From positions 1 to 38,255 of the forward strand of contig JAKIWQ010000011.1 in assembly GCA_022749935.1 (NCBI GenBank): 38,255 nucleotides of DNA, written 5' to 3'. The notes under the pieces are model-generated. The model worked only from the letters and a program-made list of their open reading frames with translations, did not search any database and had not been told where the DNA came from. Position 1 is the first letter of the stretch. Each line of letters starts with the position of its first letter. Shown here piece by piece: positions 1 through 38,255 of the stretch. This stretch comes from Thermoplasmata archaeon. GTDB lineage: Archaea > Thermoplasmatota > Thermoplasmata > Lutacidiplasmatales > UBA184. A program made the translations under genes and the position numbers.

Positions 1-420
1 ATTGGCGGAAAACTAACGACCTTCTTCGCGTGGCAGGCCCCCACCCAGCCCGCCCTGGTCACCCAGGGCACGCTCACGTTGTTCTTCCTCGATGCCCAAG
101 TCGGGACATCCTCGCAATCGATTGTGGGGGCCGTGCCCGCTGCCAACGGGACCATCACCCTCACTTCCGACTTTTCCCAGGACCAGTACCTCTTCGAAGG
201 GGTCTATGAGCTTCTGGCGACGCTCTCCTCCAACGGTCACTCCCTCTACCATACGACCTTCTATGTCTGGATCCAGGCACCGAACCACCTGACGGTCGTC
301 AACATCGCGCTCATCCTCATTGGGGCTTACGAGATCTACCAGATCGCGGCCCTGGGTTCCGCCCGGGTCGCGCGAAAGCAACTCGGCTTGGAGATCGCCA
401 AGAAACCGGAGACGAAGTAG
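1..420 (+). CDS. Membrane-anchored extracellular protein, 3' part
   Basis: The reading frame is open from the first base to a TAG at 418-420, so the gene starts upstream of the window; a TTG at 79 is only an internal candidate. The visible 139 residues form a Ser/Thr/Asn-rich, beta-type region, then one hydrophobic segment (about residues 99-121, core NIALILIGAYEIYQIAALG) and a short basic cytoplasmic tail. That order is typical of archaeal surface proteins held by a C-terminal membrane helix; the Ig-like or sandwich fold is my inference. The next gene begins 1 bp after the stop, so the two are probably co-transcribed. No enzymatic motif is visible and I do not recognise the family. Confidence 0.7.
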   Translation: MGGKLTTFFAWQAPTQPALVTQGTLTLFFLDAQVGTSSQSIVGAVPAANGTITLTSDFSQDQYLFEGVYELLATLSSNGHSLYHTTFYVWIQAPNHLTVVNIALILIGAYEIYQIAALGSARVARKQLGLEIAKKPETK

Positions 421-421
421 G

Positions 422-742
422 ATGGCGGGCGGGGTTTCGGGCGCGGCCAGCGGGGGGATTCTTGGGCTCGTTCTCGTGCTCCTCGCCCAGCAGTTCGGCT
501 ACGTCGATTTTTCGAACCTGATATCGGCCCTCATCCTGATGATCCTCGTGATCTTCGTCTTCGCGGTAGTCTTCGGAATCCTAGGGATTATCCTGAAGGG
601 CTCCGCGATCCGACGCGCCAAGGCGCAGTCGGGCCTGGGAAAAGAAGGGGATACTCCTGCTGCGACCGCGTCCCCCTCAACCGCGCCGGCCGCCGATTCC
701 CCCTCGCCGCCGGCCGACCCCGGGACTCCCCCTTCGACCTAG
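422..742 (+). CDS. Small two-helix membrane protein with Pro/Ser-rich tail
   Basis: This 106-residue protein starts at the ATG 1 bp after the preceding stop; the frame continues further upstream but only inside the previous gene. It has two hydrophobic stretches, about residues 9-25 and 31-61, the second rich in Ile, Val and Phe. A basic patch (RRAKAQ) follows and then a low-complexity tail of Ala, Pro, Ser and Thr. This suggests an integral membrane protein with a disordered cytoplasmic tail, perhaps a partner of the anchored protein before it. Its TAG stop shares the palindrome CTAG with the TAG stop of the convergent gene. No family recognised. Confidence 0.65.
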   Translation: MAGGVSGAASGGILGLVLVLLAQQFGYVDFSNLISALILMILVIFVFAVVFGILGIILKGSAIRRAKAQSGLGKEGDTPAATASPSTAPAADSPSPPADPGTPPST

Positions 743-1341
743 AACGTGGGCATCGGGGCCGCTCGCTGTTGAGTGGGGTCGCCCACATCGACTTCGAGCG
801 GTCCGGTAAACGAGCGGACCCGACGCGAAAGCTCGCGGGCGAACCCGGCGGGGTCGGAGGGGGAGACGAACAACGGGACTCCAGTCGTCGTCACCAGGAC
901 CCCGAAGGTGTCGGTGTAGATCGAATCGAAGGTGCCGACGCGCGGGCTCCACATCCTACCCCTCCACCCCCACGAGCCGAAGAAGCCGACGGGGCTCAGG
1001 TCTCGGAGGCTGACGTAGTCGATCTGGGTCACGTCCTCGAGGGCGATGCGTTGCCCCCCCAGGATGCGGAAGGCACGGAGCGACGCGTCGTCCAGGACGT
1101 ATCGGGTGGAAAGGTACCGGCCGGTCAGTAGGAGGAGAAGGGCCACCAAGACGTAGGGGACCCAGAACTCCCCCGAAGGGTCGTGGACGATCACCAGCAC
1201 GAGCACGATCAGGAATCCGTAGGCCCCCAGGTTCCAGGCCGAGATCTTCCCTCGGTCGTGGTACCTTCCATGGGAATCGACGTACCCCGTGTGTCGGGGC
1301 GACGACTCCGGGGTCCGGGCGGGGGTCGACGTCTTGGTCAC
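739..1341 (-). CDS. Membrane-anchored bacterial-type PH domain protein
   Basis: A 200-residue protein starting with GTG. A polar N-terminus (about 1-35) is followed by two membrane helices (about 39-53 and 61-77) and then a domain resembling the bacterial PH (bPH) families. The recognisable pattern is a Gly/Trp-rich turn (GSWGWRGRMW), a GTF then Y-T strand, and a late strand ending in SPSDPAGFARELSRR. Such proteins are usually described as PH domain-containing membrane proteins without a known reaction, so no function is claimed. A TATA-like box lies about 25 bp upstream of the GTG, fitting a leaderless mRNA. The 3' end overlaps the convergent gene by 4 bp. Confidence 0.75.
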   Translation of the reverse strand: MTKTSTPARTPESSPRHTGYVDSHGRYHDRGKISAWNLGAYGFLIVLVLVIVHDPSGEFWVPYVLVALLLLLTGRYLSTRYVLDDASLRAFRILGGQRIALEDVTQIDYVSLRDLSPVGFFGSWGWRGRMWSPRVGTFDSIYTDTFGVLVTTTGVPLFVSPSDPAGFARELSRRVRSFTGPLEVDVGDPTQQRAAPMPTF

Positions 1342-1362
1342 AGTCGGACACTAATCACACGT

Positions 1363-1370
1363 GTTTTATG
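1363..1370 (-). promoter_or_regulatory. TATA box for the PH-domain gene
   Basis: On the minus strand this reads CATAAAAC, an AT island in GC-rich surroundings, centred about 25 bp before the GTG at 1341. In archaea transcription starts about 25 bp after the TATA centre, so the mRNA would begin at or next to the start codon. Confidence 0.55.
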
Positions 1371-1556
1371 GACTTCCGGTCCGTGAGTCGAGTCGTCCGG
1401 CCCTCCCCGGCGCCGCGGGGGCGGCGGGTGCCCAGGGTGGCGGGAGGCCGCGCGCCCCGTACCGGAGATAGCGATCAGCTTTAGTTGGGCGCGGCCCAGA
1501 CCGCCTCGAACCCAGCCGTTGCCCACGTACGCGTGGTATTCGGACGGCCAGTCAGG

Positions 1557-2834
1557 TCACGCGAGAGGGGGCGGCTGTCCGTGGGGCTCGGGGGTCCGGC
1601 CGAACGATCTGAAACCGGGCAGGGACAGGAGCACCAGGCCGCTGAGGAAGATACCGACGGTGGCCGCGAGGAACGAGGTTTCTACCCCGTAATGAGCGAT
1701 CAAGAGCCCCCCCGCGACCAGCCCTGCCGGGATGGCGACGAACGAGCCGAAGTCGCCGATGCTCAGTACTCGACCCAAGAACTCGCCCGGGACGATGGCT
1801 TGAATCGTAGCATAGTACACGGTGTTCGCAAACCCGATCGCCAGCCCCGCGGACAACGCACCCAACAGCGCGAGGGCGACGCTCGGCGAGACGGCCACGA
1901 GCCCATAGCCTCCCGACTCGATGAGTATGCTCGCCCCCATCGATAGTCCCGCGAAGCGGCGAACGGCAATTCGTCCGCCGACGAGCGAACCCACCGCCGC
2001 GCCCGCCGCCAGAGCCGCGGCGAGGGCGCCGTAGACCGCGGCGTTTCCCCCGAACCGTGTGGCGGCATACACGACCAGGAACGGAGTGACCAGGGAGGAG
2101 AGGAAGTTGATCGGCATGTACCCGAACCCGACCTCAAAGATGGGCCGGTGCTTCAGCACATAGCCCATCCCCTCCGATAGGTCCTTTCGGAAGGGGGCAG
2201 AGGACTTCGAAGGGTCCTGGAGAGGTCGACCCAGCCCGCTCGCGATCTGAAACAAGAACACGGCGGACAACGCGTAGGTCAGGGCGTTGATGCCGAGTCC
2301 CCACACGGCGCCGAGAAGCACCACCAGGATTCCCCCGGCGGCGGAGCCCGCACTCCAAGCGACGCCGAGGGACGATTGGAGAAGTCCGTTCGCATCCTCG
2401 AGCGACGTGCGGGCGACGATCCTGGGAACGATGGCTTGGCTCGCGGGCGTGAAGAGGGCGGAAAAGCAGTTGACGAGGATCATGGTGGCCAGGATTAGAG
2501 CGAATGAGAATCCCGAAGCGAACAGAACTACCGTGAGTAGACCCATCCCCGCCATCCGCGTGAGGTCGGCGGTGATCATCAGGGAACGTCGGTTGTATCG
2601 GTCCGCAAGAACCCCCGCGAAGAGACCTAGTACCACTCCGGGAACAATCCCGGTCAGACCCAGGTACGCGATGTCCAGCGCACTCCCGGTGTAGTGATAG
2701 ACGATCCAGCTGACCGATACGAGCGAGAGCGCCGAGCCGAGGGCGGATGTGGTGGATGAGGCGAAGAGGTTCCGGAACGCAGGGTTACGGAGCGAGTGCC
2801 CGAAACCTGTGGCCTCGATTCTGCTAGACTCCAC
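1557..2834 (-). CDS. MFS transporter, EntS-like exporter (MFS_3)
   Basis: A 425-residue major facilitator with about 12 hydrophobic segments, the normal size for the family. The N-terminal NPAFRNLFASS and the loop 2-3 signature LADRYNRRSL after GLFAGV match the MFS_3 / enterobactin-exporter-like group, which exports drugs or siderophores by proton antiport at the membrane. FTPASQAIVPRIV in the second quarter is also typical of that group. The substrate cannot be read from sequence. The start is GTG at 2834 with a weak Shine-Dalgarno-like TAGGGTG; no convincing TATA box sits 26 bp upstream, though an AT-richer patch lies near 2900-2915. The gene stands alone. Confidence 0.85.
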   Translation of the reverse strand: MESSRIEATGFGHSLRNPAFRNLFASSTTSALGSALSLVSVSWIVYHYTGSALDIAYLGLTGIVPGVVLGLFAGVLADRYNRRSLMITADLTRMAGMGLLTVVLFASGFSFALILATMILVNCFSALFTPASQAIVPRIVARTSLEDANGLLQSSLGVAWSAGSAAGGILVVLLGAVWGLGINALTYALSAVFLFQIASGLGRPLQDPSKSSAPFRKDLSEGMGYVLKHRPIFEVGFGYMPINFLSSLVTPFLVVYAATRFGGNAAVYGALAAALAAGAAVGSLVGGRIAVRRFAGLSMGASILIESGGYGLVAVSPSVALALLGALSAGLAIGFANTVYYATIQAIVPGEFLGRVLSIGDFGSFVAIPAGLVAGGLLIAHYGVETSFLAATVGIFLSGLVLLSLPGFRSFGRTPEPHGQPPPLA

Positions 2835-3252
2835 ATCGCACCCTAGTTCGGCTCACGATCCGGAGGCGCGAATCGGAGGCCCACACTTCAGGAGTTCGGT
2901 CACCTAACAAGTCAAATGGGCCGGGCGGTCGGATCTACGGAACAACCTGGAAAGGGAGGATGCCTTCCCGATCCCTTGTCAGGCGGCGGCTCCGCCGGAA
3001 TGCTTGCGCCGGCGACGGTAGCCGATCGAGCTTTATCAGCCACCCCCGCAGTCGATGACGGATCGCGGTGGGCGTGGGAGAATCTCTCGGGGCGAGCCGG
3101 AACAAGAAGCGACCGACGAACCTTTTACGGATTCGGCCTGTTCGCACTCGATCGACGGGCGGCGGTCGGGTGAGGGCGATGAGGAAACCGAGACAGGCGA
3201 CTCAAGCTCGATCCCGATCGTCCGGTCCTCTACGGGAAGCGAGGGATAGCCT
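2835..3252. other. Intergenic region, no convincing gene
   Basis: This 418-bp gap separates the diverging MFS and reductase genes. Short open frames exist, for example 3055-3249, but their third-position GC is only about 60 percent, well below most genes here. The AT-richer spots (2901-2916 and 3035-3041) are candidate promoters only. Confidence 0.5.
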
Positions 3253-3864
3253 TTGGCGAGAACAGTAGTTGCAAACACGATCCTCACGCTCGACGGCGTC
3301 GCAAAGTTTGACACGGTACAGGCGGCGATTATGGAGCTCATCGATGAGCAAGTCGAGGGAGCCTTCACCTCGAAGATCGCGGAGGAAGATGCGATGCTCC
3401 TGGGACGGAAGACCTACGAGGAGTGGCTTCAGTTCTGGCCCGAATCGGATATCGAACCTTTTGCGAGCCACATCAACGGGGTCCCGAAGTATGTTGTGTC
3501 AAGGACCTTGAAGTCGGTCACTTGGCCCACGAAGGGTAAGGCGCACCTCCTGAGCGGCGATCTGCGAGACGGCGTCCTAGCCCTTAAGAATCAGCCCGGC
3601 AGAAACATTGGAGTCCACGGAAGCCCCACGCTGGTCGGGTCACTCATCAAGGCGAATGTACTCGACCTTTTGCGGCTCGCAATCTTTCCCGTCGTAGCGG
3701 GGAGGGGCGCGCGCCTCTTCGAGGACGGCTTCCCACCCGAACGGTTTCAACTGGTCGATTCGTTGACGAGCAAGAGCGGAGTGGCGGTCCTTACGTACAA
3801 GCCCCTTGGACGACTCGAGCACAACGAAGTACGCGCCTCCTCCAATAAGGCGGCTGACAGATAG
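3253..3864 (+). CDS. Dihydrofolate reductase family protein (RibD C-terminal domain)
   Basis: A 203-residue protein with the RibD_C / DHFR-like NADPH-binding fold. It opens with VVANTILTLDGVAKFD, has the LLGRKTYEEW signature, then a PKYVVSRTL strand, VHGSPTLVGSLIKANVLD (the nucleotide-binding helix region) and the late LRLAIFPVVAGRGARLFEDG motif. These single-domain members, often annotated YyaP-like, are common in soil bacteria; they probably reduce a small NADPH-dependent substrate that is unknown for most of them. The chosen start is TTG at 3253, preceded 6-7 nt upstream by a GAGGG Shine-Dalgarno-like sequence. Third codon positions are less GC-rich than in neighbours, suggesting acquisition from bacteria (inference). 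Confidence 0.85.
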   Translation: MARTVVANTILTLDGVAKFDTVQAAIMELIDEQVEGAFTSKIAEEDAMLLGRKTYEEWLQFWPESDIEPFASHINGVPKYVVSRTLKSVTWPTKGKAHLLSGDLRDGVLALKNQPGRNIGVHGSPTLVGSLIKANVLDLLRLAIFPVVAGRGARLFEDGFPPERFQLVDSLTSKSGVAVLTYKPLGRLEHNEVRASSNKAADR

Positions 3865-4141
3865 CGCTGGTTGGGCGACCTGGACAGCTGCGAATTCGCC
3901 TTGGATTACTGGCGCGCGGGCGGGTCGGGGACCAGGTTCGCGGACTCGGAGCTGTCGGTCGCGCTGGCGGCGATGACTGCGGTCACGGTCATCGCCGTGC
4001 GCGTCATTAGTGATGCCATCGCGGCCGCGGTCCCCCCAGTTCCGCGCTCGACCCAGGGCGTTGCCAAGACCGAGACACCTCCGTGGTGAAAACCAGGCCC
4101 GGTGCGTCGGAGGGCACGCGCAGGCAGCGCCGCCGGTCGAT

Positions 4142-5668
4142 TCAGACAATCCTCAACAGTTCGTAGGGACCGCCGTTCGCCGACTCGGCGATGACGAAGC
4201 CCGTCGTCCAGGGCTTGAGGCCGTAGACCAATGCGCGGCCCTGACGGTTGAGAATCCGGATGTGGATATTCGCGATCGACTTGATAGGGCGGAGCAGAGG
4301 TGCATCGATTCGTCCGATGGCGATGAGATGGAGGCTGCTCCCGCCGAGCATGTTCTGGATCGAGCCCGGCATCGCAGCGGCGGCCTCGGAGGTGAGGGGG
4401 AGCTTCATCGTGGAGGCCAGGGCCTCCAACCCGGATCCATACATCGTAACGAGCCCCGGATGGCCACCCACAACTCCCCCCTTCAGCCAACGACTGACAT
4501 CGTTGTCATCAGGATCCCGGTCGGGGGAAGGTAATTGCAAGGACTTGATCGAGATCAGGCTGGACTGTCGGTCCTTCCCCTGGCTTCTGACCGTGCGTTC
4601 GAGCTGGCCGCTCACGTCGAGGACGCGATACACCTCCGACAGGTGGCCGGCCGGGCGCGAGCCTTCTACCGGGCCCCATATCTCGTCCGGGGAGAGGGAG
4701 GGGGCGGGAATCTCCAATACGCGTCCACCGTTTCGTACCGCGTGGACTTTCGCGGGAGTCAGAAACTGCTGGACGACATAATCCGGTACCTCCTCCTCGA
4801 CCTCAATCAGCGTCAATCGGCCGACCGCGAGTCGGCCGAACGCGTCCGCGAAGCTCTTCGAGCCCGGCCAGATGAACCCCGGCATGGCGTCGGGTTCGGG
4901 CTCGACCTGCCCACGGTGGATCTCGTTGTAGGCCCGCAGCGGCTCGATGCATTGGAATTTTGCCCCCTCAACGGTGTAGGGATAGCTGGCGTTCGCAATT
5001 CGAATGCCTCGCAACTTGGGGAGGTAGAGCCAGCGCTCGAGTCGTTCGTTCACCAACTCGCGACGTGTGACCACCACTCCGTTGACCAGATAGTCCAACT
5101 GGGATTGGAGCTCTGTCTCGAGCACGAGAATCAGGTGGCTCGGGGATCGTCCCATGACCCGGAGCAGGATTCGCTCTATCTCTCCGCGGTCGATTCGCGT
5201 GTCGGTCCCGTGTGCCCTGCGGCCCAGATAGTGTTCGACCAGGGCGTCCCAGGAGTCGATCACAACCGTGGAAGGCGCGTCGGAGGGCAGGCGGCTCCAA
5301 GCCTCCTGGATGGGGGAGGGGAGGGTCAAGAACTCGGCGAGCACGTCCCGCTCTTTCGATCCTGTCTCGACGACTTGGGCCGCCGCGATGGCCTGCGACA
5401 TCCCGTGAAGGGAAGGCTCCAGATCGCTCGCGTCGACCACCTGGATGTTGGAGGACCCATTTTCGCCCAACCAGGGAAACTCGCGTCCGAGCTCGATGGT
5501 CGATACGCGGTTGGTGATGAGGAGTCGTTGACCCGCCGCAGCTTCTAGCAGGGCCAGCGTCAGGGTGGTCTTTCCCGAGCCCGGGGGACCACGGATCAAG
5601 AGAGACTGCGGGCCCGGGAGCTGAAGGAACTGCCGGAGCTCAATTGGTAGGCGGACTGCGGTGCTCAT
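4142..5668 (-). CDS. GvpD/KaiC-like RecA-superfamily ATPase
   Basis: A 508-residue protein whose N-terminal half is a RecA/KaiC-type ATPase. Walker A is GPPGSGKTT at residues 27-35 and Walker B is VVIDSWDAL at 135-143, followed by a LILVLETE strand and a VNGVVVTRRE segment typical of archaeal KaiC-like and GvpD proteins. The C-terminal half (about 230-508) has a short strand ending PYTVEGAKF and otherwise no family I recognise. GvpD regulates gas-vesicle genes in haloarchaea, but no gas-vesicle gene is present here, so a regulatory or sensory role is only a guess. The start is ATG at 5668; no good TATA or Shine-Dalgarno sequence is visible. The 292-bp upstream gap and the 277-bp downstream gap hold no supported gene. 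Confidence 0.75.
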   Translation of the reverse strand: MSTAVRLPIELRQFLQLPGPQSLLIRGPPGSGKTTLTLALLEAAAGQRLLITNRVSTIELGREFPWLGENGSSNIQVVDASDLEPSLHGMSQAIAAAQVVETGSKERDVLAEFLTLPSPIQEAWSRLPSDAPSTVVIDSWDALVEHYLGRRAHGTDTRIDRGEIERILLRVMGRSPSHLILVLETELQSQLDYLVNGVVVTRRELVNERLERWLYLPKLRGIRIANASYPYTVEGAKFQCIEPLRAYNEIHRGQVEPEPDAMPGFIWPGSKSFADAFGRLAVGRLTLIEVEEEVPDYVVQQFLTPAKVHAVRNGGRVLEIPAPSLSPDEIWGPVEGSRPAGHLSEVYRVLDVSGQLERTVRSQGKDRQSSLISIKSLQLPSPDRDPDDNDVSRWLKGGVVGGHPGLVTMYGSGLEALASTMKLPLTSEAAAAMPGSIQNMLGGSSLHLIAIGRIDAPLLRPIKSIANIHIRILNRQGRALVYGLKPWTTGFVIAESANGGPYELLRIV

Positions 5669-5960
5669 AGGTTCTCGATTTCAGAAGTTCGGAACGGCCG
5701 TGCATGTGTTACTTCGTTTTTCTTGGGTATGAACGTTTCTAGCATGCGGCTCGTGCGCCGGTGCGACCGCTTTCCCCGGGGGGCGCTCATTGGGGTCGGG
5801 TCATCGAACATGCACCCCATGGCATGCCTGCGGCCACCCATCTCCAGCGACTACCGCCGTCTACATCGAGGTCGAAGAGGACCGGATGGCCGCCGGACTT
5901 CAGCGATTATCCGAAGTTTTCGCGTAACCGTGGAGGCCCTTCGAAAGGGCGTCGCCCACG

Positions 5961-7745
5961 TCAGGAAGCTGGCTCGTAGTAGTACTCGCCCTGAGCTCGC
6001 TGTTCCCGGTCTAGCACAGAGCCTTCTCGATTGATTCGGGGACGTAGGGTCTCGGCGTCCCGGCGGAACGTCACGTCCACCGTACGAAGGAGGCGGTTCA
6101 TCCCCTCCCGCATGGCGAAGGGTCCGTCGCCCCGACCGGAAGTTCCGTTCGTCCCTTCCGGTTGGAAGACCATGAGTGCGTCTGACGCGAGGTCCAGGAA
6201 GTAGACGTCGTGGTCCACGACGAGCGCGCTGACCGCCTGGCGCTCCACCTGCCGGCGGATGAGGCGGGCCATCGCCATCCGTTCGTCCGCGTCCAGGTAC
6301 GCCGAGGGCTCGTCCAGGAGGTAGAGGGTCGCCGTGCGGGCGAGGGCGAGCGCGACCGCGGATCGTTGGAGTTCCCCTCCCGAAAGGTCCGTCAGCGCGA
6401 CGTCCAGGATCTCGTCGAGATGTAGACCGGGCACGAGGTCGCGTTCGAACGTTCGGTGGTCGAAGGTCGGTTCGCTCGCCAAAGCACTCGCCCGTTCCCG
6501 GAGGCTGGCCGCCTGGGTTGCCTTCAGATATTGGGGTTTGTAACTCACCGTGACGCCTGGAGGCGGCGTCCCCCGCGTCGGCGTTTCCACGCCCGCCAGC
6601 ATCCGCACGAAGGTGGTCTTTCCCGTGGCATTCGGGCCCACGATCCCGACCGTCTCCCCTCGGGCGATCGCACCCGCGCCGACGGTGAGATGGAACTCGG
6701 GGAACGCTTTCTCCATCTCCGGGAACGTTACGAGCGCGTTCTGGCGGGCCGGGGGTTTCGGAGGGTGGGCGACGAACCGGACCGCCTCGGTCCGGAACCG
6801 GACGTTCTCGTCCTTCAGATACCCGTTGAGGTAGGTGTTGATGGCCGATCGCATCGGGATCGGGTGACTGACGACCCCGAACGCCGCTGACTCACCGTAG
6901 AGGAGGTGGGCCTGGTCGGCGAGGTAGTCGAGCAGGGCGAGGTCGTGCTCGACCACGATGACGCTCTTCCGCTCCCCGAGACGTCGGAGGATCCGGGCGA
7001 CCTCCAATCGATGCACGATGTCGAGGTAGCTCGAGGGCTCGTCGATGAGGTAGAGGTCGGCGTCGGTGGCGAGGACCCGGGCGAGGGCGGCGAGCTGCAG
7101 TTCCCCCCCCGAGAGCTCGGTCATCAGTCGATCGGCCCGTTGGCTCATCCCGACCTCCCCGAGGGCCACGTCTGCCTTTCCTCCCGAACCGGCCACGTAG
7201 TCTCGCACGCGATCGCCCGACTCCGCGAGGCGGTCGACGTACTGGGGTTTCATGACGGTCTTCAACTCCCCCCGAGCGACCCGCTCGAAGTGGGCGTGCA
7301 ACGCGGTGCCCCGATAGTGCTCGAGTACCGGAGGCCAGGCGGCCGGGTGTTCGTAGTCCCCCAGGTTGGGTACTTCGACCCCGCCGAGAATCCGGAGCGC
7401 GGTCGACTTGCCGATCCCGTTCGCGCCGAGGAGGCCGGTGATCCCGGTCGCGAGGGGGATGGGGAGGCGGTAGAGCCGGAATCCGTTGTACCCGTACCGG
7501 TGGACGATCTCGGACTCCTCCGCCTGGGGGGTATTCAGGATCTTGATCGCGTCGAAGGGGCACTTGTGAACACAGATCCCGCATCCGATGCAGAGGGTCT
7601 CCGAGATGATCGGCTTCCCGTTCGGACCTTCGATGATGCACTCTTGACCCATTCGGACGGGAGGGCAGTACGCCTGGCACTCCCACTGGCACTCCTTGGG
7701 ATGGCACCGGTCGTTGAGGAGAATGGCGATCCGCGCCATGGTCAC
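5961..7745 (-). CDS. ABCE1/RLI ribosome-recycling ATPase
   Basis: A 594-residue cytosolic twin-ATPase that splits 70S-type ribosomes after termination in archaea and eukaryotes. The N-terminal domain carries two 4Fe-4S sites: Cys14, 19, 23 and 27, and Cys52, 55, 58 and 62 (CIGCGICVHKCP). Nucleotide-binding domain 1 has Walker A GANGIGKST (107-115), signature LSGGE (211-215) and Walker B LYLIDEPSSYLD (231-242). Domain 2 has GPNATGKTT (370-378), LSGGE (454-458) and LYLLDEPSAYLD (474-485). Length and order are normal. GTG at 7745 overlaps the preceding TGA by 4 bp; an ATG at 7739 is an equally good start. It is the last gene of the operon beginning with the GTP cyclohydrolase. Confidence 0.97.
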   Translation of the reverse strand: MTMARIAILLNDRCHPKECQWECQAYCPPVRMGQECIIEGPNGKPIISETLCIGCGICVHKCPFDAIKILNTPQAEESEIVHRYGYNGFRLYRLPIPLATGITGLLGANGIGKSTALRILGGVEVPNLGDYEHPAAWPPVLEHYRGTALHAHFERVARGELKTVMKPQYVDRLAESGDRVRDYVAGSGGKADVALGEVGMSQRADRLMTELSGGELQLAALARVLATDADLYLIDEPSSYLDIVHRLEVARILRRLGERKSVIVVEHDLALLDYLADQAHLLYGESAAFGVVSHPIPMRSAINTYLNGYLKDENVRFRTEAVRFVAHPPKPPARQNALVTFPEMEKAFPEFHLTVGAGAIARGETVGIVGPNATGKTTFVRMLAGVETPTRGTPPPGVTVSYKPQYLKATQAASLRERASALASEPTFDHRTFERDLVPGLHLDEILDVALTDLSGGELQRSAVALALARTATLYLLDEPSAYLDADERMAMARLIRRQVERQAVSALVVDHDVYFLDLASDALMVFQPEGTNGTSGRGDGPFAMREGMNRLLRTVDVTFRRDAETLRPRINREGSVLDREQRAQGEYYYEPAS

Positions 7746-8446
7746 GCCTCCCGGACGTCCGCGGTCACTCGTCCGTCCTCGAGGGTGAGGTGGCGATGGG
7801 CCCGTCGCGCCACGGAGGGGTTGTGCGTGACGAGGAGCAGGGTCGCTCCCCGATCGGCCCGCACTTTTTCGAGAAGGGTCAGGATTCCCTCGGTGTTGAC
7901 CCGGTCCAATTCACCCGTCGGTTCGTCGGCCAGCAAGAGTCCAGGCCGGTTGGCCAACGCTCGCGCGACCGCCACGCGCTGCTCCTCCCCTCCGGAAAGT
8001 TGATGCGGAAACGCTCGCTCGCGACCCGACAGGCCGACCTCGGAGAGCAGGTCCGAGGCCCGTGCTTGGCGGTCACCCCGGGGCACGCCGAGCGCGCGCA
8101 TCGGAAGTTCCACGTTCTCTCGAGCCGTCAAGGCGGGTAATAGGTAGAAGCGCTGAAAGATGAACCCGACGCCCTCGAGGCGAAGCCGGGCCCGCTCCCG
8201 GTCCTTGCGACCCCCGAGCGACCGGCCGTCCCAACGGACCTCTCCCGATGTCGGTGCGTCCAGGAGCCCGACGAGATTGAGGAGGGTCGTTTTTCCGCAT
8301 CCGCTCGGTCCTTCGAGCGATGCGAACTCGCCGGGGGCGACCGTCAGGTCGACCCCGCGAAGGGCCCGGACCTCGTCCGCCTCGCCCGGGTCGAAGGTTC
8401 GGGTGACCCCGAGCAGCTCCAGGGTGGGGGCATGAGGTTCCTTCAT
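7742..8446 (-). CDS. ABC transporter ATP-binding protein, MacB/LolD type
   Basis: A 234-residue nucleotide-binding subunit that powers the two FtsX-type permeases encoded just before it. Walker A is GPSGCGKTT (46-54), the Q-loop lies in FIFQRFYLLP (95-104), the signature is LSGGEEQR (150-157, Glu instead of the usual Gln), Walker B is LLLADEPTGELD (170-181) and the switch His is in LVTHNP (His208). The DEPTGxLD motif is typical of the LolD/MacB/FtsE branch, which works by mechanotransmission or export rather than uptake. It starts with ATG at 8446, overlapping the upstream permease by 4 bp, and overlaps the ABCE1 start by 4 bp. Confidence 0.93.
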   Translation of the reverse strand: MKEPHAPTLELLGVTRTFDPGEADEVRALRGVDLTVAPGEFASLEGPSGCGKTTLLNLVGLLDAPTSGEVRWDGRSLGGRKDRERARLRLEGVGFIFQRFYLLPALTARENVELPMRALGVPRGDRQARASDLLSEVGLSGRERAFPHQLSGGEEQRVAVARALANRPGLLLADEPTGELDRVNTEGILTLLEKVRADRGATLLLVTHNPSVARRAHRHLTLEDGRVTADVREA

Positions 8447-9690
8447 CGGAGGGCCTCCGCGAGGTCGATCCGTAGGGCCGAACGTGCGGCGAGGGCGCCG
8501 GCGACGAGCGACAACCCAACCACTCCTCCCGCGAGCTCGGTGAGCGTGAGGGGAACGAACTCGGCGAGGCGGGCCGCCTCCTGGACGGTCGAGTGGGCCC
8601 AGGTAGCGAGGCCCTCCACGACCAGGTAGCCGGCCGCGATCCCGACGACCGCACCGAGCGAGGCGATGACCACGCCATCGACCACCACCGCGGCGGCGAT
8701 CGACCCTCCCGGCTCCCCGATCGCACGGCGGATCCCGATCGACCGTCGCTCGGACTCGACCCGCCGGAGCAGGACGAGCGTGAGAAACACCAGTCCGACA
8801 CTGAGACCTACCGACGAGAGGGCGAGGTAGAATCCGGTGAGGACCGCCGTCGCGGACTGGAGCTGCGTCGCCTCCTGGGAGAGCGAGCTCACGCCGTAGT
8901 ACGGGACCAGGGACTGGACTCGGTCTCGGAGGGAGGAGATGACCTCGGGGTTGGACGTGGCAGAAGGGACCACGGCTACCTCGACGGTATCGGCCGCATC
9001 GGGTACCGGGACGTGGGGGGCATTCGCGAACCCCGTCATCACCTGGAGGTCCGAGAGGGGGACGAGGACCGCGAACGCACCTACGGGGCCCAGGACCGTC
9101 GGGGGAACCCCAAAGGTGCCTGTGACGTTGTAGGATATTGCCCCGCTGACCTCGTTGGTCAGGCCGAGGAGCAGATGACCGCCGGTCGTCACCCGCGTCG
9201 CCTCTGCGAACGGGGAGGACACCAATACGTCGTAGGTGGCCGGCCCGCGATAGGACCCATTGTCAAAGTGGACCGCGTCGGTTGGGTCCCCGAGAGGAAG
9301 CGGTAGGGGGAACAGGCCGGATTCCTCGGGACCCAACGTGGGTCCGAACCCGACGGGAATCACCCCTTCCGCCAGGACCGGGGTGGCCCCCGGTCCCGCA
9401 GGAAAGGAATCGATGGCGATGCTCAGTACGGGGGAGGCAGCCGCCACCGAGGGAAGGCTGAGGATCTGTTCGGTCAGAGGGTGCGCATGAGCGATCCCAT
9501 GGAGCCCGGCGGCGCTCACCACGATCTGGTAGCCGGCGTTCTGCAGCATGGCCAGTTCGTGGGCGGAGACTCCACCCCCCACGCTCACGAGGACCACTGG
9601 GAGGGCGACGGCGGTGGCGATGGCGGCGACGGCCAGGATGACCTGAAGGCGGGCGTGACGCAGACGATGCCCCCGGCCGAAGCGGATCAC
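8443..9690 (-). CDS. FtsX/MacB-type ABC permease
   Basis: A 415-residue membrane protein with the FtsX/MacB topology: one N-terminal helix (about 16-38), a large extracellular region (about 40-280) and three C-terminal helices (about 285-308, 335-360 and 382-405). The stretch LLRRVESERRSIGIRRAIGE between helices 2 and 3 is the usual coupling loop of MacB permeases (RxxEIGxxRAxG). The extracellular part resembles the MacB periplasmic core domain in position and size. It forms a complex with the second permease and the ATPase, each joined to the next by a 4-bp start/stop overlap. Substrate unknown. Confidence 0.88.
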   Translation of the reverse strand: MIRFGRGHRLRHARLQVILAVAAIATAVALPVVLVSVGGGVSAHELAMLQNAGYQIVVSAAGLHGIAHAHPLTEQILSLPSVAAASPVLSIAIDSFPAGPGATPVLAEGVIPVGFGPTLGPEESGLFPLPLPLGDPTDAVHFDNGSYRGPATYDVLVSSPFAEATRVTTGGHLLLGLTNEVSGAISYNVTGTFGVPPTVLGPVGAFAVLVPLSDLQVMTGFANAPHVPVPDAADTVEVAVVPSATSNPEVISSLRDRVQSLVPYYGVSSLSQEATQLQSATAVLTGFYLALSSVGLSVGLVFLTLVLLRRVESERRSIGIRRAIGEPGGSIAAAVVVDGVVIASLGAVVGIAAGYLVVEGLATWAHSTVQEAARLAEFVPLTLTELAGGVVGLSLVAGALAARSALRIDLAEALR

Positions 9691-10982
9691 GGCGCTCTCA
9701 ACTCCTCCGCGACGGGCAGACCCATCGCTCGGACGGCGGGGGCGATGGCGGCCACGAGCCCGATGAGGATCACGAGGGCGACGCCCGAAAGGACGACGCC
9801 CGCGTTGAACGAGACGAACGAGAACCCGCTCGGCAAGCCGGTCAAGAGGCGCAGGAGGAACGCGTTGATCCCTACCGCCCCGACATACGCGACCGGAAGC
9901 CCGACCACCAGCCCGAGGGCCGAGAGGAGGATCGCTTCCTCGACGACTAGGGCCGCCACCCGGGCACGGGTGTGTCCGAGGGCCCGCAGCAGCGCGAGCT
10001 CGCGGCTACGATCGTCGACCGACATTTGAAGGACGGTGGTCGTGAATAGGGCGGCCACGACCAACCCGATGACGCCGATCAGCTCGCCAAAGGTTCGGTA
10101 GAGGTCGACCACGTGCTGAACTGCACCGAGGATGTCCGAGAGCGTGAACACGGTGAGCCCGGGGAATGCGGCGGCGAGACGGGTCTGGTCTTGGGCCGCG
10201 AGGGTCGGGTCGACGAGGTGCACGAGGATGAGGGAGCCAAAGTCGGTGGAGGGCGTCGCCCCACCCACGATGGTCTGAAGCTCGGAGAGGTAGAGAAAGG
10301 CGAGGAGCGCCGACGGGACGAGCCAAAAGGGTCCGGTGATGGCGACCACTCGGAATCCGGTGGCGTTGGCGAACCAGGAACCCAACCCGGCAGGCCCGGT
10401 CGGCGGCGAGGCGGCGGCCCAGACGGTCCCACCTACCGAGACGCCGAGCACGCCGGCCAGTCCCTGGTCGAGCTCGACCTCCGCGGTTCGCGGGCCCTGG
10501 AAGCTCCCGTTGGCATAGTGGGGGTCGGCGGGGGCGGTGAAGCCCGAGCCGTTGTACACCTCCGGAGTCTCGATGCCAGCGTTCTCGTCCGGGATCCAGC
10601 CGACGGAGCCGGAGCCGGTCGGGCCCCAGCCGGCCGGAACCGAGGTCCGGTTCGCCGCGGCCCATAACGACGCATTCCCGAAGACCAGGTCGCTCACCAG
10701 CCAAGGGCTCGCCGTGGCGACATTAGGGTCGGCGGCGGGGATTCGAACGGCCAACGAGTGGGCCTGAGGAACCGGCGGAAAGGTGTTCTGATAGAAGGAG
10801 GTGTTTGCGCTCGCCACCAGGAGGTCGACGCCGCTGGCGCCGGCGAGCGAGGAGGCGCTGGTCTGAACGCCGGCCGACAACGCGAGCAGCAGCACGACGA
10901 GACCGACGGCGAGCCCCACGCCCAATGCGGTGAGCGCCGACCGGCCCGGACGCCGGCGGAGGGAGTCCCATGCGTACGGCAC
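9687..10982 (-). CDS. FtsX/MacB-type ABC permease, second subunit
   Basis: A 431-residue protein with the same architecture as its downstream neighbour: an N-terminal helix (about 16-38) after a basic start (SLRRRPGRSALT), an extracellular domain (about 40-295) with several N-x-S/T sites, and three helices near 298-322, 345-372 and 398-422. The coupling loop is MSVDDRSRELALLRALGHTR. Two different permeases with one ATPase suggest a heterodimeric exporter. The start is GTG at 10982, 12 bp after the GTP cyclohydrolase stop, so it belongs to the same transcript. The 3' end overlaps the next permease by 4 bp. Confidence 0.88.
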   Translation of the reverse strand: MPYAWDSLRRRPGRSALTALGVGLAVGLVVLLLALSAGVQTSASSLAGASGVDLLVASANTSFYQNTFPPVPQAHSLAVRIPAADPNVATASPWLVSDLVFGNASLWAAANRTSVPAGWGPTGSGSVGWIPDENAGIETPEVYNGSGFTAPADPHYANGSFQGPRTAEVELDQGLAGVLGVSVGGTVWAAASPPTGPAGLGSWFANATGFRVVAITGPFWLVPSALLAFLYLSELQTIVGGATPSTDFGSLILVHLVDPTLAAQDQTRLAAAFPGLTVFTLSDILGAVQHVVDLYRTFGELIGVIGLVVAALFTTTVLQMSVDDRSRELALLRALGHTRARVAALVVEEAILLSALGLVVGLPVAYVGAVGINAFLLRLLTGLPSGFSFVSFNAGVVLSGVALVILIGLVAAIAPAVRAMGLPVAEELRAP

Positions 10983-10994
10983 GATAGCCTCGCC

Positions 10995-11909
10995 TCAGGC
11001 CAGCGTACGCGCGGTCCGTCGCAGCTCCCCCAGGGTCGTCTCGTGGGTGGCCTCGACGTCGTACTTGTGGATCGATTCCTCGCTCCGCGTGGACGCGTGA
11101 ACCCGAACGGTATCCGCGAGGAGCGGGAATCGCGTGGGGAGGCTCCACAAGAGGTCGCGTATGACGTCCTCAACGAACTTCGGGTGGCGGTGGGCGTCCA
11201 AGACCACCTGACCTTCGTCCCCCCGCTTCAAGATCGCGTAAGTAGGGCTGGACTGGGCCGCTTCGATCGCCCCGATGATGTCGTCGACCTCGATCTCGCC
11301 CTCGCCGGAGAACTCGAACAGAAGACGGGTCCGGTTCCGCTGGTTGTGCGTGATCATCGGGAGGTCCTTCAGCCGCGGGTCGGCGAGCAGAGGGTACTCG
11401 GCCACCAGCCGCTCCCGCGCGGTTTCCATGGCACAGGGGCAGGCCGTCATCCCGACCGCCTCGGCACCGATCGACCGGTGGAGGGTGATCGCCCCATCGG
11501 TCTCCCGGACCGCACGAGCCTCGGCCAGGAGCAGGTAGTCCTCGAAGCTCTGACGCTCCGCGGAGACGCCTCGACGAAGAAAGTATTCCCCCTCGGCTTC
11601 GACCGTGGAGACGGAGGCCGAGGGGTGCCGGGCCAGCAGTTCCCGCGCGATGGAGGAGCACGCCGACTCGAGACTGTCGAGGGGTTTCAAGGCGGTACGA
11701 TCTACGATCTCGGCCAGGATCTCGGCGTTCCGAGACAGGTCCGAGCCTTTGCGGTCCGCCGGTAGGTCGACCGCCACGTCGATCGTCGCCGCGAGAACGT
11801 TCACCCGGCCGGGGCGCTGGATCGAGAGGGGCTTGCGAATGCCGGAGACCCCGACCGAGCGGAGTTCCAGCTGGCCCCGTTCGGGAACCCGGGCGTGAAC
11901 GTCGGTCAT
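10995..11909 (-). CDS. mptA: GTP cyclohydrolase, MptA/FolE2 family
   Basis: A 304-residue enzyme that opens the GTP ring in the first step of archaeal pterin (tetrahydromethanopterin or folate-like) synthesis; FolE2 relatives feed 7-deazaguanine or folate pathways, and the product cannot be decided here. The family start is visible in SVGVSGIRKPL, with RKGSDLSRN at 53-61, the metal-binding motif GMTACPCA at 153-160 and THNQRNR further on. I place the start at the ATG at 11909 because a TATA-like box lies 26 bp upstream and family homology begins just inside it; the longer open frame to 12101 would run through the promoter of the divergent gene. It is first in a five-gene operon with the ABC exporter and ABCE1. 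Confidence 0.9.
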   Translation of the reverse strand: MTDVHARVPERGQLELRSVGVSGIRKPLSIQRPGRVNVLAATIDVAVDLPADRKGSDLSRNAEILAEIVDRTALKPLDSLESACSSIARELLARHPSASVSTVEAEGEYFLRRGVSAERQSFEDYLLLAEARAVRETDGAITLHRSIGAEAVGMTACPCAMETARERLVAEYPLLADPRLKDLPMITHNQRNRTRLLFEFSGEGEIEVDDIIGAIEAAQSSPTYAILKRGDEGQVVLDAHRHPKFVEDVIRDLLWSLPTRFPLLADTVRVHASTRSEESIHKYDVEATHETTLGELRRTARTLA

Positions 11910-11930
11910 CCACGCGACCACGAGGGTGCC

Positions 11931-11940
11931 GCTTAATTCA
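11931..11940 (-). promoter_or_regulatory. TATA box for the mptA operon
   Basis: On the minus strand this reads TGAATTAAGC, centred 26 bp upstream of the ATG at 11909. It would drive a leaderless transcript for the five-gene operon ending at 5961. Confidence 0.6.
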
Positions 11941-11982
11941 GTTGCCGGAGGGTGGTGAGACGGTAACACGCGCAGGGCGAGA

Positions 11983-11990
11983 CTTATACC
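11983..11990 (+). promoter_or_regulatory. TATA box for the SufT/MIP18-like gene
   Basis: CTTATACC, centred 24-27 bp before the two adjacent ATG codons at 12010 and 12013. Back to back with the mptA promoter, about 50 bp away. Confidence 0.6.
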
Positions 11991-12009
11991 CCGACGCCCG
12001 GTGCCATGC

Positions 12010-12411
12010 ATGATGACCAACGACGTGACCCCCACTTCGGCCGCTCCGGCGAGTGGCCTCTCCGTTCCCGCAGCCGCGCCCTCGGGGGCCGTCGCCCCCA
12101 CCGGGCCCTACGCCGAGCGCGAACGCCTCATCACCGAGAATCTGAAGCAGATCTACGACCCGGAGATCCCGATGAACATCGTGGACCTGGGCCTCATCTA
12201 CGGCTTCGAGTGGGCGGGCGACGATGTGACGCTCAAAATGACGTTGACCTCCCCCGGCTGCCCCGTGGCCGGGATTCTCGCGGAGGAGATCAAGGGCGCC
12301 GTGGAGAAGGTTCCGGCCGTGCATACCGCGAAGGTCGACATGATCTGGGACCCCCCGTGGAGCCCGGAGCGGATGAGCGAGTTCGCCAAACGTCAGTTCG
12401 GTTACATGTAG
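12010..12411 (+). CDS. MIP18/SufT-like iron-sulfur assembly protein (DUF59)
   Basis: A 133-residue protein. After a low-complexity Ala/Pro/Ser leader (about 1-30) comes a complete DUF59 domain: LKQIYDPEIPMNIVDLGLIY, then VTLKMTLTSPGCPVAG with the conserved Cys of the GCP motif, and the VDMIWDPPWSPERMS end shared by SufT and PaaD-type proteins. These proteins help insert or mature Fe-S clusters. The ATG at 12010 is immediately followed by another at 12013; the TATA box fits either. A GTG at 12001 in frame is less likely because it lies too close to the TATA box. Confidence 0.88.
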   Translation: MMTNDVTPTSAAPASGLSVPAAAPSGAVAPTGPYAERERLITENLKQIYDPEIPMNIVDLGLIYGFEWAGDDVTLKMTLTSPGCPVAGILAEEIKGAVEKVPAVHTAKVDMIWDPPWSPERMSEFAKRQFGYM

Positions 12412-12590
12412 GGCCTCGTCGGGTCGATCCGTAGCCTTTGCCGGGAACGAGCTCTCGCCCCAACCGAGGCTTGCACCAGTCGAGCCGGGACGGGAGTTTG
12501 CCGGCATCCAGGACCTATACGCGTGACTCGAAGGGTAGCGGGTCCGTAGCGCTCGGCGAATCGACGGACCGGGGCTCCGAATCGACGTCC

Positions 12591-12598
12591 TCATATTG
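12591..12598 (+). promoter_or_regulatory. TATA-like box for the hydroxy-acid oxidase gene
   Basis: TCATATTG, centred about 27 bp upstream of the GTG at 12622. A strong GGAGGAG at 12624-12630 also sits 6 nt before an in-frame GTG at 12637, so both leaderless and leadered starts are possible. Confidence 0.45.
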
Positions 12599-12621
12599 CG
12601 GAACGCCCCGTTCGCCGACCA

Positions 12622-13731
12622 GTGGAGGAGCTACCAGTGCGCGATAGGACCTCGCACGGTTTCGCGGGACTGGGGGACCTCGAGGATTCAGCGGCCCATA
12701 CCCTCCCACCCGCCCTCTGGGACTACGTCCAGGGTGGGGCCGCGGAGGAAACCACCTTGCGCGAGAACCGGCGTGCGTTTCTCCGAAGGACTCTGCGTCC
12801 GAGAGTCCTCGTGGATATCTCAGAGATCGATCCCACGACGACCTTGCTCGGGTCGGCGGTCGCAGCTCCGTTCTATGTTTCCCCCACCGCCTACCACGGG
12901 GCGGTTCACCCGGACGGGGAGGCCGGCACCGCCCGAGCGGCGAGCGAAGCCCACGTGCTCGCCGCGTTCAGCACCCTGTCCACGGCGTCGCTCGAGGCGA
13001 TCGCAACGGCCGCCCCCCATGGGCCGCGATGGTTCCAACTCTACCTGCAACCGGAGTTCGCCTCGAGTCGCCGACTGATCGAGCGAGCCGAGAAAGCGGG
13101 CTACGCGGCGCTGGTCCTCACGGTGGACATGCCGGTGGTGGCCAACCGCGACCGGCAGTCGAAGGCTGGGTTCGCCCTCCTCGAATCCCCACCGCTCGGG
13201 AACGGGCCCGAGATCGTCGGGCCGGCCCGCGGGTTCGTTCCACGCGGTTCGACGTTCACGCTCCGTTCCGAGACTTCGAGCGGATGGGACGTGCTCGATC
13301 GTATTCAGTCCGTCACGTCGATGCCCTTGGTGGTCAAGGGGATACTGACGGGGGAGGACGCGCGCACCGCGGTCGAGCACGGCGCCCGCGCCGTCGTGGT
13401 GTCGAACCACGGGGGACGCCAGCTAGATGGTGCCCCCGCGAGCTTGGACGCCCTGCCCGAAGTGGTGGCCGCCGTCGGCGATCGGGCGGAGGTCTTTTTC
13501 GACGGTGGAGTGCGACGTGGGGCCGACATCGTCATGGCGCTCGCCCTCGGGGCGAAGGGCGTCGGGATCGGACGCCCTATCCTCTGGGCGCTGGGGGTAG
13601 GAGGGCAAGCCGGCGTAGAGCGGGTCCTTTCTCTCCTCAAGCACGACCTGGTCACCACCATGGCGTTGACCGGGCGCCGGCGGGTTTCTGAGATCGACGC
13701 GAGCCTGATGGGAACTCCCCATGGAGGCTAG
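12622..13731 (+). CDS. FMN-dependent alpha-hydroxy-acid oxidase/dehydrogenase
   Basis: A 369-residue TIM-barrel flavoenzyme of the glycolate/lactate oxidase family, which oxidises L-2-hydroxy acids to 2-oxo acids. Visible landmarks are WDYVQGGAAEE (33-43), the FMN-side strand AAPFYVSPTAYHGAVHPDGE (81-100), WFQLY (137-141), TVDMPVVANRDR (167-178), VKGILTGEDA (238-247), and the catalytic SNHGGRQLDG (261-270) with His263 and Arg266, followed by DGGVRRG and GRP for the FMN phosphate. All key residues are present. Substrate and electron acceptor cannot be told; homologues also act in mevalonate-type isoprenoid recycling (type 2 isopentenyl isomerase is a distant cousin, less likely given the SNHGG motif). 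Confidence 0.92.
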   Translation: MEELPVRDRTSHGFAGLGDLEDSAAHTLPPALWDYVQGGAAEETTLRENRRAFLRRTLRPRVLVDISEIDPTTTLLGSAVAAPFYVSPTAYHGAVHPDGEAGTARAASEAHVLAAFSTLSTASLEAIATAAPHGPRWFQLYLQPEFASSRRLIERAEKAGYAALVLTVDMPVVANRDRQSKAGFALLESPPLGNGPEIVGPARGFVPRGSTFTLRSETSSGWDVLDRIQSVTSMPLVVKGILTGEDARTAVEHGARAVVVSNHGGRQLDGAPASLDALPEVVAAVGDRAEVFFDGGVRRGADIVMALALGAKGVGIGRPILWALGVGGQAGVERVLSLLKHDLVTTMALTGRRRVSEIDASLMGTPHGG

Positions 13732-13767
13732 GGTCCGCCCCCCGGCCACCCGGGCGGCCACCTAAGC

Positions 13768-13777
13768 CTCATACTCC
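13768..13777 (+). promoter_or_regulatory. TATA-like box for the first GNAT gene
   Basis: CTCATACTCC, centred 26 bp before the ATG at 13798. The match to a TATA box is weak, but the spacing agrees with the other promoters here. Confidence 0.35.
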
Positions 13778-13797
13778 GGTCGTGATTTCGAGCGCCG

Positions 13798-14352
13798 ATG
13801 ATTTTCCGAGATCTCCTGTGGAGCGACTTCGACTCGCTCCTAGAGACGTACTATCATCTCTACGAAGAACGTGCGGCGGGAGAACCCATCGGCATCCACC
13901 TGTTCGCCCAACCGCCCAGCAAAGCCGAGGAAGTGGAGTGGTTCGCCAACCTCTACCGCAAGAACCTCGCCCGGGAGTGGATCTGTGCGGTCGCCGAGGA
14001 AGGAGGCCGGGCCGTGGGCAGCTGCGTCATCCAGCCCGAGGGCGGCCGTCGGGACAGCGAGATCGGACACGTCGGAGTGCTCGGTATCCTGGTGGACCAC
14101 CGGTACCGGGGCCGAGGGGCGGGAACGAGTCTTCTCCTCCGGAGTCTCGAGCAGGCTCGCGGCCAGTTCGAGATCGTCCGACTCGGCGTCTTCGCGAACA
14201 ACGAGTCGGCGAAGAGGCTCTATCGAAGGATGGGGTTCACCACGTACGGGCAGCTCCCTCGAGCCATCCGCCGAGGCACGGCGCACCTCGACGAGGAGTT
14301 CATGTTCGTGAACATGGAAGGATGGGTTCCACCGCCGAGCCCGAACCGTTAA
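13798..14352 (+). CDS. GNAT family N-acetyltransferase
   Basis: A 184-residue acetyltransferase. The acetyl-CoA site is clear: strand 4 GVLGILVDHRYRGRGAGTSL has the R/Q-x-x-G-x-G/A loop, followed by LRLGVFANNESAKRLYRRMG, the usual end of motif A/B, where the Asn-Ala/Ser-Lys-Leu-Tyr segment binds CoA. Like other GNATs it transfers an acetyl group from acetyl-CoA to an amine; the acceptor is unknown. The start ATG at 13798 is placed by the promoter spacing, giving a leaderless mRNA. The TAA stop lies inside the promoter of the next gene. Confidence 0.9.
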   Translation: MIFRDLLWSDFDSLLETYYHLYEERAAGEPIGIHLFAQPPSKAEEVEWFANLYRKNLAREWICAVAEEGGRAVGSCVIQPEGGRRDSEIGHVGVLGILVDHRYRGRGAGTSLLLRSLEQARGQFEIVRLGVFANNESAKRLYRRMGFTTYGQLPRAIRRGTAHLDEEFMFVNMEGWVPPPSPNR

Positions 14353-14355
14353 ACT
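14348..14355 (+). promoter_or_regulatory. TATA box for the DUF1684 gene
   Basis: GTTAAACT, centred 26 bp upstream of the ATG at 14378. It overlaps the stop codon of the preceding GNAT gene, so the gene has its own promoter despite the 25-bp gap. Confidence 0.6.
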
Positions 14356-14377
14356 GACAAGACGCTCGCTCCCGGGG

Positions 14378-15121
14378 ATGTCGGAGACGACGGACTGGAC
14401 CCGCGACCTGGTGGAAGAGCGCCGCCAGAAGGATGACTTCATGGCCCGGCATCGCGAGTCGCCGTTCATCTCGTCGCGCGTTCCGTTCCATGACCTCCGG
14501 TATTTTCCACCGGACCCGGCGTTTCGTATTCGGGCGCGCCTGGAGCGTCTCGCGACCCCGGCCGAAGCCTTCCTTCGGACCAACCGGGACGGCTCCGCGG
14601 TCATGCGTTATCTCGGCGACCTCGTCTTCAAGGTCGGAAAGTCTTCCACCCGCCTCCGGCTCTTCCATGCCGGAGAAGGGGTCGGCACCTCGGTGTTCGC
14701 TCCGTTCCGGGACACGACCAGCGGGGAGGAGAGCTACGGACCCGGCCGATACTTGACGCTCGAGTTGAACGAGTCGGACGAGTATGAGCTCGATTTCAAC
14801 CGGGCGTTCAACCCCTACTGCGCGTACACCGACGACTTTGAGTGTGCGTTTCCCCCGGCCGAGAACGACCTCGCGGTGCCGATCCGGGCCGGTGAGAAGG
14901 TCTGGGCCGCCGACCAGAACCCCCGGACGCCTTCGACCGTCATGATCGAGACCGTCGAGAAGTTCCGGGCCGCCAGCGGTGGCGCGAAATCCCCCCCGAA
15001 GCCCGCTCGATCACCGGCCCCCAAGACCCGTCCGAAGGGCAACAGTCGCCCGGCCAGTTCGCGCAAGGTACCGGCCACGGCCCAGCCTAAAGTCCGGGGA
15101 AAAGCCCCAAGATCCCGTTAG
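14378..15121 (+). CDS. DUF1684 family protein with basic tail
   Basis: A 247-residue protein. Residues about 1-198 match the DUF1684 pattern: KDDFMARHRESPF near the start, LRYFPPDPAFRIRA, a central FAPFRDTTSGEESYGPGRYL, then FNRAFNPYCAYTDDFECAFP and the PPAENDLAVPIRAGEK end. The function of the family is not established. The last 50 residues are a low-complexity Lys/Arg/Pro/Ser tail that looks disordered and may bind nucleic acid or membrane (inference). The final 35 bp overlap the 3' end of the convergent marC gene. A TATA box 26 bp upstream of the ATG supports the start. Confidence 0.85.
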   Translation: MSETTDWTRDLVEERRQKDDFMARHRESPFISSRVPFHDLRYFPPDPAFRIRARLERLATPAEAFLRTNRDGSAVMRYLGDLVFKVGKSSTRLRLFHAGEGVGTSVFAPFRDTTSGEESYGPGRYLTLELNESDEYELDFNRAFNPYCAYTDDFECAFPPAENDLAVPIRAGEKVWAADQNPRTPSTVMIETVEKFRAASGGAKSPPKPARSPAPKTRPKGNSRPASSRKVPATAQPKVRGKAPRSR

Positions 15122-15719
15122 CGACGAACTGGACCCCGACCGCCGCGAGCACAAGACCGAGCACTCGCGTCATCGCCATCACGCCGACCCGTCCGAGGGA
15201 TCGAAGGATCCGCTGGCCGTATCGGAAGATGATGTAGGTGAGCGTGGTGGAAACACCGATCGCGACGAACGTCGCGACGATCACCCACGGGTCTCCTCCC
15301 GCGTTCCCCTCGTAAATCATCACGGTGGAGATCGCTCCGGGACCGGCGAGGAGCGGGATACCGAGCGGGACGATCCCGACTTCCTCTCGACTGCTCGTGT
15401 CCTCGCTGTCCGCGGGTGTGAGCTTGGTCCGCGTGACCTCTCCCCGCAGCATGTCGTAGGCGACCAGAAACAGTAGGATCCCTCCCGCCACTTCGAAGGC
15501 CGCGAGGGTGAACCCAAAGGCGACGAAGAGGAATCGTCCTATCAGCGCAAACGTGGTGAGCACCACCACGAGCGTCACGACCGCCCGCTGGAGGACGACC
15601 CTACGTTCCTTGTCGTTGAAGGGGTCGGTGAGGGAGACGAAGAAGGGCAGCGTCCCGATTGGGTCGACCAGGGCGAAGATGGTGACGATGATGGCCGCGT
15701 AGAGTGCGAGCTCAAACAT
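15087..15719 (-). CDS. MarC family integral membrane protein (UPF0056)
   Basis: A 210-residue protein with six predicted membrane helices, close to the family norm of about 200. The family marks are IFALVDPIGTLPFFVSLT near the start, FGFTLAAFEVAGGILLFLVA in the middle, VPLGIPLLAGPGAIST after the polar loop (about residues 95-115) and RVLGLVLAAVGVQF near the end. MarC proteins have no proven transport substrate; the old link with multiple antibiotic resistance was not upheld. The ATG at 15719 is the only reasonable start. Its 3' end overlaps the DUF1684 gene by 35 bp on the other strand. Confidence 0.9.
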   Translation of the reverse strand: MFELALYAAIIVTIFALVDPIGTLPFFVSLTDPFNDKERRVVLQRAVVTLVVVLTTFALIGRFLFVAFGFTLAAFEVAGGILLFLVAYDMLRGEVTRTKLTPADSEDTSSREEVGIVPLGIPLLAGPGAISTVMIYEGNAGGDPWVIVATFVAIGVSTTLTYIIFRYGQRILRSLGRVGVMAMTRVLGLVLAAVGVQFVANGILGLFPGL

Positions 15720-15791
15720 CGTGGGGCCCCCGCGGTCGGCGGGAGGGGAGCCCGGGCCCGCTTGAAGCCTTCGACCCCGCCCGAGGGGTCC

Positions 15792-16580
15792 CTAACGGAC
15801 GGCGGCCAGGATCCGATTCTCCCCGATGGACCAGACCAGTTCGGACTCTCGAAAACCGCTCCGAACGAGCCGCCGGCGGTGTCCCTCGAGGTCGGGGGTC
15901 GGGGTTCCCGTGTGTTCGTGGGGGAATCGTTGTGCGCGAAGTTCGAGCTCGGGCCGAAGCGCCGGCTCGTGCTCTACGTCGGCCCACCATCGGGTCCAGG
16001 CGCTCGTCCAACGCGCGAGGTCCCCGCGGGAGCGGGTCCACGCACGGCGACTCAAGGCCCGCGACACCTTTCGAAGGCGAACGGAACCCGCGTCGTATGC
16101 CATCATGTCGGCGTTGAGGAAGACCCCCTGGGGCCGAAGCACGCGCGTCAGCGAGCGGTAGCATCGGGCGAGCTGAACTCCGGTGAGCCAGTGGAGTGCG
16201 GTGGAGGACACCGCGGCATCGAACCGGCCGCGCGGGAGGGAGCCGGGCCACCCCGCACTCCGGAGGTCCGCGTCCACCCAGCGCATCCGTCCGCCGACGC
16301 TGCCGAGACCCGACGAGCCGATGCGGAGGAGCACCGGATCGTGATCGACTCCCACACACCTCGCCTGGGGAAAGCGGTCGAGGATCCGTTCGGCGACCGC
16401 GCCCGTCCCGCAGCCGAGGTCGAGGCACCGCGGGCGGCGACCCACAGTAGCCTCCAACCAATCGAGCATCACGTCGAAGCGGAGCTCCCGGTCGGGGACG
16501 AGGTACGTCTGCTGCTCGTCCCACCGTTGACGCCAGCGTCGGGCCTTCGCCGGGGACCAGGGGGATTCGCGGACGTTCAC
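15792..16580 (-). CDS. SAM-dependent methyltransferase, class I
   Basis: A 262-residue methyltransferase. Motif I is CLDLGCGTGAVAERIL (52-67), the acidic end of strand 2 is CVGVDHDP (75-82), a DADLR motif follows, and motif IV/post-I is FDAAVSSTALHWL (119-131), which recalls trans-aconitate 2-methyltransferase and UbiE-like enzymes. Motif VI is RVLRPQGVFLNADM. The acceptor is unknown. The start is GTG at 16580, 24 bp after the stop of the upstream small gene, so the two probably form an operon read from the minus strand. Confidence 0.88.
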   Translation of the reverse strand: MNVRESPWSPAKARRWRQRWDEQQTYLVPDRELRFDVMLDWLEATVGRRPRCLDLGCGTGAVAERILDRFPQARCVGVDHDPVLLRIGSSGLGSVGGRMRWVDADLRSAGWPGSLPRGRFDAAVSSTALHWLTGVQLARCYRSLTRVLRPQGVFLNADMMAYDAGSVRLRKVSRALSRRAWTRSRGDLARWTSAWTRWWADVEHEPALRPELELRAQRFPHEHTGTPTPDLEGHRRRLVRSGFRESELVWSIGENRILAAVR

Positions 16581-16604
16581 GCCCGGTCGAGCGTGGGCGG
16601 AGCG

Positions 16605-17045
16605 TTACGGTTTCGGTCGCGCGGGGGCGCTCGGTCGAAGGGGAGCCTTCCGCCGAACCCGGGCGCCCGTCGGGCCCTCGGGACGGACGAGGCGTGGGTT
16701 GGGCCGACGTTTCTTGGACGAGCCGGCCCTGGCCTTTGGCAGTCCGAGGTCCCGGCCGCGTAACCGTAGGACGAGCGGTTCCCGATTCGGGTTGGCGAGC
16801 AAGAGGAGGTACTCGCCGGGGGTCTGGGGGTCGAAGTGGATCCTCGCCCGACCCGAGAGCCGAACCCGCTGGACGAACGGTCCCTCCTTGTGGCCAATGA
16901 GCAGCACGAACGAACGACCGGGGCGCGGGTTCTCGAGTTCGACATCGATCTCGCACGCGGGCGATTCGAGGAGCATCTCGATCCGGACGGTGGATACGCC
17001 GGCCAGCACGAGGAATTTCGGCAGGTCGCGCAGCGCGGTAGCCAC
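16605..17045 (-). CDS. Uncharacterised small protein with basic tail
   Basis: A 146-residue protein I do not recognise. Residues about 1-95 alternate short hydrophobic strands (FLVLAGVSTVRIEMLLES, CEIDVELENPRPGRSFVLLI, FVQRVRLSGRARIHFD, EYLLLLANPNREPLVLRLRG), suggesting a beta-sandwich. The last 50 residues are rich in Arg, Pro and Lys and look disordered and cationic. GTG at 17045 is the first usable start codon that does not run into the divergent OsmC gene; the frame stays open far upstream but without a start there. It probably shares a transcript with the methyltransferase downstream. Nucleic-acid binding through the tail is a guess. Confidence 0.6.
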   Translation of the reverse strand: MATALRDLPKFLVLAGVSTVRIEMLLESPACEIDVELENPRPGRSFVLLIGHKEGPFVQRVRLSGRARIHFDPQTPGEYLLLLANPNREPLVLRLRGRDLGLPKARAGSSKKRRPNPRLVRPEGPTGARVRRKAPLRPSAPARPKP

Positions 17046-17111
17046 GTCCGGGGAGGTTTCGAGCCAAGAAAACGTGGCCGGTCGACGCGAAGCCGTAGCG
17101 CGCGGGGTCGA

Positions 17112-17119
17112 GGTTAAAT
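17112..17119 (+). promoter_or_regulatory. TATA box for the OsmC gene
   Basis: GGTTAAAT, centred 26 bp upstream of the ATG at 17142. The same GGTTAAATC string appears before the PH-domain gene at 35212. Confidence 0.65.
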
Positions 17120-17141
17120 CGCTCGGCTCGCTGCGAACGCA

Positions 17142-17579
17142 ATGGCAGCTACACGAACCGCCCACGCGGTATGGGAACACGACCTCCTTCGCGGTCACGG
17201 GACGGTCCGAGGGACGAGCGGCGCACTCGGCGAGATGCCCATTTCGTGGTCGGCACGGACCGAGGCCTCGGGGGGAAAGACCAGCCCCGAGGAACTCCTC
17301 GCAGCGGCTCATGCCGCGTGCTTTTCCATGGCCTTCTCGGCCGGGCTCGGCCGATTGCAGCACCCCCCCGAGCGATTGGAGGTCACGGCGGCCGCGACGT
17401 TCGAGAAGGTCGGGGACGCGTGGAAGGTGACCCGGATGGACCTTTCGGTCACGGGCAAGGTACCGGGGATCTCAGCGGCCGAATTCGAGACGGCGGCACA
17501 GGCCGCCGGTCAGGGGTGCCCGATCACGGGGGCCCTCAAGGGCAACGTGAACGTTACCGTCCTGGCGAAACTCAGCTAG
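17142..17579 (+). CDS. OsmC/Ohr family peroxiredoxin
   Basis: A 145-residue OsmC-type thiol peroxidase that reduces organic hydroperoxides. Both redox cysteines are present: Cys60 in LLAAAHAACFSMAF and Cys126 in GQGCPITGAL. TSPEELLAAAH is the helix that presents the first Cys. The spacing and the N-terminal GTVRGTSG strand fit the OsmC branch rather than Ohr. The ATG at 17142 follows a TATA box by 26 bp, so the mRNA should be leaderless. The TAG stop forms a CTAG palindrome with the TAG stop of the convergent Dph6-like gene (4-bp overlap). Confidence 0.93.
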   Translation: MAATRTAHAVWEHDLLRGHGTVRGTSGALGEMPISWSARTEASGGKTSPEELLAAAHAACFSMAFSAGLGRLQHPPERLEVTAAATFEKVGDAWKVTRMDLSVTGKVPGISAAEFETAAQAAGQGCPITGALKGNVNVTVLAKLS

Positions 17580-18259
17580 GGTTCTCGCCTCGCGAGGGCC
17601 AGATCAGCGAACACGAACCCTTCCCGTTCGACGACCTCCCCGGGTCGGACCTCGATCGCCCGGGAGAACATGGGCCCACCGGTGACGCAGGTGTGGAACT
17701 CGCCGCGCTCCCCGCAGGGGTCCACGCCCTCGGGGAGTTCGGCCAGGAAGGAGCGGTCGAATCTCCGCCCCGCGAGGCGGGCGGGGACCTGACGCGGGTC
17801 CAGGCAGACGACGGTGGCATCCAGGCCCCCGTCGATCATTTCTCGAGCGAGCTCGGGCGTAGGGCGGCCCCAGAGGGGAAACAGGGGCGTCAGTCCCGTC
17901 GAGGCCATCTGCCGCTCGCGATACTCCCGGACGTCCGTGAGGAACAGGTCGCCGAAGACCACGGAGGAGACCCCTCGCGAACGAAGCCGCCCGAGCGCCT
18001 CCTCCATCGCTCGCTCGTACACTTCGTTCGGGCACGGGTGAGGGATGGGGACGGGGAAGACTTCGAGTCCGAGGGCGCGGCCCTGGGCCTCGAGGAGTTC
18101 GGTGCGGACGCCGTGCATGGAGACTCGGTCGAACGGACGAGTGATCGTCGTGAGAAGGCCCACCACTTCTACCTCTCCGCCCTGGCGCACCTGGTGCAGC
18201 GCCCACGCACCATCCTTGCCGGTGCTCCAGGCCACCACTACGCGGGGCCGAGAGGTCAC
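17576..18259 (-). CDS. Dph6-like ATP-pyrophosphatase (diphthine-ammonia ligase family)
   Basis: A 227-residue member of the COG2102/Dph6 family, which in archaea and eukaryotes amidates diphthine on elongation factor 2 using ATP and ammonium. Family motifs are the PP-loop at 12-17, TTITRPFDRVSMHGVR (37-52), VFGDLFLTDVREYRE (101-115) and CGERGEFHT (182-190). The PP-loop reads STGKDG where SGGKDS or SSGKDS is expected, so the last Ser is Gly17; this may affect activity. Bacterial-type members lack a diphthamide role, so the exact reaction is uncertain. It starts 4 bp inside the RfcL stop and is read from the same transcript. Confidence 0.85.
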   Translation of the reverse strand: MTSRPRVVVAWSTGKDGAWALHQVRQGGEVEVVGLLTTITRPFDRVSMHGVRTELLEAQGRALGLEVFPVPIPHPCPNEVYERAMEEALGRLRSRGVSSVVFGDLFLTDVREYRERQMASTGLTPLFPLWGRPTPELAREMIDGGLDATVVCLDPRQVPARLAGRRFDRSFLAELPEGVDPCGERGEFHTCVTGGPMFSRAIEVRPGEVVEREGFVFADLALARREP

Positions 18260-19956
18260 GCTCCGAACTCCGAGAGCGACCGCTGCACCTTTCGCGCCAC
18301 CCCAGGGGGAGCCGAGGGCATCGCGGTGTCCCCCGGAGACGGGTCGTCCTCAGTTCGGCCGTGCGAGGAACCTCGGAGCGGATCCGGTACTTCGAACAGA
18401 AGGTCGACCAGCGGTGACTCAGGCTCGGTTCCGAGAAGATACCCGACCTCCTCCCGGGTGAGGTCGAGTTCCCGGACGAGCGCCTGGCTCGAGCTCCGGA
18501 GGTCCGAACGCGCCCCCTTCTCCGACCCTCTCCGCACTACGGTCTCCAAGAACGGGAGAACGTGGAGACGGACCTTTTCCCGGGAGAGGTGGAACCGGTG
18601 GGCGGCCTTGACCGTGGCCCCGTCCCGAAGGGCCCGTTGCCAGCGAGACCGACCCATCTCGCCGAGGAACTGCGGGAAAGCCGCTCCTTCTCGGACCGGC
18701 ACCGCCCCGTCGCGGATCGCCATCCCGACCCCGCCGGTCAGCAGCTCGGACGAGTAGCTCCAGAGACTCCAGACACGCTGCCGGCGGGCCAGTCGGAGGA
18801 ACCGGTCGGCGTGGGCGAGGACCCGGAACGCCGCATCCCGATGAACGGAATCCGGAGAAAAATGGGGAATGTTCTCCTCGATCCAGGGGAGGAGATCGTC
18901 GGGTGGGGCGTCCAAACGCTCCTGCACTTCGACGGACCGGAAGTACCGGTGGGCCGTCAGCGCCTCTTCCGTGAGGTGCTCGAAGTCGGAGGTCAGGTCG
19001 CGGACGCCGAGTACGGCCACCTGCGCCGGCCCCGGAGGAAGCGGCGCGACCGCTTCGAGGTCGTTCATCGCGGCGCGGAGGTCTCCGCGGGCCTTTCGGA
19101 CGATGGTCTCGACCGTGCCCGGGCCGAGGACGATCCCTTCGGACCGGGCGACTCGAGTTACGTGGGCGACCATCTCGGGGTCCCGAAGCGGGTAGAAATG
19201 GACGCGGACCACCCCAGTTCGGAACACGGCCGAGTACCGGGTGAGCGTCTTCTCGTCGTTCACCGTCAGGACGAGAGGTTGGCGGGTCTCCTTGACGAGA
19301 CGGGCGATCGCCGCCAGTCCCCCCCGGTCCGACAGGTCCCGAGGTCGCGAGCCCCCCTTCCAGTCCCCCAGGTCCCGCTGAGCGGGAGCGAGCCGAGTCC
19401 ACGCGGCCCGACCAGCCGAACGGGGCACGTCCTCCCACTCTTTGAAGGGGGCGGGCCGCCCCCCGGCGACCAGACCCCAGGCCGTGTTCAGCGCCGTCGT
19501 GGTGCCGTACCGCCCCTGGAGGAACCCCCGCAAGGAGACCGGTGCCGGCGCCGAGCGGGCGGTCTCGGTCAACCGGCCCGTCAGGCAGTCCGCCTCATCC
19601 AGGAGGATCAGGGCCCGCGAACGACCCTTCGGGGAGACGCGGTCGGTCAGGGTATGGGTGATCGAGGCTCGGCCGGCCACCTGCTCGATCGCCGCCTCGT
19701 TCCGGGCGTCGGAGGCATTCATTTCCACGAGCGTCCAACCATAGTCCTCGGCGAGGGCGAGCGCCGTCGTCGTCTTTCCGACCCCCGGGGGACCGGCGAG
19801 TACCACCGCCCGGCGCGCCGGAGGAGTACCGGACGCCCAACGGTCGGCCCAGGCTCGTAGCTCCGCCTTGCACTTAGCCCCCCCGACGACCTCGTCCAGC
19901 GTGCGCGGACGATACCGCTCGGAGAGCGGTCCTCGTCCTTGGCTCGGGACCCCCAT
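18256..19956 (-). CDS. rfcL: Replication factor C large subunit
   Basis: A 566-residue AAA+ clamp-loader subunit that loads PCNA at primer ends. Landmarks are SERYRPRTLDEVVG (12-25), Walker A GPPGVGKTT (55-63), the EMNASDARNE strand (78-87), Walker B LILLDEAD (116-123), sensor 1 LVLTVND (228-234) and sensor 2 GDLRAAMNDLEA (291-302). Between the DEAD box and the DRGG loop lie about 85 residues (126-208) where the family usually has fewer than ten. The C-terminus ends QRSLSEFGA, close to a PIP box (Q-x-x-L-x-x-F-F/Y). I chose ATG at 19956 because a TATA box is 26 bp upstream; GTG codons at 19959 and 19962 are alternatives. It is co-transcribed with the Dph6-like gene. Confidence 0.95.
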   Translation of the reverse strand: MGVPSQGRGPLSERYRPRTLDEVVGGAKCKAELRAWADRWASGTPPARRAVVLAGPPGVGKTTTALALAEDYGWTLVEMNASDARNEAAIEQVAGRASITHTLTDRVSPKGRSRALILLDEADCLTGRLTETARSAPAPVSLRGFLQGRYGTTTALNTAWGLVAGGRPAPFKEWEDVPRSAGRAAWTRLAPAQRDLGDWKGGSRPRDLSDRGGLAAIARLVKETRQPLVLTVNDEKTLTRYSAVFRTGVVRVHFYPLRDPEMVAHVTRVARSEGIVLGPGTVETIVRKARGDLRAAMNDLEAVAPLPPGPAQVAVLGVRDLTSDFEHLTEEALTAHRYFRSVEVQERLDAPPDDLLPWIEENIPHFSPDSVHRDAAFRVLAHADRFLRLARRQRVWSLWSYSSELLTGGVGMAIRDGAVPVREGAAFPQFLGEMGRSRWQRALRDGATVKAAHRFHLSREKVRLHVLPFLETVVRRGSEKGARSDLRSSSQALVRELDLTREEVGYLLGTEPESPLVDLLFEVPDPLRGSSHGRTEDDPSPGDTAMPSAPPGVARKVQRSLSEFGA

Positions 19957-19977
19957 CACCACCGGTACGGCGTGCGC

Positions 19978-19987
19978 GCCTTAACGC
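19978..19987 (-). promoter_or_regulatory. TATA box for rfcL
   Basis: The minus strand reads GCGTTAAGGC, centred 26 bp before the ATG at 19956. It fixes the start choice and implies a leaderless rfcL-dph6-like mRNA. Confidence 0.55.
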
Positions 19988-20134
19988 CTGACGGGGAGCG
20001 CGAGTACCCCTTCCTCGGAGGCAATCGAGCCCTTCCGAACGAAGCCGGTCCCGTCGGAGTTCCGAATCGGGAATGCACCGGGCGAATACGGCGACGACCG
20101 ACGCCCCGCGCCCCCTTCCAAGAGCCGGTCCCGG

Positions 20135-20326
20135 TCACGCCGCGCTCTGGGCGGCGACCCAACCCCGGACCCGGGATTCGAGGACGTCGAGGGGAAGGGC
20201 CCCTTCGCCCAGGACGAGGTCGTGGAAGGCCCGGACGTCAAACCGCGATGCGAGTTGGCGTTTCGCGAACGTGCGAAGCTCTCGGATCTTGAGCTGACCC
20301 ATCTTGTAGGCCAACGCCTGGCCGGG
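20135..20326 (-). pseudogene. C-terminal tail of the DUF885 gene, beyond an in-frame TAG
   Basis: In the same frame as the upstream gene, directly after its TAG (20327-20329), translation continues for 63 codons to a TGA at 20135-20137. The peptide starts [18 protein letters not shown] and contains [17 protein letters not shown], which is exactly the conserved C-terminal end of DUF885 proteins. The family normally reads RYIVWPGQAL here, so the TAG stands where a conserved Trp (TGG) is expected. A single G-to-A change explains the break. The tail is undamaged otherwise, so either the change is very recent, it is a sequencing error, or the stop is read through. Confidence 0.85.
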
Positions 20327-21889
20327 CTAGACGATGTACCGGTCCACCTCGACCGTGATGCCGATGTCGCTCATTCCGGTGTGCTCCCGGAAGAATTGGA
20401 TCGCCTGGTCTCGGGTCCAACCCAGGGCGTGCATTCCGGTGTCGACGACGAGTCGGATCGACCGCCACATGTCGAACGTGAGTTGGCCGAGCTGGGAGTA
20501 CGGGTCCTGGTAGCATCCGAGTTCCCCGCCGAGGCTTTCGGCGTATAGTCCCCACCCCTCGACAAAGGCGGTCGGTCCGGTTTCCCGCCGGAACTCGGGG
20601 AGATGGTCGAGCTCCTGGGCCAGGGCGAGCTGGAGGTGGTGGCCGGGAACGGCCTCGTGGAGAGTCAGCGCCTCCATCTCCCATCGCGGCCGGACCTCGA
20701 CCCGGTAGGTGCTGGCATAGAACGTGCCCGCGCGACCCGTCGACGGGGCGCCGACCACATAGTAGGCCGCCGGGGACGTCGCTTCCCGATACGCGGGAAC
20801 CGGCATCACTCCGTAGGGAAGTCGGGGCAGCCGCCCGAACAGCCGGCCGAGCTCAGGGTCCACCTTCTTCGCGATGACGCGGTACCCGTCGACCAGCTCG
20901 TCGGCCTTGGACCAGTAGAAACGCCGGTCCGTGCGAAGGAACTCCTTGAACTCGGCGAAGCTCCCCGCGAAGCCGGTCCCGCGCATCACCGATTCCATCT
21001 CGGCACGGAGGCGACCCACTTCCGCGAGGCCGATCTCGTGGATCTGCGCCGCCGTCAGGTCCGTGGTGGTCGTCTTTCGAACCAGGAACTCGTACGCGGC
21101 GGCACCGTCGGGCAGGACCGAGGCGGCGATCGAATCCCGGCAGGCAGGAAGGTACTTCGATCGCAGGTAGTCGTGCAGCCTTTCGAGGGCGGGAACGATA
21201 TGGTCCGTGACCGCCAACTGCGCCTCTTTCGCCAGTCGGGCACGGTCTGAGTCTCCGAGGCTCGCAGGGAACTTCCCGAACGAGGAGAGCAATGGATTGG
21301 AGTTCGCGCCGGGGCGAAGGAGGTTCTGGACCTGGTCCGGCACCCCCTGGACCGCTACTCGAGGAGGAGTGTAGCCGCGCTTCCGACCGATTTCTAGGAG
21401 CGAAAGGTTCTGTTCGATGGCCGCGGGAAGACCGTGCAGCCGGCGGAGCAGGTCCTCATAGTCGCGCAGCGTCTCGTGCGGAGCGAGGGCGAGGAGCTCG
21501 GGAGCCGAGATGTGGATCCCCTCGAGCTGATTGACGGGCATCCAGAGGTTGTGGGGTTGTCCCAGGTCGTAGGGGATCGGTTCGTAGCCGAACGCGAGGC
21601 CGGCCTCCGCGGTCCGCAGGAGTCCCCGATACGTATCGTAGTTCAGCCGCTCCCCCGACGGTAGCGAGTTCCCGTCGAACTCTCGGAAGCCGGCCTGACT
21701 TTCGACCAGGTGGCGGCGGCGGCGCTCGATGCCGGCCTCGGAATCGTCGGTCCAACGGTCGTTCTGTCCCGGGAACCCGAGTACCGTCGCGAGCTCCGGG
21801 TACTCGGAGAGCCACCGCTCCCAGTCCTGGGTAAGGTACGCCCGGAAAGCGGACTTCGAATCCCGACCACGTTCAGACCCGCCCGACAT
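20327..21889 (-). CDS. DUF885 family metallopeptidase-like protein, cut short by TAG
   Basis: A 520-residue product up to the TAG; with the tail downstream it would be about 584 residues, the usual family size. DUF885 proteins are M3/M32-like putative zinc carboxypeptidases. The zinc motif is visible as LHEAVPGHHLQLA (HExxxGHH, near residue 415), with the later acidic partner in FVEGWGLYAESLGGE. Other family marks are ARPRWEM-like VEVRPRWEMEALTLHE and the QDPYSQLGQLTFDMWRS segment. No signal peptide is seen, so it is cytosolic. The start is ATG at 21889, with CTTATAG 43 bp upstream and a GGGGGCGGG stretch just before the ATG. The missing tail packs against the core in relatives, so the truncated form may be inactive. 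Confidence 0.85.
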   Translation of the reverse strand: MSGGSERGRDSKSAFRAYLTQDWERWLSEYPELATVLGFPGQNDRWTDDSEAGIERRRRHLVESQAGFREFDGNSLPSGERLNYDTYRGLLRTAEAGLAFGYEPIPYDLGQPHNLWMPVNQLEGIHISAPELLALAPHETLRDYEDLLRRLHGLPAAIEQNLSLLEIGRKRGYTPPRVAVQGVPDQVQNLLRPGANSNPLLSSFGKFPASLGDSDRARLAKEAQLAVTDHIVPALERLHDYLRSKYLPACRDSIAASVLPDGAAAYEFLVRKTTTTDLTAAQIHEIGLAEVGRLRAEMESVMRGTGFAGSFAEFKEFLRTDRRFYWSKADELVDGYRVIAKKVDPELGRLFGRLPRLPYGVMPVPAYREATSPAAYYVVGAPSTGRAGTFYASTYRVEVRPRWEMEALTLHEAVPGHHLQLALAQELDHLPEFRRETGPTAFVEGWGLYAESLGGELGCYQDPYSQLGQLTFDMWRSIRLVVDTGMHALGWTRDQAIQFFREHTGMSDIGITVEVDRYIV

Positions 21890-21928
21890 CCCGCCCCCGG
21901 TTTTCGTGGTGGGGGGGAGGAACCCACC

Positions 21929-21935
21929 CTATAAG
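21929..21935. promoter_or_regulatory. Shared TATA-like box between DUF885 and AKR-like genes
   Basis: CTATAAG is the strongest AT island in the 118-bp divergent gap. Read on the minus strand (CTTATAG) it would start transcription near 21906, 17 nt before the DUF885 ATG; read on the plus strand it would start near 21958, about 50 nt before the AKR-like ATG. Which direction is used cannot be decided. Confidence 0.45.
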
Positions 21936-22007
21936 ACACGCCTCGAGAGGGGATGGTCCGCCGGTCGGAACCCTTCTCTACCCGGGGAGAAGTGGCCGAC
22001 GCCACGG

Positions 22008-23015
22008 ATGAATCCCCCTCCGGACCGGTCGATTCCGACCCGACAGATCGTGGGGGGAGGCCCGAGGGTCTCCCTGCTCGGCATGACGGTCACCGTGCCG
22101 TCGATCCCGAGTCCGGTGGCCGACCGGTCGATCGTGGAGCGACTCCGGACCAGCCGGCGAGCGGGCGTCTCGACGTTTGACGTGGCGGGGGCGGTCCAGC
22201 CCGACCGGGCCGAGCGCCTGGTCGCCCAGGCGTTCCCCCAGCCCGATTCGGATCTCGTGGTGATCGTCGGTCGGACCCGAGACGACCTCGTCCCTCAAGA
22301 CGAGGACCAGCGCCGCTCCGTCCCGCGCGAATCGAGCGCGGTCGACCGCCTTCGATTCTCGCTCGAAGGGTCCCGCCGCCGCTTGCATCCCCATGGCCCT
22401 GGGGTGGTCGAGTGGATTTCCAGCGCGAACGACCCGCCGACCCTTCGAGGTCCTGCCCCCCTCGGACCCGCCTCCACCGCCAGCGTGCTGTGGTTCCGGA
22501 ACATCGACGACCTGGGGCCCGACTCGCCCGTTTTCCCGGAGGGGGGCCACGACCCCCTCCGAGTCGCAGGGGCGCTCTCCCTCCTCGAGCCCCGGCTCGT
22601 GCGGCGGTTCGAGGACCCGGATCGAGGAGCTTCCGTCTCGGTCCTCGCGCGAGACCCGTTCGCGGGAGGCCGACTGGACGGAACCCGTTTCTCGCACGGC
22701 GGACTGGAACGAAGTCCCGACCGGGGACCGACACGATTGCGGGACCTCGAGTCCGAATTCGCCCCGGTCCTGGGGCTCGCGTTCCTCACCGAAGGGCGAC
22801 ACCGAACGCTGGCCCAGACCGCCCTCCGATACAGCGCGCACTGGCCCTGGGTCGCCTCGGTGCTCGTTCCGCTCCCATCCGCCGACCGGATCGTCGAAGT
22901 GTTAGGAACCTTCGGAACCCCGGTTCTCACGGAGGAGGAGCTTCGACGATTGGACCGGCGGCCGGCCGGGGCCCTGTCCCCTTCCGAAGCCGTTCGGCGG
23001 CACCCTCTCTTATAG
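22008..23015 (+). CDS. Degenerate aldo/keto reductase-like protein
   Basis: A 335-residue protein with the outline of the aldo/keto reductase barrel. PRVSLLGM (19-26) matches the usual LRVSPLGLG start, RAGVSTFDVAGAV (51-63) the FFDTAxxYG motif, DSDLVVIVGR the strand bearing the catalytic Lys, and ALRYSAHWPWVASVLVPLPSADRIVEVL with TEEELRRLD the NADP-binding end. Of the Asp-Tyr-Lys-His tetrad only Asp58 is clear: Val63 replaces Tyr and Gly/Arg stand in place of Lys. It may be a pseudoenzyme or bind another ligand. I prefer the ATG at 22008 because it keeps the first AKR strand; the ATG at 22083 would remove it. It sits 20 bp before the peroxiredoxin gene. Confidence 0.7.
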   Translation: MNPPPDRSIPTRQIVGGGPRVSLLGMTVTVPSIPSPVADRSIVERLRTSRRAGVSTFDVAGAVQPDRAERLVAQAFPQPDSDLVVIVGRTRDDLVPQDEDQRRSVPRESSAVDRLRFSLEGSRRRLHPHGPGVVEWISSANDPPTLRGPAPLGPASTASVLWFRNIDDLGPDSPVFPEGGHDPLRVAGALSLLEPRLVRRFEDPDRGASVSVLARDPFAGGRLDGTRFSHGGLERSPDRGPTRLRDLESEFAPVLGLAFLTEGRHRTLAQTALRYSAHWPWVASVLVPLPSADRIVEVLGTFGTPVLTEEELRRLDRRPAGALSPSEAVRRHPLL

Positions 23016-23016
23016 C
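23009..23016 (+). promoter_or_regulatory. TATA box for the peroxiredoxin gene
   Basis: CTTATAGC, overlapping the stop codon of the AKR-like gene and centred 24 bp before the GTG at 23036. It gives the peroxiredoxin its own leaderless promoter. Confidence 0.6.
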
Positions 23017-23035
23017 GCGGGCGGCTCGGAGCGCC

Positions 23036-23485
23036 GTGATCGGCGTCGGGGACGTCGCTCCGGATTTTACCGCACCCTCCGAGGGGGGGCAGCCGTTCAC
23101 CCTTTCATCCTTCCGAGGTCGGCCGACGATCCTCTACTTCTTCCCCCGGGCCAATTCGGTCGGATGCACCATCGAGACGCGCGCGTTCGCGGACCACTTT
23201 AGCGAGCTCCAGGGGGCCGGCCTCGCCGTCGTCGGAGTCAGCGTGGACCCCGTGGCGTCCCAGAAGGCCTTCTCGACGAAATGCCACGTGGCCTTTCCGC
23301 TCGTTTCGGACGCGGACAAGTCGGTCGCCCGGGCCTACGGGGTGCTCGGGTTCCTTGGGTTCGCCCGTCGGGTGACGTTCTTCTTAGACGCTGCCGGGCG
23401 GGTCGAGGAAGTCGTCGAGGCCATAGGGCCGAATCCCCACGTACGACGGGCCCTAGAACGCATCGGACGCGCCCACCCTCGCTAA
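23036..23485 (+). CDS. Peroxiredoxin, Bcp/PrxQ (AhpC-TSA) type
   Basis: A 149-residue thioredoxin-fold peroxidase that reduces H2O2 and organic peroxides in the cytosol. VGDVAPDFTAPSEGGQPFTL is the family start, and Cys44 in FFPRANSVGCTIETRAF is the peroxidatic cysteine, with P-x-x-x-S-x-x-C instead of the usual Thr. Cys83 in FSTKCHVAFPLVSD is the likely resolving cysteine. ARAYGVLGFLGFARRVTFFLD completes the fold. GTG at 23036 is the start, set by the TATA box and by homology; the long open frame upstream is an overlap with the AKR-like gene. Confidence 0.92.
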   Translation: MIGVGDVAPDFTAPSEGGQPFTLSSFRGRPTILYFFPRANSVGCTIETRAFADHFSELQGAGLAVVGVSVDPVASQKAFSTKCHVAFPLVSDADKSVARAYGVLGFLGFARRVTFFLDAAGRVEEVVEAIGPNPHVRRALERIGRAHPR

Positions 23486-23545
23486 GGGGCGCCCCCCGAG
23501 GGGCCCTCCACCGGGCACGGCTCGAGGGCGGGGAGAAATCGGCGT

Positions 23546-24427
23546 CTAGCCGCGGACGACGTTGTACAAGCTCAGCTCGGTCAGGAGGCTGTTCGGCTGG
23601 CCGAGGTAGATGAACGACAGCGTGCAGGCGTTGGGCGTCGTGAAGCACCAGGCGGGCGCACCGTGGAAGTCATCACAGTCGGGACCCGGCCCGCAGTCTC
23701 CGTGATGTCCGTCGTTGTTCCCTCCGACGTCCGGGTCGAAGGGAGAGGACGTGTGAATGTACATGATGAACGTGTCCCCGTTCTGCAAGAACCCGATGGT
23801 GGTGGTGTTGATCGGTACGAAGATCCCGAACCGGTTGTACAGGGTGCTGTACGAACCGCTGGGCACGAAGCTCCCGCACTTACCCAGATGGGGCGCGTTG
23901 GGGCCGGGCCCGGTCGAGCTGCCCGGGAACCAGGTCATCTGGTCGAGCGTGCCGTTGACGAACACCGTCCCGTTGCAGAGGAATACCAATTCGACCTGAC
24001 TCAGCGGAATGTTCGCGGGGGAGTGGGCCGAGATGATGAACTGGGTGGAGTTCATGGAGGAGAAGTCGCCCGTGGGGGGCGCGCCGTTGCACTCCGTGTT
24101 GTGGACATTCTTCCCGGTCACTCCCCCGGTGACGTTGGCGAAGCCGCCGTTCCACCAGGCGGTGAAGTTGTTTCCGTAGTGGTTCCCGTTCTCGGCGGTG
24201 ATCGGTCCCGCCGGAAACGCGCCCGCGATCCCGTAATTCCCGCCGTTCTCATAGTAGTCGTCGGTCACGTTCGTGGTCGACATCGTGACCTGGGTGTTGT
24301 AGTTCAACCAGGCGGGGAACCAGGGGAGACAATCGGTGGGGTCGCCCCAGACGGGGTTACTCGTACCCGAGCGGATCGAGAACGAGACGGACGGCGCGGG
24401 AGCCGGCGTATTGATCTTGAACGTCAC
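23546..24427 (-). CDS. Pilin/archaellin-like surface protein, mature domain (frameshifted from its signal peptide)
   Basis: About 293 residues from the GTG at 24427 to TAG. The first residues VTFKINTPAPAPSVSFSIR look like the end of an archaeal pilin N-helix followed by the exported domain. The rest is rich in Asn, Gly, Thr and aromatic residues with many N-glycosylation sites (NGTVFVNGT, YNTQ, MNSTQF) and several Cys (near DCLPWF, TECNGAP, GKCGSF, DCGPGPDCDDF, WCFTTPNACT) that could form disulfides. The matching class III signal peptide lies just upstream in another frame (24424-24531). One missing or extra base near 24427-24440 would join them. Alone, this frame has no export signal, so expression from the GTG is doubtful. 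Confidence 0.75.
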   Translation of the reverse strand: MTFKINTPAPAPSVSFSIRSGTSNPVWGDPTDCLPWFPAWLNYNTQVTMSTTNVTDDYYENGGNYGIAGAFPAGPITAENGNHYGNNFTAWWNGGFANVTGGVTGKNVHNTECNGAPPTGDFSSMNSTQFIISAHSPANIPLSQVELVFLCNGTVFVNGTLDQMTWFPGSSTGPGPNAPHLGKCGSFVPSGSYSTLYNRFGIFVPINTTTIGFLQNGDTFIMYIHTSSPFDPDVGGNNDGHHGDCGPGPDCDDFHGAPAWCFTTPNACTLSFIYLGQPNSLLTELSLYNVVRG

Positions 24428-24531
24428 AGGAAGACCCCCGCGACGATGGTGATGGCCACCAACAGGATCGTCGCGATGATCGTGGCGACTCCCCGAGAGG
24501 TCCGCCGTCGAGAACTGGGGGTGCGCCGCAC
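24424..24531 (-). pseudogene. Class III signal peptide and N-helix of the pilin-like gene
   Basis: A GTG-started 35-residue frame: a basic leader (RRTPSSRRRTSRG) followed by VATIIATILLVAITIVAGVF, the classic N-terminal helix of Thermoplasmata and haloarchaeal type IV pilins, which is cut by the prepilin peptidase before the helix. It then meets TGA at 24424-24426. The following pilin domain continues in the next frame. A TATA box 26 bp upstream of the GTG shows this is the true transcription start of the gene. A run of five G (minus strand) near 24432-24436 is a plausible slippage site. Confidence 0.8.
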
Positions 24532-24553
24532 GGTGTAAACATGCCGGGGTGGG

Positions 24554-24560
24554 GATAATC
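24554..24560 (-). promoter_or_regulatory. TATA box for the pilin-like gene
   Basis: The minus strand reads GATTATC, centred 26 bp before the GTG at 24531, implying a leaderless transcript that begins with the signal peptide. Confidence 0.6.
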
Positions 24561-24633
24561 AACTTTGTGCCTCGGGCGGGCGGTTCGATTGTCTCACTTC
24601 GCGGTACCGACTTCGGATTCACCTCGATGGAAA

Positions 24634-24643
24634 CATTATCTAT
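24634..24643 (+). promoter_or_regulatory. TATA box for the two exported-protein genes
   Basis: CATTATCTAT predicts transcription from about 24660-24665. A GGAGG at 24666-24670 lies just after it, but no ATG, GTG or TTG follows in the gene's frame until 24749. Confidence 0.5.
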
Positions 24644-24748
24644 CGGGGGCCCGCCTCGCTAACCCGGAGGCAGGCCATCGGGGAAGCCCCGGCGAACGTA
24701 TCGGGGAGCGACCGGCGACGAGCCCCACGGAAGCGGCGGGATCGTCTG

Positions 24749-25180
24749 TTGATCTTTGGAGTCGTGGTGATCCTCGCGGCGTTCGTCCTCCTATGGGTCT
24801 CCGCCCCCCAATGGGACGGCCCCCTTCGCCCCGCCGGACCCCGCCCGACCGCTCAGTCCTATGTCTACTTGAACGACACTTCCTGGCAATTCACCGGCGC
24901 GACGGGTTGCTGGTCGCCGATCATCAGCATCGGAGGCACCATACCCATCGGCGGAATTTACGAGGCCGCCGTCGACCTCCCCTACCCCGGAGGGGCGAGT
25001 GGGCCCGCCTGCACCGCCCAATCGGTCCACGTCAACTCCGCGGGGTTCGCCCTGGTCGACTCGACCCTCCCCCAGACCGTCGGGCCGGGTCATGCCACGT
25101 GGATCTACGTCAACGTCACGGTGCCGGGGGCCCAGTACACCGGGGCCCTTACGCTTCTCATCACGGTGTCCTCCCCATGA
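24749..25180 (+). CDS. Membrane-anchored exported protein, paralogue 1
   Basis: At least 143 residues: an N-terminal membrane helix (FGVVVILAAFVLLW) followed by an exported beta-rich domain with TSWQFTGATGCW, GGTIPIGGIYEAAVDLPYPG and a late YVNVTVPGAQYTGALTLLI strand. Two Cys may pair. TTG at 24749 is the only standard start codon in frame, yet it removes a basic stretch (SDRRRAPRKRRDR) that would precede the helix. A GGAGG followed 6 nt later by ATC (24677-24679) raises the possibility of a non-standard start there, adding 24 residues. The next gene encodes a protein with the same plan. Function unknown. Confidence 0.65.
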   Translation: MIFGVVVILAAFVLLWVSAPQWDGPLRPAGPRPTAQSYVYLNDTSWQFTGATGCWSPIISIGGTIPIGGIYEAAVDLPYPGGASGPACTAQSVHVNSAGFALVDSTLPQTVGPGHATWIYVNVTVPGAQYTGALTLLITVSSP

Positions 25181-25211
25181 CCGGACTGGGCCGATCGAGG
25201 GGGGTCCTCGT

Positions 25212-25697
25212 TTGAGGTGGCCCAGGAACGGGTTCTGGGGCGTGGCGGCCGGATGCATCGCCGCGTTGGCGATCGTCGTGGTGGTTCTCTTCGTGGTTCC
25301 CTCGGCCGCCCCGCCTCCCACGATGACGGTGGAAGGGGTCGACTGGCAGATCGTGCAGCCACCGCCGACGAACGGAACGAATGAGTTCGCCGCACTCTGG
25401 ATCAATCAGACGGGCCCGGTCTGGGGTTTTCCCATTCACATCCGCCCCGGGGGTGCCTTCAACGATTCGTTGATCATCAATAGCAACAGCCCGGAGGACC
25501 TGCCGATCTGCCGGGCCACGATCACCCCACCGTTTTTCATTGTCTCGACCACACCAACCCTCCCGATGTTGACCACCCACTACGAGGATAACCTCCTCAC
25601 GCTGACCATCTCGGTCCATGTCGGCGCCGGGGCTACCGTCCTCGGGTCCGGAACGATCTACGCGACCAGCGCGACCCTCGCCGGCTGCAACACGTGA
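25212..25697 (+). CDS. Membrane-anchored exported protein, paralogue 2
   Basis: A 161-residue protein with a basic start (MRWPRNGFWG), one membrane helix (about 10-31) and an exported beta-rich domain. It shares with its upstream neighbour the order VDWQ, a Gly-rich PIHIRPGGAF turn, a single Cys followed by a strand (ICRATITPPFFIV) and a final LTISVHVGAGATVLGSGTI segment, so the two look like a tandem duplication. A second Cys is near the C-terminus. The start is TTG at 25212, preceded by a purine-rich GAGGGGGG about 8 nt upstream; the gap to the previous gene is 31 bp, so they form an operon. No function is recognised. Confidence 0.65.
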   Translation: MRWPRNGFWGVAAGCIAALAIVVVVLFVVPSAAPPPTMTVEGVDWQIVQPPPTNGTNEFAALWINQTGPVWGFPIHIRPGGAFNDSLIINSNSPEDLPICRATITPPFFIVSTTPTLPMLTTHYEDNLLTLTISVHVGAGATVLGSGTIYATSATLAGCNT

Positions 25698-25770
25698 ACA
25701 CGAGAGTCGGGCCTCCGCCCAATCATTAAGCCAACTGCGCGAATCGTCCGGAGCCCTGATCGGTCGCTCG

Positions 25771-27048
25771 ATGCTCCTCTCTCGCACTCCCGGGCAACGG
25801 ATCCGCTCCAATGTGTCCCGGTGGCTCCCTCCAGCTCGGCTGGTGTGGATCTGCCTCGTGGTCCTGGGCGTCTATGGGACCTACCGCCTCGACGGCCTCG
25901 GCCAGTACTCGCTCCTAATCCTTCCCGCCGTAGCGGTCCTTACGGATCTTGCGTTCCAGACGGTTCGCTTTCCAACACTCCGGGTCCCCGACGCGGCCTT
26001 GGCCACAGGATTGTTTCTCGCCCTCATCCTACCCCCCACCGTCGCCCTGGTACCCGCCGCGGCAGTGACGGTGGCCGCGATCATCTTCCGACACTCCCTC
26101 CGGATGCGGGGCCACCCGTGGTTCAACCCGGCCACCTCCGGGGTCGTGTTCGGGGCACTGCTTTTCGGATTGGCTCCCGCGTGGTGGGTCTCCCTCGGCC
26201 GCGAGGGCGAGTTCCTCATGGTCGGGCTCGGGCTCGCGCTCCTGGCCCGGACCCCGCGGGCGTGGCGACTCCCGGTCACGTTCTTCGTTTCCTACGGCCT
26301 CATCACGGCCGCGGTCCACCTCGTGGTGGGAGCGTCCCTCAACCTTCCGGTTCTCTGGCTCGAAGTACTCGACCCCGCGACCCTGTTCTTCGGCCTATTC
26401 ATCGTCTCGGAGCCGCGGACGGCCCCGGCCGATGGACTCACCCAGTCCCTCTACAGCGCCGGGATCGGCCTGGGCGCTGCCGTCCTTCCGCTCGCTCTCC
26501 CCACGATCGGAATCCTGGTCGCCCTGCTCGTCGCGAACCTCTCCATGGTCGTCGTGAGGTACGCGCGGTCGGTCGCCGACCGACGCCCGGCCCGTACCTC
26601 CGAACGTGCGAACCGGCGCGGTCGTCCCCGTCGGCTCGCGGAGGGACGGGCCGCCCGATGGCCGACACCGTACCGTGTCTCGGCGGGAGTGTTCGCAGTG
26701 GTCGTGCTGATCGCAGCGGCGGCCCTGACCCCCGTGCACTCGGCGACCCCTTTGCTCGCCCCGACGCATAACGGCGGCTCGGGAGGCGGATCCGGGGGCG
26801 GTTCGGGCCACGGCAAGACGCTGGGCAACTGCACGACGGATACCTCGTCCGTCTCCGGGGCCGAGCTCACGATGCTCCACAACACCCTCGGACCCTCGGT
26901 GATCCTCTCCTACGATGCCAACACAGGGTTAGTCGTCTTCTTCGATCCGGTCGACTATGTGACCGTGACCGAAACGGATCTGTACGAGGATTTCGGCTAC
27001 GCCGAGTTCAACGGGGACGACTACGCGGTGAGCGGGTGCCACCCCTAG
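25771..27048 (+). CDS. RnfD/NqrB-like membrane protein with exported C-terminal domain
   Basis: A 425-residue protein. Residues about 20-265 contain eight to nine membrane helices resembling RnfD/NqrB, the membrane subunits of ion-pumping ferredoxin/NADH:quinone oxidoreductases. Family-like stretches are WFNPATSGVVFGALLFG (117-133) and TLFFGLFIVSEPRTAP (204-219), the latter like the TDPxTxP loop. I see no SGAT flavin-attachment motif. After a very basic cytoplasmic loop (264-299) comes another helix (about 303-320), a GGSGGGSGGGSGHG linker and a roughly 75-residue exported domain with two Cys (354 and 423). No other Rnf subunit is in the window. ATG at 25771 is the start; a CATTAAG box is about 45 bp upstream. 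Confidence 0.75.
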   Translation: MLLSRTPGQRIRSNVSRWLPPARLVWICLVVLGVYGTYRLDGLGQYSLLILPAVAVLTDLAFQTVRFPTLRVPDAALATGLFLALILPPTVALVPAAAVTVAAIIFRHSLRMRGHPWFNPATSGVVFGALLFGLAPAWWVSLGREGEFLMVGLGLALLARTPRAWRLPVTFFVSYGLITAAVHLVVGASLNLPVLWLEVLDPATLFFGLFIVSEPRTAPADGLTQSLYSAGIGLGAAVLPLALPTIGILVALLVANLSMVVVRYARSVADRRPARTSERANRRGRPRRLAEGRAARWPTPYRVSAGVFAVVVLIAAAALTPVHSATPLLAPTHNGGSGGGSGGGSGHGKTLGNCTTDTSSVSGAELTMLHNTLGPSVILSYDANTGLVVFFDPVDYVTVTETDLYEDFGYAEFNGDDYAVSGCHP

Positions 27049-27198
27049 ATCCGGAAGTTGGTGGCCCCGTCAGTCCCGAGGGGGTTCGATCGGGCCACGG
27101 TCTCAGATCGTCACCCTACCCCGCCCCAAGGTCCAGGGCCGTGGGTCGCACGCACGACCGGGTGGCGGTTCTTTCGTCCCTCCGGGGTGGCAATCTTC

Positions 27199-27206
27199 GT
27201 ATAGGT
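27199..27206 (+). promoter_or_regulatory. TATA box for the DUF169 gene
   Basis: CGTATAGG, centred 24 bp before the GTG at 27226, within a 177-bp gap that holds no other gene. Confidence 0.55.
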
Positions 27207-27225
27207 CGCCGGTCTCCTTGCCGAC

Positions 27226-27984
27226 GTGTCCGACACCTCCACAGCCGGTAACCGGGACTGGCTGAACGTCGCCGCAACCCTCACGGAAGACCTCGGACTT
27301 GGCTCTGCTCCGGTCCAAGTGAGCTACCTGGACAAGGCACCGGCGGGAGGCCTCACGAACGCGGCGCCGGCCCCGTCCGTGTGCACGTTCTTCGCGGCCG
27401 GTCGCCAGAGCGCGTTCGTCGCCCCGAAGGCGGCCCACGGTTCGTGCGAGGTCGGGGCGTACGTCTTTGGGATGACCCCCGAAGGAGAACTTGGGGCCCG
27501 GTTGATGTCGACCGTGGGCTGGATGGAGTCGCAAGAGTATCTGGCGCCGAACGAAGCGGCCAAGATCCCGCATAACCCGTCCGCCCCGGAATTCGTGGCG
27601 TACGGCCCGCTCGGTACCCTCGGGGTTTCTCCGACGGTTGTGCTGATGTTCGTCCGGGCCAAGTCGTTGATGCTGGTGGTGGAAGCCGCCGCCCGAGGTT
27701 GGCCGGATCGGCCCGCGCCACCGATGCTCTCCCGTCCGATGTGCTCTCTCGTACCCGTCCTCCGGGGCGGTGTCCCCGTCGCAGTGTCGGTGGGGTGTGC
27801 CGGCTCTCGAGTTTACACCCAGATGGGAGACGAGGAGCTCGTAGTGGGCGTGGCCGGGGACTCTCTCGGAACCTTCGCGGAGGCCGTGCGCAGTGTCGTC
27901 CGTTCCAACGCGGAGGTCTCGAAGTTCAACCGCGGTAGGAAAGAGAGCTTCGGACCCGAGGCGAGTCCGGCCTCAGGGTCGTGA
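27226..27984 (+). CDS. DUF169 family protein
   Basis: A 252-residue protein of the DUF169 family (COG2043), found in many archaea and anaerobic bacteria and of unproven function. Family marks are VQVSYLDKAPAGG near residue 30, SVCTFFAAGRQSAFVAPK with its Cys, the second Cys in HGSCEVGAYVFGM, and the late MCSLVPVLRGGVPVAVSVGCAG with two more Cys. The four Cys could bind a metal or cofactor (inference). The GTG at 27226 is supported by a TATA box 24 bp upstream. The C-terminal 20 residues are low-complexity. Standing alone, it gives no pathway hint through neighbours. Confidence 0.85.
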   Translation: MSDTSTAGNRDWLNVAATLTEDLGLGSAPVQVSYLDKAPAGGLTNAAPAPSVCTFFAAGRQSAFVAPKAAHGSCEVGAYVFGMTPEGELGARLMSTVGWMESQEYLAPNEAAKIPHNPSAPEFVAYGPLGTLGVSPTVVLMFVRAKSLMLVVEAAARGWPDRPAPPMLSRPMCSLVPVLRGGVPVAVSVGCAGSRVYTQMGDEELVVGVAGDSLGTFAEAVRSVVRSNAEVSKFNRGRKESFGPEASPASGS

Positions 27985-28161
27985 CTTCCCGGCGTTCCAT
28001 CCCTTCGGACCGCGTTCGAATCCGTACCTTCCGCTGATGCACCCCGGGACGGTCGCCGCGACCGCGACGTGCCGGATAGGCCGAAGCGCGATGCTCTCTC
28101 GCGATGCGATCCTCTCACGGGCCGGAGTCCAGAGACAAACCCAGCGCTTCAAGCTGCGACG

Positions 28162-29355
28162 TCAACCGAACTGGGTCTCCACGTGGGAGAGGCCAAGAAA
28201 TCGGCCGAGTTCTTCCGCCTCGGCCCGGACCGCCGTCCTCGTCGCACGGGATACTGCCGCAAACAACTCGACCCGAACGCGGAGCCGGTCCGGCGTCGAC
28301 CGGTGCGACCACACTCCCAGCGCGCGTCCGTCTACGATGACTGCCGGAGCGACCCAACCCTGGGCTCGATAGACCCGATGGTGGTGTTTCGCGTCCACCA
28401 GGTGCGCTCGCTCCCGGTGACCCAACAGAAAGGCGTCGAAGAAAGGGAGGAGACGGACCGTCGACGTGTCGGTCGCGGCCTTTTCGAGCTGAGGGAGGTC
28501 CCGTTTGAGGACCCAGGCCGGCCAGCCTTCGACCATGACCGGGGCGAATTTGTCCTCCGCTCGCTTCCAGATCGCTCGCACGTCCGTGAGCCTCAGCCCG
28601 GTCCACCACGCGAAATCCTCCGGCGCTGCCGGCCCAAACGCGTGCAGGTAGATTCGTAGGAGCTCGGTTTCCGCCGAGTCCCGCGCTACGTCTCGCCAAC
28701 GGGGCAGCCACTGATCGGCCCGGACAAACGTCGTCTCCGTCCCCCGGTTCGGTCCGGAACAGATGACTCCGCGGGCGCCTGCGAGATGGAGGAGATATCC
28801 GGAGGGGCAGGTCACCTCGCCCACTCGGACGCAGGTGACCTCCCGTCGACTTCCCCAGCCACCCCCCTGCTCCCGGCGGAGTGGGAGACCGAGCGACCGA
28901 CTCACTCGCGCCGTCATTTCGGTGCGGGTCCGGGGTTCGTCCAGCTCCTCGAAAACCGCCTGGATCAGGTGTTCGAGTTGTCGTTCCGAGACCCCGCGAT
29001 TCCGCATCCAAAGCCATTCTCTCTCCGCGCGTCCGGCGGAGCCCCGAACGAATGTTGCGACGTCTCTCGAGGGGAGGAGGTACAGGGTCCTCCGCATGCA
29101 CCACGCTTTGGTCAACGAACGCTCCTCCCAGACCGCGGACTCGAGATCGTCCATGCGTACCGATTCGGTACGGGCAGCGACCGAGATCTGGGCTGCGGAG
29201 AGTACCTGCGACTGGGCCCCTCCCATCTCTCGAAGAACCGCGAGGAGCTCCTCCCCGGGCGCCCGGGCCGACAGGTGGTGCCGGAGGAGGCGAAACGCGG
29301 TCGCCTGGTGCCAGGATACGTGAGACTCACTCGGCCGAGCCACTCGTTGGGTCAT
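28162..29355 (-). CDS. Winged-helix protein of the AlkZ/YcaQ (HTH_42) family
   Basis: A 397-residue protein of the HTH_42 family. Its members include the DNA glycosylases AlkZ and YcaQ/AlkX, which unhook interstrand crosslinks and alkylated bases. The start WHQATAFRLLRHHLSAR, the MGGAQSQVLSAAQISVAAR stretch with a Q-S-Q triad at the position of the AlkZ catalytic QxQ motif, and MRRTLYLLPSRDVATF are all typical. FGPAAPEDFAWWTGL and the late LLPFFDAFLLGHRER match the C-terminal wings. Activity is not proven by these motifs. I prefer the ATG at 29355; an in-frame GTG at 29391 would add 12 residues. An AT island at 29389-29398 may be the promoter. Confidence 0.82.
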   Translation of the reverse strand: MTQRVARPSESHVSWHQATAFRLLRHHLSARAPGEELLAVLREMGGAQSQVLSAAQISVAARTESVRMDDLESAVWEERSLTKAWCMRRTLYLLPSRDVATFVRGSAGRAEREWLWMRNRGVSERQLEHLIQAVFEELDEPRTRTEMTARVSRSLGLPLRREQGGGWGSRREVTCVRVGEVTCPSGYLLHLAGARGVICSGPNRGTETTFVRADQWLPRWRDVARDSAETELLRIYLHAFGPAAPEDFAWWTGLRLTDVRAIWKRAEDKFAPVMVEGWPAWVLKRDLPQLEKAATDTSTVRLLPFFDAFLLGHRERAHLVDAKHHHRVYRAQGWVAPAVIVDGRALGVWSHRSTPDRLRVRVELFAAVSRATRTAVRAEAEELGRFLGLSHVETQFG

Positions 29356-29466
29356 GTTCGGACGCGCTGGTCGGACGGGAGACCGACCCACATAACGGGA
29401 CCGCTCGGAGAGTAAGGAAACCGCCAGCGAGGATTGAAGAAGAGTCCCACGTCTTACCCGCGTGAC

Positions 29467-30078
29467 ATGAAATCGTCTCGCGCAGAGATCCCGAGATTAG
29501 GACTTCCGTTGGGCGGCGATCGGCTGGTTCTCGGCGTGCCCACGCTTCGGGACGCTCCCGCCCTCGCCCACGCGTTGCGAGACCGGTTGGTGACTCGAAC
29601 CATCGCACTTCCCGCCGGCTACGCGTTGAAGGATGCTCGTGCCTTCATCCAGCGCAGCCGGGCCCTCTACGAGGAGGGCTCGGCGTACAACCTATCGGTC
29701 TACCTTCAGGACGGAGGGAAGCTCATCGGTGGCTGCGGTCTGCGCGACATTGACTGGAACCACAAGAGCGGGCACATCGGCTACTGGATCGCTCGACCTT
29801 ATTGGGGCCAAGGATACGCCACGGAGGCGGCCTCTCACCTCTTGAGGGCCGCTTTTCGTGACCTCAGGCTACATCGCATCTTCACTGGGGTCTTTCCCGA
29901 CAATCCCCGATCGATGAGCGTACTTCGGCGGTTGGGATTTCGAGTCGAAGGGCGATCTCGGGAGGCTCACTTGGTGGGGGGCCGATATCGAGACTTCGTA
30001 CTATTTGGTCTCCTCCGCCGTGAGTTTCGACCCTTCCCGTCGCTCGAGATCCCGTCGGAACCGGCACGAACCCCCTAA
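29467..30078 (+). CDS. GNAT acetyltransferase, RimJ/RimL type
   Basis: A 203-residue acetyltransferase of the RimJ/RimL group, whose known members acetylate N-termini of ribosomal proteins or small amines. The pattern is complete: GDRLVLGVPTLRDAPALAHA at the start, LIGGCGLRDIDWNHKSGHIG, YWIARPYWGQGYATEAASHL with the CoA loop, HRIFTGVFPDNPRSMSVLRR and LGFRVEGRSREAHLVGGRYR, DFVLFGLLRREF. I use the ATG at 29467 since homology begins close after it; a TTG at 29434 would add 11 residues. No clear TATA box is seen at the expected distance. The adjacent winged-helix gene is divergent. Confidence 0.92.
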   Translation: MKSSRAEIPRLGLPLGGDRLVLGVPTLRDAPALAHALRDRLVTRTIALPAGYALKDARAFIQRSRALYEEGSAYNLSVYLQDGGKLIGGCGLRDIDWNHKSGHIGYWIARPYWGQGYATEAASHLLRAAFRDLRLHRIFTGVFPDNPRSMSVLRRLGFRVEGRSREAHLVGGRYRDFVLFGLLRREFRPFPSLEIPSEPARTP

Positions 30079-30470
30079 GGAGGACCGGCCAGCACAGCCC
30101 CGAGCCGTCTGCCTTCCAGTGCGAAGGTGGGGCGGGGTCAGCCGCCGTGGGGTTCTCCGGATTAGTTCGGTTTCCTACGCCGGGGACCCGAGGACTCAAC
30201 ATGCCGGAGGGTGCCCGGGGATGGGTTGGAAAACACGCTGCCTCGAAATCGGTCAAGGGAATCAGTGCCCAATCGAGCGAAAAGCCAAGGCGCCCCTGGA
30301 GCGGAAAAGAGTTCGGCCGGCGATCGAACGCGAGGAGCGCGGAGGCCCCGGCCACGCAGGCTTCATGACGGACCGGGGCGGCCGATGACGGAGACGGCGA
30401 CGGTCGTGTTGGGCCAGGCGTTCGTACCGAAGTTCAAAGTAAACCGGAAGATGTCCGCATTCCAGAGGCG
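30079..30470. other. Intergenic region, no convincing gene
   Basis: About 390 bp between the GNAT gene and the pirin promoter, less GC-biased by codon position than the coding regions. The only coding-like hint is a 45-codon minus-strand frame (30363-30500) without a promoter. No tRNA or recognisable structured RNA was found. Confidence 0.45.
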
Positions 30471-30477
30471 CTTTAAC
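30470..30477 (+). promoter_or_regulatory. TATA box for the pirin-like gene
   Basis: GCTTTAAC, centred about 28 bp before the ATG at 30503. Confidence 0.5.
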
Positions 30478-30502
30478 ACCCGGACCACCTGCGGGCTCAC
30501 TC

Positions 30503-31201
30503 ATGGAATCGCTCCCACATCCCCGCTCCGTACGCGTCCTTCCCGGCGACATCGAGTCCACCGTCGTGACCACCCGCCTACTGGTCCCCACGACCGTCCA
30601 ACCGAGCTGGAACCCATTCTTACGTGTCGCCGAGAGCATCGCAAACCGGGCACGCCAACTGCCGGCACACGGCCACGAGAGCGAGGAGGTCCTCACCTAT
30701 GTGACCGAGGGGTTCGCGTCGTATCAGCTAGGGGATGGAAACATCGAGCCCCTCCCCCCCGGGAGTGGGCGGCTTCTCACTACTCCGGGACGGGTGAGCC
30801 ACCGAATCAGCCCAGCCAAGGGTGGGGCGATCCGTTGGTTGAACCTAGTGTTGGCTCTCCCCGCTAGCTCCACCGGTGCCCCCCGACTCCAGTCGATGGG
30901 CCCCGATGCGCCAACGGTCGTTGAGGACACCGTGCGCGTTCGCCCAATTGTGGGTCCTCGGGCTCCAATGGTCTCGCAAGCGGGGTTCGAATTCCAGGAG
31001 CTTCAGTTCCCGGAGGAAGGCACGACGTTCCGCAGTGTGGGATCGTCTCGGCGGGCCATCCTCTACGCCTTGTCGGGTCGAGGCATGGTGGATCAGAGAG
31101 CCATCGAAGCCGGCGAGGCGGCCTTCATCGAGGGAATGCCGGGGGTCGCGGTCCATGGAGGCGAGGGGTTTTGCGCCTTTTTTGCCACGGCTCCCCAATA
31201 G
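30503..31201 (+). CDS. Pirin-like cupin protein
   Basis: A 232-residue bicupin of the pirin type; relatives act as quercetin dioxygenases or redox/metal-sensing regulators. The metal site of the N-terminal cupin is visible as HGHESEEVLTYVTEG with His56 and His58, and His100 in RVSHRISP, at almost the same numbering as human pirin. GGAIRWLNLVLALP and a second barrel (about 150-230) follow, where ILYALSGRGMV resembles the second cupin. The fourth ligand (Glu two residues after the third His in pirin) is Ile here, so metal binding may differ. The ATG at 30503 follows a TATA box. The Dyp-peroxidase gene lies downstream on the same strand, suggesting a redox neighbourhood. Confidence 0.8.
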   Translation: MESLPHPRSVRVLPGDIESTVVTTRLLVPTTVQPSWNPFLRVAESIANRARQLPAHGHESEEVLTYVTEGFASYQLGDGNIEPLPPGSGRLLTTPGRVSHRISPAKGGAIRWLNLVLALPASSTGAPRLQSMGPDAPTVVEDTVRVRPIVGPRAPMVSQAGFEFQELQFPEEGTTFRSVGSSRRAILYALSGRGMVDQRAIEAGEAAFIEGMPGVAVHGGEGFCAFFATAPQ

Positions 31202-31374
31202 CCGGTCCATCTCACCGCCCCCTCCGGGGCCCGTGAATCAACTCCTCGCCGTCTCTCCCGGAGGGACGATCCTCGGGCGATGGCCGATCAGGATGGAGAC
31301 CGAAGTTATGCTCGCGTTTCCATGGGGGAGTGCGATTGGTACGATGGCCGTCTTCGGGGGTAGTTGAATTCGAA

Positions 31375-32289
31375 ATGGGGCTCCTCCTACCACAATTCGG
31401 AATCTTCGCCCAAGGCACCGGCGCTCACTACTTCCTCGAATTGGACGTCCGGTGGGACGTAACCCCAGCCGAGCTCCTCGATTCGTTCCGACGCCTGCGT
31501 GCCCCCGAGGTGTCGGCGGGTGGCATCAACCTGGTGATCGCCTTCGGGAGCGACCTCTGGAGGAGCCTGCCCGGATCAAGGTTCCCGGAATCACTCGCGA
31601 ATTTCCGCGAGATCATGGGAGTCGACGGCCCTTCGGCACCCGCGACCCAGCACGACGTTTGGCTCTGGATCAGCGGCAGTTCGCCCGATGTCGCGTGGGA
31701 ACATGCCCGGGCCGCCACAGAATTGGTCCGTGATGTTGCGAACGTCGCGTCGGAACAGGCAGGGTTCTCCTATCGTGGGAGCCGGGATATCACGGGATTC
31801 ATCGACGGCACAGCGAACCCTCCCACGCTCGAGGCCGCGGACGTAGCGCTCGTTCCCCCGGGGGAGCCGGGTGAAGGAGGAAGCTTCGTCCTGGTTCAGC
31901 GGTGGGTCCACGACCTCCGGGCGTTCAGCCAGCTCCCCGTCGAGGAGCAGGAACGAGTCATCGGAAGGACCAAGGGCGAGAGCGTCGAGCTCTCGGACGA
32001 TCTCAAACCGCCCTCCGCCCACATAGCCAGGGTAACGATCGAGGTCGAGGGGGCCGAGCTCGAAATCGTTCGACGGAGTGTGCCGTTCGGGTCGGTAGAG
32101 GAACATGGTCTCTACTTCGTCGGGTTCAGCGCCGATCCCTCCCGCTTTGCACGGATGCTTTCCCGCATGTTCGGGACCTCGGGCGACGGGATCCGCGACC
32201 GGCTTACAGATTTCTCCCGACCGGTAAGCGGAGCGTTCTACTTCGCCCCTTCGCAGAACGCCCTGCGCGAACTTGCCGGCTCGGAATAG
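31375..32289 (+). CDS. Dyp-type heme peroxidase
   Basis: A 304-residue dye-decolorising peroxidase of the YfeX-like branch. LLPQFGIFAQGTGAHYFLEL is the family start, GFIDGTANP (141-149) holds the catalytic Asp144, His216 in PPSAHIARV is the proximal heme ligand and Arg233/234 in VRRSVPFGS the distal Arg; these positions nearly equal those in E. coli YfeX. GLYFVGFSADPSRF and SGAFYFAPS complete the fold. No signal peptide is seen, so it is cytosolic; heme supply is required. Start: ATG at 31375 by homology; an in-frame GTG at 31330, about 26 bp after a GTTATGC box, is possible and would add 15 residues. The gene type is mainly bacterial, so transfer is possible. Confidence 0.92.
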   Translation: MGLLLPQFGIFAQGTGAHYFLELDVRWDVTPAELLDSFRRLRAPEVSAGGINLVIAFGSDLWRSLPGSRFPESLANFREIMGVDGPSAPATQHDVWLWISGSSPDVAWEHARAATELVRDVANVASEQAGFSYRGSRDITGFIDGTANPPTLEAADVALVPPGEPGEGGSFVLVQRWVHDLRAFSQLPVEEQERVIGRTKGESVELSDDLKPPSAHIARVTIEVEGAELEIVRRSVPFGSVEEHGLYFVGFSADPSRFARMLSRMFGTSGDGIRDRLTDFSRPVSGAFYFAPSQNALRELAGSE

Positions 32290-32291
32290 GC

Positions 32292-32350
32292 CGAGTGAGT
32301 CGTGTGGTCGGCCTCGGAAGCGCCCCGTTCGGGGGGGGCCGGCTCACTCG
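32292..32350. repeat. Inverted repeat after the peroxidase gene
   Basis: Perfect 8-bp arms CGAGTGAG (32292-32299) and CTCACTCG (32343-32350) enclose a smaller stem CCCC-GTTC-GGGG. It starts 2 bp after the peroxidase stop, so it may shape the 3' end of that mRNA; there is no T-rich run after it. Confidence 0.5.
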
Positions 32351-32438
32351 CGACTGTCACGACCGGGGCGGGTAAACGACCCCCCGGACTGGAGGGTCTC
32401 CCCCCGGAAACCAACTCTTATGGACTGAAGTTGTGGTC

Positions 32439-32447
32439 GTATTTTCG
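32439..32447 (+). promoter_or_regulatory. TATA-like box for the thermopsin-repeat gene
   Basis: CGTATTTTC, about 42 bp before the ATG at 32485. It predicts a 17-nt leader containing the Shine-Dalgarno sequence at 32475-32480. Confidence 0.45.
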
Positions 32448-32474
32448 GACGAGCGATCTGAGGACGCTGACTGC

Positions 32475-32480
32475 GGAGGT
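32475..32480 (+). promoter_or_regulatory. Shine-Dalgarno sequence GGAGGT
   Basis: A perfect GGAGGT, 4 nt before the ATG at 32485. It marks that ATG as the intended start, even though the frame meets TAG twelve codons later. Confidence 0.6.
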
Positions 32481-32484
32481 TCGA

Positions 32485-32526
32485 ATGGCGACCAGGAAAG
32501 GATTCCGCGTCCACTTCGGGTAGTGC
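32485..32526 (+). pseudogene. Signal-peptide start of the thermopsin-repeat gene, before an in-frame TAG
   Basis: Twelve codons, MATRKGFRVHFG, followed by TAG (32521-32523) and TGC, in frame with the gene below. Together they read as a basic n-region plus the hydrophobic core CVIAPLILTTALVPG, a normal signal peptide. A Trp (TGG) at the TAG would be one base away. Confidence 0.6.
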
Positions 32527-33036
32527 GTGATCGCGCCGTTGATTCTCACGACCGCGCTCGTGCCAGGGTCTATGGGGTCGGTTTTAGGACTCCCGATCCT
32601 AGGGATTCGACCCACGACGGCGGCCCCGTTCTCGTCCCATCTATCAAAGTATGAGGTCCTGATTGGCCAGACCGGATTGTCGCCAACCGCCGAGTGGGGA
32701 GTGACGCTCAACGGGACCTACGAGTTTGGATCCGGCAGCGACTCGCTCCCCTTCATAGTGATGAATGGATCCTTGCCGTACTACGTTTCGCGCATACCCA
32801 CCGGATTCGCTGCGACACCTCCCAACGGAACCATGGACGTGGACGGAGCCAGGGTGAACTTCACCGTCACGTTCGACCCGACCCCTTCGAGAGCTGGTTC
32901 GAATTCCTCGGCCAACATCCTTGGCTTGCCTCCGGCCGAGGGGTATGCCGCTATCGGTGCAATCATTGCCATCGCGGTTGCCGGAACCGTCCTCGCATGG
33001 TCATTCGACCGTCGGGCACGCGGTCCGCCACGATGA
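32527..33036 (+). CDS. Surface protein with thermopsin-type repeat and C-terminal anchor
   Basis: A 169-residue frame from GTG at 32527, with a hydrophobic start (IAPLILTTALVPG), an exported domain, and a C-terminal helix (about 140-160) followed by RRARG. The domain VLIGQTGLSPTAEWGVTLNG, SLPFIVMNGSLPYYVS and MDVDGARVNFTVTFDPTP matches the repeats (FxETGLPxGTxWxVTLNG) that accompany thermopsin and many Thermoplasmata surface proteins. No protease part is present. The true start is probably the ATG at 32485 with its GGAGGT, interrupted by TAG. Starting at this GTG removes the basic residues, but the hydrophobic segment remains, so a shortened product might still be inserted. Confidence 0.7.
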   Translation: MIAPLILTTALVPGSMGSVLGLPILGIRPTTAAPFSSHLSKYEVLIGQTGLSPTAEWGVTLNGTYEFGSGSDSLPFIVMNGSLPYYVSRIPTGFAATPPNGTMDVDGARVNFTVTFDPTPSRAGSNSSANILGLPPAEGYAAIGAIIAIAVAGTVLAWSFDRRARGPPR

Positions 33037-33191
33037 TCGGGTACCTCGCCCAATACCCGCTTCGTGAGATTGCCCCAGCAGGGTCCTCGTACCGGTTGTT
33101 CGACACCCAAACGGAGCCGTCGGGACTTGCGGGCCAGCCGCTAGAGGGGATTGCCCTGTAGTTCCATCCCGCGGGCCAGGGTCTCGGAACA

Positions 33192-33221
33192 GCTCCCCCT
33201 TCTGGTTAACGTGAAGGGAGC
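33192..33221. repeat. Inverted repeat before the aminopeptidase-like gene
   Basis: GCTCCCCCTTC (33192-33202) pairs with GAAGGGAGC (33213-33221), leaving two bulged C and a 10-nt loop containing TTAAC. It may be a terminator of the upstream gene or an operator; the sequence does not decide. Confidence 0.4.
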
Positions 33222-33252
33222 AATCTGACCCTGCGGCTCAGGAAGTAGTCCG

Positions 33253-33262
33253 CTACAAATAG
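33253..33262 (+). promoter_or_regulatory. TATA box for the aminopeptidase-like gene
   Basis: CTACAAATAG, centred about 27-28 bp before the ATG at 33286. Confidence 0.55.
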
Positions 33263-33285
33263 GGACTTTCATTCGCCCCCTTGCC

Positions 33286-34410
33286 ATGAGCGAGAGTCCC
33301 TCGTCCCTCGAGCGAGCTGCGGCCCGCAACCTGGTCAAGAATTACCTTCGCGTAAAGCCCGGCGAGAACGTCATGGTCGAAGCCTGGACCCATACGCTCT
33401 CCATGTCGTCGGCGATGGTGGACGAGGTCCGACGGGCGGGCGGGAGTGCCCTCCTCGCGTACGAGGACGACGACGCCTGGTGGCGCGCGGTGGACCGCCG
33501 ACAGGCAAAGCCCCTCGGCCGCTTGTCCGACCCGGAGTGGGCCGCGGTCGCGGCAGCTGACGTTTACGTACAGTTTTGGGGCCCGGCGGACTCGGCCCGG
33601 CTGGAGAAACTAGGGCAGAAGGACTTGGACACTTGGGGCGATGGTTGGTTCGACCGGTGGTACAAGCTCGCCCGGTCGACCGGGTTGCGAGGGGGACGGA
33701 TGGCCACGGGGTGGGTAACGGACTCTCGAGTCCGTCAATGGGGGGTCAGTAAGCAGCGCTGGATGAAGGCCCTCCTCGAGGGGTGCCTGGCCGACCCGGA
33801 GGAGATTGCCAAGAGCGGCAAGCGCCTCGCCCGTGCCTTCTCAGGGACGAAAAAGCTCCGAGTCACCCACCCCAATGGGACCGATATCGAGGTGGCCCTG
33901 GCCGGTGTGCCTCCGAGGCTCTACGAAGGTTTCCCCCACCCCAAGGACCGGGCTTTCAGCGAGTATGACATGCTGGCGAACTTCCCCGACGGGAGGGTCC
34001 GGGTGGCCCTGGATGCCCGGAGGGCCGAGGGGAGGATTGTTTCCAACCGACGCAGCTACGACGAGACCTGGTTCCCTTGGGAGGTGTACTCGGGCGGCGC
34101 GTTCGAGTTCTCCAACGGGAAGCTGACCTCCTTCTCCTTCGAGGAGGGAGAGTCCGCGTTCGCCCGGAACTACGCCCGGGGTACGCCGGGAAAGGACCGA
34201 GCGGGCTCGCTTACGATCGGACTGAATCCCAAGCTCGATAACGTGCCGTACCTGGAGCACTCGGAGCGCGGGATCATCGAGTTCGCCGTGGGCCGGAACG
34301 CCTACCTGGGGGGGACTAACACCTCGGACTTCTATGGCTCCGTCGACCTCGCGGGGTCGGAGATCAGCGTCGACGGAACGCCGGTCGTCCGCGCGGGGAA
34401 GATTCTCTAG
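33286..34410 (+). CDS. M29-like aminopeptidase homologue, possible loss of metal ligands
   Basis: A 374-residue protein resembling the M29 (aminopeptidase T/PepS) family. Family-like parts are NLVKNYLRVKPGENVMVEAW, VYVQFWGP, TKKLRVTHPNGTDIEVALAG, and the end LEHSERGIIEFAVGRN with ISVDGTPVVRAGKIL. In active enzymes the last part carries His, Tyr, His and Asp metal ligands (ENAACHxALG, then IHxD). Here the aligned positions appear to be Glu330 and Ser352, with Asp354 kept, and the segment between is shortened. It may be an inactive or altered relative. The ATG at 33286 follows a TATA box. No signal peptide, so cytosolic. Confidence 0.75.
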   Translation: MSESPSSLERAAARNLVKNYLRVKPGENVMVEAWTHTLSMSSAMVDEVRRAGGSALLAYEDDDAWWRAVDRRQAKPLGRLSDPEWAAVAAADVYVQFWGPADSARLEKLGQKDLDTWGDGWFDRWYKLARSTGLRGGRMATGWVTDSRVRQWGVSKQRWMKALLEGCLADPEEIAKSGKRLARAFSGTKKLRVTHPNGTDIEVALAGVPPRLYEGFPHPKDRAFSEYDMLANFPDGRVRVALDARRAEGRIVSNRRSYDETWFPWEVYSGGAFEFSNGKLTSFSFEEGESAFARNYARGTPGKDRAGSLTIGLNPKLDNVPYLEHSERGIIEFAVGRNAYLGGTNTSDFYGSVDLAGSEISVDGTPVVRAGKIL

Positions 34411-34593
34411 GTGCTTCGGGTCCGTCCTCGTAGTGGGAGGGGTCACCTCCTTCCCGGGGCTCGCCGGGGCCGGAGGCGCCGACCTCGGTCTTCCTCCCGG
34501 GGGACTGGTGAAGAGATTCTTTCACGACCCAACCCAGAACCGAGTCCGTGTCGACAGCGACGACCAACCACCACGGGACGCACTCGCGCCTTC

Positions 34594-34611
34594 GGGGGGC
34601 GCAAGCCCCCC
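34594..34611. repeat. Hairpin GGGGGGC-GCAA-GCCCCCC
   Basis: A perfect 7-bp stem closed by the GNRA tetraloop GCAA when read on the plus strand. Such loops are typical of structured RNAs. It lies about 180 nt after the stop of the aminopeptidase-like gene. Confidence 0.55.
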
Positions 34612-34848
34612 CGGTCGGTCTCCGAGTCGCGGATCTGGGAGCTCCTTAGCGTGGCTGCCCAGACTCTCCAGGATCGCGTGCGTCCGCGGCGTCCGGACCG
34701 GATCGACCGATGGGGAAACGATGCGTCCCACTTCTCGAAGAGGCTCTCTCACACGCGCTCTGCGGGCCCCCTGGCGGCTCCGAGGTCGATACTCGACGTT
34801 CATCGACTCCTCGCCTCCGGTGAAGGTGGTCGGCTCTCCTTCAGGATC

Positions 34849-34865
34849 CGGAGACGATGTCTCCG
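34849..34865. repeat. Inverted repeat 3' of tRNA-Thr
   Basis: CGGAGAC, three bases, then GTCTCCG, a perfect 7-bp stem starting 28 nt beyond the tRNA 3' end on its strand. It may help end or process the tRNA transcript; no T-run follows. Confidence 0.45.
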
Positions 34866-34893
34866 AAGCAAGCGTCGTCCCCGGCTTCCCCGC

Positions 34894-34965
34894 AGCCGCC
34901 AGAGAGGATTGAACTCCCGACCTGCTGATTACAAATCAGCCGCTCTACCGCTGAGCTATGGCGGC
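34894..34965 (-). tRNA. tRNA-Thr (anticodon TGT)
   Basis: A 72-nt complete cloverleaf without intron. Acceptor arms GCCGCCA and TGGCGGC pair over 7 bp; D-stem GCTC/GAGC; anticodon stem GCTGA/TCAGC with loop TTTGTAA, so positions 34-36 are TGT (reads ACA); five-base variable loop; T-stem GGGAG/CTCTC with loop TTCAATC. The discriminator is T, usual for archaeal tRNA-Thr. CCA is not encoded (TGCG follows), so it is added enzymatically. Confidence 0.96.
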
Positions 34966-34995
34966 ATACGTCTTCGCAGTACGTGCTTCGGCCGA

Positions 34996-35004
34996 CCTTA
35001 AAGG
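34996..35004 (-). promoter_or_regulatory. TATA box for tRNA-Thr
   Basis: CCTTTAAGG on the minus strand, centred 35 bp before the first tRNA base, giving a start near 34974 and a short 5' leader for RNase P. Being palindromic, it could also act on the plus strand, but no gene fits there. Confidence 0.5.
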
Positions 35005-35180
35005 GTTACGCTGGGATGGAGACGGTGTACTCCCTTCAACCTCACGGGAACGGAGAGTCTCGGGTCCGCCCGGCGGTTCTCTCGACGGTGCGAGACCAGG
35101 CCATTCTTCGGCGGGGTTGGCGTCCCCGGCGTCGCCGGCCCCGGAGAAGTCGAAGCGCGAAGGCTGGGTTCGGCCGCGAG

Positions 35181-35187
35181 GTTAAAT
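35181..35187 (+). promoter_or_regulatory. TATA box for the PH-domain/kelch operon
   Basis: GTTAAAT in the context GAGGTTAAATC, identical to the OsmC promoter core, centred about 28 bp before the ATG at 35212. Confidence 0.55.
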
Positions 35188-35211
35188 CCGCGGTCACGAG
35201 TGGGCCACGGG

Positions 35212-35937
35212 ATGCGGGGTTCGGACGAGGGACCGAAGACCGAGGCGGCTCTCCTCCTCGAGTTACCCCCCTCCAATCAGCCCGGCGTTTTCCCGCGGTC
35301 GCTGCTCCCGGGCGGCGAGCGCGTGTTGTTCGAGACCCGCCCAGGGCTGCTGGGTCTGTACGTCGGTCGGATCCTGCTCCTGTTCCTCCTCGCCCTGCTC
35401 TTCCTGGTTGCCGCCGAAGCTCCGTCCGACCTCAACAACCCGTTCGCCTGGTTCGTCTTTGCCCTGTCCCTCTTCCTGATCGTGTACTACATCCTCCTGT
35501 GGAGGGCGACCGCCTACGCTCTGACCGACCGGCGGGTGCTCCTGGTGTCGGGGCTCCGGCGGTCCGCGTTTCTGGACGCGCAGTATGAACAGGTCCAGAA
35601 CCTCCGGCTCGAACCGGGATTCTCGGGTGGACTCAAGTTCGACGCCACTCCCCCGCAGGCTCCTTCTCGCCTCATCGGGGGCAGGAAGTACGCCCGGATG
35701 ATCTTCTGGCGCGCTCTCGAGGACGCCCCCCGCGTCCAGAGCTTCGTCCAGGACGCGTTCGCCCTCCACGAGCGGGAGAGCGCGCAAGCCGGACTGCGGG
35801 ACGCGCTCATCGCCAAGATGACCGAGGGTCGGTTTCCATGCGCCTATTGCCGCACCTTGGTCGACATCCGTACGGTCGACTTCGCGTCTCCGAGGTGCCC
35901 GAGTTGCGGCGCCCCGCTGGTCGTGCCTCCGTCGTAG
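35212..35937 (+). CDS. PH-domain membrane protein with C-terminal zinc ribbon
   Basis: A 241-residue protein. After a polar start come two membrane helices (about 47-66 and 77-97), a bacterial PH-like domain (bPH2 type: ATAYALTDRRVLLVSGLRR, then YEQVQNLRLEPGFSGGLKF), a helical stretch, and a zinc ribbon with CAYC and CPSC pairs. The YxLTxxRVL pattern is the hallmark of bPH2. The ATG at 35212 is favoured over the GTG at 35200 by the promoter distance. The kelch gene follows 16 bp later on the same transcript, and both proteins end in a two-CxxC ribbon. Role unknown; a membrane-bound scaffold is a guess. Confidence 0.8.
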   Translation: MRGSDEGPKTEAALLLELPPSNQPGVFPRSLLPGGERVLFETRPGLLGLYVGRILLLFLLALLFLVAAEAPSDLNNPFAWFVFALSLFLIVYYILLWRATAYALTDRRVLLVSGLRRSAFLDAQYEQVQNLRLEPGFSGGLKFDATPPQAPSRLIGGRKYARMIFWRALEDAPRVQSFVQDAFALHERESAQAGLRDALIAKMTEGRFPCAYCRTLVDIRTVDFASPRCPSCGAPLVVPPS

Positions 35938-35953
35938 TAGGGAGCGAGTGCAG

Positions 35954-38032
35954 ATGACGCGGGTTCGGGTCAATCACTCGGGAGACCTCGTGGCCGTGGT
36001 GCCTCGAGGGGTCTGGAGCCGCCTCGCGCCGGCGTTGCTGGTCGGCTTCGTGCTGTTGGCGGGCGCGCTGCTTGCTCCCCTGCTCGGACCCTCTCACACC
36101 CCCGGACCGAGCCCACTTGCTCACGGACTCACGATGTTCACGTCCTATCCCAACAACGGCATATCCCCTCCTCCGACGACGGGGGCAGGCGCAGCCTACG
36201 ATCCGGCGGACGGATACGTCCTCATGTTCGGGGGCGAGAACGACGCACAGACGCCGATCAGCTACAGCTGGACGTTCGGGCACAACAACTGGACCAACCT
36301 CACCAGCAGCGTGGGTGGGGCTCCCGCGGCCCGGTGGGCGGAGGGTTTGGCGTATGACTCCACCGACGGCTACGTCGTCCTGTTCGGAGGTTGTTACGAT
36401 TTCGCGTGCAAGGACGTTTCGGACTCCACGTGGACCTACTCGCACGACCGATGGACGAACATCTCGGCGAAACAGAACGAAACCCCTCCGGCGGCCGGGC
36501 ACGTGAGTATGGTCTACGACGCCCACGACGGGTACATCCTCCTGTTCGGGGGGTTCGGCTCCGGAGCCTCGTTCCTCAACGAGGAGTGGGAATTCCGGGG
36601 GGGCCAGTGGTCACCCATCGGGGCTGCGTCCTCGACGGTCCCCACCGGCCGAGCTGGTGGAATGGTCGCGTACGACGGGGCTTCGGGCTCCGTCATTCTC
36701 TTCGGGGGAGCCGCCCAGTTTCAACGATTGGACGACACTTGGTCCTACCAGTCGGGGAACTGGACCAACCTGACCGGGTCGGCCGGTGCCGCACCACCCC
36801 CCCGATGGCAAGCGATGTTGGCGTTCGATTCGGCCGACGGCTACCTGCTTCTCGTGAACGGATACTCCGGGGGGACCTACTACGGCGACGAATGGACCTT
36901 CGCGGGAGGGACTTGGTCGGCTCTCCATGTGAACAACGGTCCTCCCGCGTCGCTGGGGGCGGTCTTCGTGTACGACGCGGCGGATGGGTACGTGCTGTAC
37001 TTTTCCGGGATGACTCCCAACGGTCTGTTGACCTCGACCTTCATCTACGCCAACGGGGCCTGGACGCTCCTCCTCAACCCCCCAGGGTCGCCCTTTCCCC
37101 TCCTCTTCGTGGGGCTCCTCCTCCTCTTTTTCGCCCTGCCAGTGACGGTCGGCGTCCTGGTGGGAGCTCGGAATCGCCGGCGTCGTGAACGGGAGCTCGG
37201 CGAAGGATTCGTGCTCCCTCCCGGGGAGTCGATCCGTTGGATACCGTCCGGTCCGGCCCTCCGAGCGGCGAACGTCCGCCGGCTGGGCCTCCTGGCCTTG
37301 ATGTTCGTGGTCTTCCTCCCGTTCCTCATCGTGGTCATCACGGCCGGAAGTGGCGCCTCCGCTGCGGTCCCGGTCGTGGGGATTGAGATCGGCGTCGTCA
37401 CGCTTCTGATCGTAGGACTGGTGTACGGAACCTCTCGCCAATCGACGCGGGAGATCGGGGTCGTCCGGTCCGGCGTGATCGTCCGCCGGGGAGTGGGCGA
37501 GCTCCGGGTCGGATGGCCGCAACTTCAGCCGGGGGTGATGGTTCCCTCGAGGGGCGTTTTTTGGTTCCAGACGGTCCCGAGCGGAAAGAGCATGCCCATG
37601 GGAGGGTTCTCCACGACCCTCGAGCAAGCCCGCGCGATCGTGTTGAGCCCGTATGCACCCCCTTGGGTGCTGGCGCCTCGGTTCGCGACGGGGCTCGGAG
37701 TCCCCGCACAGCGTTCCGTTGGGACGCCCGGAGTGCTCCTCGCCCCGCCGACCGGACCGCCCCCAACCCCGTATGCGGCGACCCTGCCTCCGCCAACCCC
37801 CTACGACCCGCCCGCGTCTCCCGCCTATCCGTCCTACCCTCCCCCACCCTCCTCCCCCCCGGCGAGATACAGTCCCTACCCTCCGACCCGTCCCGACCCG
37901 GGCCCGCCCCTCGTTTCGTCAGCCCCCGCGGGTCCACCCCCCGGAATGGTGATGTGTCCGAACTGTGGCCAACCCAATCCGGTGGGGCGGGTTGCGTTCT
38001 GCCAGTCCTGCGGTCGCCGTCTGCCTCGGTGA
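35954..38032 (+). CDS. Kelch-repeat membrane protein with proline-rich linker and zinc ribbon
   Basis: A 692-residue protein. An N-terminal helix (about 24-45) leads to six kelch-type blades ([78 protein letters not shown]), probably an outward-facing beta-propeller with several N-glycosylation sites. Then come a membrane helix (about 379-403), a cytoplasmic loop, two helices (about 443-490), a PH-like strand region with [15 protein letters not shown], a long Pro/Tyr/Ser-rich linker and a final zinc ribbon ([16 protein letters not shown]). I prefer the ATG at 35954 since GGGAG lies about 9 nt before it; GTG at 35948 is too close. Probably a surface receptor or adhesin with a cytoplasmic ribbon (inference). 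Confidence 0.88.
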
Positions 38033-38066
38033 GCAGGGCGAGGAAAGCGATGGGAGGTCTTGGCCC

Positions 38067-38255
38067 GTGACCGCTGGCACCTCGGGTGCACGACCGGTCC
38101 GCTCCCCGAGGGGAACTACTCTCTCCTGTCGGGGTTGGGGGCAGGAGGCCGCCCTGCGGCTTCTGATGAACAACCTCGACCCCGAGGTGGCGCGCGACCC
38201 GGACCACCTGAGTGTCTACGGCGGCCGCGGGAAGGCCGCGCGCAATTGGAAGTGC
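38067..38255 (+). CDS. hutU: Urocanate hydratase, N-terminal part
   Basis: The first 63 codons of a gene that runs off the window. From GTG at 38067, with GGAGG 9 nt upstream (38053-38057), it reads [20 protein letters not shown], then [20 protein letters not shown] and [12 protein letters not shown], the well-known start of urocanase ([32 protein letters not shown]). The enzyme hydrates urocanate to imidazolone propionate in histidine breakdown, using tightly bound NAD. It begins 34 bp after the kelch gene. Other hut genes may follow outside the window. Confidence 0.92.

Follow-up and report, generated by a model that had tools for sequence, protein, structure and literature searches.

The locus described here raises the question of whether a pilin-like gene that is split between two reading frames represents a means of controlling a surface protein or an ordinary gene from which a base is missing. 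The gene lies on the minus strand of a 38,255-nucleotide stretch of DNA from a Thermoplasmata archaeon (hereafter the window), which forms contig C3 of a draft genome (G000) of 1.79 Mb in 97 contigs. The closest relatives carrying the pilin-like gene are likewise registered as metagenome-assembled Thermoplasmata archaeon. The features discussed below are as follows.

23546 to 24427, minus strand: head domain, open over 293 codons in the -1 frame, including the stretch WGDPTDCLPWFPAWLNYNTQ
24424 to 24427, minus strand: site of the lesion, where the window has one G fewer than the homologues' invariant Trp codon TGG and reads TGA
24424 to 24531, minus strand: N-terminal piece, from GTG at 24531-24529 to TGA at 24426-24424, with a class III signal peptide and N-helix
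24435 to 24439, minus strand: G5 run within the codons GCG GGG GTC (Ala-Gly-Val), not the site of the break
24554 to 24562, minus strand: TATA-like box TTGATTATC, with the GTG start about 26-27 bp downstream
24749 to 25180 and 25125 to 25697, plus strand: adjacent pair of small protein genes, divergent to the pilin
34894 to 34965, minus strand: tRNA-Thr (TGT)

We first consider the two pieces. The N-terminal frame translates as VRRTPSSRRRTSRGVATIIATILLVAITIVAGVFL followed by the stop, and its predicted processing site lies after Gly14, between SRG and VATIIATILLVAITIVAGVFL. The head frame opens immediately after this piece, in the -1 frame relative to it; its translation starts VTFKINTP and is Cys- and Asn-rich, with 8 Cys and 7 N-glycosylation sequons. 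A preliminary description of this DNA had reported a class III signal peptide and N-helix, a frame ending at TGA 24424-24426 and a mature domain continuing in the next frame from about 24427. We found the same TGA, and a head frame that is open between 24427 and 23546. The N-terminal piece matched TIGR02537 (NCBIfam, arch_flag_Nterm), the archaellin/type IV pilin N-terminal domain, at 26.0 bits against a curated cut-off of 20 bits.

We then compared the gene with its syntenic orthologues in two relatives, G005 (L002/L031) and G035 (L003/L032), which are 83% and 77% identical to it, respectively, and each of which is a single open frame. Gene order around the pilin is conserved with contigs G005:C104 and G035:C19. 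Both pieces can be aligned in register with these intact orthologues, and the split of the gene into two frames is therefore well beyond chance. The comparison at the junction, which the preliminary description had called for, located the break exactly. The codons read GTC TTT CTG TGG ACC TTC in G005 and GTG TTC CTG TGG AGT TTC in G035, and GTC TTC CTG TG ACG TTC in the window, so that CTG TGG in the orthologues stands against CTG TG here. The affected residue, Trp36, does not vary among the eight homologues that were aligned from the start codon onwards. The break therefore falls within the Trp codon, 8 bases past the G5 run. Between the run and the TGA the frame is still the original one, giving the residues AGVFL as in the orthologues, which places the break after the run. 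The run itself lies at 24439-24435, three bases away from the position given earlier (near 24432-24436). It had also been proposed that an added base near the TGA, or an added G in the run, would join the two frames; the orthologues support the former, at the Trp codon, and not the latter.

The intact form of the gene is the rule in the genus. A family profile run on 78 genus genomes found more than 40 homologous loci, each of them one open frame without an internal stop, and only G000 had its two pieces in different frames. Matches to Pilin_N across the genus likewise contained no internal stops among the matches listed. These results demonstrate that no split arrangement is conserved in the genus.

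The identity of the family was assessed from its N-terminus and its head. All eight homologues matched TIGR02537 (best E 6e-9), and the G005 orthologue scored above the cut-off. The Pfam family Pilin_N (PF07790) has a gathering cut-off of 25.2 bits; the two window pieces joined reached 17.4 bits and the G005 orthologue 21.1 bits, both below it, and the gene was therefore filed under the broader TIGR02537. The head domain matched no Pfam family. Among solved structures, archaeal pilins gave the best sequence matches, confined to the N-terminal part and with E values of 0.045 or weaker. AlphaFold modelled the G005 orthologue with low confidence (mean pLDDT 52), as a helix at residues 9-41 followed by strands. 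Like archaeal type IV pilins and archaellins, the protein has a basic N-terminus, a predicted RG/V processing motif, a hydrophobic H-domain past the cleavage site and, in the low-confidence orthologue model, a beta-rich head. It differs from them in that this head has about 290 residues and 8 Cys and belongs to no Pfam family, and in that the window copy is frame-broken. From these sequence features we infer a type IV pilin-like surface protein with a presumed function in a pilus, whether as a major, minor or adhesive component.

A comparison can be drawn with the CdiP pilus of Cuniculiplasma (Thermoplasmatales), whose major pilin CdiPB has been solved (PMC12448462). The likeness is one of architecture: both have a class III signal peptide and an N-helix with a head that is beta-rich, in the present family according to the low-confidence orthologue model, and in both the pilin genes lie apart from the machinery genes (PMC12448462). 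Two T2SSE-family ATPases were found outside the window, on G000:C89 of the draft genome. A search of the draft for a prepilin peptidase gave no PF01478 match and one PF06847 match below cut-off, on C36; the prepilin peptidase of the lineage may be divergent or may be missing from the draft.

Upstream of the gene, the TATA element placed earlier at 26 bp from the start held up: TTGATTATC at 24562-24554 lies about 26-27 bp from the GTG, a position consistent with a leaderless transcript. The motif GTTGATWA occurs once in the window, at this box. Most pilin homologues in the genus carry a GTTGATAA-like sequence just upstream, at the position corresponding to TTGATTATC, which suggests a leaderless promoter shared by the pilin-like family across the genus.

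The divergently placed small proteins each combine a single hydrophobic segment at the N-terminus with a domain that looks extracellular, and neither matched a Pfam family. Part of the protein encoded at 25125-25697 is conserved beside the pilin in G005 and G035. Beyond about 25.6 kb, synteny with G035 is otherwise largely lost; the 73 bases at 34893-34965, covering the tRNA-Thr, are 100% identical to G035.

Selection on the head was estimated from 292 codons aligned with no gap. dN/dS was 0.11 between the window and G005, 0.21 between the window and G035, and 0.14 between G005 and G035. The head domain carries no second lesion and shows no sign of relaxed selection. These results indicate that purifying selection has acted on the head and, together with the lack of a second lesion, that the missing base is either very recent or not real.

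Very probably, then, an otherwise normal pilin-like gene carries a lesion of one base that is private to this assembly, either a sequence error or a very recent loss. Among the options raised in the preliminary description, the indel class alone was supported, with one G missing relative to the orthologues' Trp codon. As to the cause of the missing base, we judge the chance of a base error in the draft metagenome assembly to be about even. A screen for frame breaks was run on about 0.77 Mb of G000 against relatives, covering about 450 segments and about 138,000 aligned residues; in a control, 41 of 60 planted single-base breaks were recovered. Within those residues no real break other than that in the pilin was found; indels are thus not a general problem of the assembly, and the idea that it is error-ridden throughout was rejected. 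Each of the other candidates that survived filtering traced to a shadow or antisense frame or to an adjacent gene, with MptA-like and SecE/Spt5-like genes among those involved; a candidate in G018 was antisense too. The lack of other breaks, and the position of the lesion in a GG pair rather than a homopolymer, speak mildly against an error. An error in a draft metagenome assembly would, however, also look like this, as a lone lesion in a well-constrained gene.

A very recent, real loss-of-function mutation, in which the pilin is broken in this strain and the other pilins of the genome carry on, has by our judgement a chance somewhat short of even. The close family was found by a strict search in 21 of 61 relatives, a patchy distribution in the genus that makes it look dispensable, and two other intact pilin-like genes are present on G000:C19; a real loss would thus be tolerable. 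The absence of any other frame break in the screen also favours it. On the other side, an undamaged head with dN/dS values of 0.11-0.21 demands that such a mutation be very young.

It is highly improbable that the split is real and functional, whether as a population-level on/off switch, through recoding or through coupled translation across the GTGA. Phase variation, in which slippage in the G5 run would switch the pilin on and off, was given only a very slight chance. Eight bases separate the run from the TGA downstream of it, and in bacteria surface structures are typical targets of phase variation (PMC11868660). The gene resembles the reviewed cases of homopolymeric-tract phase variation (PMC11868660) in encoding a surface protein and in having a frame break near a G run. 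It differs from them in that the tract is only 5 long, off the break site and not conserved. The frame change lies past the run, in the Trp codon, where no long repeat tract is present, and a length change in the run would instead yield AGGLPVTF; G5 slippage was therefore rejected as the cause, and with it the phase-variation option of the preliminary description. Furthermore, two intact homologues (L004 and L006) have a G5 run of the same length, and such runs are ordinary in the window, which holds 128 exact G5/C5 runs. Among the titles listed by a literature search, none was a case of phase variation in an archaeal pilin.

Programmed -1 ribosomal frameshifting, also raised earlier, is a reading to which we give hardly any weight. 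The head does lie in the -1 frame, and selection acts on it; -1 recoding is known in archaea: fucA1 of Sulfolobus solfataricus, like the gene in the window, consists of two adjacent pieces in the 0 and -1 frames (PMC8211752). The A-AAA-AAT slippery site of fucA1 (PMC8211752), however, has no counterpart in the N-terminal frame here, which contains no X-XXY-YYZ heptamer, and the arrangement is shared by no homologue, all of which are single-frame. Equally remote is a split gene whose head is translated separately by stop/start coupling, for although GTG 24427-24425 overlaps TGA 24426-24424, this GTGA overlap is a by-product of one G fewer in CTGTGGAC, and the head alone would have neither the signal peptide nor the helix that export and assembly require. 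Readthrough of the TGA was rejected, since the 0 frame past it is full of stops and the head lies in the -1 frame.

Under the reading of a single missing base, the gene of the relatives is one open frame, probably expressed from a leaderless transcript, with a class III signal peptide and a hydrophobic helix ending in AGVFLW, followed by a Cys- and Asn-rich head predicted to consist of beta-strands. In the window assembly one G is gone from the conserved Trp codon at the helix end; as written, the gene would yield a 35-residue signal/helix peptide stopping at the TGA, and the head would either not be made or not be exported.

The apparent split thus most probably comes down to one missing base and not to a new regulatory device. 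Beyond this, the locus documents a conserved, uncharacterised pilin-like family, with a TIGR02537 N-terminus, a Cys-rich head outside any Pfam family and a promoter that appears to be conserved across a genus of uncultured Thermoplasmata.
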